From the NCBI RefSeq assembly GCF_036226445.1, contig NZ_CP108474.1:3906001-3970000 (forward strand): a stretch of DNA of 64,000 nucleotides. Direction: 5' to 3'. This stretch comes from Streptomyces sp. NBC_01255 (GTDB lineage Bacteria > Actinomycetota > Actinomycetes > Streptomycetales > Streptomycetaceae). Made by a program: the position numbers and the translations under genes. Position 1 is the first letter of the stretch. Each line of letters begins with the position of its first letter. The notes beneath the pieces are model-generated. The model was given only the letters and a program-made list of their open reading frames with translations, was not told the origin of the DNA and did not search any database. Positions 1 through 64,000 of the stretch are shown piece by piece.

Positions 1-1033
1 GCCAGTACTTGCTCCACTTCAGGACCTGGTCGGCGAGCCACGCCTGGCCGATGGCCTCGATCAGGTCGTCGGTGGCCTCACGGGCCGCCAGCGAGGCGTC
101 GGCCTCCGCGCGCATGATGGTGGCGCGCTGGGGGGCCTGGCCCGCGTACTCGAGCTCCCACTCGACCATCGCGGTCATGAGGGGCTCGTTGAGCTTGCGG
201 GACGGGTCCCACGGGTTCTGGTAGTCGCAGCCGGCCCAGGCCTGCTTGAGATCCTCGACCTCGACGCGGTACTCGGGCGTGCCCTTGACGGGCGCCACGG
301 CCGGGAAGCCGCCGCGCTTCAGGTAGGCCGCGATGTCGCTGGAGGTGTTGGCGGAGTTGCCGACGTTGCTGAACCTGAGCATGGAGTCCGCTGCCCAGTC
401 GTGCAGCTGGTCCTTGCCGTTGTTCTCCGCGGCGACGGCCTTCGCGCGTTCCATCGCCTCGGCGCTGGGCCGGCTGATGTCGGCCTCGCCGATGCGCCAG
501 GCGAGTTCCTTCTGCGTGACGACGGTGAAGTGCCGGAGGTCCTCGCCGAACTTCGGCGCGTGCCAGGTCAGTCCGGCGTCGGAGGCCACGGAGCTGGCGT
601 ACGGGTGGTTCGCGGCGGTCAGGGCGTCCTGGCGGGCCCAGGACATGTCGGAGTAGACGCCGGCGGCCTCCTGGTCGGCCTTGGACGCCAGGTTCAGCGG
701 GCTGGGGTTCCACCATTCGGGAGCCCGGACGATCCCGCCGAGCTGTTCCTCCGCGCCGGTCAGGCCCTCGATGGCCTTGACCTTCACCTGCGGGCCGCCG
801 ACGTGCAGCGCCACCGCGGCGATGCAGCGGTCGAGGCGCCGGTCACTGCCGATGCTGTTGCGGTAGAGGCCGTCGTCCACCTCGGGCGTCGGCACCTCGG
901 CGGCGACCGGGGACGCCGAGATCATTCCCACGAGGACGGCGGACACCGTCATCAGGGCTGTCGAACTGGTGGCCCTGGTCAGGGCCGACCGTAGGCGACG
1001 CCGGCGTCTGCCGGCGTCTCTGAGCAATGACAT
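1..1033 (-). CDS. Secreted protein of unknown family, C-terminus outside window
   Basis: The frame is open from an ATG at 1033 to the window edge, about 344 codons with no stop, so the gene is truncated here. The N-terminus is a long signal peptide: an Arg-rich n-region (GRRRRRLRSALTR), a hydrophobic core (TVSAVLVGMISASPVAA) and an Ala-x-Ala-like cleavage site near residue 45. The mature part is rich in Ala, Asp, Glu and Trp, looks mainly helical and has few Cys. No family was recognised. It is divergent from the MFS exporter, with 355 bp between them. Export is supported by sequence; function is unknown. Confidence 0.75.
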   Translation of the reverse strand, partial: MSLLRDAGRRRRRLRSALTRATSSTALMTVSAVLVGMISASPVAAEVPTPEVDDGLYRNSIGSDRRLDRCIAAVALHVGGPQVKVKAIEGLTGAEEQLGGIVRAPEWWNPSPLNLASKADQEAAGVYSDMSWARQDALTAANHPYASSVASDAGLTWHAPKFGEDLRHFTVVTQKELAWRIGEADISRPSAEAMERAKAVAAENNGKDQLHDWAADSMLRFSNVGNSANTSSDIAAYLKRGGFPAVAPVKGTPEYRVEVEDLKQAWAGCDYQNPWDPSRKLNEPLMTAMVEWELEYAGQAPQRATIMRAEADASLAAREATDDLIEAIGQAWLADQVLKWSKYW

Positions 1034-1388
1034 GTCCCGCCTTGCAATCTCGCGATCGTCCGGCAGCACCTCAAATTGAACATGGGCATGACAGAGCAGC
1101 GGTCAGCCTCCCCGGGGCACACTCCCCCGAAAACGGCCGCCGGCACGCTCGCCCCCCACGAACCGGCGCTACCGCTTGCTCCGCGACGATGTCACGCGCA
1201 GCACCTCCAAGAGAAGATCAAATAATCTTCACCAAAGCCTCACAGGAGCGGGAAAGAGGCCAAAGCGACGCCTAGTTGATCATGTTGTTACCGGCCGTAA
1301 GGGAGTGGGGCGAGAGGAACGCGTCTCGCATCGCAAGACATTCCCCGCACACGGAATGTCAGGCACAAAATCCAGGTTTACGCATGTC
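1034..1388. other. Divergent intergenic region without a gene
   Basis: These 355 bases separate the secreted protein (minus strand) from the MFS exporter (plus strand). Short frames exist but none has a credible start or coding bias. The part from about 1200 to 1270 is relatively A-rich and probably carries promoters. The only clear structure is the inverted repeat at 1337-1360, given separately. Confidence 0.6.
1337..1360. promoter_or_regulatory. Inverted repeat in the leader of the MFS exporter
   Basis: GACATTCC (1337-1344) and GGAATGTC (1353-1360) are perfect 8-bp arms around an 8-base spacer. The repeat ends 28 bases before the exporter ATG. It is either an operator for a dimeric repressor or an RNA hairpin near the ribosome binding site. 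Chloramphenicol exporters of other actinobacteria can be controlled by leader attenuation, but no convincing leader peptide was seen here. Confidence 0.5.
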
Positions 1389-2702
1389 ATGCCCTCCCTC
1401 TCCGCCGAAGACGCCACCGCCACCCCCGGCCCCACCCCCGGCCCCACCTCCGGCCCCGCCCCCAGCCGGATGCCCCTGGCCGTCTACATCCTCGGCCTCT
1501 CCGTCTTCGCGCTCGGCACGAGCGAGTTCATGCTCTCGGGACTCCTCCCGGCCATCGCGGAGGACATGAACGTCTCCATCCCCCGCGCCGGACTCCTCAT
1601 CTCCGCCTTCGCGATCGGCATGGTCGTCGGCGCGCCGCTGCTCGCCGTCGCCACCCTCCGGCTCCCCCGCAAGACGACCCTCGTCACCCTCATCACCGTC
1701 TTCGGCCTCGGCCAGATAGCGGGCGCCCTCGCCCCGAACTACGCCGTCCTCTTCGCCTCGCGCATCGTGAGCGCGCTCGCCTGCGCCGGGTTCTGGGCGG
1801 TCGGCGCGGCCGTCGCCATCGCCATGGTCCCGGTGGGCTCGCGCGCCCGCGCCATGGCGGTCATGATCGGCGGCCTGTCCATCGCCAACGTCCTGGGCGT
1901 CCCCGCCGGCGCCTTCCTCGGCGAGCACCTCGGCTGGCGTTCCGCGTTCTGGGCGGTCGCCGCCGCCTCCGCGATCGCCCTCGTCGGCGTCCTCACCCGC
2001 ATCCCCCACATCCCGCTCCCCGAGACGAAGCCGCGCCTCAAGCGCGAACTCGCCATCTACGGCGACCGTCAGGTCCTGCTCCAGATCGCGATCGTCGCGC
2101 TCGCCGCCGGCGGCGTCTTCTGCGCCTTCTCCTACCTGTCCCCGCTCCTCACGGACGTCTCCGGCGTCGACGAGAGCTGGGTCTCCGGCGTCCTCGCGCT
2201 CTTCGGGATCGGCGCCGTCATCGGTACGGCGATCGGCGGCCGGGTGGCCGACGCCCACCTCTTCGGCGTCCTGCTCACCGGCATCACCGCCTCGACCGTC
2301 TTCCTGATCGCGCTGGCGTTCCTCGCGTCGAGCCCGGTCGCCACGATCGTCCTGACGTTCCTCCTCGGCGTCTCCGCCTTCTACACGGCCCCGGCCCTCA
2401 ACGCCCGCATGTTCAACGTCGCCGGCGCCGCCCCCACCCTCGCCGGCGCCACGACCACCGCGGCGTTCAACCTCGGCAACACCGGCGGCCCCTGGCTCGG
2501 CGGCACCGTCATCGACGCCGACCTCGGCTTCGCCTCCCCGGCCTGGGCGGGCGCGGCGATGACGGCAGCGGCCCTCGGCGCGACGGCCCTGGCGCTGCGC
2601 CTCGGCGGGCGCGCCTCCGGCAGCCACGTCGTGACCAAGAGCCCGACAAAGCAGCCCGACGACGCCGGCACGCCCGTACCGCTGAAGAACACCGCCCGCT
2701 GA
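1389..2702 (+). CDS. Cmx/CmrA-like chloramphenicol efflux MFS transporter
   Basis: This 437-residue inner-membrane protein has about 12 hydrophobic helices and a short Pro/Thr-rich cytoplasmic lead-in. The segment LGTSEFMLSGLLPAIAEDM and the following RAGLLISAFAIGMVVGAPL are typical of the drug:H+ antiporter group that includes Cmx, CmrA and CmlR. The ATG at 1389 has a weak AGG 12 bases upstream. The in-frame ATG at residue 28, just before helix 1, is an alternative. It probably exports chloramphenicol-like drugs; other substrates are possible. A leader hairpin suggests inducible expression. Confidence 0.75.
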   Translation: MPSLSAEDATATPGPTPGPTSGPAPSRMPLAVYILGLSVFALGTSEFMLSGLLPAIAEDMNVSIPRAGLLISAFAIGMVVGAPLLAVATLRLPRKTTLVTLITVFGLGQIAGALAPNYAVLFASRIVSALACAGFWAVGAAVAIAMVPVGSRARAMAVMIGGLSIANVLGVPAGAFLGEHLGWRSAFWAVAAASAIALVGVLTRIPHIPLPETKPRLKRELAIYGDRQVLLQIAIVALAAGGVFCAFSYLSPLLTDVSGVDESWVSGVLALFGIGAVIGTAIGGRVADAHLFGVLLTGITASTVFLIALAFLASSPVATIVLTFLLGVSAFYTAPALNARMFNVAGAAPTLAGATTTAAFNLGNTGGPWLGGTVIDADLGFASPAWAGAAMTAAALGATALALRLGGRASGSHVVTKSPTKQPDDAGTPVPLKNTAR

Positions 2703-2807
2703 TGGTGTTTGCCTGTGTCCGCGTACTGGTCAGCAAGATCATGTCGGGATGACGGTGGTCTAGGGTGCCCGGCGGCCTGAAAGCGTGAGCAGCGGGGAGT
2801 GACGGCG

Positions 2808-3611
2808 GTGACGTGGAACAACCCGGCGGGAGGGGATCGGCGCCCGGCGTGGGATCCGGACGCGACGGAAGTACTCCCGCCGCCGACGGCTACGGGACGG
2901 TGGAGAGCCCCGGGCCCGGACTCGGACATCACCTCGACCCGGCCCTTGCCCGGGATCGACGGGGACGCGTACGCACCGCGCGCGAACACCGTCCCGCCTG
3001 AGGGGCACACCCGCCGCGCGTCGAAGACCGCGAAGGTCGTGTGGGCAGCCGCCGCTCTGGCGGCCTGCACGACGGGCGGGATCGCGATCGGCACGATGAC
3101 CGCGGACCCGGCGCAACCCGCCGCGAGCGAACTGCCGACAGGTCCAGCCGCGCCCGCCTCGCACTCTCCGGCCGCGACCGCCCCGGAGCCGTCGAACGGC
3201 CCGGCCGCGTACCGGGTGACCCTGGAGACGGCGGACGCCGATGGGGCGGGCACGGACAGCGACGTCCAGGGGCGCCTGACCGACGAGGCCGGGCGCACGT
3301 CGGCCTGGACGGTCCTGGACACCGACGGGCAGAACGACTTCGAAGCCGACACCCGGACCACCTACGTGATCGACGTGCCGGCCGCCTTCGGCCGCCCGGC
3401 CTCCCTCCAGTTGTGGAAGGGCGGGAAGGACGCCTGGGCCGTCGAGTCCGGCGCCCGGATCACCGGCCCCGACGGCTACAGCGCGCTCTGGCACCCCGCC
3501 GGCACCTCGCCCCATCTGTGGATCACCGGCGGCGACGCGGCCCCCGACGACGGCTCACCGGTGTTCACCGCGTACAGCCCGGACGGGACGCTCGCCGGAG
3601 AGCGCACCTGA
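2808..3611 (+). CDS. Membrane-anchored PLAT/LH2-domain protein
   Basis: The protein has 267 residues. It starts with a Pro-rich cytoplasmic segment of about 65 residues, then one membrane helix (about 72-97, AAALAACTTGGIAIGTM), a Pro/Ala/Ser linker, and an exported beta domain from about residue 135. YRVTLETADADGAGTDSDV and the later FEADTRTTYVIDVP follow the PLAT/LH2 pattern, a fold that binds lipids or proteins. GTG 2808 is preferred because GGGGAG lies 8 bases upstream; the in-frame GTG at 2799 would overlap that site. No enzymatic residues are evident, and the ligand is unknown. Confidence 0.6.
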   Translation: MTWNNPAGGDRRPAWDPDATEVLPPPTATGRWRAPGPDSDITSTRPLPGIDGDAYAPRANTVPPEGHTRRASKTAKVVWAAAALAACTTGGIAIGTMTADPAQPAASELPTGPAAPASHSPAATAPEPSNGPAAYRVTLETADADGAGTDSDVQGRLTDEAGRTSAWTVLDTDGQNDFEADTRTTYVIDVPAAFGRPASLQLWKGGKDAWAVESGARITGPDGYSALWHPAGTSPHLWITGGDAAPDDGSPVFTAYSPDGTLAGERT

Positions 3612-3713
3612 CGGCTCCGCCACCCGCCCCACAAATCCCCGTCTCGCGTGGCGACTTCGGGCACGGACCGGGGAACACGCCGACCAGGGACGGTGCGCGA
3701 TCCCCCGGCGCCC

Positions 3714-4460
3714 CTACGCGGACATCGCGTCCTGCACGAGCCGTTTCATGAGCGGGGACGGCTCGACCGCCAACTCGCTGCGCAGCAGCCGCCGGTACTC
3801 CTGGTAACGCTTCACCGCGCAGGCCCTGTTGCCCTCGGCCAGGAGGATCTCGATGAGGATGCGCTGCGCCGTCTCCCGTATCGGATCGATCTGGGCGGCG
3901 GTCAGCGCGGTCTGGAGGGCCGCGAGGTACTCCCCTTCCCGCTGGAGCCGCTGGGCCAGGCCCTCCAGCGCGTGCAGGCGCACCTGGTCCCAGCGCTCAC
4001 GCTCCGGTACGAGCCACTCGTCCGGCCAGCGGGGCAGCAGTTCCTCCCCGAGTCTGGCCGTGAGGCCCTCGGGGTCGGCGGGCGGCGGGCCGTCGCCGAC
4101 CGCGTCCTGCGCCAGGCACCGCACCTGGTGCAGGTCCACGTCGACCAGGGGCGCGAGCCGCAGGCGGCGGTCCACGCACTCCACCGTCGTCAGGGGCCCC
4201 GCGCGCCGCCCGTGACACAGCGCGGTCCGGAGGTTCGCCGAAGCCCGGCTCGGGCTGCAGTCGGGCCACAGCCGCTCGGCTGCCGCACCCCGGTACACGC
4301 CGGCCGTATGCACGGCGAGAAGCGCCAACAGGCGCTGAGCTCCCGAAGGGAGGGGAATACGGCATCCGGCGTACGAGAGCTCGAAAGCACCGAGCAGTTC
4401 GAGGTATACGCCGTTCGATGACACATCCCTCACTGTGCAACCGGCCGGTGCATCACGCAT
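3714..4460 (-). CDS. Small SARP-family transcriptional activator
   Basis: This 248-residue protein has the two-domain layout of a minimal Streptomyces antibiotic regulatory protein. A winged helix occupies about 18-95 (YLELLGAFELSYAG, then PLPSGAQRLLALLAV), and a helical BTAD domain about 100-245 (DVDLHQVRCLAQ; RILIEILLAEGNRACAVKRY). There is no NB-ARC or TPR extension. It diverges from the PatA/PatG-like protease gene, and heptad repeats at 11-bp spacing in the shared region face that gene. The inference is that it activates the peptide cluster. The start is uncertain: GTG codons 9 and 12 codons further in are alternatives. Confidence 0.85.
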   Translation of the reverse strand: MRDAPAGCTVRDVSSNGVYLELLGAFELSYAGCRIPLPSGAQRLLALLAVHTAGVYRGAAAERLWPDCSPSRASANLRTALCHGRRAGPLTTVECVDRRLRLAPLVDVDLHQVRCLAQDAVGDGPPPADPEGLTARLGEELLPRWPDEWLVPERERWDQVRLHALEGLAQRLQREGEYLAALQTALTAAQIDPIRETAQRILIEILLAEGNRACAVKRYQEYRRLLRSELAVEPSPLMKRLVQDAMSA

Positions 4461-4596
4461 CCGCGCATCCCGCCGTCATCCCCCCTGACTTCGCCCCTGT
4501 TTTCGGCCCCGGCCGCGCTTTCCCGACACGATCCGCGAGCCGCGGGTCCTGCGGATCCACCGGCCTGACCGGTGGGCAGACGTCTCAGGGCACGCC

Positions 4597-4625
4597 CCGG
4601 AAATGGTCCGGAAACGCTCCGGGGA
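4597..4625 (+). promoter_or_regulatory. Putative SARP-binding heptad repeats upstream of the PatA/PatG-like gene
   Basis: CCGGAAA (4597-4603), CCGGAAA (4608-4614) and CCGGGGA (4619-4625) form three direct repeats at exactly 11-bp spacing. Known SARPs bind heptameric direct repeats at one-turn spacing, just upstream of a -10 box. The array lies 110 bp before the protease ATG and beside a divergent SARP gene. I could not pick out a clear -10 hexamer downstream. Confidence 0.65.
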
Positions 4626-4735
4626 CGCCGCTTGCACATTCCGGGTGACGGAGCGCCGACGAGGCCCCCGGAGAGTCGGAGCAAGACGTTCTTCCGCAGC
4701 CGCCGGTGCCCACGGGCACGGAAAGCAGGTCGGGA

Positions 4736-7108
4736 ATGAAGGCTCGGGCGATTCTCGGGGACCTCGGCGCACGGCACGACCAGCCGTTCGGGGATCCACG
4801 CGTCTGCGTGGCCCTGCTCGACGGGCCGGTCGACCTGTCCCACCCCTGCTTCGCGGGCGCCGAACTCACCCGACTGCCGACGCTGGTACAGGAACCCGCG
4901 GGGCAGGGGCCGATGTCCCGGCACGGCACGCACGTCGCCAGCCTGGTCTTCGGCACCCCCGGCACATCCGTCACGGGGCTCGCCCCGCGCTGCCGCGGAC
5001 TGATCCTGCCGGTCTTCCGCGACGGCGGCGACGGCCGGGTGCCCCAGCTCGACCTGGCCCGCGCCATCGAACAGGCCGTCGAGGCGGGAGCGCACGTCAT
5101 CAACATCAGCGGCGGCGAACAGGCCGCGGACGGGTCTGCGGACCCCATCCTCGACCGCGCCCTGCGGCTGTGCGAGGACCGCGGTGTCCTCGTCGTGTCC
5201 GCCGCCGGGAACGACGGGGCCGACACCGTCCAGGTACCGGCCGCCGTCCCCTCCGTCCTGGCCGTCGGCGCCGCCGCGGCCGACGGCCGGCCGCTCGACA
5301 TCAGCAACTGGGGTGCGGCCTACCGCGCCCACGGGATCCTCGCCCCGGGGCAGGACATCGAGGGCGCCGCTCCCGGCGGCGGCCTCGCCCACCTGACGGG
5401 AAGCAGCTTCGCCACCCCCCTCGTGGCCGGCACGGCCGCCCTGCTCGTCGCCGCCCAGCTGGCCGGCGGCGGGGCGGCGGACCCGAGGGCCGCCGGGCAG
5501 GCGCTGCTCTCGACGGCCACCGCCCCCGACTGCGCCGACCCGGACGCCCCGGTCTGCCGCCGCGGGCTCGGCGGGAGCCTGGACGCCGTCCGGGCGCACG
5601 CCCTCATCACCACCAGGAAAGAGGAGACAGCCGTGACCACTCCCGCAGCCGCCCCCACGCCGTCCGAGGCCCCGGCGCCGAACGTCGCCCCGGCCGCGTA
5701 CGAGACCCCCGCGTCGTACGGGACACCCGCCGCGCCCGTACCGGCGGCCCCACCCGTACCGGCGGGCATCACCGCCGACGGCGAGGCCCTTCCCCCGCCT
5801 CCGGTCCCGCCCGCGCCTCCGGCACTGGCACCGGCCCAGGTCCAGACGCCGGCATCGGCACCGGCACCGGCACCGGCTCCTGCCGCCCAGGCCCCGGCCC
5901 CTGTTCAGGCCGCCCCGGCCCAACCGATACCGTCTGCGCCCCCAGTTCACGCCCCCCACACCACGACAAGCGCCGGGGTACGCCCTGCCTGTGGCTGCGG
6001 CGGCGACCCGGCCACGTGCAACTGCGGAGGCGGAGGCGGTGCGTTCCCCCGTCCGTTGATCTACGTCATCGGCACCATCGGCTTCGACTACCCGACCGAG
6101 GCGCGCCGGGACAGCTTCCGGCAGCAGATGCCGTACGTCGACGCGACGATCGACGGCAAGGTGGTCGAGCAGAGTCCGGACCCGTACAGTCCCCGCCAGC
6201 TCCGCGACTACCTCGCGACCTCCCCCTGGGTCTCCGACAAGGTGACCTGGACTCTCACCATGGACGGCGCCACGGTGTACGCGCTGGAGGCCGAGCCTTC
6301 CGCCGGCATGGACTGGAGCGAGCCACTGGTCCCTCCGGTGGAAGCCCAGCGCGCCCGCAAGGCGCCGGACCGGATCGCCACCGAGCAGGGCAAGACCGAC
6401 ACCGACCTGTTCCGCCTCTTCGCCAATCCGCCGGTCTCGACGGTCTACCGGGTGTTCCGCGACGCCGTCGCGGGCCAGGCACTCAACCCGGACGACCCCG
6501 CCGAACGCGACGGATACATCTCCCGTGTCTCCGTACCCGGTGTCCTCACCAACCGCACCACTCGCCTCTACTCCGGTCAGATCGTGCCCGTGGTCGAGGT
6601 GAAGAGCCGCGGTCTGTACACGTGGAACGAGGCAGCGCTCGTCGACCTCGTCTTCGACCAGGTCAAGAAGGACACCGACGCCCCGCCGGTGGCCGACAAG
6701 AAGCAGGCCAAGGTCCAGCTCCGCGACGAGGAGGACCTGAAGCTGACGATCCGGGCCCTCCTCGACAAGATCTACTACCAGTTCCGCAACCTCGGCCAGA
6801 CCTCCGCCGACCGCGCGCTCAACTTCATGGGCACCAACGCCTTCCTGTTCGGCGACAAGATCGCGGAAGGCCTGCTGTCCGCGAGCAAGGTGCCGGGTTC
6901 CACCAAGAACCTCTACGCGCTCGACACCATCACCGTCGCCAAGAGCCCGTACTGCAGGGTCGGTTCGGACTGCCAGGACGTGACCGTGACCTTCTACGAC
7001 CCCGAGGACGAACGCAGGTCCCGGCTCTCGTACCTGTTCACCATCGACGTGAGCGACGAGCTGCCGGTCACCCTCGCCCCGGTCCACACGTTCCTCGGCT
7101 CCTTCTGA
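4736..7108 (+). CDS. PatA/PatG-type subtilisin-like peptide maturation protease
   Basis: The protein has 790 residues. Residues 20-285 are an S8 subtilase with the full triad: Asp29 (VALLDGPVDLSH), His63 (RHGTHVASL) and Ser224 (TGSSFATPLVAGTAA), plus the oxyanion Asn in SAAGNDG. Residues 300-420 are a Pro/Ala linker ending in a Cys-rich knot (CGCGGDPATCNCGG). From RPLIYVIGTIGFDYPTEAR to the end it matches the C-terminal domain of cyanobactin proteases PatA and PatG. There is no signal peptide. ATG 4736 has CAGG 6 bases upstream. In cyanobactin systems such proteases cut or macrocyclise precursor peptides; the candidates lie directly downstream. An internal start at 5633 may yield the C-terminal part alone. 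Confidence 0.85.
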   Translation: MKARAILGDLGARHDQPFGDPRVCVALLDGPVDLSHPCFAGAELTRLPTLVQEPAGQGPMSRHGTHVASLVFGTPGTSVTGLAPRCRGLILPVFRDGGDGRVPQLDLARAIEQAVEAGAHVINISGGEQAADGSADPILDRALRLCEDRGVLVVSAAGNDGADTVQVPAAVPSVLAVGAAAADGRPLDISNWGAAYRAHGILAPGQDIEGAAPGGGLAHLTGSSFATPLVAGTAALLVAAQLAGGGAADPRAAGQALLSTATAPDCADPDAPVCRRGLGGSLDAVRAHALITTRKEETAVTTPAAAPTPSEAPAPNVAPAAYETPASYGTPAAPVPAAPPVPAGITADGEALPPPPVPPAPPALAPAQVQTPASAPAPAPAPAAQAPAPVQAAPAQPIPSAPPVHAPHTTTSAGVRPACGCGGDPATCNCGGGGGAFPRPLIYVIGTIGFDYPTEARRDSFRQQMPYVDATIDGKVVEQSPDPYSPRQLRDYLATSPWVSDKVTWTLTMDGATVYALEAEPSAGMDWSEPLVPPVEAQRARKAPDRIATEQGKTDTDLFRLFANPPVSTVYRVFRDAVAGQALNPDDPAERDGYISRVSVPGVLTNRTTRLYSGQIVPVVEVKSRGLYTWNEAALVDLVFDQVKKDTDAPPVADKKQAKVQLRDEEDLKLTIRALLDKIYYQFRNLGQTSADRALNFMGTNAFLFGDKIAEGLLSASKVPGSTKNLYALDTITVAKSPYCRVGSDCQDVTVTFYDPEDERRSRLSYLFTIDVSDELPVTLAPVHTFLGSF
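5621..5635 (+). promoter_or_regulatory. Internal ribosome binding site and in-frame GTG inside the protease gene
   Basis: GAGGAG (5621-5626) lies 6 bases before a GTG (5633-5635) that is in frame with the protease, at residue 300. The surrounding bases (AGGAAAGAGGAG) resemble the sites in front of the downstream peptides (for example AGGAAAGGAG at 7351). It falls exactly at the junction between the subtilase domain and the linker. Confidence 0.5.
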
Positions 7109-7155
7109 GACTCCCGTCCTGAGACTCCCGTCGACCACCGAGAGGAGACACCGCG

Positions 7156-7338
7156 ATGGACACCCGACGCAACCGCCCGGGAGCCATGCCGCTCCAGGCC
7201 CGTCCCGTCCAGCGTGACGGCCCCGAGGCCGGAGCCCGTGACGCCCGTACCGGCGTCGCGGCCGCCAAGTCCTCCTGCGCCACCATGACCGGCCCGGCCA
7301 GGCAGATGTGCTACGCCCAGTACGGCGTGGCCGGCTGA
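7156..7338 (+). CDS. Candidate precursor peptide 1 (two-Cys core)
   Basis: This 60-residue peptide has AGAGGAG-type ribosome binding 10 bases before the ATG. It shares a block with the next two peptides: PVQR, then PEAG, then AAA at residues 35-37. After AAA comes a 23-residue tail with two Cys (SSCATMTGPARQMCYAQYG) ending VAG. The layout suggests leader plus core with cleavage near AAA, and the neighbouring PatA/PatG-type protease is the obvious candidate to do it. No modifying enzyme for the Cys residues is encoded nearby. The role as a precursor is inferred. Confidence 0.6.
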   Translation: MDTRRNRPGAMPLQARPVQRDGPEAGARDARTGVAAAKSSCATMTGPARQMCYAQYGVAG

Positions 7339-7354
7339 CCGGAGCCTTCGAGGA

Positions 7355-7773
7355 AAGGAGAGCACCATGTTCGACGAGACCCACACCACCCCCGAGGCCG
7401 GCGGCGAGACGCCGCGCCGGTCCACCGCCGGGCAGCTCCGGCTCCAGCTGCCCCAGCAGTCCGCACCCGTCCAGCGCGGCAAGCACCCCGAGGGTGGCGA
7501 CACCTCCGGCGGCGCGGCGGCCAACGGCCTGCTGGGCAGCCTGCTCGGCGACATCATCCCGTTCTGACGGGCTCACGCCCCGCAGCGGGAGACGAAAAGG
7601 AAGGAGAGCACCATGTTCGACGAGACCCACACCACCCCCGAGGCCGGCGGCGAGACGCCGCGCCGGTCCACCGCCGGACAGCTCCGGCTCCAGCTCCCCC
7701 AGCAGTCCGCACCCGTCCAGCGCGGCAAGCACCCCGAGGGTGGCGACACCTCCGGCGGCGCGGCGGCCAACGG
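7355..7773 (+). repeat. 173-bp tandem duplication carrying the leader of twin peptides
   Basis: Positions 7355-7527 and 7601-7773 are identical except for two silent changes. Each copy contains the AAGGAGAGCACC ribosome binding site and 53 codons. Similarity drops sharply immediately after, at the last 13 codons of each peptide gene. The repeat period is 246 bp. Confidence 0.9.
7367..7567 (+). CDS. Candidate precursor peptide 2 (hydrophobic core)
   Basis: This 66-residue peptide starts with a strong AAAGGAG site. Residues 1-53 are identical to peptide 3: an acidic start, then QLRLQLPQQSAPVQRG, PEGG and GGAAAN. The final 13 residues, GLLGSLLGDIIPF, are amphipathic and contain no Cys. A conserved leader with a variable C-terminal core is the hallmark of ribosomal peptide precursors. 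The penultimate Pro recalls the Pro preference at cyanobactin macrocyclisation sites, but no AYDG-type follower is present. A linear amphipathic peptide is equally possible. Confidence 0.65.
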   Translation: MFDETHTTPEAGGETPRRSTAGQLRLQLPQQSAPVQRGKHPEGGDTSGGAAANGLLGSLLGDIIPF

Positions 7774-7813
7774 GTTCCTGGGCGGCCTCCTCAGCGAGAT
7801 CCTGCCGATCTGA
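7613..7813 (+). CDS. Candidate precursor peptide 3 (hydrophobic core, twin of peptide 2)
   Basis: This 66-residue peptide duplicates peptide 2 with an identical 53-residue leader and the same AAGGAG site. The core is GFLGGLLSEILPI, which keeps the amphipathic pattern, one acidic residue and the penultimate Pro of its twin. Only hydrophobic or small residues are exchanged. The pair could act together like two-peptide bacteriocins or simply be two substrates of one protease. Both readings are inference. Confidence 0.65.
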   Translation: MFDETHTTPEAGGETPRRSTAGQLRLQLPQQSAPVQRGKHPEGGDTSGGAAANGFLGGLLSEILPI

Positions 7814-7886
7814 GACCTGAGCCACCCGGCGGGACCGGTGCCGGGGCAGGCACCCGGCACGGTCCCGCCCGATCCGAGGAAGCACC

Positions 7887-8117
7887 ATGCGACTCGATCT
7901 GCCGAAGCCGGCACCGGCGGTGGACCGGCGGGAGCACTACCCGCCGTACCGCTTCGTCGTCACTTTCGTGGACGTCAACAAGGTGGAGCAGCACGTGCAC
8001 GTCCAGCCGCGGGGCAACTTCGGGAGTCTGCCCGGGGCCCCTGCGCCGGTCGTGCACAGCTACGGCCGCGGTTGGCAATGCGCCCCGACGGGTTGCCGGT
8101 GGAACGGCGTCCTGTGA
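7887..8117 (+). CDS. Small cluster protein, possible fourth peptide
   Basis: This 76-residue protein has a CGAGGAAG site 5 bases before the ATG. It begins MRLDLPKPAPAVDRRE, which weakly recalls the PVQR motif of the other peptides. The middle is beta-like (YRFVVTFVDVNKVEQHVHV). The end is Gly/Pro/Trp-rich with two Cys (WQCAPTGCRWNGVL). It has no signal peptide. It may be a precursor with a C-terminal Cys hairpin or an accessory binding protein. No family was recognised. Confidence 0.55.
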   Translation: MRLDLPKPAPAVDRREHYPPYRFVVTFVDVNKVEQHVHVQPRGNFGSLPGAPAPVVHSYGRGWQCAPTGCRWNGVL

Positions 8118-8190
8118 GGGATGGGGGAAAGGGAAGGGGACGGTCCGCCCCACCGGCGGCCCGTCCCCGCAGGAAGGAGCCGAGACCACC

Positions 8191-9513
8191 ATGGCCACAC
8201 TCAGGTCGGCCGTCTCCTGGCCGAACGACAAGACATATCTCTTCTTCGACGACGACACCTACGACCGGTACGACTCGGTCACGGGCCTCCGCGAGGACTC
8301 CGGACTGCCTCTTTCCAACTGGCCCGGCCTCCCCCGCTCCCCCGACGCCTTCGTCTGGTGGGGTGCGGGCAAGGCGTACGCGTTCACGGGGAGCACGTAT
8401 CTCCGCTACGACAACCTCTCCGACCGCGTCGAGCCCGACTACCTGCCGCCCAACCCGCCGTTCACGGTCGAGGCCGGCTGGCCCGGTCTGCCCACCGGCG
8501 CGGGCGGCGGAACCGACTGGCGTACCGGCGTCGACGCGGCCGTGAACTGGGGAAACGGCAAGGTGTACCTCTTCAAGGGCGACTCCTACGTGCGGTACGA
8601 CGTCACCGCCGACCGGGTCGACCCCGACTATCCCCGCCCTATCGCGGGCAACTGGACCGGGCTCACCCCCGACGGTGTGGACGCCGCCGTCCACCCGGGC
8701 GGCCGGTTCGCGTACTTCTTCCGCGGCGGGCAGTTCCAGCGCTTCGACGTGGACACCGACCGGGTGGACGCGAGCGGTCCTCTGGACGCCTCCTTCCGTC
8801 TCGCGCCCACCCCCTCCGGGGCCCTGGCCCCGGCCCGCCTGCTGACCCCCACCCAGGCGAACAAGCTCATGGCCGACCTGATCCGACGCGGCAAACTGAC
8901 CCTGAAGAGCCCGGCGTTCGTCGACGGGCCGGCCGGGATCGTGGCGCCGGCGCCCGGCCAGCGGGTCGTGGTGAGCCCACCGTCGTTCGGCGGCATCCGC
9001 TACACGAACCAGATCAACCCGGCGTCCGCCGTCATCGACAACCTCGACCAGCGCATGCTGATCGCGCTGTACCGGCTCACCCTCTGGATCAACTCGTCGG
9101 CACCGGACGTCACCGAGCTGCTCCACCTGGGCATCGGGCACGGAAACGGCCCGGCGAACGACTGCCACAACGAGGGCCGGGCGCTCGATCTCTCCGGCAT
9201 CCTGGGTACGTCGGGCGGGGCGGCCTTCACGCGGTCGGTGAAGACGCACTGGGGCAACCTGCCGCGCCCGCCCGGTGTCACGGTCCGCATCGACCCGGCC
9301 GTGGACCCACTGGGGTTCGGGCTGTTCTCGACCGCCTTCCGGTACGCCACGTACGAGTGCGAGGCGAACGGCATCGGGCCGGCCAACAAGTGGCCCATGC
9401 CGGACCTCGGCGGCAGCGGCTTCGTGATCTACCCGGACTACGGCGGTACGGTCGCGCTGCGCAACGCCCACCAGGACCACTTCCACATCCAGGTCGGCGT
9501 GACCCGCAGCTGA
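8191..9513 (+). CDS. Hemopexin-repeat protein with M15-like zinc peptidase domain
   Basis: The protein has 440 residues and a GGAAGGAG site upstream. Residues 5-205 hold four hemopexin-type repeats, one propeller's worth (KTYLFFDDDTYDRYD; KAYAFTGSTYLRYD; KVYLFKGDSYVRYD; FAYFFRGGQFQRFD). Residues 220-440 resemble D-Ala-D-Ala carboxypeptidase/VanY enzymes: HNEGRALDLSG supplies a His-x6-Asp pair and HQDHFHIQ the third zinc His. No signal peptide is present, so it is probably cytoplasmic or exported by another route. It is the last gene of the peptide cluster. It might trim the peptides or be an effector; both are inference. Confidence 0.7.
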   Translation: MATLRSAVSWPNDKTYLFFDDDTYDRYDSVTGLREDSGLPLSNWPGLPRSPDAFVWWGAGKAYAFTGSTYLRYDNLSDRVEPDYLPPNPPFTVEAGWPGLPTGAGGGTDWRTGVDAAVNWGNGKVYLFKGDSYVRYDVTADRVDPDYPRPIAGNWTGLTPDGVDAAVHPGGRFAYFFRGGQFQRFDVDTDRVDASGPLDASFRLAPTPSGALAPARLLTPTQANKLMADLIRRGKLTLKSPAFVDGPAGIVAPAPGQRVVVSPPSFGGIRYTNQINPASAVIDNLDQRMLIALYRLTLWINSSAPDVTELLHLGIGHGNGPANDCHNEGRALDLSGILGTSGGAAFTRSVKTHWGNLPRPPGVTVRIDPAVDPLGFGLFSTAFRYATYECEANGIGPANKWPMPDLGGSGFVIYPDYGGTVALRNAHQDHFHIQVGVTRS

Positions 9514-9518
9514 CGGGT

Positions 9519-9788
9519 TCAGGGCGCCGGGCGGCTCTTCGGGCGGCGCAGGCCCGCCTCGGTGAGGCGGCGGAGGAGCTCCTTCGAGCCGACCTCGACC
9601 GCGCCGCCCGCCACCGCGTCCGCGTACCGCTCCGACGGGATGTCGTAGTGGTCCCGCTCGAAGGCGCGCGGCGGCGCGCCGATCGAGGCGGCGAAGGCGT
9701 GCAGCTCGTCGAAGGAGACGTCGCTGACCAGGTGCGACCACATGCGGCCGTGCCCCGGCCAGGTCGGCGGGTCGATGTAGAGGCTCAC
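9519..9788 (-). CDS. DUF4031 domain protein
   Basis: This 89-residue protein begins VSLYIDPPTWPGHGRMWSHLVSD, the signature of the DUF4031 family of unknown function. FERDHYDIPSERYADAV follows, also typical. The GTG at 9788 overlaps the stop of a 12-codon mini-frame in a GTGA, so translation is probably coupled to what lies upstream. The 35-bp unit carrying this start is repeated upstream (see 9771-9859). It ends 5 bases from the converging hemopexin gene. Confidence 0.75.
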   Translation of the reverse strand: MSLYIDPPTWPGHGRMWSHLVSDVSFDELHAFAASIGAPPRAFERDHYDIPSERYADAVAGGAVEVGSKELLRRLTEAGLRRPKSRPAP

Positions 9789-9859
9789 GCCGGGCACCCC
9801 ACCGGGTCGATGTAAAGGCTCACGCCGGGCACCCCACCGGGTCGATGCAGAGGCTCACG
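9771..9859 (-). repeat. 35-bp tandem repeat triplicating the DUF4031 start codon region
   Basis: Two full 35-bp units (9771-9805 and 9806-9840) and a 19-bp partial unit (9841-9859) are arranged head to tail. Each contains the gene's start and first codons (GTGAGCCTCTACATCGAC on the minus strand). Because 35 is not a multiple of three, the two upstream starts each open a 12-codon frame. Each of these ends in a TGA that overlaps the next GTG. Confidence 0.9.
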
Positions 9860-10211
9860 TCAGCCTGCCCACCGGTGCGACCACCACTCCCTGCTTGCCG
9901 CAGACCCAGTGCGGGTCGGGCCCGAGCTCGGGCTCCACGTCCAGGGCGTGCGGGTCGCCCGTGGAGCAGACCGGGCAGAGCGGCCAGCGTCCGTACCGTT
10001 CGAGGAGGGCGTCCTGGACGTCCTGGGCGACGAGCCCCGCGACGTACGTCACACCCTCGGGCCACTGCTCGACCCACCAGCGCCGGTGGGCCACCGCGTC
10101 CTCCACCATCGACACGACCTCGGCGGCGGCCACCTCTCGGGCCACCAGGTCGGCCATTACCAGCGCGCGAGCGGCGTGCAGCGCCTGCTCCACGGGGTCG
10201 ATCTCGTCCAT
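9855..10211 (-). CDS. Conserved small protein with CPVC motif, unknown function
   Basis: The protein has 118 residues and an acidic helical first half (DPVEQALHAARALVMADLVA). The second half contains WWVEQWPEGVTYVAGLVAQ, then WPLCPVCSTGDPHAL and HWVCGKQG, which could form a small zinc ribbon. Its TGA overlaps the first of three repeated GTG starts leading to the DUF4031 gene, so the two belong to one translational unit. Function is unknown. Confidence 0.7.
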   Translation of the reverse strand: MDEIDPVEQALHAARALVMADLVAREVAAAEVVSMVEDAVAHRRWWVEQWPEGVTYVAGLVAQDVQDALLERYGRWPLCPVCSTGDPHALDVEPELGPDPHWVCGKQGVVVAPVGRLT

Positions 10212-10316
10212 GCACTCATTGTCACCCGCCGCCGGGAAAGGGCGAAGGTCCCGTCCGTTTCCGGGACCCGCCCGGGGCCGATCCGGGCCGATGGGGTCTT
10301 GTCGGCCCGCCCGGCC

Positions 10317-10329
10317 GAAAGTATCTTTC
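10317..10329. promoter_or_regulatory. Small palindrome in the murR-like promoter
   Basis: GAAAG-TAT-CTTTC lies 4 bases before the RpiR-type regulator's GTG. A second dyad, GTGAA-N7-TTCAC (10346-10362), overlaps its first codons. Two dyads about 30 bp apart around the start fit autoregulation by a dimeric SIS-domain repressor. This is inferred from position only. Confidence 0.45.
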
Positions 10330-10333
10330 AGAT

Positions 10334-11260
10334 GTGACCAATGAAGTGAAGGAAAGTTTCACGAGCGAGGCGCCTGCCGCGCCCCCCGCGCCCGCCGCCC
10401 TCGCGGCCAAGGTGCGGACCCTCGCGCCCTCCATGACCCGCTCGATGCAGCGGGTCGCCGAAGCCGTCGCCGGCGACCCCGCCGGCTGCGCCGCCCTCAC
10501 GGTCACCGGCCTCGCCGAGCTCACCGGCACCAGCGAGGCGACCGTCGTCCGCACCGCCCGGCTCCTCGGCTACCCCGGCTACCGCGACCTGCGCCTCGCC
10601 CTCGCCGGCCTCGCCGCACAGCAGCAGTCCGGCCGCGCGCCCGCCGTCACCGCCGACATCGCCGTCGACGACCCCGTCGCCGACGTCGTCGCCAAGCTCG
10701 CCTACGACGAGCAGCAGACCCTCGCCGACACCGCCGCCGGACTCGACACCGTCCAGCTCGGCGCCGCCGTCGCCGCGCTCGCCACCGCCCGCCGCATCGA
10801 CATCTACGGCGTCGGCGCCTCCGGACTCGTCGCCCAGGACCTCGGCCAGAAGCTGCTCCGCATCGGCCTGATCGCGCACGCCCACAGCGACCCGCACCTC
10901 GCCGTCACCAACGCCGTACAGCTCCGCTCCGGCGACGTCGCCATCGCCATCACCCACTCCGGCTCCACCGGCGACGTCATAGAGCCGCTGCGGGTCGCCT
11001 TCGACCACGGCGCCACCACGGTCGCGATCACCGGCCGCCCGGACGGCCCGGTCACGCAGTACGCCGACCACGTCCTGACCACCTCCACCGCCCGCGAGAG
11101 CGAACTGCGCCCCGCGGCCATGTCGTCCCGGACCAGCCAACTCCTGGTCGTGGACTGTCTGTTCACCTGCGTCACCCAGCGTACGTACGAGACGGCGGCC
11201 CCTGCCCTCGCCGCCTCGTACGAAGCCCTCGCCCACCGCCACTCGCCCCGGACCCGCTGA
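10334..11260 (+). CDS. MurR/RpiR-family transcriptional regulator
   Basis: This 308-residue regulator has an N-terminal HTH_6 domain (about 30-105; MQRVAEAVAGDP, then LTGTSEATVVRTARLLGYPGYRDL). A sugar-phosphate-binding SIS domain follows (about 140-280; DIYGVGASGLVAQDLGQKLL and AITHSGSTGDVIEPL). Its position immediately before murQ and the PTS gene suggests it senses MurNAc-6-phosphate and controls this operon. GTG 10334 has no clear Shine-Dalgarno, so the transcript may be leaderless; the in-frame GTG 10346 is an alternative. Confidence 0.88.
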   Translation: MTNEVKESFTSEAPAAPPAPAALAAKVRTLAPSMTRSMQRVAEAVAGDPAGCAALTVTGLAELTGTSEATVVRTARLLGYPGYRDLRLALAGLAAQQQSGRAPAVTADIAVDDPVADVVAKLAYDEQQTLADTAAGLDTVQLGAAVAALATARRIDIYGVGASGLVAQDLGQKLLRIGLIAHAHSDPHLAVTNAVQLRSGDVAIAITHSGSTGDVIEPLRVAFDHGATTVAITGRPDGPVTQYADHVLTTSTARESELRPAAMSSRTSQLLVVDCLFTCVTQRTYETAAPALAASYEALAHRHSPRTR

Positions 11261-11346
11261 CCGTTCGCGCAGACCACCCGCCCGCCGAGCGTCACACGTC
11301 GACCGCCAACGACGCCGACGACGTCCACGCACCGAAAGAGCCGCAC

Positions 11347-12291
11347 ATGTCCACCTCCGCCACGTCCGCCACCTACTCCGAGCTCCGCGCCCAGCTGGCC
11401 ACCCTCACCACCGAGGCGTTCCGCCCCGAGCTCGCCGAGATCGACCGGCTGCCGACCCTGGACATCGCCCGGACCATGAACGGCGAGGACCAGACCGTCC
11501 CCGCCGCCGTGGCCCGCCAGCTCCCCGCCATCGCCGCCGCGATCGACGCCACGGCCGCGCGCATGGCACGCGGCGGCCGGCTGATCTACATGGGCGCCGG
11601 CACCGCGGGCCGCCTGGGCGTCCTCGACGCCAGCGAGTGCCCGCCCACCTTCAACACCGACCCCTCCGTCGTCGTCGGCCTGATCGCGGGCGGCCCCTCC
11701 GCCATGGTCAAGGCCGTCGAAGGCGCCGAGGACTCCAAGGAGCTCGCGGTGAAGGACCTGACCGCGCTCGGGCTCACCGCCGACGACACCGTGGTCGGCA
11801 TCTCCGCCTCCGGCCGTACCCCGTACGCCATCGGCGCCGTCGAGCACGCCCGCGCGCACGGCGCGCTGACCATCGGCCTGTCCTGCAACGCGGACAGCGC
11901 GCTCGCCGCCGCCGCCGAGCACGGCATCGAGGTCGTCCCCGGCCCCGAGCTCCTCACCGGCTCCACCCGGCTCAAGGCCGGCACGGCCCAGAAGCTCGTC
12001 CTCAACATGATCTCGACCATCACGATGATCCGCCTCGGCAAGACCTACGGAAACCTGATGGTCGACGTCCGGGCCTCCAACGAGAAGCTCCAGGCCCGCT
12101 CGCGGCGGATCGTCGCCCTCGCCACCGGTGCGCCGGACGAGCAGATCGAGGCCGCCCTCGCCGCCGCCGACGGGGAGGTGAAGAACGCGATCCTCATGAT
12201 CCTCGCCGACATCGACGCCCCCACGGCCGCGAGTCGCCTCACCGTCTCCCAGGGTCACCTGCGTGCGGCGCTGCACGCGACGACCACCTGA
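11347..12291 (+). CDS. murQ: N-acetylmuramic acid 6-phosphate etherase
   Basis: This 314-residue cytoplasmic lyase cleaves the D-lactyl ether of MurNAc-6-phosphate to give GlcNAc-6-phosphate and lactate in cell-wall recycling. Diagnostic segments are RLIYMGAGTAGRLGVLDASE and VGISASGRTPYAIGA in the SIS domain, then LTGSTRLKAGTAQKLVLNM, which is near-invariant in MurQ. GAAAGAG precedes the ATG. The product feeds the nagA pathway encoded at 36 kb. It lies between its regulator and the PTS transporter, consistent with one operon. Confidence 0.95.
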   Translation: MSTSATSATYSELRAQLATLTTEAFRPELAEIDRLPTLDIARTMNGEDQTVPAAVARQLPAIAAAIDATAARMARGGRLIYMGAGTAGRLGVLDASECPPTFNTDPSVVVGLIAGGPSAMVKAVEGAEDSKELAVKDLTALGLTADDTVVGISASGRTPYAIGAVEHARAHGALTIGLSCNADSALAAAAEHGIEVVPGPELLTGSTRLKAGTAQKLVLNMISTITMIRLGKTYGNLMVDVRASNEKLQARSRRIVALATGAPDEQIEAALAAADGEVKNAILMILADIDAPTAASRLTVSQGHLRAALHATTT

Positions 12292-12326
12292 CACCCCCAC
12301 CCCCGCACAGCAAGGCCCACCGCACC

Positions 12327-13847
12327 ATGAGCAATGACGACAAGAACCGCGCCATCGCCGCCGCGATCCTCCCCCTCGTCGGCGGCGCCGAGAACATCTC
12401 CTCGGTCGCCCACTGCATGACCCGCCTCCGGCTTGGCCTGCGTGACCGCTCCCTCGTCCAGGACCAGGCCCTCAAGGCCCTGCCGTCCGTGATGGGTGTG
12501 GTGGAGGACGACACGTACCAGATCGTCCTCGGCCCGGGCACCGTCGCCCGCGTGACCCCCGAGCTCGAAGCCCTGGTGGCCGCCGCCCCTCAGCCCGTCC
12601 ACACGGCCGAGGACCTCGCCGCCCAGGGCGCCGCCCTGAAGGCCGCGCAGAAGCAGAAGAACGCCACCCCGTTCAAGCTCTTCCTGCGCAGGATCGCGAA
12701 CATCTTCGTTCCGCTGATCCCCGCCCTCATCGGCTGCGGCATCATCGCCGGCCTCAACGGCCTGCTGATCAACCTCGGCTGGCTGCCCGGCGTCACCCCC
12801 GCCCTCGCGGCGATGGCGAGCGGCTTCATGGCGCTCATCGCGGTCTTCGTCGGCTACAACACGGCCAAGGAGTTCGGCGGCACCGCCATCCTCGGCGGCG
12901 CGGTCGCGGCGATCATCGTCTTCCCCGGCGTCGCCAAGATCGACGCCTTCGGCCAGACCCTCTCCCCCGGCCAGGGCGGCGTACTCGGCGCACTGGGCGC
13001 GGCGATCCTCGCCGTGTACGTGGAGAAGTGGTGCCGCCGCTGGGTCCCCGAGGCCCTCGACGTCCTCGTCACCCCCACCCTCACCGTCCTCATCTCGGGC
13101 CTCGTCACCATCTTCGGCCTGATGTTCGTCGCCGGTGAGATCTCCACCGCGATCGGCGAGTTCGCCAACTGGCTCCTCGCGAACGCGGGCGCCGGAGCCG
13201 GCTTCCTCCTCGGCGGTCTCTTCCTCCCGCTCGTGATGCTCGGCCTGCACCAGGCCCTGATCCCGATCCACACCACGCTCATCGAACAGCAGGGATACAC
13301 GGTCCTCCTCCCCATCCTCGCGATGGCGGGCGCCGGCCAGGTCGGCGCGGCCATGGCCGTCTACCTCAAGCTCCCTCGCAACGGCTCCATCCGCCGCACC
13401 ATCAAGTCCGCCCTCCCGGCCGGCTTCCTGGGCGTCGGCGAGCCCCTGATCTACGGCGTCTCGCTCCCCCTGGGCCGCCCGTTCATCACGGCCTGCGTCG
13501 GCGGCGCCTTCGGCGGCGGCTTCGTCGGCCTCTTCAGCATGCTGGGCGACTCGGTCGGCTCGACCGCGATCGGCCCGTCGGGCTGGGCGCTCTTCCCGCT
13601 CCTCGACGGCAACAAGGGCCTCGGCGAGACGATCGCGATCTACGCGGGCGGCCTGCTCGTCGGCTACGCGGCCGGATTCGTCGCCACGTACTTCTGGGGC
13701 TTCAGCAAGGAGCTCCTGGAGGAGTTCGACGTCGACACGGAGGCGGCGACGGCCTCCGAGGTGACGGTGGCGGCGGGCGGACCGACGCCGACCGCGACGA
13801 CCCCGACCACTCCGACCACTCCGGAGCCGGAACCGGCGAAGGTCTGA
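12327..13847 (+). CDS. murP: PTS EIIBC transporter, probably for MurNAc
   Basis: This 506-residue protein starts with a EIIB domain (residues 1-90) whose phosphorylated Cys is C30 in SVAHCMTRLRL. An EIIC domain of about ten helices follows (about 110-480; NIFVPLIPALIGCGIIAGL and GFLGVGEPLIYGVSLPLGRP). No EIIA is attached, so a separate Crr-type EIIA must serve it. Co-location with murQ and an RpiR regulator points to MurNAc uptake. The C-terminus is a Thr/Pro tail. A strong hairpin follows the stop. Confidence 0.88.
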   Translation: MSNDDKNRAIAAAILPLVGGAENISSVAHCMTRLRLGLRDRSLVQDQALKALPSVMGVVEDDTYQIVLGPGTVARVTPELEALVAAAPQPVHTAEDLAAQGAALKAAQKQKNATPFKLFLRRIANIFVPLIPALIGCGIIAGLNGLLINLGWLPGVTPALAAMASGFMALIAVFVGYNTAKEFGGTAILGGAVAAIIVFPGVAKIDAFGQTLSPGQGGVLGALGAAILAVYVEKWCRRWVPEALDVLVTPTLTVLISGLVTIFGLMFVAGEISTAIGEFANWLLANAGAGAGFLLGGLFLPLVMLGLHQALIPIHTTLIEQQGYTVLLPILAMAGAGQVGAAMAVYLKLPRNGSIRRTIKSALPAGFLGVGEPLIYGVSLPLGRPFITACVGGAFGGGFVGLFSMLGDSVGSTAIGPSGWALFPLLDGNKGLGETIAIYAGGLLVGYAAGFVATYFWGFSKELLEEFDVDTEAATASEVTVAAGGPTPTATTPTTPTTPEPEPAKV

Positions 13848-13850
13848 CAG

Positions 13851-13902
13851 GGGTACGGGAAGGGCCCGGGCGGCACATGCCACCCGGGCCCTTCCCGTAC
13901 CC
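13851..13902. terminator. Bidirectional terminator between murP and the aminopeptidase gene
   Basis: The arms 13851-13875 and 13878-13902 are complementary over 25 bp with a single mismatch (GGGTACGGGAAGGGCCCGGG at the base). They sit between two converging genes, 3 bases after the murP stop and 8 bases before the other gene's stop. Confidence 0.9.
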
Positions 13903-13909
13903 GTGGTCG

Positions 13910-15457
13910 TCATCGGCAGAGAACGTCCTCCGACGGCCGGACACCCTCGGTCAGATAGCGGGTCACCGCCGCGTCACCGCAGGCGTTCCCGTTGCCCAAG
14001 TAGACCCCGTGCCCGCCGTGGTCGACGGAGACGAGCCGCGCCCGCTGGCCGAGGGCCTCCCGCATCCGCAGCCCCTTGGAGTACGGCGTGGACGGGTCGC
14101 GCAGGTTCTGGATCATCAGGATGTTGGACGGCCCCCGGTCGGTGATGCGGACCGGCTTCTCCACCGCCCCGCCCTTCCAGAAGGAGCAGGGCGTGATGTT
14201 CGCCGGCATCCCCGCCGTCAGCGGGAACCGCTCCCGGTCCTTCGCCACGGCCCGCTCGTACGCCGGTACGGACGCGGGCCAGTTCACGTCGTTGCAGATC
14301 ACGCCGACGGTGATGGCCGCCGCGTCGTCCGGCATCGCACCGGCCAGCTCGCGCGGCAGCACCGGCTCGCCCTTCGGGTCGAGCGCCTCCGTCACCATCT
14401 GCGCGAAGGACGGGAAGAAACCGTCGGAGTAGAGCGCGAGCTGGAGCGCCTGGAGCAGCATGGACCCGGTGAGCGGGGGCCCGGGGGTCACGGGCGCACC
14501 CGGCGCGCCGGGCAGCACGGAGGCATGCGGCTCCCGGTCGAGCCGGCCCGCGAGGTCCATGAGCACAGCCCGTACGTCCTCGGGCCGCTCCGCGAGCCGC
14601 AGCCCCTCGACCGCCCGGTCGGGGTGCGCCGCCCAGGCCGCGAAGTCCGGGAAACGGTCCTCGGCGCCCTGCGCCATGCCCTCCAGCCAGCCCCGGGCGA
14701 CCCGCTTCGGGTCCGGGTCGTTGCTGCTGTCGAGCACCCAACGGTCCGTACGCCCGGGGAACTTCTCCGCGTACGAGGCCGCCACGTACGTCCCGTACGA
14801 CACGCTCCACGCCGACAGCTCCCGCTCGCCGAGCGCCTGCCGCAGCCGGTCCATGTCCCGCACCTGGTTGGCGGTGGTCAGCCCGCGCAGCATGGCGCCG
14901 CCGTTGCGGGCGCAGGCCTCGGCGACCCGCTTCGAGCGGGCGATGTTCTCCTCGACGCCCCCGTCGGCGCTCGGCCACGACCGCAGCGTCATCATCCACC
15001 GGTCGCCCTCGTCGAGGCCGCACCGCGCCTTGGCGGAGCCGCCGATCCCACGTGGGTCGAAGGCCACGAGGTCGTACGCCCCGTCCATCTCCTTCGCCAG
15101 GACGGCACCCTTCTGCGCCAACCGCTGCACCCCGGAGCTGCCGGGCCCGCCCGGGATCACCATCAGGGTCCCGCGCCGCGCCTCGGGCCGCGTGCTGGGC
15201 AGCCGGGAGACGGCGAGCTGGATCTGCTCCCCGTCGGGCCGGGCGTAGTCCAGGGGTACGGAGAGCATGGCGCACCGCTGTCCGGGCAGCGGCCGAAGGG
15301 CCGGGGCGCAGTCACCCCACGCAAGCCCGGCGCCGGCCCCGCCGGTGGCGGCAGTGGCGGCAGCGGCGGTGGCACCGCCTCCGGAGAGAGCGGCACCGGC
15401 GACGGCGGCGGCGGAGAGGGCGAGGACAAGCGTCTTGCGTCCACGGTTCGTTGTCAT
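13910..15457 (-). CDS. Secreted tripeptidyl aminopeptidase-like alpha/beta hydrolase
   Basis: This 515-residue protein has a signal peptide (RGRKTLVLALSAAAVAGAAL) and an alpha/beta-hydrolase fold. PGGPGSSG gives the oxyanion region, WSVSYGTYVAA the nucleophile Ser, and DHGGHGVYLGN the catalytic His. A TAP-like C-terminal segment follows (PSNILMIQNLRDPSTPYSKG). Such S33-family enzymes of streptomycetes release N-terminal tripeptides from exported proteins or scavenge peptides outside the cell. ATG 15457 is chosen over 15493 because it starts just before the positively charged n-region. Confidence 0.88.
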   Translation of the reverse strand: MTTNRGRKTLVLALSAAAVAGAALSGGGATAAAATAATGGAGAGLAWGDCAPALRPLPGQRCAMLSVPLDYARPDGEQIQLAVSRLPSTRPEARRGTLMVIPGGPGSSGVQRLAQKGAVLAKEMDGAYDLVAFDPRGIGGSAKARCGLDEGDRWMMTLRSWPSADGGVEENIARSKRVAEACARNGGAMLRGLTTANQVRDMDRLRQALGERELSAWSVSYGTYVAASYAEKFPGRTDRWVLDSSNDPDPKRVARGWLEGMAQGAEDRFPDFAAWAAHPDRAVEGLRLAERPEDVRAVLMDLAGRLDREPHASVLPGAPGAPVTPGPPLTGSMLLQALQLALYSDGFFPSFAQMVTEALDPKGEPVLPRELAGAMPDDAAAITVGVICNDVNWPASVPAYERAVAKDRERFPLTAGMPANITPCSFWKGGAVEKPVRITDRGPSNILMIQNLRDPSTPYSKGLRMREALGQRARLVSVDHGGHGVYLGNGNACGDAAVTRYLTEGVRPSEDVLCR

Positions 15458-15594
15458 GCGCACAGCCTCGTGCAGCGGTCCCGTCCGCCCCATCCGGCAG
15501 GCACGCGGGCCGAGCGTGGGGACAACCCCCGCCCGGAAGGGGGGCGTACGGCCCCGCTCGGAGCGAAAGCGGGCGTTCGGGGGATGATCACCGC

Positions 15595-16524
15595 ATGACC
15601 TCCCACGACACCACTCCCGCCACCACTCCCCCCGGCACCTGGGCCCTCGGCGGCGACCTCGTCGTCAACCGGATCGGGTTCGGCGCCATGCGGCTGCCCC
15701 AGCGTGGCGAGGCACTCATCGAGAACGCCGTACCGCGAGACCGCGCGGACGCGATCGCCGTCCTGCGCAAGGCCGTCGAGCTCGGGGTGAACCACATCGA
15801 CACGGCGGCCTTCTACTTCTCGCCGCTCCGCTCCGCGAACGAGCTGATCAACAGCGCGCTCGGCGGCCCGTACCCCGACGACCTCGTCATCGCCACCAAG
15901 GTCGGCCCCTGCCGCGACTCCTCCGGCGCCTGGAGCGAGCACGCCCGCACCCCCGCCGCGCTGCGCGCGCAGGTCGAGGAGAATCTGCGCCAGCTCGGCC
16001 GCGACCACCTCGACGTCGTCAACCTCCGCGTCCTCGGCACCGATTCGATCGCCGAACGGTTCGGCGCCCTCGCCGAGCTCCGCGAGGCCGGCCTCATCCG
16101 CCACCTCGGCCTCTCCAACGTCACCCCCGACCACCTCGCCGAGGCGCAGTCGATAGCCCCGGTCGTCTGTGTGCAGAACATGTACGGGATCGGGGTCCGC
16201 CCCGAGTACGAGGATTTCGTCCGTCTCTGCGGCGAGCAGGGCGTCGCCTTCGTCCCCTTCTACGCGATCGCCGCCGCCGGTGGCCAGGGCGGAGCGACCG
16301 CCCCCGAGAGTCCCGAGGTCCTCGCCGTCGCGAAGGCCCACGGGGCGACCCCCGCCCAGGTCCGCATCGCCTGGACCCTCCACCAGGGCCCCCACCTGCT
16401 CGCCATCCCCGGCACCGGCGACCCCGCCCACCTCGCCGCCAACGTCGAGGCGGGCGCCCTCCGCCTGACCCCCGAGGACCTGACCCTCCTGAACGACCTG
16501 CACCGCACACCTCAGGCAAAGTGA
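15595..16524 (+). CDS. Aldo/keto reductase
   Basis: This 309-residue TIM-barrel oxidoreductase starts with VVNRIGFGAMRLP. The catalytic Asp, Tyr and Lys are in VNHIDTAAFYF and VIATKVG. The usual active-site His on strand 4 is replaced (DVVNLRVLG), as in some AKR subgroups. NADPH-binding residues are suggested by IPGTGDPAHLAANVEA. The substrate is unknown. Only 4 bases separate it from the next gene, so the two are probably co-transcribed. Confidence 0.88.
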   Translation: MTSHDTTPATTPPGTWALGGDLVVNRIGFGAMRLPQRGEALIENAVPRDRADAIAVLRKAVELGVNHIDTAAFYFSPLRSANELINSALGGPYPDDLVIATKVGPCRDSSGAWSEHARTPAALRAQVEENLRQLGRDHLDVVNLRVLGTDSIAERFGALAELREAGLIRHLGLSNVTPDHLAEAQSIAPVVCVQNMYGIGVRPEYEDFVRLCGEQGVAFVPFYAIAAAGGQGGATAPESPEVLAVAKAHGATPAQVRIAWTLHQGPHLLAIPGTGDPAHLAANVEAGALRLTPEDLTLLNDLHRTPQAK

Positions 16525-16528
16525 CCCC

Positions 16529-17269
16529 ATGACGACCACACCCGGCCACACCGCACCCTCCCCGCGCACCGCCGCCGACCTGGCGCCCACCGGCACCCTG
16601 CGTGCGTCCGTCAACCTCGGGAACCCGGTCCTCGCGCAGGGCACGCCCGACGCCCCCTCCGGGATCACGGTCGACCTCGCGCGGGAGTTCGGCGCGCGGC
16701 TCGGGCTGCCCGTCGAGCTCCTCTGCTTCGACGCGGCACGGAAGTCGTTCGGGGCGATGGCGGACGGCCGGGCGGACCTCTGCTTCCTGGCGGTCGATCC
16801 GGCGCGCGAGAAGGAGGTCGCGTTCACGCCCCCGTACGTCGTCATCGAGGGCGCGTACGCCGTGCCGCGCGACTCGGCGATCAGCACGGTCGCGGAGGTG
16901 GACGCCCCGGGTGTCCGGATCGGCGTCAAGCAGGGCTCCGCGTACGACCTGTTCCTCTCCCGCTCCCTCGCCCACGCGACCGTCGTGCGCGGCGACGAGG
17001 GCGTCGACGTGTTCCGCGCCGAGGGTCTTGAGGCCGGCGCGGGCATCCGGCAGCCGATGGCCGCGTACGCCGCCGCGCATCCGGAAGTCCGGCTGCTCGA
17101 AGGGCGGTTCATGGAGATCCGGCAGGCCGTCGGGACGACCGTCGGCCGCCGGCCCGAGACCGTCGCGTTCCTCCGCGACACCGTCGAGGAGCTGAAGGCG
17201 AACGGCTTCGTCGCCGCCTCCCTGCGCCGCGCGAGCCAGGATCCGGCGCTCCTGGCCCCGCCCGCGTAG
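16529..17269 (+). CDS. Solute-binding-protein fold (SBP_bac_3-like) without signal peptide
   Basis: The 246 residues follow the amino-acid-binding protein pattern: GTLRASVNLGNPVLAQG, GITVDLAREFGARLGLPVEL, RADLCFLAVDPAREKEVAFT and GVRIGVKQGSAYDLFL. The start MTTTPGHTAPSPRTAADLAP contains no hydrophobic segment, lipobox or Tat motif, and no in-frame upstream extension offers one. No ABC permease is adjacent. It may be a cytoplasmic ligand sensor or an enzyme-like derivative of this fold. It follows the aldo/keto reductase by 4 bases. Confidence 0.75.
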   Translation: MTTTPGHTAPSPRTAADLAPTGTLRASVNLGNPVLAQGTPDAPSGITVDLAREFGARLGLPVELLCFDAARKSFGAMADGRADLCFLAVDPAREKEVAFTPPYVVIEGAYAVPRDSAISTVAEVDAPGVRIGVKQGSAYDLFLSRSLAHATVVRGDEGVDVFRAEGLEAGAGIRQPMAAYAAAHPEVRLLEGRFMEIRQAVGTTVGRRPETVAFLRDTVEELKANGFVAASLRRASQDPALLAPPA

Positions 17270-17439
17270 TGGCGCGGAAACCCTTCCCGGCAGGCTCCGG
17301 AAAGGCCTCGTCCCGGGCCTGAGGGAGGGCCCGCAGGGGTTCGCGCACCGGATCCGGTCCGGGGGTCCACGCGGCCGCCCAACGGCCGCGCACGGCCCGC
17401 GCAGCGGACCCGCACACCACCTCTGACCTGGGCTTTTAC

Positions 17440-17483
17440 CCCTCCACCCCTTATCCTGGAGATCGATTCGGAGGGGGATCCGC
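17440..17483 (+). promoter_or_regulatory. Probable promoter and ribosome binding site of the methyltransferase gene
   Basis: TTATCCT near 17452 is a reasonable -10 box. GGAGGGGGA ends 5 bases before the ATG and is a strong ribosome binding site. A perfect 12-bp palindrome, ACCGGATCCGGT, lies further upstream at 17347-17358 and could be an operator. No further structure is obvious in 17270-17440. Confidence 0.4.
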
Positions 17484-18239
17484 ATGGACCTGAACAACCG
17501 TGACATCCGTACCGTCGAGGACGTACTGCGCCTGCTCGACGGGCTGTTCGCGCCCGGTGCCGACCGGTGGACCGAGGGCGGCGCCGACTGGTGGGACGGG
17601 TTCTACGCCGACCGGGACAAGCCGGTGCCGTTCTTCGTCGCGAAGCCCGACGAGAACCTGGTGTCGTACGTCGAGCGGGGCCTGCTCCCGGCCGGCGGGC
17701 GGGTGCTCGACCTCGGGTGCGGGCCCGGGCGGAACAGCCTGTACCTCGCGTCGCTCGGGTACGAGGTGGACGCCGTCGACCTCTCCGCCACCGCGATCCG
17801 CTGGGCAGAGGAACGCGCCCGCGAGGCCGGCGCGGCGGAGAGCGTGCGCTTCGTGTGCGGCGACGCCTTCGCCGCACACGAACCGGACGTCCTGGACGGC
17901 CCGTACGACCTCGTCTACGACTCCGGCTGCTTCCACCACCTGCCCCCGCACCGCCGCGTCAGCTACCTCGCGCTCCTCGACCGCGTCCTCGCGCCCGGCG
18001 GGCACTTCGCGCTCACCGCGTTCGCCGCCGGGGAGGGCGGCATGGGCTCGGAGCTGCCGGACGCCGACTTCTACCGGCAGGGCAAGCTGGACGGCGGACT
18101 CGCCTACACGGACGTGGAGTTGCGTGCGCTCTTCGCCGACCTGGCGGAGATCGACGTCCGCCGCATGCGCGACGAACCCGCCGCCTCCGCGCACTTCGGC
18201 GAACCCTTCCTCTGGACGGCGCTCTTCCGTAACCCCTGA
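17484..18239 (+). CDS. Class I SAM-dependent methyltransferase
   Basis: This 251-residue protein has motif I as RVLDLGCGPGRNSLYLA, the acidic ribose-binding residue in YEVDAVDLS, and motif IV-like YDLVYDSGCFHHLPPHRR. The overall look resembles the thiopurine/tellurite methyltransferase type, which acts on small molecules. The N-terminal segment WWDGFYADRDKPVPFF probably closes over the substrate. The substrate is not predictable. Its stop lies 1 base from the stop of the converging AHSA1 gene. Confidence 0.85.
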   Translation: MDLNNRDIRTVEDVLRLLDGLFAPGADRWTEGGADWWDGFYADRDKPVPFFVAKPDENLVSYVERGLLPAGGRVLDLGCGPGRNSLYLASLGYEVDAVDLSATAIRWAEERAREAGAAESVRFVCGDAFAAHEPDVLDGPYDLVYDSGCFHHLPPHRRVSYLALLDRVLAPGGHFALTAFAAGEGGMGSELPDADFYRQGKLDGGLAYTDVELRALFADLAEIDVRRMRDEPAASAHFGEPFLWTALFRNP

Positions 18240-18240
18240 C

Positions 18241-18711
18241 TCACATCGTCCGGACGTGGTCCGCGAGGCGGTCGTACTGTTCGCGTACGCCCGCCTCCAT
18301 GCCCGCCGCCAGCGCCTGGTCCCTGATCTCGTTCGAGGGCCAGAGAGAGGTGCTGGTCAGGGCCGTGCCGCCGTGCGGGGTCGCGTCGAAGGTGAGGGTG
18401 ACACGGACCGGGGCCGTGTCCGGCATCTGCTCGAAGACCTCCGTGTAGTCGAGCCGCTCCGCCGGGACGATCTCCTCGTACGTGCCGGAGAAGACGATCT
18501 CCTGGCCGTCCGGGGCGGTCTGGCCCCACCGCCAGGCGCCGCCCACCCGCAGGTCCACGTCGACGACCGTCGTCGTCAGCCCGGAGGCGCCGTACCACTC
18601 GCGTACGTGCTCGGGGCGCGTCCAGGCCTCCCACAGCCGGCCCGGCGGAGCATCGAAGGTCCGGGTGATGACCAGTTCACGGTCGGCGGGTGTCGTCAGC
18701 AGGGTGACCAT
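18241..18711 (-). CDS. AHSA1/SRPBCC-domain protein
   Basis: This 156-residue START-like protein has the family opening VITRTFDAPPGRLWEAWTRP, then EHVREWYG, a central beta sheet (VDLRVGGAWRW) and a long C-terminal helix (GMEAGVREQYDRLADHV). Such proteins bind hydrophobic ligands or act as small-molecule cyclases or toxin sequesterers. Its neighbours give no clear hint about a partner. Confidence 0.85.
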   Translation of the reverse strand: MVTLLTTPADRELVITRTFDAPPGRLWEAWTRPEHVREWYGASGLTTTVVDVDLRVGGAWRWGQTAPDGQEIVFSGTYEEIVPAERLDYTEVFEQMPDTAPVRVTLTFDATPHGGTALTSTSLWPSNEIRDQALAAGMEAGVREQYDRLADHVRTM

Positions 18712-18876
18712 GGGCTCGGCCCTTCCACGGTGTCCCTTCCAGCATCACTCCGGTGCGCCCCCACAGCCACTTCCGTAAAGGGAGTGAACACGTTCAACAG
18801 GTGAGCGCTAAAGTTCTGCCACGCGGCCGCCCCGAATCACGGCGACGCCGCCATCACAGACCTGTGGGGGGTCCCT

Positions 18877-20529
18877 TTGCCGCGCTCAACGCGCAGGCTT
18901 CCGCACGCCCTTGTGCGTGCCGCAGCCGTCTTCGCTCTCTCGGCGGGTGTCATCGTGCCCGCCGTCATCCACGCCCCGGCCGCGCACGCGGATGCGACGA
19001 GCCTGTCCGGCATGACGCTGGACGACGGGCGCTACCGCCTGAAACTGCCCGCCAACGCGCTCTGGATCAAGGTCAGCGTCCTGGCCTCCACCGCCCCCGG
19101 CGCCGCCGTCCTCGCCTCCACGGAGGCGCTCACCACGGACAACGTCGACTGGGAGACCGACGCGCCCTTCGCGCTCCCGCAGGGCACCGCCCTCGGCGAC
19201 TACCCGGTACGCGTCGACTACCGGCTGCCCGGCGGGACCACCCAGCAGTCGACCGGCGGCACCTACAGCTACCGGCCGCACATCGGCGTCACCGACGTGT
19301 CCTGGAACCGCACCAGCACCAGCTACGACCAGCGCCAGGCCGTCCTCTCCGGAAAGACGACCCTCTGGAACCCCGCCACCGGCGCCCGCACCGCCGCGCC
19401 CGGCGGCACCAAGGTGGCGATCACCCTCACCTCGCTGGACGGCACCGGCGGGGTCGTGAACTCCAGCGCCACGACCCGCACGGACGGCAGCTTCTCCGTG
19501 ACGCTGACCCCGAACGGCTGGGTGTCCGGCAGCGCGACCGTGGTCACCGCCGGCACCGTCAACGACCCGAACAACGCGGCCTACGTCCCGTCCCTGGGCG
19601 TCGAGACACTCCTCTACCGGATCAGCGCCGACGTGAACAAGTACCGCGTGCGCGCCGGTACGGACGTGCGGGTCACCGGGCACGTGGAGCGGTACACGCC
19701 GACCGGCTGGAAGCGCTTCGCCGGCGCCCCCGTCGTCGCGACCGGGGAACAGTCCTACGGTGCCGCCACGACGAACGTCCTCGGCAGCGCCACCTCCTCC
19801 GCGACCGGCACCTTCTCCTTCAACGCGCGGGCCCAGTACAGCACCGACTTCGTGTACACGTCGCTGCGGCCCTCGCCGTACTTCGGCGACTCCCGCCCGT
19901 ACGCCAAGAGCGACATCGCCGTACCGCAGCAGTTCTCGTACTCCCCGCACACGATCACCCTGGACGAGCACGGGAAGCTCACCGCCACGGGCGGGTTCGG
20001 GTCGGCCTACTGCCGCAACGGGCAGCCCGTGCACCTGCAGGTCTCCTTCGACGCCGGATCCACCTGGCGCGTCCTGCGCTCCGGCATGACCGACAGCGGC
20101 TGCTCCTACACCTTCACCACCCAGGGCTACGAGAGCGCCCTCTACCGGATCTACCACCCGGAGACGAACGAGCTGGTCGCCAAGGGGAGTACGTCCCTGA
20201 AGCGGGCCCGCACGCCCACCCGCTTCTCCGCCTTCGGCGTCAGCCCCACGCAGCCCACGGTGAACGGGAAGATGACGGTCTCCGGCACCGTCCAGCGCAA
20301 GGTCGGCGGCCTCTGGAAGCCGCTCCCCGGCACCAAGGTGACCCTGGTCTACAAGCCCAAGGGCGAGAGCCAGTGGTACTGGGTCAACCAGGGCATCACC
20401 ACCGACGCCAACGGCCGGTTCAGCTACCGCGCCACCGCGTACGGCGACGGCTCCTGGGCGCTGTACCTCAACACCACGGGCAGCTACTTCTACAGCGAGA
20501 CGAATGCGAAGTACATCGATGCGCGCTGA
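18877..20529 (+). CDS. Secreted beta-rich repeat protein A
   Basis: The 550 residues start with a signal peptide (LVRAAAVFALSAGVIVPA, cleavage near HAPAAHA). The mature protein consists of several Ig-like or CNA-like beta modules with phrases such as RTDGSFSVTLTPNGW and TPTRFSAFGVSPTQPTVNG. No catalytic motif or cell-wall anchor is seen. The proposed start is TTG 18877, six bases after a G-rich site; no in-frame ATG or GTG precedes the signal peptide. Its last 11 bases overlap the start of a paralogue, so the pair is translationally coupled. Confidence 0.75.
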   Translation: MPRSTRRLPHALVRAAAVFALSAGVIVPAVIHAPAAHADATSLSGMTLDDGRYRLKLPANALWIKVSVLASTAPGAAVLASTEALTTDNVDWETDAPFALPQGTALGDYPVRVDYRLPGGTTQQSTGGTYSYRPHIGVTDVSWNRTSTSYDQRQAVLSGKTTLWNPATGARTAAPGGTKVAITLTSLDGTGGVVNSSATTRTDGSFSVTLTPNGWVSGSATVVTAGTVNDPNNAAYVPSLGVETLLYRISADVNKYRVRAGTDVRVTGHVERYTPTGWKRFAGAPVVATGEQSYGAATTNVLGSATSSATGTFSFNARAQYSTDFVYTSLRPSPYFGDSRPYAKSDIAVPQQFSYSPHTITLDEHGKLTATGGFGSAYCRNGQPVHLQVSFDAGSTWRVLRSGMTDSGCSYTFTTQGYESALYRIYHPETNELVAKGSTSLKRARTPTRFSAFGVSPTQPTVNGKMTVSGTVQRKVGGLWKPLPGTKVTLVYKPKGESQWYWVNQGITTDANGRFSYRATAYGDGSWALYLNTTGSYFYSETNAKYIDAR

Positions 20530-22243
20530 TCTCTCCGCCTCCTGCAGGCGCTCCCTGACGGCGGGCCTGGCCGCCGCCGCGCTCGCCGCCGGGACCCTGA
20601 CGGTCACGGCCGCGCCCGCCGCCCACGCCGCCACGCTCGTCGGCATCGGCCGGGCCGTCACCGACGACGCCCAGCGCGGCATCTTCCAGGTGACCGCCTG
20701 GACCGACGCCCCGAACGCCAGGATCACCAAGGTCTCGGCCACGGTCCGGCAGGGCTCCACGGTCCTCGTCGACATCCCGACGCTCCCTGTGGTCCCCGAC
20801 CCCTGGGACCCGAGCGCCGCCAACCTCTTCCGGCTCGCGGACGCCGCCACGTTGAAGCTCGTCGAGGACGGCGGGCGCATCCCGGCCCTCGGGACGTACG
20901 CCATCGACGTCACCGCCACCGACTCCCTCGGCAACAAGCAGACCCGCACCGACGCCGGACAGCTCGACTTCCGGCTCCGTCCCGAGGTCACCCTCGTCCC
21001 CACCAAGCCCACGTACGCCGACCGCAACGCCCGCCCCTCGGGCACCGTCGTCGGCATCCAGCCCGGCTCCGGGGACCGGGTCACGCTGTCCGACAGGCCG
21101 GTCGCCATCGAGAGGACCAGCCCGGCGCAGGACGGGACATGGAGCGCGGCACAACAGGCGGTCACCGACGCGGCCGGCCGGTTCACGTCGCCGCCGTTCC
21201 CGATCTCCAGCGAGGACCTCGGCACCTCGGCCATCCACTTCCGGACGACGGTCACCGCCGACACCCCCGAGATCCACGGCACCGTGACGGATTACCTCAG
21301 CGTCTCCGATTACGTGTCACGCAAGGTGGCCGTCACCGCCACCGCCGACAAGAAGCGGGCGCTCAACGGGCAGACCGTCACCATCAGCGGCCGGATGACC
21401 GACCCGGCGGCGGCGGGCGCGCCGGTCGCCGGCCACCAGGTCCGCGTGCGGCTCGGCGGCCCCACCTACGGAACGGGCCCGAGCGCCGTCGTCCGGACCG
21501 GCACGGACGGCCGGTTCACCGCCCGGCTCGTCGCCATCGCGGGCAAGGAGTCGGGCAACTGGTTCGTCGAATCCCCCGACCGGTACGTAAGCTTCCCGGA
21601 TCTTCACGGCGCGCTGGCCATCCCGCTGGAGTCCCGCACCGACCTCCGTACGTACGGGCTCTCCGCCGACGGCCGGGTCACGGTCTCCGGCACCTTCCGC
21701 GCCCGGTACGTGCCGGAACCGAACTTCGAGACGTCCCAGTTCGTCCGGCTGGAGCAGCTCGTCGGCCGCGACTGGAAGGCGATCGCCTGGGCGAGCGTGA
21801 ACTCGGCCTACTTCAACGACTTCACGCTCTCCGCGGCGAGCAAGGGCGGTTGGTTCCGCGTCCGGCACCTCACCACCGACCAGTTCGCCGAGTCCGTCAC
21901 TCCGTCGTTCCGGCTCACCCGTCTCGACACCCGGATCGTCTCCCTGAACGCCGGCCCCGAGCCGGTCGCCAAGGGCGGGTACGTGACGGTCACCGGCGGC
22001 CTCCAGCACTACGCGGACTGGGCCTGGCGGGCGTACGGAAACGCTCCGGTCGTCCTGCAGTTCCAGCCGCGGGGCAGCACGACCTGGAAGCAGATGGCGA
22101 CCGGCCGGTCGAACGCGAGCGGCAACGTCTCCCTGAAGGCGAAGGCCACCGGGGACGGCACCTGGCGCATCCGCCACTACGGCGACAGCAGGCACTTCAA
22201 CACCCCGGCCGCGGCCGGCGGCGACTACGTCGACGTGCGCTGA
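20519..22243 (+). CDS. Secreted beta-rich repeat protein B, paralogue of A
   Basis: This 574-residue protein starts at the ATG inside the last codons of protein A. It has a signal peptide (SLTAGLAAAALAAGTLTVTA, cleavage near AAHA) and the same modular plan. The closing module matches that of A (QPRGSTTWKQMATGRSNASG against KPKGESQWYWVNQGITTDAN), and both end with a short Asp-Val-Arg or Asp-Ala-Arg tail. The pair probably works together at the cell surface. The ligand is unknown. A terminator follows. Confidence 0.75.
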   Translation: MRADLSASCRRSLTAGLAAAALAAGTLTVTAAPAAHAATLVGIGRAVTDDAQRGIFQVTAWTDAPNARITKVSATVRQGSTVLVDIPTLPVVPDPWDPSAANLFRLADAATLKLVEDGGRIPALGTYAIDVTATDSLGNKQTRTDAGQLDFRLRPEVTLVPTKPTYADRNARPSGTVVGIQPGSGDRVTLSDRPVAIERTSPAQDGTWSAAQQAVTDAAGRFTSPPFPISSEDLGTSAIHFRTTVTADTPEIHGTVTDYLSVSDYVSRKVAVTATADKKRALNGQTVTISGRMTDPAAAGAPVAGHQVRVRLGGPTYGTGPSAVVRTGTDGRFTARLVAIAGKESGNWFVESPDRYVSFPDLHGALAIPLESRTDLRTYGLSADGRVTVSGTFRARYVPEPNFETSQFVRLEQLVGRDWKAIAWASVNSAYFNDFTLSAASKGGWFRVRHLTTDQFAESVTPSFRLTRLDTRIVSLNAGPEPVAKGGYVTVTGGLQHYADWAWRAYGNAPVVLQFQPRGSTTWKQMATGRSNASGNVSLKAKATGDGTWRIRHYGDSRHFNTPAAAGGDYVDVR

Positions 22244-22266
22244 CCCACCGATTCCCGTGACAACGC

Positions 22267-22306
22267 CCGAGGGCGGCACCCCCCAGTCGGGGAGTGCCGC
22301 CCTCGG
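22267..22306. terminator. Terminator between secreted protein B and groEL2
   Basis: CCGAGGGCGGCAC (22267-22279) pairs with GTGCCGCCCTCGG (22294-22306) around a 14-base loop. Short flanking arms (GTGAC/GTCAC) extend the stem. It serves the converging genes on both strands. Confidence 0.88.
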
Positions 22307-22356
22307 TCACGTTCAGCAGTACTGCGGTACTGCGATGAACCACCGATCCCGGAGGA

Positions 22357-24923
<2,567 letters not shown>

Positions 24924-25202
24924 TCAGCAGCCTCCGGCGACGGCCGGGATGATCGAGACGCCCGCGCCGGCCGGGGTGGCCGTCTCCAGGCCCTGCTCGA
25001 AGCGCACGTCGTCGTCGTTCACGTACACGTTGACGAAGCGGCGCAGCTTGCCCTGGTCGTCCAGGACGCGGGCGGCGATGCCGGTGTGGTTCTTCTCCAG
25101 GTCCGCGATGACCTCGGCGAGGGTCGCGCCCTCGGCCGGGACCTCGGACTGCCCGCCCGTGTAGGTGCGGAGGATGGTGGGGATGCGGACGTTCACGGCC
25201 AT
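24924..25202 (-). CDS. CysO-like MoaD/ThiS-family sulfur carrier protein with GGC terminus
   Basis: The 92 residues closely follow mycobacterial CysO: VRIPTILRTYTGGQSEV, DLEKNHTGIAARVLDDQG and RRFVNVYVNDDDVRF. The end is IPAVAGGC. Sulfur carriers act through a C-terminal Gly-Gly thiocarboxylate; the encoded extra Cys would have to be removed first, as a Mec+- or QbsD-like metalloprotease could do. CysO donates sulfide for Cys synthesis. Here the gene lies 13 bases after thrC, in the same operon, while no cysM or mec gene is in the window. Confidence 0.88.
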   Translation of the reverse strand: MAVNVRIPTILRTYTGGQSEVPAEGATLAEVIADLEKNHTGIAARVLDDQGKLRRFVNVYVNDDDVRFEQGLETATPAGAGVSIIPAVAGGC

Positions 25203-25215
25203 GTCTTCGTACCTC

Positions 25216-26502
25216 TCAGAGGGCCAGGCCCGCGGCGCGGAACGCGTCCAGGCTCGGGCGGATGGTGGCGGTCGCCTGCGAGCCCTCGGCCACGGCGTCC
25301 AGGGTCTTGAGGCCGTCGCCGGTGTTCAGCACGACGGTGGTGAGCTCCGGGTCGATCAGCCCCGCCTCGACGAGCTTCTTCGTGACGCCGACGGTCACAC
25401 CGCCCGCGGTCTCGGCGAAGATGCCCTCGGTCTGTGCGAGCAGCTTGATCGCGTCCACGACCTGCTCGTCGTTCACGTCCTCCACGGCGCCGCCGGTGCG
25501 GCGGGCGATGTCGAGGACGTACGGGCCGTCGGCCGGGTTGCCGATCGCGAGCGACTTGGCGATCGTGTTCGGCTTCTGCGGGCGGACGACGTCATGGCCG
25601 GCCTTGAAGGCGGCGGAGACCGGGGAGCAGCCCTCGGCCTGGGCGCCGAAGATCTTGTACGGCTTGTCCTCGACGAGGCCCAGCTTGATGAGCTCCTGCA
25701 GACCCTTGTCGATCTTGGTGAGCTGCGAGCCGGACGCGATCGGGATGACGAGCTGGTCGGGGATGACCCAGCCGAGCTGCTCGCAGATCTCGTACGCGAG
25801 CGTCTTGGAGCCCTCGCCGTAGTACGGGCGGAGGTTGACGTTGACGAAGCCCCAGCCCTCGCCGAGCGGGTCGCCGATGAGCTCCGAGCAGAAGCGGTTG
25901 ACGTCGTCGTAGTTGCCCTCGATGGCGACGAGGTCACCGCCGTAGACGGCGGCCATGACGACCTTGCCCTGCTCCAGGTCGTGCGGGATGAAGACGCAGG
26001 AGCGGAAGCCGGCGCGGGCGGCGGCGGCGCCGACGGCGCCGGCCAGGTTGCCGGTGGAGGAGCAGGAGAGCGTGGTGAAGCCGAAGGCGCGGGCGGCCTC
26101 GAGGGCCTGCGCGACGACCCGGTCCTTGAAGGAGTGGGTCGGGTTGCCCGAGTCGTCCTTGACGAAGAGCTTGCCGGGGGCGACACCGATCTCGCGGGCG
26201 AGGTTGTCGGCCTGGACGAGCTTGGTCCAGCCCGGGTTCAGGTTCGGCTTCTCGGCGACGTCGGCCGGGACGGGCAGCAGAGGGGCGTAGCGCCAGATGT
26301 TGGCGGGGCCGGCCTCGATCTGCTTGCGCAGCGCCTCGGGGTCACCGGTGGGGAGGTCGTACGCGACTTCGAGCGGTCCGAAACAGAGTTCGCAGGCGAA
26401 GATCGGACCGAGGGCGAAGACTTCACCGCATTCGCGACAGGAAAGCCCTGAAGCGGGACCGAGGTCGACGGTGGTGGCAGAGGCGACAGTCTGTACAGCC
26501 AT
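25216..26502 (-). CDS. thrC: Threonine synthase
   Basis: This 428-residue PLP enzyme converts O-phosphohomoserine to threonine. It begins with a four-Cys zinc-ribbon-like segment (LSCRECGEVF and FACELCFGP). The PLP Lys is in NPTHSFKDRVV, the phosphate loop in SSTGNLAGAVGA, and the late SGSQLTKIDKG is family-typical. ATG 26502 has GAAAGGG upstream; the longer frame to 26745 lacks support. A perfect hairpin-forming repeat lies in its leader. It is co-transcribed with the CysO-like gene. Confidence 0.95.
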   Translation of the reverse strand: MAVQTVASATTVDLGPASGLSCRECGEVFALGPIFACELCFGPLEVAYDLPTGDPEALRKQIEAGPANIWRYAPLLPVPADVAEKPNLNPGWTKLVQADNLAREIGVAPGKLFVKDDSGNPTHSFKDRVVAQALEAARAFGFTTLSCSSTGNLAGAVGAAAARAGFRSCVFIPHDLEQGKVVMAAVYGGDLVAIEGNYDDVNRFCSELIGDPLGEGWGFVNVNLRPYYGEGSKTLAYEICEQLGWVIPDQLVIPIASGSQLTKIDKGLQELIKLGLVEDKPYKIFGAQAEGCSPVSAAFKAGHDVVRPQKPNTIAKSLAIGNPADGPYVLDIARRTGGAVEDVNDEQVVDAIKLLAQTEGIFAETAGGVTVGVTKKLVEAGLIDPELTTVVLNTGDGLKTLDAVAEGSQATATIRPSLDAFRAAGLAL

Positions 26503-26825
26503 GGAGGCGAGGCCCTTTCTCCTCATCTTTCCCATGACGAACTTTTCGTCATGAGACGGATTTGGCACCTTCCCTAGCCGGGGGCCTCGCTGGAGGACGA
26601 GACGAACCGACTGGAGGGTTGCCGGGGCTTCAACGGGCCGTTTCCCTCTGCCCCTCTGGATGAGCGGTATTCGATTGTGAAGTGCGGTGAAGTCCTTGCG
26701 GGCTTCGTTCCTGCGCTCCGACGCGGGCGGCACCCCGACGTGCATCGGGCATCCGCGTTGTTCAAGACTGTAACCGAAGGCCCCGGCGCTTGGACGGGCC
26801 GTCCGTACCGCGAGATGGAGATCAC
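26503..26825. other. Divergent intergenic region between thrC and gpgS
   Basis: This 323-bp region must hold promoters for both directions. The repeat at 26533-26553 belongs to the thrC leader. GGAG 7 bases before GTG 26826 serves gpgS. No gene or further clear structure was seen. Confidence 0.6.
26533..26553 (-). promoter_or_regulatory. Perfect inverted repeat in the thrC leader
   Basis: CATGACGAA (26533-26541) and TTCGTCATG (26545-26553) are perfect 9-bp arms with a 3-base loop, 31 bases before the thrC ATG. There is no U-run after it on the thrC strand, so it is more likely an operator or a translation-control hairpin than a terminator. Confidence 0.55.
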
Positions 26826-27773
26826 GTGCTGGAAGAGGTGGAGCGCTGGCTGGACCGGCGGTCCTGGTCCGTGGCTGACCGGCCGATGGAGCGGATCCTC
26901 GCCGCCAAGCGAAACACGAAGGTCAGCGTCGTGCTGCCGGCGCTGAACGAGGAGGCGACGGTCGGCGACATCGTCGCCGTGATCCGCCGCGAGCTGATGT
27001 CCGAGGCGGTGCCGCTCGTCGACGAACTGGTCGTGATCGACTCGGGCTCCACCGACCGTACGGCGGAGGTGGCCGCGGCGGCCGGGGCGCGGGTGGTCGC
27101 GCGGGACGCGATCCTCCCCCGGATACCGGCCGTCCCCGGCAAGGGCGAGGTCCTGTGGCGGTCGCTCATGGTGACGAGCGGGGACGTCGTGTGCTTCGTG
27201 GACGCGGATCTGCGGGACTTCTCCGCGGACTTCGTGACGGGGATCGTGGGCCCGCTGCTCACCGACCCCGACATCGACTTCGTGAAGGCGACCTACGACC
27301 GCCCGTTCGGAGCCGGGGACACTCCTGGCCAGGGCGGTCGCGTGACCGAGCTGGTGGCACGCCCGCTGCTCAACCTGCACTGGCCGCAGCTGGCCGGCTT
27401 CGTCCAGCCGCTGGGCGGCGAGTACGCGGTGCGGCGCTCGCTCCTGGAGCGGCTGCCCTTCCCCGTCGGTTACGGAGTGGAGCTGGGGCTGCTCGTCGAC
27501 GCGCTGCACACGGTGGGCCTGGACGCGCTCGCGCAGGTCGACGTGGGTGTGCGCAAGCACCGCCATCAGGACGAGCGGGCGCTCGGCCGGATGGCGGCGG
27601 CGATCTACCGGACGGCGCAGCTGCGGCTGTCGCGCGGGCACCTCGTACGGCCGCGGCTGACGCAGTTCGAGCGGGGCGAGGACGGGTTCGTCCCGCGGAC
27701 CTACGCGGTGGACACGGAGGAGCGGCCGCCGATGCTCGACATCAGGGAGTACACGCGCCGCCGCGTGGCGTAA
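26826..27773 (+). CDS. gpgS: Glucosyl-3-phosphoglycerate synthase
   Basis: This 315-residue GT81-type transferase moves glucose from a nucleotide sugar to 3-phosphoglycerate, the first step to glucosylglycerate and methylglucose lipopolysaccharides. SVVLPALNEEATVGDIV is the nucleotide-binding start, VIDSGSTDRTAE follows, and FVDADLRDF carries the metal-binding DxD. LQPLGGEYAV-like and GYGVELGLLVDA segments are also typical. GTG 26826 with GGAG upstream is preferred to the longer frame. Nearby otsA and otsB suggest a compatible-solute region. Confidence 0.88.
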   Translation: MLEEVERWLDRRSWSVADRPMERILAAKRNTKVSVVLPALNEEATVGDIVAVIRRELMSEAVPLVDELVVIDSGSTDRTAEVAAAAGARVVARDAILPRIPAVPGKGEVLWRSLMVTSGDVVCFVDADLRDFSADFVTGIVGPLLTDPDIDFVKATYDRPFGAGDTPGQGGRVTELVARPLLNLHWPQLAGFVQPLGGEYAVRRSLLERLPFPVGYGVELGLLVDALHTVGLDALAQVDVGVRKHRHQDERALGRMAAAIYRTAQLRLSRGHLVRPRLTQFERGEDGFVPRTYAVDTEERPPMLDIREYTRRRVA

Positions 27774-27811
27774 CGCCACCAGATGATCCGTTTTGCCTAC
27801 ATTGCCCTTTT

Positions 27812-29671
<1,860 letters not shown>

Positions 29672-29783
29672 CCGGCACTGACCCGCACTGACTCCCGCTG
29701 ACCCCCGCTGACCCTCCGTGGCCGGATCGGCCCGTCTCGTATACGTACGTTTGAGCGTTTACGGGACGGGCTAGGTTCGCCAC

Positions 29784-31220
29784 ATGGCTACTGTGCTCGT
29801 GGCATCCAACCGGGGACCCGTCTCGTACGTGCTCGGCGAGGACGGTGAGCTCGACGCCCGCAGGGGCGGAGGCGGCCTGGTCTCGGGCCTGAGCGCCATC
29901 TCGTCCCAGGACAGCCTGTGGGTGTGCGCGGCCCTAGGCGAGGGCGACCGCGAGGCCGTACGGCGCGGGATCGGCGAGCCGGGCGTCCGGATGCTGGACA
30001 TCGCCCCGGACGTGTACGCCGACGCCTACAACGGCATCGCGAACTCGGTGCTGTGGTTCCTCCACCACCATCTGTACGACATCCCGCGCGAGCCCGTCTT
30101 CGACGCGGAGTTCCGGCGCCGCTGGGAGGCGTACCGGAGCTACAACCGCGCCTTCGCCGAGGCCCTGGCCGCCGAGGCGGAGGAAGGCGCGGCGGTCCTC
30201 GTCCAGGACTACCACCTGGCCCTGGTCCCGGGGATGCTCCGCGAACTCCGCCCCGACCTGCGGATCGCCCACTTCACGCACACCCCGTGGGCCTCCCCGG
30301 AGTACCTGCGGATGCTCCCGGACGACATCCGCGAGGAGCTCCTGTGGGGGATGCTCGGCGCGGACGAGCTGGGTTTCCACACCTGGGGATGGGCGTCGGC
30401 GTTCGTCAGCGGCGCGTCCATGGACGGCGCGGCGGGGTCGGCCCAGGGCCTGTGGCGCAGCGGGGACCCCTGGCGCGGGGTGGAACACATGCGGCACGGC
30501 TCGGAAAAGGCCCACACCCGGGTCCGGGCGTACCCACTCGGCGTGGACGCCGACGAGCTGCGGGCGCTCGCGCACCGCCCCGAGGTGGACGAACGGCTGG
30601 CCCGGCTCCGGGAGGAGATCGGCGACCGCAGGACGATCGTCCGTGTCGACCGCACCGAGCTCTCCAAGAACATCCTCCGCGGCCTCCTCGCCTACCGCGA
30701 GCTGCTCACCACCCACCCCGAGTGGCGCGACCGGGTGGTCCACCTGGCCTCGGCGTACCCCTCGCGGCAGGACCTGGAGTCGTACCGCCAGTACACGACC
30801 GCGGTGGCGCGGCTCGCCTCGGAGATCAACACCGAGTTCGGCACTGCCGACTGGCAGCCGGTCCTGGTCTCGGTACGGGACGACTTCACCCGCTCCCTGG
30901 CCGCCTACCGCCTCGCGGACGTGGCCCTGGTGAACCCGGTGCGCGACGGCATGAACCTGGTCGCGAAGGAGATACCGGTCGTCTCGGAGGCCGGCTGCGC
31001 GCTGGTCCTGTCGCGGGAGGCGGGGGCGTACGAGGAACTGCGCGAGGACGCGCTCACCGTGAACCCGTTCGACGTGTCGGAGACCGCCGAAGCCCTCCAC
31101 ACCGCCCTGTCGATGCCGCCGACCGAACGCGCCGCCCGCTCCGAACGCCTCGCCACGGCGGCCACGGCCCTGCCACCACAACGCTGGTTCCTGAACCAAC
31201 TGGAGGCGCTGCGCGACTAG
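29784..31220 (+). CDS. otsA: Trehalose-6-phosphate synthase
   Basis: This 478-residue GT20 enzyme makes trehalose-6-phosphate from glucose-6-phosphate and a nucleotide glucose. Family signatures are VASNRGPVSY, VQDYHLALVPGMLR, HFTHTPWASPEYLRML and, near the end, NPVRDGMNLVAKE. otsB lies 1.3 kb further on the other strand. Its TAG stop shares bases with the stop of the converging HxlR gene, with no spacer left for a terminator. Confidence 0.93.
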   Translation: MATVLVASNRGPVSYVLGEDGELDARRGGGGLVSGLSAISSQDSLWVCAALGEGDREAVRRGIGEPGVRMLDIAPDVYADAYNGIANSVLWFLHHHLYDIPREPVFDAEFRRRWEAYRSYNRAFAEALAAEAEEGAAVLVQDYHLALVPGMLRELRPDLRIAHFTHTPWASPEYLRMLPDDIREELLWGMLGADELGFHTWGWASAFVSGASMDGAAGSAQGLWRSGDPWRGVEHMRHGSEKAHTRVRAYPLGVDADELRALAHRPEVDERLARLREEIGDRRTIVRVDRTELSKNILRGLLAYRELLTTHPEWRDRVVHLASAYPSRQDLESYRQYTTAVARLASEINTEFGTADWQPVLVSVRDDFTRSLAAYRLADVALVNPVRDGMNLVAKEIPVVSEAGCALVLSREAGAYEELREDALTVNPFDVSETAEALHTALSMPPTERAARSERLATAATALPPQRWFLNQLEALRD

Positions 31221-31570
31221 GGAGTGCCTTCCTTCCGCTCCCGACGCTCGCGGCCCCAGGCCGCCAGCGGCTCCAGGGCGTCGTTGAGGCGCATCCCGTC
31301 CTTCGTCAGGCCGTACTCGACGCGGGGCGGGACCTCGTCGTACGAGACGCGGTCCACGATCCCGTCGGCCTCCATCTCCCGCAGGTGGGAGGCGAGCACC
31401 TTCTCGGTGATGCCGGGAATCAGCCGCCGCAGCGCGCCGAAGCGGCTCCGCGGGTGGACGTGGAGCGCCCACAGGATGAGCACCTTCCACTTGCCGCCGA
31501 TCACCTCCATCGAGGTGTCGATCCCGCAGACGTGCTCGTCGTCGGCCCCGGGCCGGTTCAGCGTCGCCAT
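31217..31570 (-). CDS. HxlR-family transcriptional regulator
   Basis: This 117-residue winged-helix protein has the family pattern Cys near the start (DEHVCGIDTSMEVIGGKWKV), RFGALRRLIPGITEKVLASHL as recognition helix, and DEVPPRVEYGLTKDG as wing. The lone N-terminal Cys suggests redox or electrophile sensing. It diverges from an imine-reductase-like gene; the palindromic repeats between them are probably its operator. ATG 31570 is chosen because the domain begins immediately after it. Confidence 0.9.
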   Translation of the reverse strand: MATLNRPGADDEHVCGIDTSMEVIGGKWKVLILWALHVHPRSRFGALRRLIPGITEKVLASHLREMEADGIVDRVSYDEVPPRVEYGLTKDGMRLNDALEPLAAWGRERRERKEGTP

Positions 31571-31612
31571 CCCCCACACCCTTCTGACGTGTTCACTCAC
31601 CTCAGGGTAACC

Positions 31613-31636
31613 ACCCACTTCCAAGTGGGTACTTGA
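31613..31636. promoter_or_regulatory. Probable HxlR operator between divergent genes
   Basis: ACCCACTT-CC-AAGTGGGT (31613-31630) is a perfect dyad. It continues into AAGTGGGTACTT, a second dyad sharing one arm, so ACTT/AAGT elements alternate three times. It sits 43 bases from the HxlR start and 32 from the other gene's ATG. Confidence 0.65.
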
Positions 31637-31667
31637 GCAGGTCAGGGCCCTGGAGCAGCCTGGGGGC

Positions 31668-32558
31668 ATGACACAGAACACCGCACAGAAGACCCCCGTC
31701 ACCCTGCTCGGCCTCGGTGCGATGGGCACCGCCCTGGCCCGTACCTGGCTCACCGCCGGTCACCCGCTCACCGTCTGGAACCGCACCCCGGGCCGCGCGG
31801 CCGGACTTGTCGGCGAGGGTGCGAAGCCCGCCGGCAGCGCCGCCGAGGCGGTCGCCGCGAGCACCCTCGTCGTCGTCTGCCTCCTGGACGACGCCTCGGT
31901 CGGCGAGGCCCTCGCCGACGCCGACCTGGCGGGGAAGGACCTCGTCAACCTCACCACCACGACCCCGGCCCAGGCCCGCGCCCGCGGCGAGTGGGCCCGC
32001 GAGCGCGGGGCCCGCTACCTGGACGGCGGGATCATGGCCGTACCGCCGATGGTCGGCATCCCGGAGGCCGGCGGGTACGTGTTCTACAGCGGCTCGAAGG
32101 AGCTGTTCGCGGAGCACCGGGAGACCCTGGCCGTGCCCGTGGGCACCACGTACGTCGGCGAGGACGCGGGCCACGCGGCCCTGTACGACGTGGCCCTGCT
32201 CAGCGCGATGTACGGGATGATCTCGGGCGCCACGCACGCCTTCGCCCTGATCCGGAAGGAGGACATCGACCCGGTCGCGTTCGCCCCGCTGCTCGTGGAC
32301 TGGATCACGGCGATGGCCGGCCCGTCGATCACACAGACCGGCAAGCAGCTGACGAGCGGCGCCCTCACCGAGGACGTGGTCTCCAACCTGGCCATGCAGG
32401 TGGCCGGTGTCCCGACCTTCCTCACCACGGCCGAGGAGCAGGGCGTGAGCCCGGAACTGATCAGCCCGTTCTTCGAGCTGATGCGCCGCCGGCTGGCCCT
32501 CGGCAGCGGCGACGAGGACCTCACGGGCGTGGTCGACCTGCTCGTACGAGGGAAGTGA
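31668..32558 (+). CDS. Imine-reductase-like NAD(P)-dependent oxidoreductase
   Basis: This 296-residue protein has the 6-phosphogluconate-dehydrogenase-type Rossmann start VTLLGLGAMGTALARTWL and NRTPGRAAGLV for NADPH. The C-terminal helical domain contains HAALYDVALLSAMYGMI, where the Asp occupies the position of the proton donor in many imine reductases. It forms a divergent pair with an HxlR regulator, suggesting induction by a reactive small molecule. The natural substrate is unknown. Confidence 0.82.
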   Translation: MTQNTAQKTPVTLLGLGAMGTALARTWLTAGHPLTVWNRTPGRAAGLVGEGAKPAGSAAEAVAASTLVVVCLLDDASVGEALADADLAGKDLVNLTTTTPAQARARGEWARERGARYLDGGIMAVPPMVGIPEAGGYVFYSGSKELFAEHRETLAVPVGTTYVGEDAGHAALYDVALLSAMYGMISGATHAFALIRKEDIDPVAFAPLLVDWITAMAGPSITQTGKQLTSGALTEDVVSNLAMQVAGVPTFLTTAEEQGVSPELISPFFELMRRRLALGSGDEDLTGVVDLLVRGK

Positions 32559-32562
32559 CCGG

Positions 32563-33405
32563 TCAGGCCCCCCGTACCGCCTCCGCGAGCGCGGCCAGGA
32601 AGTCCACGACCCCCGGCGGGCCCGCCACCGAGAGGTCCGCGCGGGCGGCGAGTTCCGGGACCTCGGTGGAGCCGCTGCAGACCAGGAGGCCGGGGGTGCC
32701 GTCGGAGCGGAGTTTCTCGACGGCGGCGAAGGCGGGCAGGTCGCCCAGGTCGTCGCCCGCGTAGAGCACGGATCCGGCGCCCGTCTCCCGTACGTACTCG
32801 GCGAGCGCCACGCCCTTGTCCATGCCCGGGGGCCGCAGCTCCAGGACCATGCGGCCGGGTTCCAGGACCAGGCCGTGGTGGGTGGCGAGGTCGCCGAGGG
32901 GGCCCTTGAGGGCCTCGAAGGCGCCTTCCGGGTCGAGGGCGCGGCGGGTGTGGACGGCGACCGCCCGGCCCTTCTCCTCGATCCAGACGCCCGGCCAGGC
33001 GCCGGCCCGGTCGAGGAAGCCGGGGAGTTCGGCGCGGACGGAGGCCACGCCCGGGTGCGGGGCGGCGGCCTTGACGGTGCCGGTGACGGCGTCCCAGCGT
33101 TCGGCGCCGTAGTGGCCGAGGACGACGAGGTGTCCGAGGCCGGGGACTCCGGCGAAGCCCCCGTAGCGGACGGCGACCCCGGCGGGGCGGCCGGTCACGA
33201 CGGCGACGGAGGCGACCTCGGGAGCGAGGGCGGCGAGGGCGGCCACGGCACCGGGGTGGGCGCGGGCCTGTTCGGGGTCGGGGACGATCTCGGCGAGCGT
33301 GCCGTCGAAGTCGAGGGCGACGACGGCTTTCGCGGGCCGCGCGAGAAGCGCGGCCAGACCGTCGGCGCCGGCGGATGTGGTCGGGTGCGGGAGGCTTCTG
33401 ACCAT
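32563..33405 (-). CDS. otsB: Trehalose-6-phosphate phosphatase
   Basis: This 280-residue HAD-superfamily enzyme removes phosphate from trehalose-6-phosphate. Motif I is VVALDFDGTLAEIV, motif II lies in VAVVTGRPAG, and motifs III/IV include PPGMDKGVAL and VLYAGDDLGDLPAF. A GHYGAERW segment is typical for OtsB. It completes the pathway started by otsA. ATG 33405 is used. It ends 5 bases from the converging oxidoreductase stop. Confidence 0.92.
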   Translation of the reverse strand: MVRSLPHPTTSAGADGLAALLARPAKAVVALDFDGTLAEIVPDPEQARAHPGAVAALAALAPEVASVAVVTGRPAGVAVRYGGFAGVPGLGHLVVLGHYGAERWDAVTGTVKAAAPHPGVASVRAELPGFLDRAGAWPGVWIEEKGRAVAVHTRRALDPEGAFEALKGPLGDLATHHGLVLEPGRMVLELRPPGMDKGVALAEYVRETGAGSVLYAGDDLGDLPAFAAVEKLRSDGTPGLLVCSGSTEVPELAARADLSVAGPPGVVDFLAALAEAVRGA

Positions 33406-33572
33406 GTTCACGACCCTACCGACGCGGGGCGTCCGCCGACACAGGACAGCAGGGTTTGGCCGCGCTCGGATCGCCACCCCGACCCCCACCGGGCATGCCG
33501 CGCGATCCGGCCTCAGCCCTCACCCGTCGCACCGCTGGGAGCGTCCCCGATTCCGGCGCTGGCGGACCTCAC

Positions 33573-33836
33573 TCACCTGCGCCGTTGCTTCTCCGCCCTC
33601 ACCCGGCGCAGCCGGTTGACCGTGACCGGGTCGTGGGCGAGGGCGCGCGGGTCGTCGAGGAGGGCGTTGAGCAGCTGGTAGTAGCGGGTCGGGGAGAGGC
33701 CGAGCCCCTCACGGACGGCCCGCTCCTTGGCGCCGGGGCCGGGCCAGGAGCGGCGCTCGACGGCAAGCAGGGCCCGCTCGCGCTCGCCGAGCCCGTCCCC
33801 GCTGCCGCCGTCCGTCGTCCCCTGCTCTTCGGTCAT
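33573..33836 (-). CDS. DUF3263 protein
   Basis: This 87-residue protein has a helix-turn-helix-like core: ERERALLAVERRSWPGPGAK, then GLSPTRYYQLLNALLDDPRA and VNRLRRVRAEKQRRR. The pattern is that of DUF3263, a small actinobacterial family likely to bind DNA. It lies 12 bases after the sugar-binding lipoprotein gene on the same strand, so it may be expressed with it. Confidence 0.85.
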   Translation of the reverse strand: MTEEQGTTDGGSGDGLGERERALLAVERRSWPGPGAKERAVREGLGLSPTRYYQLLNALLDDPRALAHDPVTVNRLRRVRAEKQRRR

Positions 33837-33848
33837 ACGACCAACTTA

Positions 33849-35120
33849 TTACTCGGCGTTCTCCGCCGCCGTCGCCGCCCGGCCTATCGTGCCGAGGACC
33901 TCGGCGGGGCGGCCGGCGGGGGTGACGGCCTTGCCGATGTTCTGCTTGACGTTCTCGCTGACCGTGGCCCAGGAGGTCTTGCCGACGGGCGGGAGCTGGG
34001 AGTCCGGGAGCCCCTTGAGGAACTCGCGCAGGTTGGCGTACTCGGGGTCGGTCTCCATGCGGGTGGAGGCGCTGACGGTGACCGGGAGCAGGTCGTTGTC
34101 GCCGGCGAACTTCAGGACGTTCTCGTCGGTGAAGACGAAGTTGAGGAAGTCGCCGATCTCCTTGCGGTGGCCGTTCTGCTTGAAGCCCATGATCCAGTCG
34201 GCGACGCCCATGGAGGTCCTGGGCTTACCGTCGATGCCGGGCAGCGGCACCTGGCCGACCTCGACGCCCTTCTTCGCGGCTTCCTTGACCAGCGAGGGGT
34301 GGCCGTTGAGCATGCCGACCTCGCCGCTCGCGAAGGCGGCGAAGGCGGCCTTGCGGTTGAGCTTGCCGGGGGCGACGGGGCCGGTGAGGCCCTTGCCGAC
34401 CAGGTTCTTCTTCAGCCAGTCGAAGGTGCGGACGTTCGCCTCGGAGTCGACGGCGTAGTGGTCGGTGGCGTCGGTCCAGCCGCCGCCACCGCTGAGGAGC
34501 CACATGAGGGCCTCGGCCTGGGCCTCCTCGGGGCCGAGCGGCAGCGCGAAGGGGGTCTTGACGCCCTTGTCCTTGAGCTTCTCGGCGGCCGCGGCCAGCT
34601 CGTCCCAGGTGGTGGGGGCCTCGGCGCCGGCCTCCTCGAAGAGGGCCTTGTTGTAGAAGAGCGGCCGGGTGGAGGCGACGAACGGCAGCCCGTACTGGGT
34701 GCGCTTGGTCTCTCCGGCGGCGACGAGCGGCGCGAGGAAGTTGGCCTGGACGGGGATGGAGAGGATCTGGTCGGCGGCGTAGAGCTCACCGGCGGCCGCG
34801 TAGTCGGCGTAGGCGCCGATCTGGGCGACGTCGGGGGCCTCGTCGGCCTTGACCATCTCGGCGACCTTGCGGTCGACGTCGTCCCAGGACTCGATCTGGA
34901 CCTCGACCTTCACACCGGGGTGCTCCGCCTCGAAGGCGGCGACGAGGTCGGCCCAGTACTTCTTGGTCGTGTCCCCGCCGGTCAGGTCGTAGTCGGCGGC
35001 GACCAGTCTGAGGGTCACGTCACCGGATTCGCCCTCCAGGACGCCGCATCCGGCGACCGTGGCGGTCAGTCCGAGGGCGGCGGCGGCCGCGGTCAGTCCA
35101 AGGAATCGTCGCCGCTCCAC
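33849..35120 (-). CDS. Tat-exported sugar-binding lipoprotein, orphan ABC solute-binding protein
   Basis: This 423-residue SBP_bac_1/8 protein begins VERRRFLGLTAAAAALG, with a twin-arginine motif, and has the lipobox TVAGC. The mature part shows typical phrases (FEAEHPGVKVEVQIESWDD, EAPDVAQIGAYADYAAAG). GTG 35120, preceded by AAGGTGG, is preferred to 35183. No permease or ATPase gene is adjacent, so it must share a transporter or act as a sensor. A DasR-like site in the shared promoter and the nag genes opposite suggest an amino-sugar ligand. Confidence 0.82.
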   Translation of the reverse strand: MERRRFLGLTAAAAALGLTATVAGCGVLEGESGDVTLRLVAADYDLTGGDTTKKYWADLVAAFEAEHPGVKVEVQIESWDDVDRKVAEMVKADEAPDVAQIGAYADYAAAGELYAADQILSIPVQANFLAPLVAAGETKRTQYGLPFVASTRPLFYNKALFEEAGAEAPTTWDELAAAAEKLKDKGVKTPFALPLGPEEAQAEALMWLLSGGGGWTDATDHYAVDSEANVRTFDWLKKNLVGKGLTGPVAPGKLNRKAAFAAFASGEVGMLNGHPSLVKEAAKKGVEVGQVPLPGIDGKPRTSMGVADWIMGFKQNGHRKEIGDFLNFVFTDENVLKFAGDNDLLPVTVSASTRMETDPEYANLREFLKGLPDSQLPPVGKTSWATVSENVKQNIGKAVTPAGRPAEVLGTIGRAATAAENAE

Positions 35121-35341
35121 GGCTTCATCCACCTTTTTGCTCGTCGTTGAGCTGCGTTGAGTTGTTATGTGCACGGTTTTCACACGGCTGTGAGCTGCGC
35201 GTTTGCTCTACGCAGGGACGCAAGTCTCCCCCGCGGCCGGGCATGAGGTCTACACCACCTGGGTATCACTTCCGCAACACAGCCGGGACCATGGACCCAT
35301 GACGGGTCCCGAATTTGTATCCGTACGCAACAATCCTCGGC

Positions 35342-35357
35342 AGTGGACTAGACCTTT
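35342..35357. promoter_or_regulatory. Putative DasR-responsive element (dre)
   Basis: AGTGGACTAGACCTTT resembles the 16-bp dre consensus, which centres on TGGTCTAGACCA. It lies 29 bases before the ROK kinase GTG, in the region shared with the sugar-binding lipoprotein. DasR is the GlcNAc regulator of streptomycetes and is known to control nag genes. Confidence 0.75.
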
Positions 35358-35385
35358 TGGGTCCCCGCGCGCCAAACTGTCCCCC

Positions 35386-36345
35386 GTGAGACACGTCATC
35401 GCCCTGGATGTGGGCGGCACCGGCATGAAGGCCGCCCTAGTCGGGGCGGACGGCACCCTGCTCCACGAGGCCCGCCGCGCCACCGGGCGCGACCGCGGCC
35501 CCGAGGCCGTGGTCGAGACGATCCTCGGCTTCGCCGAGGACCTCCGCGCCCTCGGCCAGGAGCGGTACGGCGAGCCCGCCGCGGCCGCGGGAGTCGCCGT
35601 CCCCGGCATCGTCGACGCCGAGAACGGCATCGCCGTCTACGCGTCCAACCTCGGCTGGCGCGACGTTCCCATGCGCGAACTCCTCAGCCGGCGCCTCGAC
35701 GGCATCCCCGTCGCCCTCGGCCACGACGTCCGCACCGGCGGCCTCGCCGAAGGACGCATCGGCGCCGGCAACGGCGCCGACCGCTTCCTCTTCGTGCCCC
35801 TCGGCACCGGCATCGCCGGCGCCATCGGCATCGGCGACCGCATCGAGGCCGGCGCCCACGGCTACGCCGGCGAGATCGGCCACATCGTCGTCCGCCCCGG
35901 CGGCACCGACTGCACCTGCGGCCAGCGCGGCTGCCTGGAGCGGTACGCCTCCGCCTCCGCCGTCTCCCAGGCCTGGGCCGCCGCCTCCGGCGATCCCGAG
36001 GCCGACGCCGCCGACTGCGCCAAGGCCGTCGAGTCCGGCGACGCCACCGCCCTACGGGTCTGGCAGGACGCTGTCGACGCCCTCGCCGACGGCCTCGTCA
36101 CCGCGCTCACCCTGCTGGACCCCAGCACGCTCATCATCGGTGGCGGTCTCGCCGAGGCCGGGGAAACCTTGTTCACACCACTTCGGGCCGCGGTGGAGGA
36201 GCGAGTCACGTTCCAGAAGCTGCCCGCCATCGTCCCGGCGGCCCTCGGGGACACCGCCGGTTGCCTGGGCGCGGGCCTCCTCGCCTGGGATCTGCTCGCC
36301 GACCAGCACCCCCAGCGCCCCACCGACTCGGAGGTTTCCGCCTGA
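35386..36345 (+). CDS. nagK: ROK-family sugar kinase, probably N-acetylglucosamine kinase
   Basis: This 319-residue kinase starts HVIALDVGGTGMKAALVG (phosphate loop). It has the catalytic Asp in VALGHDVRTGG and the ROK zinc motif CTCGQRGCLERYAS. It phosphorylates a hexose, here most likely GlcNAc, because nagA overlaps its stop (TGATG) and a dre-like site precedes it. GTG 35386 has no Shine-Dalgarno, which suggests a leaderless transcript. Glucose kinase activity cannot be excluded. Confidence 0.85.
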   Translation: MRHVIALDVGGTGMKAALVGADGTLLHEARRATGRDRGPEAVVETILGFAEDLRALGQERYGEPAAAAGVAVPGIVDAENGIAVYASNLGWRDVPMRELLSRRLDGIPVALGHDVRTGGLAEGRIGAGNGADRFLFVPLGTGIAGAIGIGDRIEAGAHGYAGEIGHIVVRPGGTDCTCGQRGCLERYASASAVSQAWAAASGDPEADAADCAKAVESGDATALRVWQDAVDALADGLVTALTLLDPSTLIIGGGLAEAGETLFTPLRAAVEERVTFQKLPAIVPAALGDTAGCLGAGLLAWDLLADQHPQRPTDSEVSA

Positions 36346-37499
36346 TGGCCGATCACAAGGTTCTCGCCGGCGCACACGTCGTGCTGCCCACCGGAATCGT
36401 CGAGAACGGACGCGTGATCGTCGAGGGCGACCGCATCACCGGCAGTGCCCCGGAAGGCGCCCCGGCCATCGACCTCACCGGGCACTGGCTCGTCCCCGGC
36501 TTCGTCGACATGCACAACCACGGCGGCGGCGGCGCGTCCTTCACCTCCGGCACCGTCGACGACGTCCTCACCGGCGTCCACACCCACCGCCTGCACGGCA
36601 CCACCACCGTCGTCGCCTCCTTCGTCACCGGCGACATGGACTTCCTCACCCGGCGGGCCGGCCTGCTCTCCGAACTCGCCGAGCAGGGCGAGATCGCCGG
36701 CCTCCACTTCGAGGGCCCGTTCATCTCCCCCTGCCGCAAGGGCGCCCACGACGAGACGCTGCTCCGCGACCCCGACCCGGCCGAGGTCCGCAAGCTGATC
36801 GACGCCGGCCGCGGCCAGGCCAAGATGGTCACGCTCGCCACCGAGCTGCCCGGCGGCATCAACTCCGTACACCTCCTCGCCGAGCACGGCGTGATCGCCG
36901 CGATCGGCCACACCGACGCGACGTACGAGCAGACCGTCGCCGCCATCGACGCGGGCGCCACCGTCGCCACGCACCTCTACAACGCGATGCCCGCCCTCGG
37001 CCACCGCGCGCCCGGCCCGATCGCCGCGCTCCTGGAGGACGAGCGGATCACCGTCGAGCTCATCAACGACGGCACGCACCTCCACCCCGCCTCCCTGGAG
37101 CTCGCCTTCCACCACGCGGGCCCCCAGCGGGTCGCCTTCATCACCGACGCGATGGACGCGGCGGGCTTCGGCGACGGCCACTACTCCCTCGGCCCGCTCG
37201 CCGTCGAGGTCAAGGACGGCGTCGCCCGCCTCGTCGAGGGCGGCTCCATCGCCGGCTCGACCCTCACCCTGGACCGCGCCTTCAAGCGCGCCGTCACCAT
37301 CGACGGCCTCCCCGTCGAGTCGGTCGTCCAGGCCATCTCCGCCAACCCCGCCCGTCTCCTCGGCGTCTACGACCGGGTCGGCTCCCTGGAGCCCGGCAAG
37401 GACGCCGACATCGTCGTCCTCGACGCCGAGTTCAACCTCAAGGGCGTCATGCGCAAGGGCGCCTGGATCGTCGACCCGACGACCACCACATCGGCCTGA
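36345..37499 (+). CDS. nagA: N-acetylglucosamine-6-phosphate deacetylase
   Basis: This 384-residue amidohydrolase removes the acetyl group from GlcNAc-6-phosphate. The metal and substrate motifs are VPGFVDMHNHGGGG, GLHFEGPFISP, AAIGHTDATYEQ, VATHLYNAM and the catalytic Asp in VAFITDAMDAAG. It is translationally coupled to the ROK kinase. It also takes the product of murQ, linking the MurNAc and GlcNAc routes in this window. A terminator follows. Confidence 0.95.
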   Translation: MADHKVLAGAHVVLPTGIVENGRVIVEGDRITGSAPEGAPAIDLTGHWLVPGFVDMHNHGGGGASFTSGTVDDVLTGVHTHRLHGTTTVVASFVTGDMDFLTRRAGLLSELAEQGEIAGLHFEGPFISPCRKGAHDETLLRDPDPAEVRKLIDAGRGQAKMVTLATELPGGINSVHLLAEHGVIAAIGHTDATYEQTVAAIDAGATVATHLYNAMPALGHRAPGPIAALLEDERITVELINDGTHLHPASLELAFHHAGPQRVAFITDAMDAAGFGDGHYSLGPLAVEVKDGVARLVEGGSIAGSTLTLDRAFKRAVTIDGLPVESVVQAISANPARLLGVYDRVGSLEPGKDADIVVLDAEFNLKGVMRKGAWIVDPTTTTSA

Positions 37500-37519
37500 T
37501 CAGCGGTCTGATCAGCGGT
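37496..37519 (+). repeat. 12-bp direct repeat at the nagA stop
   Basis: CTGATCAGCGGT occurs twice in direct succession (37496-37507, 37508-37519). The first copy contains the nagA stop codon. Confidence 0.8.
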
Positions 37520-37535
37520 CATACGGCGTCAAACG

Positions 37536-37576
37536 GAAGGGCGGTTGGTCGCGGGTCTGGGCCAACCGCCGTTCCT
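37536..37576 (+). terminator. Terminator of the nagK-nagA operon
   Basis: GGAAGGGCGGTTGG pairs with CCAACCGCCGTTCC with one mismatch (arms about 37536-37548 and 37562-37575), followed by TTT. Confidence 0.7.
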
Positions 37577-37644
37577 TTGGCATGATCGGTGCCCGTCGGA
37601 ACGCCCGTTCCGCAGGACTTCACACGGAGTACGGGGGTGCACAG

Positions 37645-38577
37645 GTGATTCTGACAGTCACCCTCAACACGGCGCTGGACCTGACCTACCGGGTCCCCGC
37701 CCTCACCCCGCACGCCTCCCACCGGGTCACCCAGGTCATCGAACGCCCCGGCGGCAAGGGCCTCAACGTGGCCCGCGTGCTGGCCGCCCTCGGCCACGAG
37801 ACCGTCGCCACCGGCTTCGCGGGCGGCGCGACCGGCGCCATGCTGCGGGACCTGCTCGTCGCGACCCCGGTCCGCGACGAGCTCGTGGAGACCGCGGGCC
37901 CCACCCGCCGTACCGTCGCCGTCGTCGACACCACGACCGGCGACACGACCCAGCTCAACGAGCCGGGTCCGACCGTCACCGCCGGCGAGTGGGCCGTCTT
38001 CCGGGACCGCTTCACCGAACTCCTCGACGGGGCCCGGGCCGTCGCCCTCTGCGGCAGCCTGCCGCCGGGCATCCACGTGGGGGCGTACGCGGAACTCGTC
38101 CGGCTCGCGCGCGCGGCCGCCGTCCCCGTACTCCTCGACACCAGCGGGGAACCGCTGCGGCGGGGCATCGCCGCCCGCCCCGACCTGGTCAAGCCGAACG
38201 CCGACGAGCTCGCCCAGCTCACCGGCTCCCGCGAACCCCACCGGGCCACCCGCGACGCCCGCCGCCGCGGCGCCCACGCGGTGGTCTCCTCCCTCGGCCC
38301 GGAGGGGCTGCTCGCCGCCACCCCCGAGGGCCTGTGGCGCGCGGCCCCACCCGCGGCCGTGAAGGGCAATCCGACCGGCGCGGGCGACTCGGCCGTCGCG
38401 GGCCTCCTCTCGGGCCTGGTGGACGACGCCCCATGGCCCGAGCGCCTCACCCGCGCGGTCGCCCTCTCGGCGGCGACGGTCCTCTCCCCGGTGGCCGGGG
38501 AGTACGACGCGGCGGCCTACGAGGAGCTGCTGCCCCGCGTGAAGGTGACGCAAGAGGTGACGCAAGAGACCCCCTGA
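37645..38577 (+). CDS. PfkB-family sugar kinase (1-phosphofructokinase-like)
   Basis: This 310-residue ribokinase-fold enzyme has the start ILTVTLNTALDLTYRV, the substrate loop RPGGKGLNVARVL and the catalytic motif NPTGAGDSAVAG. The arrangement is that of the 1-phosphofructokinase/tagatose-6-phosphate kinase branch. It follows nagA by 145 bp and a terminator, so it has its own promoter. A role in amino-sugar or tagatose-type metabolism is plausible. GTG 37645 is chosen, as family members begin with this ILTVTLN. Confidence 0.85.
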   Translation: MILTVTLNTALDLTYRVPALTPHASHRVTQVIERPGGKGLNVARVLAALGHETVATGFAGGATGAMLRDLLVATPVRDELVETAGPTRRTVAVVDTTTGDTTQLNEPGPTVTAGEWAVFRDRFTELLDGARAVALCGSLPPGIHVGAYAELVRLARAAAVPVLLDTSGEPLRRGIAARPDLVKPNADELAQLTGSREPHRATRDARRRGAHAVVSSLGPEGLLAATPEGLWRAAPPAAVKGNPTGAGDSAVAGLLSGLVDDAPWPERLTRAVALSAATVLSPVAGEYDAAAYEELLPRVKVTQEVTQETP

Positions 38578-38599
38578 TCCTCGGGAGAGGCAGGGGGTC
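38568..38599. terminator. Bidirectional terminator after the PfkB kinase
   Basis: GACCCCCTG (38568-38576, including the stop codon) and CAGGGGGTC (38591-38599) form a perfect 9-bp stem with a 14-base loop between converging genes. Confidence 0.75.
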
Positions 38600-38621
38600 G
38601 GGGGGCCGGAATGCCGCGGAC

Positions 38622-39584
38622 TTACTCGCCCGGGGTGACTTCCAGCCAGTCGAGCAGCACGTTGCACTGATTGCCCGTCTCGCACGAGATCTTGATCTCG
38701 TTGTCGCCCTTCTGGAGGGTGACCGGCGCCCAGGTGGTCTGCCAGTTCTTCTCCAGGTTCGGGTCCGAGGACTTGATGAAGTTCTTCAGACCGAGCGGCG
38801 AGGAGTTCGCCTTGCCGTTGACCGTCAGGGTGGCGTTGGCGTCGACCGCGGGGATCGCGTAGCGGACGGTCAGGCGGTACGCGCCCTCCGTCGGCATGTT
38901 CGCCTTCCACGTCACCGAGGCACCGACCGCGTTGAAGCCCGAGACGTAGGTGCCCTCGACGCCCTCGGCGCCCTTGACGGTCTTCTCCGTGCCGGCCGTG
39001 CCGCCCAGCTTCAGCGTCGCCGCGTCCTGCTTCGGCAGCTCGACCGGGGTCGGCTCCGTGCTCGGCTCGGTGCTGGGCTCCTCGGAGCCCTGGGAGGAGG
39101 GCGCGGTCGACGGCGTGCCGCCACCGGCCTGGCCGTCCTTGTCGTCCTTGTCGCCGTTGTTCGTGATCACGGCGGCGGCGATGCCGACGACGACGACCGC
39201 GACGACCGCGACCGCGCCGATCAGCAGCCCCCTGGAGTTGGGGCCGCCGCCGGAGCCGCCGCGCGAGGGCGGCGGGGCCTGGCGGGTCGGCGGGCCGCCG
39301 TAGGTCTCGGGGGCGGCGTACTGCGCGTGCGGCTGGCCGTAGGGCGCCTGCTGCTGCGGCGGCACGTAGGGCTGCTGCGGCGGCTGACCGTACTGGCGCT
39401 CGCCGACCGTCCTGACCTGGTTGTACGAGGTCCGGGGCACGCCGGGCTGAGCCGCTCCGGGGCCGGGGTAGCCGTAGCCGCCGCCCTGCGGCGCCTGGGC
39501 GCCCGCTGCCTGACCGTCCTCGTACAGGTAGCCGAACGGATCGTCGTCCTCGGGCTTGCTCGCGCCGTGGTTACCGGCAGCCAT
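38622..39584 (-). CDS. Membrane-anchored CBM6/35-like protein
   Basis: The 320 residues begin with a long cytoplasmic Gly/Pro/Gln/Tyr-rich segment, then one membrane helix at about 125-145 (LLIGAVAVVAVVVVGIAAAV), a Ser/Thr/Glu/Pro stalk, and a C-terminal beta-sandwich of about 125 residues. That domain (VSGFNAVGASVTWKANMP, YRLTVRYAIPAVDANATLTV, LLDWLEVTP) follows the carbohydrate-binding CBM6/35 pattern. It may bind glycans at the cell surface. ATG 39584 has AGGAG 8 bases upstream and is preferred to GTG 39593. Confidence 0.75.
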   Translation of the reverse strand: MAAGNHGASKPEDDDPFGYLYEDGQAAGAQAPQGGGYGYPGPGAAQPGVPRTSYNQVRTVGERQYGQPPQQPYVPPQQQAPYGQPHAQYAAPETYGGPPTRQAPPPSRGGSGGGPNSRGLLIGAVAVVAVVVVGIAAAVITNNGDKDDKDGQAGGGTPSTAPSSQGSEEPSTEPSTEPTPVELPKQDAATLKLGGTAGTEKTVKGAEGVEGTYVSGFNAVGASVTWKANMPTEGAYRLTVRYAIPAVDANATLTVNGKANSSPLGLKNFIKSSDPNLEKNWQTTWAPVTLQKGDNEIKISCETGNQCNVLLDWLEVTPGE

Positions 39585-39692
39585 CCGGGTCACTCCTATC
39601 CATGCTCGCCAGCCGTCGCCGACCGGCCGAGCCTACCCCGAACGGACCAGCCCCCGGGGCGGGCCTTGACAGGCGGACGGGTGGCGGTGGAC

Positions 39693-41438
39693 TCAGCCGG
39701 CCCGGCGGTGGACCTTGGCGCGGGAGCGCTTCTCGATGTACATCCGCTGGTCGGCGGAGTTCAGGACCTCTTCGACGGTCATCCCGCACTCGGCCCAACC
39801 GATGCCGAAACTCGCCCCGACCCGGACCGCCCGGCCGTCCACCCGGATCGGCGGAATGATCGCGTTCCGGAGGCGTACGGCCAGGTCGGCGGCGTCGGCC
39901 GCGCCCAGGCCGTCGGCGAGGACGACGAACTCGTCGCCGCCGAGCCGGGCGACGGTGTCCCCGTCGCGGACGCCCGTGGTGAGCCGGCGGGCGACCTCGA
40001 TGAGGACGGCGTCGCCGGTGTGGTGCCCGAAGCGGTCGTTGATCGACTTGAAGCCGTCGAGGTCGCAGAAGAGGACGGCGAGCCCCTTCGTGCCGTCGTC
40101 GACCTCGCCCGTGGACGGGGCGACGCTGTGGACGTGGTGGTCGTACGGCCCGGCGCCGTTCGCCGGCTCGAAACCGAAGCCGTGCTCGTGCTCGTACGGC
40201 GACTCGTAGCCGGATTCGCCGCCGGTGCCGACGTGGGGCCCGGCGTCGTGTCCCTGGCCGTAGCCGCCGTCCCTGGCCGAGTCGTAGCCGCCGTCGTGCC
40301 CGCCGCTCTCGTACGCCGCGCCGCCCTCGTAGCCGGCGTACCCCGCGGCCTGCGCCGGGCGCTCGCAGAGGCGGGCGGAGAGCCGGGAGCGCAGCTCGGC
40401 GCTGTTGGGGAGGCCGGTGAGGGCGTCGTGCGAGGCGCGGTGGGCGAGCTGGAGCTCGTGGCGCTTGCGCTCCTCGATGTCCTCGACGTGGGTGAGGAGG
40501 AAGCGGGGGCCGTCGGCGGTGTCGGCGACGACCGAGTTCCGCAGGGAGACCCAGACGTAGGTGCCGTCGCGCCGCCCGAGGCGCAGCTCGGCGCGGCCGC
40601 CCTCGGCGGAGGTCCGGAGCAGTGTCCCGATGTCCTCGGGGTGGACGAGGTCGGCGAAGGAGTAGCGCCGCATGACGGACGCGGGCCGGCCGAGGAGCCG
40701 GCACAGGGCGTCGTTGGTACGGAGGAGCCGGCCGTGCTGGTCGCCGCCCATCTCGGCGATGGCCATGCCGGAGGGGGCGTACTCGAAGGCCTGCCGGAAG
40801 GACTCCTCGCTGGCGCGGAGGGCCTGCTGTTCCCTTTCGAGCCGGACGAGGGCGCGCTGCATGTTGGAGCGGAGGCGGGCGTTGCTGATCGCGATCGCCG
40901 ACTGCGAGGCGTACATCTGGAGCGCTTCCTGGCCCCAGGGGCCGGGGTGCCGGCCGTTGCGCGGGCGGTCGACGGATATGACGCCGAGCAGTTCACGGCC
41001 GGAGCCGGAGGCGTACATGGGGGCGTAGAGGCGGTCGTGGGGGTGCCACTCGTCCTCGAAGCGGGGTGCGGGGCCGTCGGTGTGCCACTGGGGGACGTCG
41101 TCCTCCATGAGGACCCAGCCCTCGGTGTGCGGGATGAAGCGGAGCTCGCCCCAGGCGGAGCCCATGGAGAGGCGGCGGTCCCAGGAGGCGCGGGAGCCGA
41201 CCCGGCCGGTGATCAGGGCCTCGGCGGCGGAGCTTCCGGCGAAGGCGGCGACGACGAGGTCACCGTCGGGGCGTACGAGGTTGACGCAGGCCAGCTCGTA
41301 GTTGAGACCGGCGACGACACCGTCGGCGACGGTCTGCAGGGTGTCCGCCAGGCTGCGGGCTGTGTTGAGGTCCGCCACGACCTGATGCAGCTGCCGCAGG
41401 GTCGAGAGACGGACGTACGGCTCCGACTCGGTCTCCAT
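39693..41438 (-). CDS. cdgB: CdgB-like diguanylate cyclase (GAF-PAS-GGDEF)
   Basis: This 581-residue cytoplasmic enzyme makes c-di-GMP, the signal that holds BldD on DNA in streptomycetes. A GAF domain covers about 10-180, a PAS domain about 205-325, and GGDEF from about 335 to the end. The active-site motif is intact (ARLGGDEFVVLADG), and RDGD lies five residues before it, forming the inhibitory site. A Gly/Tyr/His-rich insertion of about 95 residues interrupts the GGDEF domain before LAVLFCDLDGFK. Domain order and neighbours match CdgB of Streptomyces. A BldD-like palindrome lies upstream. Confidence 0.9.
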   Translation of the reverse strand: METESEPYVRLSTLRQLHQVVADLNTARSLADTLQTVADGVVAGLNYELACVNLVRPDGDLVVAAFAGSSAAEALITGRVGSRASWDRRLSMGSAWGELRFIPHTEGWVLMEDDVPQWHTDGPAPRFEDEWHPHDRLYAPMYASGSGRELLGVISVDRPRNGRHPGPWGQEALQMYASQSAIAISNARLRSNMQRALVRLEREQQALRASEESFRQAFEYAPSGMAIAEMGGDQHGRLLRTNDALCRLLGRPASVMRRYSFADLVHPEDIGTLLRTSAEGGRAELRLGRRDGTYVWVSLRNSVVADTADGPRFLLTHVEDIEERKRHELQLAHRASHDALTGLPNSAELRSRLSARLCERPAQAAGYAGYEGGAAYESGGHDGGYDSARDGGYGQGHDAGPHVGTGGESGYESPYEHEHGFGFEPANGAGPYDHHVHSVAPSTGEVDDGTKGLAVLFCDLDGFKSINDRFGHHTGDAVLIEVARRLTTGVRDGDTVARLGGDEFVVLADGLGAADAADLAVRLRNAIIPPIRVDGRAVRVGASFGIGWAECGMTVEEVLNSADQRMYIEKRSRAKVHRRAG

Positions 41439-41563
41439 CGCTCGCTCTCCCCGAGACCTCGACAGCAACTCCAGGGTTCTCATCGGCTTCGTGCTGCACT
41501 GTCCCTGCCACTGAATCACAGCGAGCTGCGCACCCGGTACACAGGGTCAGCAAATACTGCCGT

Positions 41564-41581
41564 CTGTGACTCAAGTCACAG
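41564..41581. promoter_or_regulatory. Palindrome upstream of cdgB, possible BldD site
   Basis: CTGTGACT-CA-AGTCACAG is a perfect 8-2-8 dyad 126 bases before the cdgB ATG. It contains two GTnAC half-sites (GTGAC, GTCAC), as in BldD boxes. BldD is known to bind the cdgB promoter in model streptomycetes. Confidence 0.6.
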
Positions 41582-41645
41582 CAGGTCATGGCGGGTCGCG
41601 CACAACCTCGTGGGGTGGTCCGGGCCTAGTGGGTCGTACCGGGGA

Positions 41646-41685
41646 CACGTGCCACCGGACACGTGCCCCGGTCACGTGCCACCGG
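41646..41685. repeat. Three direct repeats containing CACGTG upstream of cdgB
   Basis: CACGTGCC occurs at 41646, 41660 and 41673, followed by ACCGG, CCGG and ACCGG. The copies are 14 and 13 bp apart and lie between the DUF1707 stop and cdgB. Each core is itself a 6-bp palindrome. Confidence 0.7.
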
Positions 41686-41692
41686 AAGCCCT

Positions 41693-42367
41693 TCAGTGGC
41701 CTGCGGGGAGGGCCGGCGGCCTGCGCAGCAGCCACTGGCCGAACGTCCGGCGCGGGGGCCGCACCACGACACGGCCGAAGCTCTTCCTGCCGACCAGCTC
41801 GACCCGCAGCAGGACGGGCGCGCCCGGGGCGGCGTCCGGCGTCCGGCGGATCCTGAACCTGCTGTGTTCGAGGGCCAGGCCGTCGACGTCGACCACGATG
41901 CCGGGCCGGGTCACCAGCGTCAGGGTCTTGCCCTGACTGTCCACGTCGATCCGCAGGGTGTCCTGCGTGATCACCGCCTCGGTGAAGTCGAGCGTCACCT
42001 CGCACCACTCCGCAATGAGCTCCATCCTCCGCGGCACCACCCAGCGCCCGGCGCGCGTAATGGTGCTGTGCTTCTGGTGGATCCTGAGCACGTCCTTGAC
42101 CTCGGCCGCGGCCGCGCCGCCCGGCGACGCGGACGGCAGGTCGGCAGTGAGCGCCGCGAGCTCGCCGAGGGTACGCGCCGACAGGGCGACCTCCAGGCGC
42201 TCGTCCAGCTCGTCCAGGGTCAGCCGGCCGTCGCCCGCCGCGACGCGCAGGACGTCCACGGTCCGGTCGCGGTCCTCGTGGGAGGCGCGCAGCTCGGGCG
42301 ACGCGGACGCGCCGCGGCCGGAGCCGGAACCCGAGTGCTGCCCGGTGGACGAGATCTCTCGCGGCAT
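41693..42367 (-). CDS. DUF1707 domain protein
   Basis: This 224-residue cytoplasmic protein has a DUF1707 domain at about 25-85 (LRASHEDRDRTVDVLRVAAG, then RLTLDELDERLEVALSART). The domain resembles SHOCT-like helical modules that mediate oligomerisation. The C-terminal half is beta-rich (LIAEWCEVTLDFTEAVI) and resembles cell-wall-stress type domains. It ends with Arg/Pro-rich RRTFGQWLLRRPPALP. ATG 42367 is chosen as the nearest Met before the domain; ATG 42406 is possible. Function is unknown. Confidence 0.8.
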   Translation of the reverse strand: MPREISSTGQHSGSGSGRGASASPELRASHEDRDRTVDVLRVAAGDGRLTLDELDERLEVALSARTLGELAALTADLPSASPGGAAAAEVKDVLRIHQKHSTITRAGRWVVPRRMELIAEWCEVTLDFTEAVITQDTLRIDVDSQGKTLTLVTRPGIVVDVDGLALEHSRFRIRRTPDAAPGAPVLLRVELVGRKSFGRVVVRPPRRTFGQWLLRRPPALPAGH

Positions 42368-42421
42368 GCGTCCGCCCTGGTCGTGTCGAAGCGTCGAGGG
42401 CTTCACGCCCGGGGACTAACG

Positions 42422-43387
42422 CTATATCGCGTCTTGGGTCTCGGCCAGGTCCCGCGAGGAAGCCCGTCCGGAAGCTTTCCGCTCCCGCTCGACCATGCCC
42501 AGCGCCACCCCGGCGACGATGACGGCGCCGCCCGCCGCCTGGGCCGGCCGGATCGACTCGCCGTTGATCAGGACCGCGCCGAGGACGCCGAAGACCGGGA
42601 CCAGGTTGAGGATGTTCACGGCGACGCTCGACGCCATCCTCCGCAGGCCGTAGTTGTAGAGCAGGAATCCGCCGACCGAGCACGCCACGGCCAGGTAGAC
42701 GAGCAGCGCCGCGGCGGTCGCGTCCGGCATCCGCCAGTCACCGGCCTCGACGAGGGAGGCGAGGAGGAATCCGGCCGCGCCCGCGAGGGTCTGGTGGTAC
42801 GTGACGCTCATGGCGCTCTGCCCGGCGCTCGCGCGCTTGCCGAGCACGTTGTACCCGGCCCAGGCCAGCCCGCCGAGCAGCAGGAGGACGTCGCCCGTCC
42901 ACCGTGCGCTGCCGCCGACCTGGGCGCCGTTGCGTACGACGAGGAAGGCGCCGGTGGTGGCCAGCAGGACGCCCGCGATCCGCAGCGGCGGCATCCGGGC
43001 CCGGAGGACGACCCGTTCCAGGAGCATCGTCATCAGGGGGTACGTGGCCACGATCAGGGACGCGTCGGACGCGGTGGACAGGTCGACGCCGACGTTCTCC
43101 AGGACGAAGTAGACGGTGATACCGAGGAAGCCGCTCAGGTAGAGCTGCCGCCGCTGCCGGGCGTCCGGCCGGGCGTCGGAACGGGCGCCGGGCCGGGCCG
43201 CGCGGCGCCGGTTCAGCCGTACCGCCACGCCGAGGAGCAGGGCCGCCAGCGCGAACCGGACGGCGCCGATGGAGAGCGGGCCGACGTCATCGAGGAGCCG
43301 TTTGGTCACCGCGTACGAACTGCTCCAGAACAGCGCGGCCGCCACCACGGCGCACACCGCCGACACGCCGGCCCCTCGCTCACGCAT
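42422..43387 (-). CDS. EamA/DMT-family exporter
   Basis: This 321-residue membrane protein has ten predicted helices in two EamA halves. The opening AVVAAALFWSSSYAVTKRLL, the first-half end FLGITVYFVLENVGVDLSTA and ALLVYLAVACSVGGFLLYNYGL are typical. Such carriers export amino acids or metabolites. A divergent Lrp/AsnC regulator 120 bp away supports amino-acid-responsive control. Confidence 0.88.
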   Translation of the reverse strand: MRERGAGVSAVCAVVAAALFWSSSYAVTKRLLDDVGPLSIGAVRFALAALLLGVAVRLNRRRAARPGARSDARPDARQRRQLYLSGFLGITVYFVLENVGVDLSTASDASLIVATYPLMTMLLERVVLRARMPPLRIAGVLLATTGAFLVVRNGAQVGGSARWTGDVLLLLGGLAWAGYNVLGKRASAGQSAMSVTYHQTLAGAAGFLLASLVEAGDWRMPDATAAALLVYLAVACSVGGFLLYNYGLRRMASSVAVNILNLVPVFGVLGAVLINGESIRPAQAAGGAVIVAGVALGMVERERKASGRASSRDLAETQDAI

Positions 43388-43466
43388 AACGAACCCACAC
43401 CCCTCATCCCGAACAAACATCAGCCAATCGACGCGGACAGTAATCGACTGTCGAAGGTCGCGCTTA

Positions 43467-43490
43467 GAATCCGAATTACCTTCGGAATTC
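43467..43490. promoter_or_regulatory. Dyad between EamA and Lrp genes
   Basis: TCCGAA-TTACC-TTCGGA (43470-43486) is a perfect 6-bp dyad. With one base skipped it extends to GAATCCGAA and TTCGGAATTC. It lies 18 bases before the Lrp start and is a likely Lrp operator controlling both genes. Confidence 0.6.
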
Positions 43491-43507
43491 GAGTGGGAGA
43501 GGCGATC

Positions 43508-43960
43508 GTGGACGAACTTGATTCGGCGTTGGTGCGGATGCTCCAGGAGGACGGTCGGCGCACCAACCGGGACATGGCCCAGGCGCTCGGCATCGCCCCG
43601 TCGACCTGTCTGGAGCGGATCCGGTCGCTGCGCGAGCGCGGCATCCTGACGGGGTTTCACGCCGAGGCCGACCTCGCGGCGATCGGCCGCGGGCTCCAGG
43701 CCGTGATCGCCGTACGGGTCCGCCCGCCGACGCGTGCGGTGATCGAGTCGTTCCAGGCCTTCCTGGAGGGGATGCCGGAGGTGATCTCGCTGTTCGTGCT
43801 CACCGGGCACGACGACTTCCTGGTGCACGTCGCGGTCCGCGACACCGACCATCTGCACGCGGTGGTCCTGGACAAGCTGACGAAGCGCCCGGAGCTCGCC
43901 GACGTACGGACGTCGGTGGTGTACGGGCACATGCGCAAGAAGGTGATCGGCCCGACGTGA
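43508..43960 (+). CDS. Lrp/AsnC-family regulator
   Basis: This 150-residue regulator has the HTH opening VDELDSALVRMLQEDGRRTN and recognition segment LGIAPSTCLERIRSLRERGI. The ligand-binding RAM domain follows (LQAVIAVRVRP, ISLFVLTGHDDFLVHVAVRD). Family members sense amino acids. The GTG start has GGGAGAGG upstream. Its divergent EamA neighbour is the expected target. Confidence 0.93.
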   Translation: MDELDSALVRMLQEDGRRTNRDMAQALGIAPSTCLERIRSLRERGILTGFHAEADLAAIGRGLQAVIAVRVRPPTRAVIESFQAFLEGMPEVISLFVLTGHDDFLVHVAVRDTDHLHAVVLDKLTKRPELADVRTSVVYGHMRKKVIGPT

Positions 43961-43990
43961 GGGATCCCTGCGTGAGGGTTGCGGACACTG

Positions 43991-44008
43991 GGGGGTCCTA
44001 GGACCCCC
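43991..44008. promoter_or_regulatory. 18-bp perfect palindrome upstream of the flavin reductase
   Basis: GGGGGTCCTAGGACCCCC is fully self-complementary with no loop, 30 bases after the Lrp stop and 64 before the flavin reductase GTG. Without a loop it is a better protein-binding site than a terminator, but either is possible. Confidence 0.5.
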
Positions 44009-44072
44009 GGGGGTGGCGAACTGGTCCCCGGGCCCGATGCGGCCCCCGGCCGGCCCGGTCTAGCGTGCGGGT

Positions 44073-44639
44073 GTGCTGCAGAAGACGCCCGCCCCGCCCC
44101 CCGTGTCCGATCTGGCCATCCCGCATGCTGAGGGGGTGAGCAACGACGAGTTCCGGGCGGCGATGTCCCGCCTCGCCGCGGGCGTGGTCCTGGTGACGGC
44201 GCACGACCCCGACGAGGGCCCGCGCGGCGAGGACGTCGGCATGACGGCCACCGCCTTCATGTCGGTCTCCCTCGACCCGCCGCTCGTCCTGGTCAGCCTC
44301 CGCAACGGCTCCCGCATGGACGACCTGCTCGCCGAGGTCCCGGTCTGGGCGGTGTCGATCCTCTCCGAGGGCCAGCGGCAGATCGCCGGGCGCTTCGCGA
44401 TGAAGAACCGGGTCAGCGACCGGCTCCTCTTCGCCGACCTTCCGTACACGCGCGGCGCGGAGAGCGGCGCTCCGCTGCTCGGCGGGGCGCTCTCGGTGCT
44501 GGAGTGCCGCACGGAGAGCCGGGTCGTGGCCGGGGACCACACCCTGGTCGTCGGCCGGGTCGTGACGGTCGGCCTGCCCTCGGCAGACGGCAGCGGCCCG
44601 CTCACGTACTTCCAGGGGAAGTACCGGCACCTGAGCTGA
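44073..44639 (+). CDS. Flavin reductase family protein
   Basis: This 188-residue FMN-binding split-barrel protein contains FRAAMSRLAAGVVLVTAHD, TATAFMSVSLDPPLVLVSL and WAVSILSEGQRQIAGRFA. Such proteins supply reduced flavin to a partner monooxygenase. The GTG start has no Shine-Dalgarno; TAGCGT seven bases upstream could be a -10 box giving a leaderless mRNA. No partner oxygenase is adjacent; the FAD enzyme at 54.9 kb is not of the two-component type. Confidence 0.88.
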   Translation: MLQKTPAPPPVSDLAIPHAEGVSNDEFRAAMSRLAAGVVLVTAHDPDEGPRGEDVGMTATAFMSVSLDPPLVLVSLRNGSRMDDLLAEVPVWAVSILSEGQRQIAGRFAMKNRVSDRLLFADLPYTRGAESGAPLLGGALSVLECRTESRVVAGDHTLVVGRVVTVGLPSADGSGPLTYFQGKYRHLS

Positions 44640-44650
44640 GAACGGCGGGC

Positions 44651-44674
44651 GGGGCTCTGAGGAGGCTCAGCCCC
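44651..44674. terminator. Hairpin between converging flavin reductase and arfB genes
   Basis: GGGGCTCTGAG and CTCAGCCCC pair with a two-base bulge around a 4-base loop. The right arm overlaps the last codons of the minus-strand gene. Confidence 0.5.
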
Positions 44675-45098
44675 AGTCGCCGCGGGACTGCCGGGTGCGC
44701 TTGGTCTCCGAGCGCTGCTTCTTCTCCCGCAGCCGCCGTTCGTTGATGCCGCGCGGGATCTTCGTCGCCCTGCGGGGCTTCGGCGGCGGGGCCGTCGCCT
44801 CGGCGAGGAGGGTGGCGAGGCGGACCGCGGCCGTCTCGCGGTTACGCCACTGGGAGCGGTGCTCCGAGGCGCGGACCGTCACGACGCCGTTGACCAGGCG
44901 GGAGGCGAGGCGCTCCAGGGCGCGGGCCTTCCACACCTCGGGGAACGCCGTGGTGGCCGCGAGGTCGAAGCGGAGCTCCACCTGCGAGTCGCTGGTGTTC
45001 ACGTGCTGCCCGCCCGGCCCAGACGACCGCGAGAAACGCCACTGGAGCTCGGCCTCGGGGAGCGAGACGGAGCCGCGGATGGGATAGGGACCGGACAT
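44667..45098 (-). CDS. arfB: ArfB/YaeJ-type ribosome rescue hydrolase
   Basis: This 143-residue protein has the catalytic GGQ in SRSSGPGGQHVNTSDSQVEL. It hydrolyses peptidyl-tRNA on stalled ribosomes. The C-terminal tail is Lys/Arg-rich (RRLREKKQRSETKRTRQ) and would enter the empty mRNA channel, as in ArfB. It lacks the codon-recognition domain of RF1/RF2. ATG 45098 begins PYPIRGSVSLPEAEL. Confidence 0.9.
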   Translation of the reverse strand: MSGPYPIRGSVSLPEAELQWRFSRSSGPGGQHVNTSDSQVELRFDLAATTAFPEVWKARALERLASRLVNGVVTVRASEHRSQWRNRETAAVRLATLLAEATAPPPKPRRATKIPRGINERRLREKKQRSETKRTRQSRGDWG

Positions 45099-45221
45099 GC
45101 CTCCATGTTCCCCGCAGTGGGCCGTTGGAGTCATCCTGTTTTCGCCGGGAACCCGTCGGGAACCGCTGGGGGTCCGTGCGCGTTTCTCCAGGCGACGACA
45201 CCACGATGAAAGGGACTTTCC

Positions 45222-45797
45222 ATGGCTGTGAGCCTGTCCAAGGGCGGCAACGTCTCTCTGACCAAGGAGGCCCCGGGCCTCGCCGCCGTCACCGTGGGCC
45301 TCGGCTGGGACGTCCGCACCACCACCGGTACCGACTTCGACCTCGACGCGTCCGCGATCGGTGTGGACGCCGCCGGCAAGGTCGCCTCCGACGCCCACTT
45401 CGTCTTCTTCAACAACAAGGCGACGCCGGACCAGACCATCGTCCACACCGGTGACAACCGCACCGGCGAGGGCGGCGGCGACGACGAGCAGATCAACGTC
45501 AACCTCGCGGGCCTCCCGGCGAACGTCGACAAGATCGTCTTCCCGGTCTCCATCTACGACGCGGTCAACCGCTCGCAGAACTTCGGCCAGGTGCGGAACG
45601 CCTACATCCGCATCGTCAACCAGGCCGGCGGCGCCGAGCTCGCCCGCTACGACCTCTCCGAGGACGCCGCCGTCGAGACCGCCATGGTCTTCGGCGAGCT
45701 CTACCGCAACGGCGCCGAGTGGAAGTTCCGCGCGGTCGGCCAGGGCTACGCCTCGGGCCTCGAGGGCATCGCCCGCGACTTCGGCGTCAACCTCTAA
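45222..45797 (+). CDS. terD: TerD-family stress protein
   Basis: The 191 residues open with [18 protein letters not shown] and contain [16 protein letters not shown] and [18 protein letters not shown], with acidic calcium-binding clusters ([14 protein letters not shown]). TerD proteins are linked to tellurite and general stress resistance and are multiplied in streptomycetes. A GAAAGGG site precedes the ATG. Its stop shares bases with the stop of the converging NUDIX gene. Confidence 0.95.
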
Positions 45798-46384
45798 GAC
45801 TTGATCCGTAGTTCACCAGAGGGTGAGCTGCGGGTCGCAGCCGGGGCGGAGGCCGGGCGCTCCAGCGTGGTCACCTTGCGGTGTCTCATCTGGGGTTGCT
45901 CGGTCCCGCCGTTCGGCGGTTCGGGGAGTAGAGGTCCCACGGCGTTGCCGTGGGACTGCCTGACCCCGAGCAGGGAGAGCGCGTCGGCCGCCGCCGGGGA
46001 GAGCTCCTCCACCGGCCCGGTCAGCGGCCGCCACTCGACGGCCTCCGTACTGCCGTCCGTCTCGGTGACGGCCAGGAGATCACCGGGGCGGAGCTCCACC
46101 GCGTAGAAGACCGCCACCAGGTGCCAGGTCACACCGTTCCGGGTGGCCGTGTATGTACGGGCGTCGACCAGCCGGGCCCCGACGAGCACCCGGCCCGTCT
46201 CCTCGTACAGCTCACGCGCCAGCGCCTCCACCGGCTGCTCCCCGGGGTCGATCCCGCCGCCCGGGAGGTGCCAGAGACCGGCCTCGAAGACCGGCGAGGC
46301 CTCCGACAGGCGGGTCAGGAGCAGTCGGTCGCGCTCGACGACGATCGCGTAGGCCGAGACGCGCTTCTGCACGGGCGTGTTCAT
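45794..46384 (-). CDS. NUDIX hydrolase with read-through-like C-terminal extension
   Basis: The first 145 of 196 residues form a NUDIX domain; the box lies in [20 protein letters not shown] followed by ETGR. Such enzymes cut nucleoside diphosphate derivatives; the substrate is unknown. From about residue 146 the sequence becomes low-quality ([32 protein letters not shown]). It runs through a terminator-like hairpin until it meets the terD stop, so an ancestral stop may have been lost. Its start is 26 bases downstream of the response regulator gene's stop on the same strand. Confidence 0.8.
45934..45956 (-). terminator. Terminator-like hairpin inside the NUDIX frame
   Basis: GTCCCACGGC (45934-45943) and GCCGTGGGAC (45947-45956) are perfect arms with a 3-base loop. 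A second small hairpin, CCGCCG-TT-CGGCGG, lies just beyond it. Both fall in the unusual C-terminal extension of the NUDIX gene. Confidence 0.6.
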
Positions 46385-46410
46385 CGATTCCCTTCCAGGG
46401 GTTCCAGTTG

Positions 46411-47106
46411 TCAGTGGTCCCGCGAGACCAGTCCCGCCTCGTACGCGACGATCGCGGCCTCCACCCGGTTGCGCGCCCCGAGCTTGGCGAGGACGGCGCT
46501 GACGTGGGCCTTCACGGTGCCTTCGACCAGGTGCAGCCGGGCCCCGATCTCCGCGTTGGAGAGCCCCGCGCCGACCCCCGCGAGGACGTCCCGCTCCCGT
46601 GGCGTCAGGTGGCCGAGGGAGCGGTGGGGCCGTGCCGCCCGGTGGGAGCCCGCCGCCCGGTCGGAGCGCAGCCCCTCGATGACCCGGGCGGCCACCCGCG
46701 GCGACAGATAGGCGCCGCCCGCCCCCACCGCCCGCACTCCGTTGAGCAGCTCCCGGGGGTCGTCCGCCTTGAGCAGGAAGCCGCTGGCCCCGTCCGCGAG
46801 CGCCCGCGTGATGAACGCGTCCTCGCCGAAGGTCGTCAGCATGATCACGCCGGCCGTCGGCAGCACCTGGTGGATCCTGGCGGCCGCCGCGAGGCCGTCG
46901 AGGCCGGGCATCCGGATGTCGAGGAGGACCACGTCGGGGCGGTGGCGCCGGGTCAGCTCGACGGCCTGGTGGCCGTCGGCGGCCTCCGCGACCACCTCCG
47001 TGCCCGTGTCCCTGGCCAGGATGGCCCGCACCCCGGCCCGGACCATCGCCTCGTCGTCGGCGACGAGGACCCGGACCGGCCGGCTCTCCGCCGACGTCTC
47101 TTCCAC
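46411..47106 (-). CDS. NarL/LuxR-family response regulator
   Basis: This 231-residue protein has a receiver domain (VRVLVADDEAMVRAG; phospho-Asp in VVLLDIRMPGLDG; Lys in FLLKADDP) and a LuxR-type HTH (LTPRERDVLAGVGAGLSNAE, then VEGTVKAHVSAVLAKLG). It diverges from an ABC exporter operon that ends with a histidine kinase, its probable partner. It likely controls that exporter. Confidence 0.92.
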   Translation of the reverse strand: MEETSAESRPVRVLVADDEAMVRAGVRAILARDTGTEVVAEAADGHQAVELTRRHRPDVVLLDIRMPGLDGLAAAARIHQVLPTAGVIMLTTFGEDAFITRALADGASGFLLKADDPRELLNGVRAVGAGGAYLSPRVAARVIEGLRSDRAAGSHRAARPHRSLGHLTPRERDVLAGVGAGLSNAEIGARLHLVEGTVKAHVSAVLAKLGARNRVEAAIVAYEAGLVSRDH

Positions 47107-47214
47107 GCGCCGAGCCTACGACTCCGGGAGGGCCGAGCACCCCTGACGAAAGGAAGGAAGGTCCTTCCGAACGCCCCATGCGCCGCCGGGCCCGCCGCTC
47201 CTAGCGTCCACCGT

Positions 47215-48174
47215 GTGATCGCACTCCGAGAACTGACGAAACGCTACGGCGGGTCCACCGCCGTCCACGAACTGACCCTGGACGTCGCGGCGGGCCGGGT
47301 GACCGGCTTCCTCGGCCCCAACGGCGCCGGGAAGTCCACCACGATGCGGATGATCCTCGGCCTCGACCACCCCTCGCGCGGCACGGCGCTCATCGACGGC
47401 AGGCCCTACGCGGCCTTGCGTCACCCCCTCCGCGAGGTCGGCGCGCTGCTCGATGCGAAGGCCGTGCACCCGGCCCGTACGGCCCGCTCCCATCTGCTCG
47501 CGCAGGCCCGCAGCAACGGCATTCCGGTGCGCCGGGTCGACGAGGTCCTGGACACGGTGGGCCTCGCCAAGGCGGCCCGGCGCCGGACCGGCTCGTACTC
47601 GCTCGGCATGTACCAGCGGCTCGGGGTCGCGGGGGCGCTGCTCGGCGATCCGCCGACGCTCGTCCTCGACGAACCGGTCAACGGCCTCGACCCGGACGGC
47701 GTGCGCTGGATGCGCCAGCTCGTCCGGGGCCAGGCCGCGCAGGGCCGCACGGTCTTCCTCTCCAGCCATCTGATGAGCGAGATGCAGCTGACCGCGGATC
47801 ACCTCGTCGTCATCGGACGGGGCCGGCTGCTCGCGGACACCCCGATGGCCGCGTTCCTCGCGGGCGGCGCCCGGCCGTCCGTACGGGTCGAGGTGCCCGA
47901 CCCCGAGGAGCGGGCCGTCCTGGTGAGCCGCCTCGCGGCGGAGACCGGTGTGACGGTGGAGGCGCAAGAGACACCCGGGACGCCCGGAGTGGTCCTGGTG
48001 CGGGGCCTGAGCGCCGCCCGCGTCGGCGACCTCGCCCACCGCCACGGCGTCAGGCTGCACCAACTGAGCGATGTCCAGGTGTCCCTGGAGCAGGCGTACA
48101 TGGAACTGACGGCGCGGAGCGTCGAGTACGTGACGGGAGGGGAGAAGGATGAGCACCGCCACGATCACGCGTAA
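47215..48174 (+). CDS. ABC transporter ATP-binding protein
   Basis: This 319-residue ATPase has Walker A in FLGPNGAGKSTTMRMIL, signature SYSLGMYQRLGVAGALLG, Walker B LVLDEPVNGLDPDG and switch His in FLSSHLMSEM. The C-terminal 90 residues are the extension typical of ABC-2/DrrA-like exporters. It overlaps the permease gene by 26 bases. Exported substrate unknown; antimicrobial peptide or lipid export is common for such modules. Confidence 0.92.
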   Translation: MIALRELTKRYGGSTAVHELTLDVAAGRVTGFLGPNGAGKSTTMRMILGLDHPSRGTALIDGRPYAALRHPLREVGALLDAKAVHPARTARSHLLAQARSNGIPVRRVDEVLDTVGLAKAARRRTGSYSLGMYQRLGVAGALLGDPPTLVLDEPVNGLDPDGVRWMRQLVRGQAAQGRTVFLSSHLMSEMQLTADHLVVIGRGRLLADTPMAAFLAGGARPSVRVEVPDPEERAVLVSRLAAETGVTVEAQETPGTPGVVLVRGLSAARVGDLAHRHGVRLHQLSDVQVSLEQAYMELTARSVEYVTGGEKDEHRHDHA

Positions 48175-48958
48175 GAACACCGCTGAGATCTCCGGCGGGG
48201 GCTTCGCCGGGGCGTTCGGCGCCGAGTGGACCAAACTGTGGTCGGTCCGCGCGCCGTACGTCTGCCTCGTGGCCGCCCTGGCGACGACGGGGATCTACAC
48301 CTTCTACTACGGCTCGATCGCCCAGCTCAACGGGCACCCCGTCCAACCCGTCGGCGACGCCTCGGTCTCCTCCACCGCCGTCGTCCAGTTCGCCGTGGTC
48401 GTCCTGGCCATGCTCATGGTCACCGGCGAGTACACGACCTCCAGCGTCCACGCCTCGCTCCTGTGGGTGCCCGTCCGGCACCGGGTCCAGCTGGCGAAGG
48501 CACTGCTCGCCGCCGTGGTCTCCTTCGCCACCGGCGCGGTGTGCGCGGTGGCCGGCATGGCCGTGGCCTGGGGTCCGTTCGCCGGGCACGCCTCCTTCGA
48601 CGCGGCCTCCGCCGCCCGCCAGACCGTGGCCGTCGGCGGCTACTACGCCCTCGTCGCGGTCCTCACCGTCGGCGTGTCCTTCGCGACGCGGCACGCGGCC
48701 GGGGCGCTCGCCGTGCTCCTCACGCTGCTGTGGGGGCTGCCGACCGTGCTCCTGGGGCTGGGCGGCCCCGCCCTGCTCGCCGTCCACGACTGGCTGCCGC
48801 ACAGCGCGGGCGGCGTCTTCATGCGAGGCACCGCCCCCGACGCCCCGCACGCCCCCGACACCCCGTACGGGCCCGGCGTGGCCGTCCTGGTCCTGGCGGC
48901 ATGGGCCCTGGCCGCCCATCTGACCGGCCTGTACCTGCTGCGGCGGCGTGACGCGTAG
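48149..48958 (+). CDS. ABC-2 type permease
   Basis: This 269-residue protein has about six membrane helices. After a short cytoplasmic start it shows GAEWTKLWSVRAPYVCLVAA and later LMVTGEYTTSSVHASLLWVP, both typical of ABC-2 permeases paired with DrrA-like ATPases. It lies inside an ATPase-permease-kinase operon. Confidence 0.88.
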   Translation: MSTATITRKNTAEISGGGFAGAFGAEWTKLWSVRAPYVCLVAALATTGIYTFYYGSIAQLNGHPVQPVGDASVSSTAVVQFAVVVLAMLMVTGEYTTSSVHASLLWVPVRHRVQLAKALLAAVVSFATGAVCAVAGMAVAWGPFAGHASFDAASAARQTVAVGGYYALVAVLTVGVSFATRHAAGALAVLLTLLWGLPTVLLGLGGPALLAVHDWLPHSAGGVFMRGTAPDAPHAPDTPYGPGVAVLVLAAWALAAHLTGLYLLRRRDA

Positions 48959-48968
48959 CGTCGGACGG

Positions 48969-50537
48969 ATGATGACAGCCCCTCCCGTGCGGCGCGCGCT
49001 CGCCGACCTGGCCCTGTGGGCCGTGCTCTGCGGCGCCGCCGTCCTGTGGCTCCGGGACGACCCGACACCCTCGGTCGCCCTGGGTCTGGTGCTGCCGCTC
49101 GTGGTCGCGGCGGTCGCGCTCCCCCTGTCCCGGCGCCGGCCGGAGGCCGCGGTCCTGCTGGCCGGTGTCGCGTGCGCGGTGGGGTTCGCGGACACGACGA
49201 GCCCCGCGCACGTCTCCGTCCTGACCCTGGCGGTACTGAGCTGCCTCCTCGGCCTGCGGACGGCGGCGACCCGCACGCCGCTGCTCGTGCTCGCGGCGGC
49301 CCTGGCGGCCGGCCTCGCGGTCTGCGCCGTCCTGCGGGTGGGCCCGGTGTGGTGGTTCTACGCCCTGACGGTGCTGCCCGCCGCGCTCCTCCTGCCGTGG
49401 CTCGCGGGCCGTTACTGGCGCGGCCGTACGGAGCTGGTGCGCGGCGGGTGGCAGCTGGCGCGGAGCCTGGAGGAGCGGCAGCGGTTCGTCGCCGAGCGGG
49501 CGCGGCTGACGGAACGCGCCGGCATCGCCGCCGACATGCACGACTCCCTCGGGCACGTCCTGAGCCTGGTCGCGCTGCGCGCCGGGGCACTGGAGCTCTC
49601 CCCGACGCTCGCCGAGCGGGACCGGGAGGACCTCGCCGAGCTGCGCGGGACGATCGCGGACGCCGTCGACCAGCTGCGGGAGACGGTCACGGTCCTGCGC
49701 GAGAAGCCGCAGGACGACCCGCTCCGGCCGGCCACCGACACCGTCGAGGAGCTCCTCGGCCGGGCCGTCGCCTCCGGCGTCCCCGTCCGGTGGGAACGCG
49801 AGGGCCCGCCGCCCGCGCTGTCCCCGCTGATCGAGCGCGGGGTGTACCGGGTGGTGCAGGAGGCGCTCACCAACGCCACCAAGCACGCGCCGGGCAGTCC
49901 CGTCCGCGTCAGCATCACCCACGACGCGGACCGCGACCGCACCCACGTCCGGATCGTCGACGCGGGACCGCTGCCGGGCCGGGCCCCCGGCGATCAGGCG
50001 GGCGGCCACGGGCTCGCGGGGCTGCGCGAGCGCGTCACCGTCCTCGGAGGGACCCTGCACGCCGGCCCGTACGAGGAAGGCGGCTTCCAGGTCAGCGCGA
50101 CCCTCCCGCACCGCGCGACGCCCCCGCCGCGGCCCGACGACAGCACCGGCACCGCGCCCGAGTCGGCGCGCCGGCTGGCCCAGGTGCGGCGCAGTGCCCG
50201 CCTGCGCCTCGCGACCGCCTTCGCGATCCCGGCGGGAGCGGCGCTCGTCTTCGTACCGGCGGCGGCCTACTTCGCGTACCAGCTGAGCGCGGGAGTGCTG
50301 CCGCCGTCCGCCTACGAGCAGCTCCCCGTCGGCGGGACCCACGCCGACCTGGCCCCGCTCCTGCCGTCCGAGCCCTTCCCGTACCCGCCGGACGACGCCC
50401 GGTCGGCGCCCCGGCCCCCGGGAACCACCTGCGCCTTCTACCGGTCGAACGGCAACCTCCTGGAGGAGGTCGACCTCTACCGCCTGTGCTGGTCGGGCGC
50501 CCGCCTCGTCACCAAGGACACGCTGCCCGCGCGCTAA
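48969..50537 (+). CDS. NarL-type histidine kinase with an extra C-terminal membrane segment and exported domain
   Basis: The 522 residues begin with about five membrane helices, followed by HisKA_3 with phospho-His in AADMHDSLGHVLSLVAL and an ATPase domain (YRVVQEALTNATKHAPG; GGHGLAGLRERV). Unusually, the chain continues after the ATPase domain: a membrane helix (about 418-440) and about 75 exported residues with two Cys (TTCAFYRSNG, YRLCWSG). The last gene of the exporter operon, it probably phosphorylates the divergent response regulator at 46.4 kb. The ATG at 48969 is chosen; GTG 48948 is possible. Confidence 0.88.
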   Translation: MMTAPPVRRALADLALWAVLCGAAVLWLRDDPTPSVALGLVLPLVVAAVALPLSRRRPEAAVLLAGVACAVGFADTTSPAHVSVLTLAVLSCLLGLRTAATRTPLLVLAAALAAGLAVCAVLRVGPVWWFYALTVLPAALLLPWLAGRYWRGRTELVRGGWQLARSLEERQRFVAERARLTERAGIAADMHDSLGHVLSLVALRAGALELSPTLAERDREDLAELRGTIADAVDQLRETVTVLREKPQDDPLRPATDTVEELLGRAVASGVPVRWEREGPPPALSPLIERGVYRVVQEALTNATKHAPGSPVRVSITHDADRDRTHVRIVDAGPLPGRAPGDQAGGHGLAGLRERVTVLGGTLHAGPYEEGGFQVSATLPHRATPPPRPDDSTGTAPESARRLAQVRRSARLRLATAFAIPAGAALVFVPAAAYFAYQLSAGVLPPSAYEQLPVGGTHADLAPLLPSEPFPYPPDDARSAPRPPGTTCAFYRSNGNLLEEVDLYRLCWSGARLVTKDTLPAR

Positions 50538-51985
50538 GGCGCGGCCGGCTTCCCCTCGCCGAACAGCCAGACGTCCCACAGCCCGTCGAGGTCCTTCCCG
50601 GCCACGCTCTCCGCGTAGGCCGTGAAGTCGTCCGTGGAGGCGTTGGCATGCCGGTACTTCGCGGGCCAGCCGCGCAGGATCTCGTCGAAGGCGGCGTCCC
50701 CGACCGTCTCGCGCAGCTTGTGGAGGACCATCGCGCCGCGCTGGTAGACGGGCGGGTCGAAGAGGTTCTCGGCGGAGGGCGGGGCGGCCGGCGGGAAGGC
50801 CCAGTTGGCGTCCTGGGCGAAGGCCCGCGCGAAGTGCGTCCGCGCCGGGACGCCCTCGTACTCCTCCGCGTACAGCCATTCGGCGTAGGTGGCGAAGCCC
50901 TCGTTCAGCCACAGGTCGCGCCAGGTGGCGGGGGTCACCGAGTTCCCGAACCACTGGTGCGCCAGCTCGTGGACGAGGGTCGTCCGGTCGAAGGAGGCCG
51001 CGGGGAAGACGGGCCGGGTCTGGGTCTCCAGGGCGTAGCCGAGGGTCCCGTCCTCGGTGACGATCGCCCCGGCGGCCGAGAAGGGGTACGGGCCGAAGCG
51101 CTCGGCCTGCCGGGCGAGGATCTCGGGGATCTCGCCCCGCAGCGCCGCGCTGCCCGCCGCGACCGACGGGTCGGCGGCGGTCAGGACGGGGAGGGAAACG
51201 GGACCGGGGCCGGGGTCGGATCCGGTCGTCGGCCCGGGCGCCCTGGCCGTGTCCGTCGCCGTCTCGTACCGGCCGATCGCGACCGTCGCCAGATAGCTCG
51301 CCATCGGCTCGGCCGAGTGCCACACCGTGGTGACGCGGCCGTCCCGCTCCGTCCGCCGGTCGGTCCTGACGCCGTTGGAGAGCGCTTCGAGCCCGGCCGG
51401 GACGGTGAGCGTGATGTCGTACGCGGCCTTGTCGGCCGGGTGGTGGTTGCCGGGGAACCAGGTCATGGAGCCCTCCGGTTCGCCGACCGCGACCGCCCCG
51501 TCGTCGGTGCGCAGCCAGCCCTCCTCGGAGCCGTCCGCGTCCGTGATCGGCTCCGGCACGCCCGTATAGGTGACGGTGGCCTTGAACTCCGCCCCGTCGC
51601 CGATGTCCTCGCGCGGGCGGAGCGTCAGCTCGTCGCCCGCCCTGTTGTACGCGGCGGGGGCGCCGTCGACGGTCGCCCCGGCCACCGTGAGACCGGCCAG
51701 GTCGAGGTTGAAGGCGCTGAGGTCCTGGGTCGCGCGGGCGGTGATCTCGGCGGTGCCGTCGAGGCGCCCGGTGCCCGGGTCGTAGGCGAGGGACAGGGCG
51801 TAGTGCCGCACGTCGTAGCCGCCGTTGCCGAGCTTCGGGAAGTACGGGTCGCGCAGCCCGGCGGCCCCGGGAACGCCCCGGACCCCGCCGCCGGCCTCCG
51901 TACAGCCGCCCGCGAGGAGCGCGAGGGCGAGAAAGGCCGCGGCGGCCCCGGTCCGGGTGCCGGTCCGGGTGCGTCGCCGGGTCAC
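50534..51985 (-). CDS. M1-family metallopeptidase lipoprotein
   Basis: This 483-residue exported aminopeptidase has a lipobox signal (AFLALALLAGGC) after an Arg-rich start. The zinc motif is HELAHQWFGN (His339, Glu340, His343), with the third ligand Glu in LWLNEGFATYAEW. The exopeptidase motif is represented by LGYALETQTRP. It would trim N-termini of peptides at the membrane surface. GTG 51985 with AGGACGAG upstream is preferred to ATG 52009. Its stop overlaps that of the converging kinase. Confidence 0.92.
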   Translation of the reverse strand: MTRRRTRTGTRTGAAAAFLALALLAGGCTEAGGGVRGVPGAAGLRDPYFPKLGNGGYDVRHYALSLAYDPGTGRLDGTAEITARATQDLSAFNLDLAGLTVAGATVDGAPAAYNRAGDELTLRPREDIGDGAEFKATVTYTGVPEPITDADGSEEGWLRTDDGAVAVGEPEGSMTWFPGNHHPADKAAYDITLTVPAGLEALSNGVRTDRRTERDGRVTTVWHSAEPMASYLATVAIGRYETATDTARAPGPTTGSDPGPGPVSLPVLTAADPSVAAGSAALRGEIPEILARQAERFGPYPFSAAGAIVTEDGTLGYALETQTRPVFPAASFDRTTLVHELAHQWFGNSVTPATWRDLWLNEGFATYAEWLYAEEYEGVPARTHFARAFAQDANWAFPPAAPPSAENLFDPPVYQRGAMVLHKLRETVGDAAFDEILRGWPAKYRHANASTDDFTAYAESVAGKDLDGLWDVWLFGEGKPAAP

Positions 51986-52054
51986 GTACTCGTCCTCGTA
52001 CACGTACACGTACCGATCCTAAGCAGGACGGATGCGACCGACACCGTACGGAAA

Positions 52055-52094
52055 CGGCGGTGGCGCCCGGCGGGGGATCCGGGCGCCACCGCCG
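52055..52094 (-). terminator. Terminator of the hbpS-like gene
   Basis: CGGCGGTGGCGCCCGG (52055-52070) and CCGGGCGCCACCGCCG (52079-52094) form a perfect 16-bp stem with an 8-base loop, 31 bases after the stop. Confidence 0.9.
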
Positions 52095-52124
52095 GCTGCG
52101 GGGCTACTGCTGCCGAGCGAGGGC

Positions 52125-52664
52125 TCAGTTGGCGAGCGCGGCCACGCCCGCCTGGGCGAACTTCTCGTCCAGGTCGCCGGACGGGGCGCCCGCGACGCCG
52201 ATGCCCGCGATGGGCGCGCCCTTGGCGGTGACCGGGGCGCCGCCCGCGAGGAAGAGGGTGCCGGGGATGTCCTTCAGGTTCGGCGCCTGGGCGAGGCGGC
52301 CGGCGAGGACGGAGGTCGGGGCGTTCCACGAGACGGCGGTGAAGGCCTTGCGCTCGGCGGACTCGTAGGACTGCGGGCCGGCGCCGTCGCCGCGCAGGGT
52401 CACGATGGTGTTGCCGTTGCGGTCGACGACGGCGACGGAGACGCGCTGGTTCTCCTTCTCGGCGGCGTCAAGGGTGGCCTGCGCGGCCTTCGTCGCAGCC
52501 TCGATCGTCAGGTGCGTCGACTGCTGGAGGTTGTCGTTGCCGGCGTCGGCCCGGACGACGGCGGCGGGGGCGGCGGCCGGGGCGGAGGCGTTCGCGGAGA
52601 CCGCGCCGAAGGTACCGGCGGCGACGACAGCGGCAGCGGTGGCACCGAAGAGGATCTTCTTCAT
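52125..52664 (-). CDS. hbpS: HbpS-like secreted heme-binding protein
   Basis: This 179-residue GlcG/HbpS-family protein has a signal peptide (MKKILFGATAAAVVAAGTF). The domain shows LTIEAATKAAQATLDAAEK, VAVVDRNGNTIVTLRGDGAG and GAPVTAKGAPIAGIGVAGAP. HbpS of Streptomyces reticuli is an octameric extracellular heme sensor that modulates the kinase SenS. The divergent kinase and response regulator genes here reproduce that locus. AGGAAC lies before the ATG. A 16-bp palindrome between the genes may be the SenR site. Confidence 0.9.
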   Translation of the reverse strand: MKKILFGATAAAVVAAGTFGAVSANASAPAAAPAAVVRADAGNDNLQQSTHLTIEAATKAAQATLDAAEKENQRVSVAVVDRNGNTIVTLRGDGAGPQSYESAERKAFTAVSWNAPTSVLAGRLAQAPNLKDIPGTLFLAGGAPVTAKGAPIAGIGVAGAPSGDLDEKFAQAGVAALAN

Positions 52665-52812
52665 GAGGAACTCCGTGAGGTGAGGAGGAGGGGAGGGAAG
52701 AGGGAGGAGGGCGGTTCGTTCGTTCGCTCTGTCATCCATCCTGTGGCCGGACCCGAGGCCTTTCGGTCCACGGTCCGGCTGCCCTGCTCGCGCACACTGG
52801 AGGACGCCCGGG

Positions 52813-52828
52813 TCAGCCGATCGGCTGA
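52813..52828. promoter_or_regulatory. Perfect palindrome between hbpS and senS, possible SenR operator
   Basis: TCAGCCGATCGGCTGA is a 16-bp perfect palindrome 77 bases before the kinase start and 149 from hbpS. SenR is reported to control the hbpS and senS-senR promoters in S. reticuli; this is the best candidate site by symmetry. Confidence 0.55.
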
Positions 52829-52904
52829 TGCCGGTCTGGTCCATCCGGGCCACGATGGACAGATATCCCCAGGTCAGGACGGAATCGAGAACGGAGGCGG
52901 GCAG

Positions 52905-54110
52905 GTGACACAGCCGGAAGGCAGGCGGATGACACAGCCGCCCACCGAGCAGGACCCGGACGCCCCCTGGCTCGCACGCGTCATGCACATCGCGTTCTTC
53001 CTCCTCCTCGGCGCCTCCCTCGCCCGCTTCCTGCTGCGCCACCCCTGGGAGGACCGCAGCCCCTGGATCGTCGCCCTCTCCGGCGCCCTCGCCTCCCTCT
53101 ACCTCCTCGGCCCCGTCCTCGGCACCCGCGCCGCCCCGCGCCGGATCGCCTGGCTGGGCACGGTCGTCGCCGTCTGGATCGTCCTCGTCGTCCTCGCGCC
53201 CAGCTTCGCCTGGTGCGCGGTCCCGCTCTTCTACACGGGCCTGCGCACCCTCCCCCCGCGCGCCGCGCTCGGCCTCGTCGTCCTGCTCACCGCCTTCGTC
53301 GTCTTCGCGCAGGTGCAGCTCGCCCACGGCGGCTGGGACCCGAACCTGGTCGTCGCGCCGCCGGCCGTCGCCGCGATCGCCACCGGGGTGTTCGTGTACT
53401 CCGACCGGCAGGCCGCACGGCAGCGGGCGCTCATCCACGACCTGATCCGCACCCGGCGCGAACTGGCCGCCATCGAGCGCCGCGAGGGCACCCTCGCCGA
53501 GCGCCAGCGGCTCTCCATGGAGATCCACGACACCCTCGCGCAGGGCCTCTCCAGCCAGCAGATGCTGCTCCAGGCGGCGGACCGCACCTGGGACAGCGAC
53601 CCCGGCACCGCCCGCCGCCATGTCCGTACCGCCGAGTCCATCGCCGAGCGCAACCTCGCCGAGGCCCGCCGCTTCGTCCACGACCTCGCCCCCGCCGACC
53701 TCGCCGAGGGCGGCGGCCTCGAAGAGGCCCTGCGCGGTCTGGCGGCGCGCGAGTCGGCGGAGTTCCGGGTGGACGGGACCGCGGTACCGCTGCCCGACCG
53801 GACGCAGTCGGCGCTCCTGCGGATCGCGCAGGGCGCCCTCGCCAACATCCGCGAGCACGCGGGCGCCGAATCCGCCGCCCTGACCCTCACGTACCTCGAC
53901 GACCAGGTGGTCCTGGACATCGCCGACGACGGCCACGGCTTCGACCCGGCGCTCACGCGCGACGCGGGCGGGCGCGGCGACCGGGGCGACCGGGGCCACG
54001 GGCTGCCCGCGATGCGGGTGCGGGCCCAGCAGCTGGGGGGCACGCTGACGGTCGAGTCCACCCCGGGCGAGGGCACGGTGCTCTCGGCCGCGATCCCCCT
54101 GACGCCCTGA
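52905..54110 (+). CDS. senS: SenS-like histidine kinase
   Basis: This 401-residue kinase has five N-terminal membrane helices (first: AFFLLLGASLARFLL). HisKA_3 follows with phospho-His in LSMEIHDTLAQGLSSQQMLL, then an ATPase domain (LRIAQGALANIREHAGAES; DIADDGHGFDPA). By analogy with S. reticuli it senses heme/redox state through HbpS. GTG 52905 has GGAGG 7 bases upstream. The same first codons recur at ATG 52929, an alternative start produced by a small duplication. Confidence 0.88.
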   Translation: MTQPEGRRMTQPPTEQDPDAPWLARVMHIAFFLLLGASLARFLLRHPWEDRSPWIVALSGALASLYLLGPVLGTRAAPRRIAWLGTVVAVWIVLVVLAPSFAWCAVPLFYTGLRTLPPRAALGLVVLLTAFVVFAQVQLAHGGWDPNLVVAPPAVAAIATGVFVYSDRQAARQRALIHDLIRTRRELAAIERREGTLAERQRLSMEIHDTLAQGLSSQQMLLQAADRTWDSDPGTARRHVRTAESIAERNLAEARRFVHDLAPADLAEGGGLEEALRGLAARESAEFRVDGTAVPLPDRTQSALLRIAQGALANIREHAGAESAALTLTYLDDQVVLDIADDGHGFDPALTRDAGGRGDRGDRGHGLPAMRVRAQQLGGTLTVESTPGEGTVLSAAIPLTP

Positions 54111-54150
54111 CCACCCACATCCCTCTGCCCCCCTCGCTCCTGGAGTCGTG

Positions 54151-54771
54151 ATGTCCGTACGGATCCTCCTCTGCGACGACCACGTCGTCGTCCGCGCCGG
54201 GCTGCTCGCCCTCCTCGGCAGCACCCCCGACATCGAGGTCGTCGGCGAGGCCGGCAGCGGTGAGGAGGCCGTCGCCATGGCGGCCAAGCTGAAGCCCGAC
54301 GTCGTCCTGATGGACCTCCAGCTCGGCCCGGGCATCGACGGCGTGGAGGCGACCCGCCTGATCGCGCCCACCGGTGTCCACGTCCTCGTCCTCACCACGT
54401 ACGACACCGACGCCGACATCACCCGGGCCATCGAGGCGGGCGCCACCGGCTACCTCCTGAAGGCCGAACGGCCCGAGGAGCTCTTCGCCGCCATCCACTC
54501 CGCCGCGCAGGGCCGCACCGCCCTCTCGCCGCCGGTCGCGAGCCGGGTCATGGACCGGATGCGGGGCGCGGCGGGCCCGAGCCTCACCGACCGGGAGCGG
54601 GACATCCTCGGCCAGCTCGGCCGCGGCCTCGGGAACCGCGAGATCGCGCGGGCGCTGTTCATCAGCGAGGCGACGGTGAAGACGCACCTCGGCCGGATCT
54701 ACGCGAAGCTCGGCGTCGACACGCGCGCGGGCGCCGTGGCGGTCGCGAAGGAACGCCGCCTGCTGCCGTAG
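54151..54771 (+). CDS. senR: SenR-like response regulator
   Basis: This 206-residue NarL-type regulator has a receiver (VRILLCDDHVVVRAGLLALL; phospho-Asp in VVLMDLQLGPGIDG) and a LuxR HTH (LTDRERDILGQLGRGLGNRE; EATVKTHLGRIYAKLGVDTR). It is 40 bases from the kinase stop, in one operon. It probably controls oxidative-stress genes and hbpS. Confidence 0.9.
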   Translation: MSVRILLCDDHVVVRAGLLALLGSTPDIEVVGEAGSGEEAVAMAAKLKPDVVLMDLQLGPGIDGVEATRLIAPTGVHVLVLTTYDTDADITRAIEAGATGYLLKAERPEELFAAIHSAAQGRTALSPPVASRVMDRMRGAAGPSLTDRERDILGQLGRGLGNREIARALFISEATVKTHLGRIYAKLGVDTRAGAVAVAKERRLLP

Positions 54772-54877
54772 CGCGCCGTGCTGCCGTCGCGCTTCCTGCC
54801 TCCGAGACACGGACTCACTGCTACCGTGCGTTGCTGTCCGAACGCACGGTGTCATAATCCTCTCCGTGGGAGCGCAC

Positions 54878-56101
54878 GTGAAGCTCGCCATCGTCGGCGG
54901 CGGCCCCGCCGGCCTCTACCTCTCGATCCTGCTGAAGCGGCAGGACCCGTCCCACGACATCGCCGTGTACGAACGGAACCCCGCGGGCTCCACGTACGGC
55001 TGGGGCGTCACCTACTGGGCCGGGCTCCTCGACAAACTGCGCGCGGGCGACCCCGAGTCCGCCGCGGCCGTCGCCGAGGCCTCCGTCACCTGGACCGACG
55101 GCGTCGCGATCGTCCGCGACGAGCGGACCGTCCACCGCGGCGACGCCGGCTTCGGCATCGGGCGGCGGCGGATGCTCGCGCTCCTCGCCGACCGGGCCGA
55201 GGAGCTCGGCGTACGGGTCGCCTTCGAGCACGACGTGACCGGGCGGGACGCGCCCGAACTCGCCGACGCGGACCTGGTCGTCGCCGCCGACGGCGTCAAC
55301 AGCGTGCTGCGCGAGGCGCACGCGGACCACTTCGGCGGCGAGGTCACCGCCGGCCGCAACCAGTACATCTGGCTCGGCACCACCAAGGTCTTCGACTCGT
55401 TCAGTTTCGCCTTCAAGGAGACCGAGCACGGCTGGATCTGGTGCTACGCCTACGGGTTCAGCGGCGAGCGCTCCACCTGCGTCGTCGAGTGCTCCCCCGA
55501 GACCTGGACGGGCCTCGGCCTCGACACCAGCGGCGAGACCGACAGCCTGCGGCTCCTGGAGAAGCTCTTCCACGACCTCCTCGACGGCCACGAGCTGATC
55601 GGACGGGAACGGGCCGACGACGCCGCCCAGTGGCTCACCTTCCGCACCCTCACCAACCGGGTCTGGCACCGCGGCAACCTGGTCCTCCTCGGCGACGCCG
55701 CCCACACCACGCACTACTCGATCGGCGCGGGCACCACCCTGGCCCTGGAGGACGCGCTCGCCCTCGCGGACGCCCTGCGCGCACCCGATGCGCTGCGCAC
55801 CCCCGCCGGCCTCGACGCCGCCCTCACCACGTACGGGAAGCGGCGCCGCGCCGAGCTCGTCTCGGCCCAGAGCGCGGCCCGGTACAGCGCCCAGTGGTAC
55901 GAGAACCTGCCTCGCTACATGCGGCTGGAGCCGGCGCAGATGTTCGCGCTCCTCGGCCAGCGCCACTCGCCGCTGCTCCCGCACATCCCGCCGCAGCTGT
56001 ACTACCGGATCGACCGGGCCGCCGGACAGCTGGAGGCCCTGCGCCGCCTCAAGCGCTGGCTGGGCCCGCGGGTGGCGCGCGCGGTGCACGGCCGCCGCTG
56101 A
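54878..56101 (+). CDS. FAD-dependent aromatic monooxygenase (salicylyl/anthraniloyl-CoA hydroxylase-like)
   Basis: This 407-residue group A flavoprotein opens KLAIVGGGPAGLYLSILLK, has RNPAGSTYGWGVTYW and the second FAD motif NLVLLGDAAHTTHYSIGAG. The order and the TYGWGV segment resemble salicylyl-CoA 5-hydroxylase and the N-terminal half of 2-aminobenzoyl-CoA monooxygenase. It probably hydroxylates an aromatic acid or its CoA ester. No CoA ligase or ring-opening genes are adjacent. GTG 54878 with GGGAG upstream is chosen over GTG 54866. Confidence 0.85.
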   Translation: MKLAIVGGGPAGLYLSILLKRQDPSHDIAVYERNPAGSTYGWGVTYWAGLLDKLRAGDPESAAAVAEASVTWTDGVAIVRDERTVHRGDAGFGIGRRRMLALLADRAEELGVRVAFEHDVTGRDAPELADADLVVAADGVNSVLREAHADHFGGEVTAGRNQYIWLGTTKVFDSFSFAFKETEHGWIWCYAYGFSGERSTCVVECSPETWTGLGLDTSGETDSLRLLEKLFHDLLDGHELIGRERADDAAQWLTFRTLTNRVWHRGNLVLLGDAAHTTHYSIGAGTTLALEDALALADALRAPDALRTPAGLDAALTTYGKRRRAELVSAQSAARYSAQWYENLPRYMRLEPAQMFALLGQRHSPLLPHIPPQLYYRIDRAAGQLEALRRLKRWLGPRVARAVHGRR

Positions 56102-56134
56102 GCGCGCCTGGTCGCGGCCCGCCGGGGTCACGCG

Positions 56135-56941
56135 TCACACGTCCCGGCGGTGGACCGCGATCAGGGCCACCGCCACCGCGCCCAGCGACCAGGCCGCGTA
56201 CACGGTCCACGCCCCGCCCGTCGTCCACGGGAACTCCACCGGCACCGGCGAGTCCCCCACCTCCGTCAGCCGCTTCCACGCGCCCTGCGGCAGGGCGTGC
56301 AGGAACGTCGCCGACCAGCGGCTCCGCGCGTCGACGAGCGCGGGCAGCAGGAGCAGGACGCCGGTGACGGTGACGATGGTGGTCGCCGTGTGCCGCAGGA
56401 GCGCCCCGAGGCCGAAGCCGACGAGCGCGCACACCGGGGCGAGCAGGGCGGACGCGGTGACGGCGGCGAGCGCGCCCGGGTAGTCGATCGACATGCCGGC
56501 GTCCCGACCGGAGAGCACGGCCTGCGTGGCGGCGAAGGAGACGGCGGCGACGAGGATCCCGTACACGAGCATGACGCCCGTGAGGACCAGCGTCTTCGCG
56601 GCCGTCACGGCCCGCCGGTCGGGTACGGCCGCGAAGGTCGTACGGATCTGGCCGGTGCCGTACTCGCCGACGATCACGAGCGCGCCGATGGAGCCGGCCG
56701 CGAGCATGAACACCATGGCCCCGCCGAGCGTGAAGGCGTCGCGCATCGCCCAGATGGGCACGAACAGGTCGCGGATGCCCTGGGCGTAGTTCGGGTAGTT
56801 GCGGTAGTCGGCGAAGGTCGCGTTGAGGTTGACGGCGAGGACGGCGAACGCGCCGACGCCGAAGGCCCAGGGGGTGGAGCGCAGGGACCACAGCTTCATC
56901 CACTCGGCGGCGAGCAGATCACGGAAGCGGGCGCTGCTCAT
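56135..56941 (-). CDS. ABC-2 type permease
   Basis: This 268-residue protein has about six membrane helices and the pattern LAAEWMKLWSLRSTPWAFGV, then VGEYGTGQIRTTFAAVP. It is the counterpart of the permease at 48.1 kb. The ATPase gene upstream overlaps it by 4 bases (ATGA), so the two are translated together. Confidence 0.88.
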   Translation of the reverse strand: MSSARFRDLLAAEWMKLWSLRSTPWAFGVGAFAVLAVNLNATFADYRNYPNYAQGIRDLFVPIWAMRDAFTLGGAMVFMLAAGSIGALVIVGEYGTGQIRTTFAAVPDRRAVTAAKTLVLTGVMLVYGILVAAVSFAATQAVLSGRDAGMSIDYPGALAAVTASALLAPVCALVGFGLGALLRHTATTIVTVTGVLLLLPALVDARSRWSATFLHALPQGAWKRLTEVGDSPVPVEFPWTTGGAWTVYAAWSLGAVAVALIAVHRRDV

Positions 56942-58005
56942 CGGTTCTTTCCTTTCTTCTGGAACTCGACGCTGTCGGCGGTGAGTTCCATGAACGCGTC
57001 CTCCAGGGAGGAGGCGCGGACGGCCAGTTCGGCGAGCGCGGTGCCGTCCCGGAAGGCGAGCGCGCCGACCCGGTCCGCGCCCATCCCGGTCACGGTGAAC
57101 ACCCCGCCCGCCCCGTCCGGCGGCCGTACGGTCGCCCCCTCGCGGATCAGGGCGGCGGCGAGGCCCGGTGCCGCGGCCGGGTCGGCGGTCCGTACGGTCA
57201 CCCCGCCGCCGGAGCCGCGCGCGGCGAACTCCGCCAGGCTCTCCGCGGCGATCAGCGTGCCGCGGCCGATGACCACGAGGTCGTCGGCGGTGTGCTCCAT
57301 CTCGCTCATCAGATGACTGGAGACGAACACCGTGCGCCCCTCGGCGGCGAGCCGCCGGAACAGGCCGCGCGCCCACAGCACGCCCTCCGGGTCGAGGCCG
57401 TTGACCGGCTCGTCGAAGAGCAGGACGGGCGGGTCGCCGAGCAGGGCGGCGGCGATCCCGAGCCGCTGCCGCATGCCGAGGGAGTAGCCGCCGATCCGGC
57501 GCCTGGCCGCGTCGGCGAGCCCGACCTCGTCGAGGACCTCGCCGACCCGGCGGCGCGGGATGCCGTTGGTGCGGGCGAGGGCGGCCAGGTGAGCGTCGGC
57601 GGTCCGGCCGCCGTGCACGTCGTGCGCGTCGAGCAGCGCCCCGACGTGCCGCAGCCCCCGCGGCAGGTCCCGGAACCGCCGCCCGTCGACGGTGGCGGTC
57701 CCGGACGTGGGCTCGTTCAGCCCCAGGATCAGCCGCAGAGTCGTGGACTTGCCGGCCCCGTTGGGACCGAGAAACCCGGTCACCCGCCCGGCCCGCACAC
57801 GGAAACTGAGCCGGTCGACGGCGACGCGACCGCCGCGGGCGGGGGCGGGGTCGGCCCCACCGGAGGCCGGGTCGTCGTCGCTGCCGCCCGCGCGGCGGGC
57901 GAACAGGCGGGTCACAGGGCCGAAGGCGGCGCCCACCGGGCCGGACGGGCCGCTTCGGCGGCGGTCGTGGCCGTAACGTTTGGTCAGTTCTCGGACTTCG
58001 ATCAC
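56938..58005 (-). CDS. ABC transporter ATP-binding protein with N-terminal insertion
   Basis: This 355-residue ATPase has Walker A FLGPNGAGKSTTLRLILG, signature GGYSLGMRQRLGIAAALLG and Walker B LLFDEPVNGLDPEG. An insertion of about 45 residues, rich in Arg, Gly, Pro and Asp, separates the first strand (VIEVRELTKRYG) from VAVDRLSFRV; the related ATPase at 47.2 kb lacks it. The GTG start is 133 bases from the divergent histidine kinase. Confidence 0.9.
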   Translation of the reverse strand: MIEVRELTKRYGHDRRRSGPSGPVGAAFGPVTRLFARRAGGSDDDPASGGADPAPARGGRVAVDRLSFRVRAGRVTGFLGPNGAGKSTTLRLILGLNEPTSGTATVDGRRFRDLPRGLRHVGALLDAHDVHGGRTADAHLAALARTNGIPRRRVGEVLDEVGLADAARRRIGGYSLGMRQRLGIAAALLGDPPVLLFDEPVNGLDPEGVLWARGLFRRLAAEGRTVFVSSHLMSEMEHTADDLVVIGRGTLIAAESLAEFAARGSGGGVTVRTADPAAAPGLAAALIREGATVRPPDGAGGVFTVTGMGADRVGALAFRDGTALAELAVRASSLEDAFMELTADSVEFQKKGKNR

Positions 58006-58137
58006 CCGGCCAACGGTGCCGGGACGGCACCCTCGCCGACATCGGCCCGCCGGCCACAAACGGGCCGGTGGGGTGGCCCGGGGGCGTACGCCCCGAGGCC
58101 GATGCCCGGTACCCCTCCCCCTGCCTACGATCGGCCC

Positions 58138-59391
58138 ATGCCTGCCACCGCCACCACCACCACGACGACCGCCGCTTCCCTTCCCGCCGTCGCCCCGGCC
58201 GGGCGCGTGTCGGCGGTCCTGGCGTGGTGTGTGGCCGCCGCCCACCCCTTCGTCCTCTTCTTCGGCGTGCAGGCCGGGCCGTTCCGCTCGACGGAGCTCC
58301 GTCTCTTCCTCACCACCGTCGGCATCGGCCTGCTCCTGCCCCTGGCGCGGCGCAGACCGGAAGCGGCGCTCGGGCTGCTCCTCGTCGGACTGTTCGCGGC
58401 GGCGACCACCTGGCCGGCCCCCGAGCTGCTGTACCTCCCCGTCCTCGCCGCCGACGCCTGCGTCGGGTGGCTGACCGCCCGGCGCCCGCTCCGCATCGCG
58501 GTGCCCGCCGCCCTGACGACGCTCGCCGTGCAGCTCGGGGCGGCGCCGTACACGACCTCCGGCCGGAACGTCTTCATCACCACGGCCCTGGCCCTCGCCC
58601 TCGCGCTCCTCACCGCCGGGCTGCTCGGCCGTTCGGTACGCGAGCGGCGCGCGCACGCGACCGAGCTGCGGGCGCGGTCGGAGGCGGAGGCCGTCACCGC
58701 CGAGCGGCTGCGGATCGCCCGCGAGCTGCACGACGTCGTCGCGCACAGCATCGGCGTCATCGCCATCCAGGCGGGCGTCGGCCGCCGGGTCATCGACACC
58801 CAGCCGGCCGAGGCCCGCAACGCACTCGCCACCATCGAGACCACCAGCCGCGAGACCCTCGCCGGTCTGCGCCGCACCCTGGGCGCGCTCAGAGCCTCCA
58901 CGAAGGACACCCCGTCCTCCCCTGCCCCCTCCCCCGCACCGCTCGAACCGGCACCGGGCCTCGCCGACCTGGACCGGCTCGTCGCGTCCACGGCCGACGC
59001 GGGCGTACGGGTCGAGGTGCGGCGGCTCGGCGACCTCGACCGGCCGTTGCCGCCGGAGGTCGACCTCGCCGCGTACCGGATCGTGCAGGAGTCGCTGACG
59101 AACGTCGTACGCCATGCGTCGACGCCCGCCTGCCGGGTGACGGTGGACCGGAGCGAGGACACCCTGCTCGTCGAGATCACCGACGACGGCCCGTCGAAGA
59201 ACACCCCCGACACAGGGGCCGGGGCCACCACCGAGCACGGGCACGGGCACGGATACGGCATCGTCGGCATGCGCGAGCGAGCCGCGCTCCTCGGCGGCCG
59301 CTTCTCCGCGGGCCCCCGCCCGGGAGGCGGCTTCCACGTGACCGCCGCACTGCCCCTGCCGCTTCCCCAGGAAGGCCCCCGCACGCCATGA
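58138..59391 (+). CDS. NarL-type sensor histidine kinase
   Basis: This 417-residue kinase has several N-terminal helices (about 25-165), HisKA_3 with phospho-His in RIARELHDVVAHSIGVIAIQ, and an ATPase domain (YRIVQESLTNVVRHAST; GYGIVGMRERAALLGG). It overlaps its response regulator by 4 bases. Together with the divergent ABC genes it forms a second exporter/two-component module in this window. Confidence 0.92.
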   Translation: MPATATTTTTTAASLPAVAPAGRVSAVLAWCVAAAHPFVLFFGVQAGPFRSTELRLFLTTVGIGLLLPLARRRPEAALGLLLVGLFAAATTWPAPELLYLPVLAADACVGWLTARRPLRIAVPAALTTLAVQLGAAPYTTSGRNVFITTALALALALLTAGLLGRSVRERRAHATELRARSEAEAVTAERLRIARELHDVVAHSIGVIAIQAGVGRRVIDTQPAEARNALATIETTSRETLAGLRRTLGALRASTKDTPSSPAPSPAPLEPAPGLADLDRLVASTADAGVRVEVRRLGDLDRPLPPEVDLAAYRIVQESLTNVVRHASTPACRVTVDRSEDTLLVEITDDGPSKNTPDTGAGATTEHGHGHGYGIVGMRERAALLGGRFSAGPRPGGGFHVTAALPLPLPQEGPRTP

Positions 59392-60101
59392 CCCAGCCGA
59401 CCCAGCCGACCCAGCCGACCTCGACGACCTCGACGACCTCGCCGATCCGCGTCCTCCTCGTCGACGACCAGCCCCTGGTCCGGGCGGGCCTGCGCGTCCT
59501 GATGGCCGACAGCCCCGACCTCGCTGTCGTCGGCGAGGCCGGCACCGGCACGGACGCGGTCCGGCTGGCCGGCGACCTCCGCCCCGACGTGGTGGTGATG
59601 GACGTCCGGATGCCCGGCATGGACGGCATCGAGGCCACCCGGCTCGTCACCGCGGGCCCCGGCGCGCCCCGCGTCCTCGTCCTCACGACCTTCGACGACG
59701 ACGAGTACGTGTACGGTGCGCTCCGCTCCGGCGCGAGCGGCTTCCTGGTCAAGGACATGGCCCTGGACGACATCCTCGCGGCGATCCGCGTGGTCGCCGC
59801 CGGGGACGCCCTGATCGCGCCGGCCGTCACACGCCGCCTGATCGAGGAGTTCGCGGCCCGCCCCGAACCGGGCCCGGCCCCCGCCGCCGCCCGGTCCCGT
59901 CCGCTCACCGGCGTGACGCCGCGGGAGCGGGAGGTGCTCACCCTCGTCGGCCGCGGCCTGTCCAACGGCGAGATCGCGGTACGGCTCCACATCAGCGCGG
60001 CCACCGCCAAGGCGCACGTCGCGCGGCTCCTCGCCAAGCTGGACGCACGCGACCGGGTGCAGCTCGTGGTCCTCGCGTACGAGACGGGCCTGGTGCCGTG
60101 A
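59388..60101 (+). CDS. NarL/LuxR-family response regulator
   Basis: This 237-residue regulator has a receiver (IRVLLVDDQPLVRAGLRVL; phospho-Asp in VVVMDVRMPGMDG; Lys in FLVKDMALDD) and LuxR HTH (VTPREREVLTLVGRGLSNGE; AATAKAHVARLLAKLDARD). The first 18 residues are repetitive (QPTQPTQPTSTTSTTS), encoded by short tandem repeats. It is coupled to the kinase through ATGA and probably controls the neighbouring ABC genes. Confidence 0.93.
   Translation: MTQPTQPTQPTSTTSTTSPIRVLLVDDQPLVRAGLRVLMADSPDLAVVGEAGTGTDAVRLAGDLRPDVVVMDVRMPGMDGIEATRLVTAGPGAPRVLVLTTFDDDEYVYGALRSGASGFLVKDMALDDILAAIRVVAAGDALIAPAVTRRLIEEFAARPEPGPAPAAARSRPLTGVTPREREVLTLVGRGLSNGEIAVRLHISAATAKAHVARLLAKLDARDRVQLVVLAYETGLVP
59391..59444 (+). 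repeat. 9-bp tandem repeats at the start of the response regulator
   Basis: CCCAGCCGA is repeated three times, followed by ACCTCGACG-type units. Together they encode (Gln-Pro-Thr)n and Ser-Thr-Thr repeats before the receiver domain. Unit lengths are multiples of three, so copy changes would keep the frame. Confidence 0.75.
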
Positions 60102-60114
60102 CACCATCGGTCCC

Positions 60115-60615
60115 GTGCTCGACATCGGCTACTCCCTCTCCCGTCGCTTCCCCGACCCTCCGCAGACCGACTACCGCCGCGCGGACGTCCACGCGCTGCG
60201 CCACGACCTCTTCTGCGGGGACGTCTACCTCGCCGACACCAAGGCCGACCGCGAGGTGTCCACAGCCTGGGGATGGGTCCCGGTGCTCGACTTCGCCTGG
60301 GCCCTGTGCGACATCGTCGAGCAGCTCGACCAGGACCCGCGCGGCAGCCGCGCCGCGCAGCCGCAGTACGCGGAGCTCGACTTCACCGAGTCCTCGGACC
60401 GGATGCTCTTCGAGCGCCGCTTCGGCTGGGTCGACGTCGAGGCCGACTGGATGCCGGGCGACGAGCCGCCGGTCACCTTCAACCACGCCGAACTGCGCCG
60501 CGAGGCCCGCGATTTCCTGCACGACCTGATCGCCGACCTCACCGACATGCACGAGGGCCTCGGCGACAACCCGGCCGTCTGGTCCCTCCAGGCCCGCTTC
60601 CCCCGCCTCAAGTAG
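60115..60615 (+). CDS. Conserved hypothetical protein
   Basis: This 166-residue soluble acidic protein starts with GTG (LDIGYSLSRRFPDPPQTDYR). Visible features are WGWVPVLDFAWALCDIVEQL, LDFTESSDRMLFERRFGWV and a C-terminal helix (RREARDFLHDLIADLTDMH). No catalytic motif was recognised. Its start lies 13 bases after the response regulator stop. The sequence looks like an immunity- or adaptor-type small protein, but no function can be assigned. Confidence 0.7.
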   Translation: MLDIGYSLSRRFPDPPQTDYRRADVHALRHDLFCGDVYLADTKADREVSTAWGWVPVLDFAWALCDIVEQLDQDPRGSRAAQPQYAELDFTESSDRMLFERRFGWVDVEADWMPGDEPPVTFNHAELRREARDFLHDLIADLTDMHEGLGDNPAVWSLQARFPRLK

Positions 60616-60628
60616 CAGCGGCCCCTCC

Positions 60629-61306
60629 TCACCCCTCCACCCGCACCCCCAACCGCGCCGCGAGCACCGGCGCCAGGTCGAGGAGCTGCGTCGTCGAGAT
60701 CACCGCGCCCGCCAGCGACTCCACCCCGCGCGCGATCTCCAGACGCTGCACGCCGCGCAGGTCCACGTCCTTCAGCCGCGCCCCGGAGAAGTCCGCCCCG
60801 GTCAGGACGCAGTCCACGAACTCGACCCGTTCGAGCACCGCGCCCCCGAAGTCCGGCTCGCTCAGCACGCACCCCTCGAAGACGACGTCCTTCAGCTTCG
60901 CCGCCCGCAGGTTCAGGTAGTCGCACTTCCCGCCCCGCACCACGACTCTCTCCAGCACCGCCCCGTGCAACTGCACCCCGCCGAGCCGCGCGTCCACGAG
61001 CTCCACGTCCCGCAACTGCGCCGCGGACAGGTCCGTGCCCACCCCCCGTACGCCGCTCAGCACCGAGTCGAGGAACCGCGCGCCCGTCAGACGCGCCTCG
61101 TCGAGCCCGCACTCCCGCAGCGCGCAGTCCAGGAACCGCGCGCCCGCCCCCGACTGCCCCGCCAGGTCGAGCCCGGACAGTTCGAGCCCGTCGTAGTCCC
61201 CGTCGGCCTCGATCCCGCCCTCGTACGCCACGAGGGGAGGCAGCCGCACCTCCGGCCGCCGCGCCCCCGCCACCGCTCCCGCCTTCTTCTTCCTCGCCGT
61301 CGCCAT
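60629..61306 (-). CDS. Pentapeptide-repeat protein
   Basis: In this 225-residue protein, residues 45-200 form about 25 consecutive five-residue units of the A(D/N)LxX kind (LSGLDLAGQSGAGARFLD, LTGADFSGARLKDVDLRG), expected to fold into a right-handed quadrilateral helix. Such proteins can mimic DNA or act as scaffolds. The N-terminus is Lys/Arg-rich (TARKKKAG). ATG 61306 follows a G-rich site. Confidence 0.9.
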   Translation of the reverse strand: MATARKKKAGAVAGARRPEVRLPPLVAYEGGIEADGDYDGLELSGLDLAGQSGAGARFLDCALRECGLDEARLTGARFLDSVLSGVRGVGTDLSAAQLRDVELVDARLGGVQLHGAVLERVVVRGGKCDYLNLRAAKLKDVVFEGCVLSEPDFGGAVLERVEFVDCVLTGADFSGARLKDVDLRGVQRLEIARGVESLAGAVISTTQLLDLAPVLAARLGVRVEG

Positions 61307-61417
61307 CCCCCCATAGTGATCCATGCCACTGACAACACCCCCGTCCCGATGTCACAAACGCCGCCCCGCCACCCGTCCCCCGTACGAGACCGAACGACCA
61401 CGGCGAGGGAGACGGAC

Positions 61418-62581
61418 ATGCGCAAGCTCACGATCATCGGCGGCGGCTTCGCGGGGCTCACCGCGGCGATCACCGCCGCCGAGGCCGGCGCCAAGGTGAC
61501 CGTGCACGAGGCACACCGCACTCCCGGCGGCCGGGCCCGTACCGCCGAAGGCCCGTACCGCACCAACGAAGGCCCGCACGCCCTCTACGACGGCGGCCCC
61601 CACTGGACGTGGCTCAAGCAGCGCGGCCTCCTCGGCCCGCTCGCCCCGCTGCCGCCCGCCGAGGCCCTCCGGCTCCGCTTCCACCGCGACGGCGCCCTGC
61701 GCCGCACCCCGCCGCTCGGCCTGCTGCGCCAGACCCTCCGGAACGCCGCACAGGCCCCCGTCGACGTTGACTTCCACACCTGGGTCACCGGCCTCGCGGG
61801 CGAGCGGACCGCCCACGACGCCGCCGCCTACAGCGCGGTCGCCCTCTTCCACCACGACCCGGGCTCGCTCTCGGCCCGCTTCGTCCAGGAGCGTCTGCAC
61901 CGGGCGGGCTCCCTGCCGCCCGAGGCCCACTACGTCCGGGGCGGCTGGGGTCAGCTGATCGAACGGATGGTCGCGCGCGCCTGGGAGATGGGCGTACGGA
62001 TCGAGACCTCGTCCCGCGTCGACAGCCTGCCGCTCGGCGACGGGCCGGTGGTCGTCGCCACCGCCCTGCCCGCCGCCGCCCGGCTCCTCGGCGACCCGTC
62101 GCTGACCTGGGAGAGCGGCCGCACGGTGCTGCTCGACCTGGCGCTGCGGACCCGGAAGGGCGATCCGTTCGTGGTCTCGGACCTGGACGCGCCCGGCTGG
62201 ATCGAACGGTTCACGGCGCAGGACCCCTCGCTCGCCCCCGCCGGACAGCAGCTGATCCAGGCCCAGCTGCCCATCGGCCCCGGCGCGTCCAAGGCGGACG
62301 GCGTCGCCCATGCCGAGCGGCTCCTCGACCGCGGCTTCCCCGGCTGGCGCGAGCGGACGGTGTGGCGCCGGGAGGCCGTGTCCCAGGGCCGTACGGGTGC
62401 GGTGGACCGGCCGGGCACCACCTGGCGCGACCGGCCGGCGGTCGACCGGGGCGACGGCGTGTACCTGGTGGGCGACCAGGTGGCGGCGCCCGGAGTGCTG
62501 TCGGAGGTGTCGTTCACGAGCGCGATGGAGGCGGTGTCGCTGGCCGTCCGCACGGAACTGCTTGACCTCAAGCGCGCTTGA
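61418..62581 (+). CDS. FAD-dependent amine oxidase/phytoene-desaturase-like oxidoreductase
   Basis: This 387-residue enzyme opens KLTIIGGGFAGLTAAITAAE with the dinucleotide-binding GxGxxG and continues VTVHEAHRTPGGRAR, as in phytoene desaturases and amine oxidases. The C-terminal FAD contact is VYLVGDQVAAPGVLSEVSF. The GAGGGAGA site precedes the ATG. The substrate is unknown; no carotenoid genes are nearby. Confidence 0.85.
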   Translation: MRKLTIIGGGFAGLTAAITAAEAGAKVTVHEAHRTPGGRARTAEGPYRTNEGPHALYDGGPHWTWLKQRGLLGPLAPLPPAEALRLRFHRDGALRRTPPLGLLRQTLRNAAQAPVDVDFHTWVTGLAGERTAHDAAAYSAVALFHHDPGSLSARFVQERLHRAGSLPPEAHYVRGGWGQLIERMVARAWEMGVRIETSSRVDSLPLGDGPVVVATALPAAARLLGDPSLTWESGRTVLLDLALRTRKGDPFVVSDLDAPGWIERFTAQDPSLAPAGQQLIQAQLPIGPGASKADGVAHAERLLDRGFPGWRERTVWRREAVSQGRTGAVDRPGTTWRDRPAVDRGDGVYLVGDQVAAPGVLSEVSFTSAMEAVSLAVRTELLDLKRA

Positions 62582-62651
62582 GGTCGGAGGCTCTACCTGT
62601 CACCGCGAAAGCACCACGGGAACACACCCGGACGACGACAGGGGAACCGTC

Positions 62652-63650
62652 ATGCACGCCATCCGCCTCCACGCCTTCGGCCCCGCCGAGAACCTCACGT
62701 ACGAGGAGACGACCGACCCCGTACCGGCCCCCGGCCAGGTCCGCATCCGTGTCGCGGCGGCCGGCGTGCACCTCCTCGACACCGCGCTGCGACTCGGCCA
62801 CACCGGCCCCTTCCCCGCCCCCGCCGAACTCCCCACGATCCCCGGCCGCGAGGTCGCCGGCACCGTCGACGCACTCGGCGAGGGCACCGACCCGTCCTGG
62901 CTCGGCAAGCGGGTCGTCGCCCACCTCGGCATGGTCCCCGGAGGGTACGCGGAGCTGGCCGTCACCGACGCCGCCCGCCTGCACGCCCTGCCCGAGGGCC
63001 TCGGCGAGGCCGAGGCCGTCGCCATGATCGGCACCGGCCGCACGACCCTGGGCATCCTGCAGTTCACGGAACTCGGCCCCGACTCGATCGCGATCGTCCC
63101 GGCGGCCGCGGGCGGCATCGGCACCCTGCTCGTCCAGTACGCGATGAACGCCGGCGCGACCGTCGTCGGCCTCGCCGGCGGCCCCGCGAAGGTCGCGCTC
63201 GTCGAGGCGAACGGCGCCGACCTCGCCGTCGACTACAAGGAGACGGACTGGCCGGAGAAGGTCCGCGCGTACCTCGGCGGGCGCTCCGCGACCGTCGTCT
63301 TCGACTCGGTCGGCGGCGACACCGGCCGCGCCGCCGTCGACCTCCTCGGCAAGGGCGGGCAGCACGTGGTGTTCGGCTGGTCCGGCGCGGGCCTGCACGA
63401 CGGCGAACCGCTGACGTTCACCCCGGAGGAACTCGCGGAGCGGGGCATCACGTCGGACTCCGTCCTCGGCCCCGTCATGATCCAGAAGGCGGGCGGCGAC
63501 GTCCGCAACCTCGAACTCGCCGCCCTCGCCGCCGCGACCGACGGCAGCCTCCGCCCGGCGGTCCACCGCTTCCCGCTGGAGGACGCGGCGAAGGCCCACC
63601 GCGCCCTGGAGACCCGGGGCACGACGGGCAAGGTGGTCCTCATCCCGTAG
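62652..63650 (+). CDS. MDR-family NADPH:quinone oxidoreductase
   Basis: This 332-residue zinc-independent alcohol-dehydrogenase-like protein has a GroES-like N-terminal domain (APGQVRIRVAAAGVHLLDTA, PGREVAGTVDALGEG) and a Rossmann domain (AAAGGIGTLLVQYAMNAGA). It lacks the structural zinc Cys cluster, so it belongs to the quinone oxidoreductase branch. It is likely a reductive detoxification enzyme. It is 70 bp after the FAD oxidoreductase. Confidence 0.88.
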   Translation: MHAIRLHAFGPAENLTYEETTDPVPAPGQVRIRVAAAGVHLLDTALRLGHTGPFPAPAELPTIPGREVAGTVDALGEGTDPSWLGKRVVAHLGMVPGGYAELAVTDAARLHALPEGLGEAEAVAMIGTGRTTLGILQFTELGPDSIAIVPAAAGGIGTLLVQYAMNAGATVVGLAGGPAKVALVEANGADLAVDYKETDWPEKVRAYLGGRSATVVFDSVGGDTGRAAVDLLGKGGQHVVFGWSGAGLHDGEPLTFTPEELAERGITSDSVLGPVMIQKAGGDVRNLELAALAAATDGSLRPAVHRFPLEDAAKAHRALETRGTTGKVVLIP

Positions 63651-63668
63651 GAAGCACGGATCACCGAC

Positions 63669-63998
63669 TCAGACGCCGATGACGTCCCACGAATGCGCCT
63701 TGAACTCCTTCTGGAAGTCGGCGTGGTCCTCCCACATCCGGGCGGCGGAACGCAGCACGTCCCAGTTGTGCTCAAGGGCCTGGTCCACGACGGGCCGCAG
63801 TTCGGGGGCCGACTCCCGCTTCTCCACGAGGCCCTTGACCGCCGAGGCGGCCTGCACGGTGTAGCGCAGGGCGCGCAGGGCCCGGGACGTGTCGTCCATC
63901 CCGAACCCGTGGTCCTTCCCGTTCGCGGGGTCGAAGAGGGGCGTCAGGCGCGCCTCGATGAAGTCGGTGATCCGCTGAAACCGCTGCTCGATATCCAT
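63669..63998 (-). CDS. Small helical protein of unknown function
   Basis: This 109-residue protein, beginning DIEQRFQRITDFIEARLTPL, is almost entirely helical. Visible segments are TSRALRALRYTVQAASAVKG and LEHNWDVLRSAARMWEDHAD. The ATG is two bases from the window edge, so a longer start beyond the window cannot be excluded. No family was recognised. It converges with the quinone oxidoreductase gene, 18 bases apart. Confidence 0.65.
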   Translation of the reverse strand: MDIEQRFQRITDFIEARLTPLFDPANGKDHGFGMDDTSRALRALRYTVQAASAVKGLVEKRESAPELRPVVDQALEHNWDVLRSAARMWEDHADFQKEFKAHSWDVIGV

Positions 63999-64000
63999 GC

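Follow-up and report, generated by a model that had tools for sequence, protein, structure and literature searches.

Positions 3714 to 9513 of the window (the whole 64,000-nucleotide stretch of Streptomyces sp. NBC_01255 DNA that was analyzed) probably contain a SARP-linked ribosomal peptide cluster of cyanobactin ancestry that lacks a macrocyclase, in which one PatA-like cut would give linear peptides; we put the probability of this reading at roughly 70%. Judged by its genes, the cluster would be of the cyanobactin kind but new in having no macrocyclase, and our literature searches listed no description of such a cluster. The features of the cluster are as follows.

3714..4460, minus strand: small SARP-type regulator, divergent from the protease gene (PF03704 BTAD, 61.1 bits)
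4594..4627, no strand: SARP operator-like direct repeats GGAAATG / GGAAACG / GGGGACG with an 11-bp period, between the SARP and protease genes
4706..7108, plus strand: PatA-type subtilase with a PatA/PatG C-terminal domain (TIGR03895; PDB 4h6v/3zxx, 298/297 bits)
4736, plus strand: alternative in-frame ATG start of the protease
4820..4822, plus strand: catalytic Asp39
4922..4924, plus strand: catalytic His73
5405..5407, plus strand: catalytic Ser234
6059..6355, plus strand: PatG_D domain, PF18047 (30.1 bits, cut-off 27)
6725..7093, plus strand: PatG_C domain, PF18065 (112.1 bits, cut-off 25.9)
7156..7338, plus strand: class I precursor, with motif PLQARPVQR at 7189-7215, site GVAAA at 7252-7266, and predicted core KSSCATMTGPARQMCYAQYGVAG at 7267-7335
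7367..7567, plus strand: class II precursor a, with motif LPQQSAPVQR at 7448-7477, site GAAAN at 7511-7525, and predicted core GLLGSLLGDIIPF at 7526-7564
7613..7813, plus strand: class II precursor b, with motif at 7694-7723, site GAAAN at 7757-7771, and predicted core GFLGGLLSEILPI at 7772-7810
7887..8117, plus strand: class III peptide, with motif LPKPAPAVDR at 7899-7928 near the N-terminus and C-terminus RGWQCAPTGCRWNGVL
8191..9513, plus strand: hemopexin-repeat protein with an M15-like C-terminal part (PF00045, 83.5 bits)

The sequence-only reading of this DNA described a subtilase with an intact triad fused to a PatA/PatG-type C-terminal domain, and both parts of that description hold. 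The protease scores 531.6 bits against the NCBIfam PatA/PatG model TIGR03895 (cut-off, 421.05), a single model that spans both PatA and PatG; it retains the Asp/His/Ser triad and has Pfam matches above cut-off to PF00082, PF18047, and PF18065. For its C-terminal domain, sequence comparison gives a match to the PatG-DUF structure 4uvq, and the predicted fold of the same domain in a relative, L073, also matches 4uvq. The catalytic domain is of the PatA type. In a PDB sequence search it scores 298 bits to PatA versus 156 bits to PatG, the L073 relative has a Foldseek identity of 55% to PatA versus 32% to PatG, and the Asp-His spacing of 34 residues is that of the PatA-like member of the two-protease locus L060 rather than the 39 residues of its PatG-like partner. 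No second TIGR03895 match above cut-off was found in the genome, and the single-protease loci have one TIGR03895 protein each. Since no signal peptide is obvious by eye, the protease is probably cytoplasmic. In a protease tree, single-protease forms lie apart from two-protease forms with a branch support of 88/100, which does not reach the 95/80 mark for a firm branch; this tree omits L036, L061, L062, L066, L069, L076, and one L077 protease, which are short or not gene-called.

Downstream of the protease are the four short genes of the sequence-only reading, each preceded by a ribosome binding site, which we sorted into three peptide classes. Of the 137 small open reading frames of the window that have a ribosome binding site, 4 contain a strict form of the leader motif, and these are exactly the four peptide genes; residue shuffling gives a chance expectation of 1.1. 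Class II precursor b is 91% identical to precursor a, and dN/dS is 0.33 to 0.92, below 1 in every peptide-gene pair compared, so the peptide genes are under moderate selection as proteins. The PatA-type sites of the window are eroded (GVAAA in class I and GAAAN in class II) and have lost the glutamate, for which reason the predicted cut position was read off the alignment with relatives. In class III, no GVEA-type site is recognizable.

The relatives show the precursor design more clearly. An xPxQx(x)PVxR-like leader motif is present in 113 of 115 class II homologues and in 74 of 75 class I homologues, and in both classes the sequence GVE[AP][S/N/D] stands immediately before the core. Among class II homologues, 74 of 115 have G[LV]E[AP][SND], 24 more have a GAAA[SN]-like form, and 17 fall outside both patterns; the canonical G[LV]E[AP]S is seen in 11 of the 115 class II and 8 of the 75 class I sequences. 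The PatA consensus given in the cited part of PMC10885120 is G(L/V)E(A/P)S. Patterns for the C-terminal PatG recognition sequence, RSIII (AYD, SYD, AYE, and [FY]AGD), were found in none of the 115 class II homologues and in 2 of the 75 class I homologues, both times in the spacer before the core; this is a search by pattern, which an unfamiliar signal would escape.

The core is the best-conserved segment of class I, with a majority residue frequency of 0.83 versus 0.41 to 0.48 outside the core and leader motif (a count made without P0305, an in-frame fusion of a protease fragment and class I). Class II cores are hydrophobic, and their charge is near zero. As clear amphipathic helices they were rejected: only 48 of 114 beat shuffled sequences at p<0.05 (median p, 0.069; one core shorter than 9 residues was left out), and we therefore limit the claim to hydrophobic cores with modest amphipathicity.

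The sequence-only reading had stated that no PatE is present, which we would revise, since the short genes have a cyanobactin-type leader motif, their relatives have the PatA site, and class II matches TIGR04446, the anacyclamide/piricyclamide (PirE) precursor model, in its leader half at scores below the cut-off. For the two window precursors the scores are 14.8 and 14.3 bits against a cut-off of 35 (E 0.028 for precursor a), and the match covers only profile positions 8-32 of 51. Fifteen of 33 class II members match the PirE model, the best with a sub-threshold E value of 1.9e-5 (about 25 bits, by comparison), and none of 13 class I sequences matches cyanobactin precursor models. All four tested precursors from two-protease actinobacterial loci reach profile position 48-51. 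A PDB search with class II returned nothing relevant, and relatives of the precursor genes are named only hypothetical or uncharacterized among the matches listed.

Short genes of these classes lie beside the protease in all 16 single-protease loci, each of which has classes I, II, and III downstream of the protease gene. This supports the sequence-only reading. Within the genus, class II (E<1e-10) is found in 10 of 392 genomes, exactly the 10 with this protease type, whereas the remaining 382 genomes lack it; all ten contributed rows to the class II profile, so that much of this presence is built in. Class I is found in those 10 genomes and in G038, whose locus is a decayed copy. Of the 16 loci, 15 themselves supplied rows to the class II profile, all 16 to the class III profile, and 13 to the class I profile. 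Independent of the profiles are the absence from the other 382 genomes, class I in L059/G067, L068/G210, and L074, class II in L074, and G038. Loci with the one-protease architecture come from two genera that belong to a single family, plus one genome from a second family (L074, which lacks the SARP gene), and close copies exist in named strains, Streptomyces tanashiensis JCM 4086 (L035) among them. A search of genome contigs for related loci gave five; L037 and L039, which duplicate L058 and L069, are excluded from the counts. The class I alignment (A1) omits the L059, L068, and L074 members, which were found later, and the class II alignment (A2) is without the L074 gene, L073:6242-6475 (odd C-terminus), a duplicate L059 sequence, and one additional gene from each of L069, L070, and L071.

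The SARP gene is present as the sequence-only reading had it; the label is based on the BTAD match together with the family profile, since no DNA-binding domain model reached the list. Of 17 testable single-protease loci, 16 have a SARP profile match next to the protease (13 of the loci are in the profile); the match is divergent from the protease in 15 and shares its strand in L059. The repeats at 4594-4627 are likely a candidate SARP operator. Their best register has 17 of 21 matches (shuffle p 0.023), with period 12 tying, and the block can be aligned between the window and 5 relatives. Across 14 loci, period 11 is the outright best in 9, ties with another period in the window, and is not best in L059, L068, L069, and L071; the shuffle p is <=0.06 in 10 of 14 loci, and in L038 the best repeat place differs from that of its close relatives. 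In a published SARP example, the heptamers are spaced at 10 bp instead of 4 (PMC12224297, in the part cited).

Comparison with known systems places the difference in the proteases. The sequence-only reading was correct that YcaO is absent nearby (the sole match of the genome is ~2.3 Mb from the cluster). This absence is not special in itself, because the anacyclamide, prenylagaramide, and piricyclamide clusters also lack YcaO (PMC4663559); the passages of that paper cited here give a cyanobactin cluster two proteases, A and G. The distinctive feature is the absence of the G protease: the leader motif of a cyanobactin cluster is found, and the second protease is not. The anacyclamide/piricyclamide (acy/pir) clusters resemble the Streptomyces cluster in having a PatA-type protease with the C-terminal domain, a leader motif, no heterocyclase, and, in some, several small precursors. 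They differ in having a second, macrocyclizing G protease, a C-terminal recognition sequence, and hypervariable cores, whereas the Streptomyces cluster has one protease, a core at the C-terminus, a conserved class I core, and a SARP-type regulator. PatA of the patellamide pathway has a similar catalytic domain and the same leader removal site as is seen in the relatives, but passes its product to PatG, which the Streptomyces cluster lacks. The two-protease actinobacterial loci L060, L063, and L075 likewise have PatA/PatG family proteases and PirE-like precursors, but these precursors end in FAGDDAE or FAGDSDE, and the loci have no class I or III genes and no SARP gene beside the protease. Linear end products, as predicted here from the genes, are also known from the aeruginosamides and viridisamide, which have 3 to 5 residues and are prenylated and methylated (PMC4663559, in the part cited).

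In the pathway that we propose, the SARP would probably control the cluster, and the single PatA-like subtilase would recognize the precursors by the xPxQx(x)PVxR-like leader motif and cut after the GVE[AP][S/N/D]-type site, freeing a core that extends to the natural C-terminus. The predicted hydrophobic peptides of this cluster type have mostly 13 to 23 residues. The class I product would be a linear 23-mer with two cysteines (C-x10-C), possibly joined by a disulfide, and the class II products in the window would be two 13-mers; class III, which has the motif and no site, may be a third substrate or an accessory. As a guess, the products would be membrane- or surface-active peptides that work extracellularly. 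This reading predicts defined peptides with exact masses, and for the predicted products we computed [M+H]+ values of 1314.767 and 1328.782 and, for oxidized class I, an [M+2H]2+ value of 1190.021. If so, cyanobactin-type maturation would extend to a macrocyclase-free form in actinobacteria.

A wider reading, which we offer tentatively and regard as doubtful, is that this is a one-enzyme ribosomal peptide class in which the xPxQx(x)PVxR motif docks on the PatA/PatG C-terminal domain and the class I and II products form a multicomponent extracellular system in Streptomyces and Kitasatospora. That the leader is read by the C-terminal domain of the protease is attractive but unproven; the domain is a candidate motif reader because no other maturation enzyme recurs that could read the motif. 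In two fold predictions, one of the L073 protease read through its stop into the class I gene as one chain and the other of the L073 C-terminal domain with class I and a better alignment, the motif had a pLDDT of <50, and therefore no docking was seen. These predictions are a weak test (a single chain, with 4 and 18 alignment rows containing precursor sequence) and count against docking. The portion of the PatG structural work cited here reports that binding between the isolated domain and a PatE variant was not observed by NMR, and it leaves the role of the domain open (PMC4259220). If the docking reading is true, it assigns a function to a domain that lacked one at the time its structure was determined, and it explains why cyanobactin precursors retain the motif. 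The system is small (one protease, three peptide kinds, and one motif) and so offers a clean setting for asking what the domain and motif do.

Three other explanations bear on the proposal of a linear product released by one cut. The cluster could be a degenerate cyanobactin cluster that has lost PatG and other partners and is disappearing. The eroded PatA site in the window clade and the decayed copies (L079, and L069 with its frame-broken protease and SARP) are what this would predict, but one-protease loci extend over two genera of one family and, through L074, into another; no part of the class I precursor is better conserved than its core; and no dN/dS value reaches 1. An unlinked PatG partner in most genomes would favor degeneration; the genome analyzed here has no other TIGR03895 match above cut-off. 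Also, neither class I nor class III occurs in any of 5 two-protease loci, so that these classes are not simple leftovers of such loci. On this balance we consider degeneration improbable. Slightly less probable still is that the short peptides, instead of being substrates, regulate, inhibit, or chaperone the protease and have a docking motif in common with it. Class III does have the motif without a cut site, and the class I core is strongly conserved, unlike the cores of cyanobactins, which are hypervariable in the parts of PMC4603692 and PMC4663559 cited; against this, the published PatA recognition sequence stands right before the core in classes I and II of the relatives.

The sequence-only reading had allowed that transpeptidation might accompany proteolysis. 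A protease that cuts and also cyclizes, as PatG does, would yield head-to-tail macrocycles, and membership in one superfamily, with TIGR03895 spanning both PatA and PatG, is consistent with such an activity. The catalytic domain is far nearer PatA, its Asp-His spacing is PatA-like, and RSIII is absent by pattern from both precursor classes once the two spacer matches are set aside; on these sequence features macrocyclization is not supported, and we think transpeptidation very improbable. The rest of that proposal, in which proteolysis is the main maturation step of a separate actinobacterial branch, is supported by the comparisons above, and release of linear peptides by one PatA-like cut remains the reading that we prefer.

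For the last gene of the cluster, the hemopexin part of the description given by the sequence-only reading is confirmed by PF00045, and its M15 part was recognized by pattern with no Pfam match. An HxxGxAxD plus HxH pattern, which we take to be M15-like, lies in one frame in 6 of 11 loci examined (the window, L035, L038, L058, L064, and L070) and in two frames in L069; L059 and L068 have HxH only, and L060 and L074 have neither. A role for the hemopexin/M15 gene as a core part is ruled out, since a profile match is found in only 10 of 16 loci, and the gene is a common, not universal, accessory. L065 has a trypsin-like peptidase and L067 a related gene. The window also has an MFS gene at 1305-2702, which is seen again in 6 of 24 loci.

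The cluster joins a regulatory gene, a protease gene and several small peptide genes, which fall into three classes (I, II and III):

3714 to 9513: whole cluster, comprising, besides the four small genes below, a small SARP-type gene (minus strand), a divergent protease gene and a gene for a hemopexin-repeat protein
7156 to 7338: class I small gene
7367 to 7567 and 7613 to 7813: two class II small genes
7887 to 8117: class III small gene

The protease matches PF00082, PF18047 and PF18065 (Pfam) and scores 531.6 bits against the PatA/PatG model TIGR03895 (cut-off, 421.05 bits), which bears out the PatA/PatG-type assignment of the sequence-only reading. No second place in this genome exceeds the cut-off. 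In a comparison with solved structures, the bit scores of the catalytic domain are 298 for PatA, 297.6 for PagA and 156 for PatG. We checked this yardstick on the two proteases of locus L060, the first of which gives 332/328 bits to PagA/PatA versus 154 to PatG and the second 275/248 versus 218. The window protease's C-terminal domain matches the PatG domain structure 4uvq in a sequence search. For the protease of a relative (locus L073), PatA is the top structural match of the predicted fold and 4uvq the sole match of the predicted C-terminal domain at E ≤ 0.001, and these predictions agree with the sequence-based PatA likeness. Immediately N-terminal of the C-terminal domain, the linker (5990 to 6025) carries CxC...CxC cysteines (CGCGGDPATCNC), a putative metal site; the pattern used also matched six relatives.

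All four small genes encode an xPxQx(x)PVxR-like motif, and the strict form of this leader motif occurs in these four only among the window's 137 small open reading frames preceded by a ribosome binding site (1.1 expected from shuffling), so that they look like precursor genes. Alignments sort the relatives' small genes into the same three classes. Class I peptides (~60 residues) have a core with C-x10-C (75/75 homologues) and a well-conserved TGxARxMCYA, and 74/75 carry the leader motif. Class II peptides (~66 residues; leader motif in 113/115) end in a hydrophobic core, mostly of 13 to 23 residues, with a net charge of 0 or -1 in 90/114. Directly N-terminal of this core is G[LV]E[AP][SND] in 74 of the 115 homologues, a GAAA[SN]-like sequence in 24 more and neither in 17; the PatA consensus, according to a passage of PMC10885120, is G(L/V)E(A/P)S. 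The window sites, with the cut placed by alignment with relatives, are GVAAA (class I) and GAAAN (class II). In class III, the motif lies close to the N terminus (shorter members), DPAP-like and often RGWxCxP...CxW stretches follow C-terminally, and the alignment contains no PatA-type site.

Kinship to cyanobactin precursors appears confined to the leader. Class II gives weak matches to TIGR04446, the anacyclamide/piricyclamide (PirE) precursor model (15/33; best E, 1.9e-5), and none of 13 class I members match it. The window class II match spans profile positions 8 to 32 of 51, whereas the four precursors tested from actinobacterial two-protease loci (two from L060, one each from L063 and L075) match as far as positions 48 to 51, including an FAGD-type follower, the recognition sequence (RSIII) after the core. 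The single-protease precursors thus have the leader half in common and are missing the follower half. A pattern search for AYD, SYD, AYE and [FY]AGD found them in 0 of 115 class II homologues. On the most parsimonious reading, a PatA-like enzyme would make one cut, freeing a linear core, which in class I might carry a disulfide. Ring closure of the known type, a form of the transpeptidation that the sequence-only reading had allowed for, is disfavored because no recognition sequence was found after the core and the enzyme lacks PatG likeness.

The two-protease, cyanobactin-like actinobacterial loci are L060 (G089), L063 (G104), L075 (G685) and L076/L077 (G690/G745). The PirE-like precursors of the first three terminate in FAGDDAE or FAGDSDE, and a hemopexin-repeat gene sits amid those of L060. 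Cyanobactin clusters were then known from cyanobacteria only, according to a passage of a 2015 review (PMC4663559).

In a survey of 392 genomes of the genus, TIGR03895 was matched (E ≤ 1e-40) in 13: ten of the single-protease type (one, G224, frame-broken), two with two proteases each (G089 and G104) and one with the C-terminal domain only (G191). At E < 1e-10, class II was found in all ten single-protease genomes and 0 of 382 others (best elsewhere, 7e-5) and class I in the same ten plus G038 (next best, 2e-4), counts that for the positive genomes are partly by construction because these genomes supplied profile rows (all ten for class II; all but G067 and G210, thus eight, for class I). What carries information is that other genomes lack these classes and that some matches lie outside the profile rows. 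Classes I, II and III occur in 16, 16 and 16 of the 16 single-protease loci with downstream sequence, mostly as profile members (exceptions: L059, L068 and L074 for class I, L074 for class II). A SARP match adjoins the protease in 16 of 17 single-protease loci with upstream sequence (exception, L074; L062 lies outside this count); the two genes diverge in 15 of these and share a strand in L059. The hemopexin/M15 profile matches 10/16. Profile searches of the five two-protease loci gave no class I, class III or SARP match and marginal class II matches in L060 (4e-4) and L063 (9e-5).

A tree of 38 proteases separates the seven of two-protease loci from the other 31 (88/100; 90% of bootstrap trees), which come from single-protease loci or, for 17 of them, have an unseen neighborhood. 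Majority residue frequencies in class I are 0.83 (core), 0.76 (leader motif), 0.48 (spacer) and 0.41 (N-terminal of the motif). This highly conserved core contrasts with cyanobactin cores, termed hypervariable in passages of PMC4603692 and PMC4663559. Certain class II subfamilies are near-invariant across several strains (e.g., LPILPLLGLAGSAIGSLFD and close variants). dN/dS is 0.33 to 0.92 for the peptide genes and 0.16 to 0.26 for the protease domain.

The PatA/PatG C-terminal domain was present in every cyanobactin pathway characterized by 2014, with no role assigned, and NMR detected no binding of a PatE variant to the PatG domain in isolation (both from passages of PMC4259220). Here, the leader motif is the sole feature common to the three peptide kinds and the protease with its C-terminal domain the sole recurrent maturation enzyme, which makes this domain the natural candidate to read the motif. 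However, because two structure predictions showed no docking of the leader to it, we regard this role as rather doubtful.

Being hydrophobic and near neutral, class II cores would, we speculate, be more plausible as membrane-active or surface-active peptides than as cationic antimicrobials. SARPs bind direct repeats with an 11-bp period, and the position of the SARP-type gene and direct repeats of this period suggest that its product likely controls the cluster.

Among the open-access matches listed (titles and abstract openings; subscription journals mostly and bioRxiv fall outside), none describes a PatA/PatG-type cluster like this in Streptomyces, and cyanobactin, PatA and hemopexin are absent from the main text of the decRiPPter paper. 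Protease homologues number 814 at E ≤ 1e-20 among 7995 candidates scored, and the best 120 of the 814 are named S8 family serine peptidase or cyanobactin maturation protease PatG family protein. Precursor homologues among the matches listed are hypothetical, uncharacterized or unnamed.

Adjoining the cluster (10334 to 13847) are genes for an RpiR-type regulator with a SIS domain, a GKRP-like SIS-domain protein, which we take to be MurQ-like, and a PTS EIIBC transporter, a layout like that of a cell wall sugar recycling operon. Gene families adjoining the cluster recur in several close relatives. The accessory gene varies. That of the window encodes hemopexin plus an M15-like part, and that of L074 (15147 to 16604) pairs hemopexin with an astacin-like domain. 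L065 (12081 to 13706) has a trypsin-like peptidase gene, and L067 (11821 to 13983) a gene related to it.

In L079 (G038:C2:127500-143500), a decayed copy of the cluster, the protease and SARP genes are broken, a class I frame is fused to the protease remnant, and the hemopexin/M15 gene is shortened, with the motif Asp replaced; profile searches found no class II or III match there. In L069/L039 (G224, S. diastatochromogenes), protease and SARP matches are spread over several frames, by either real decay or assembly errors, and the peptide genes are open. L066 (G191) encodes a stand-alone protein matching the PatA/PatG C-terminal domain (8035 to 8775), with no protease domain, SARP or peptide-class match in the 18 kb searched. 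G210 has two copies of the cluster in opposite orientation (L068 and G210:C1:7070354-7073388) near both contig ends, presumably in terminal repeats.
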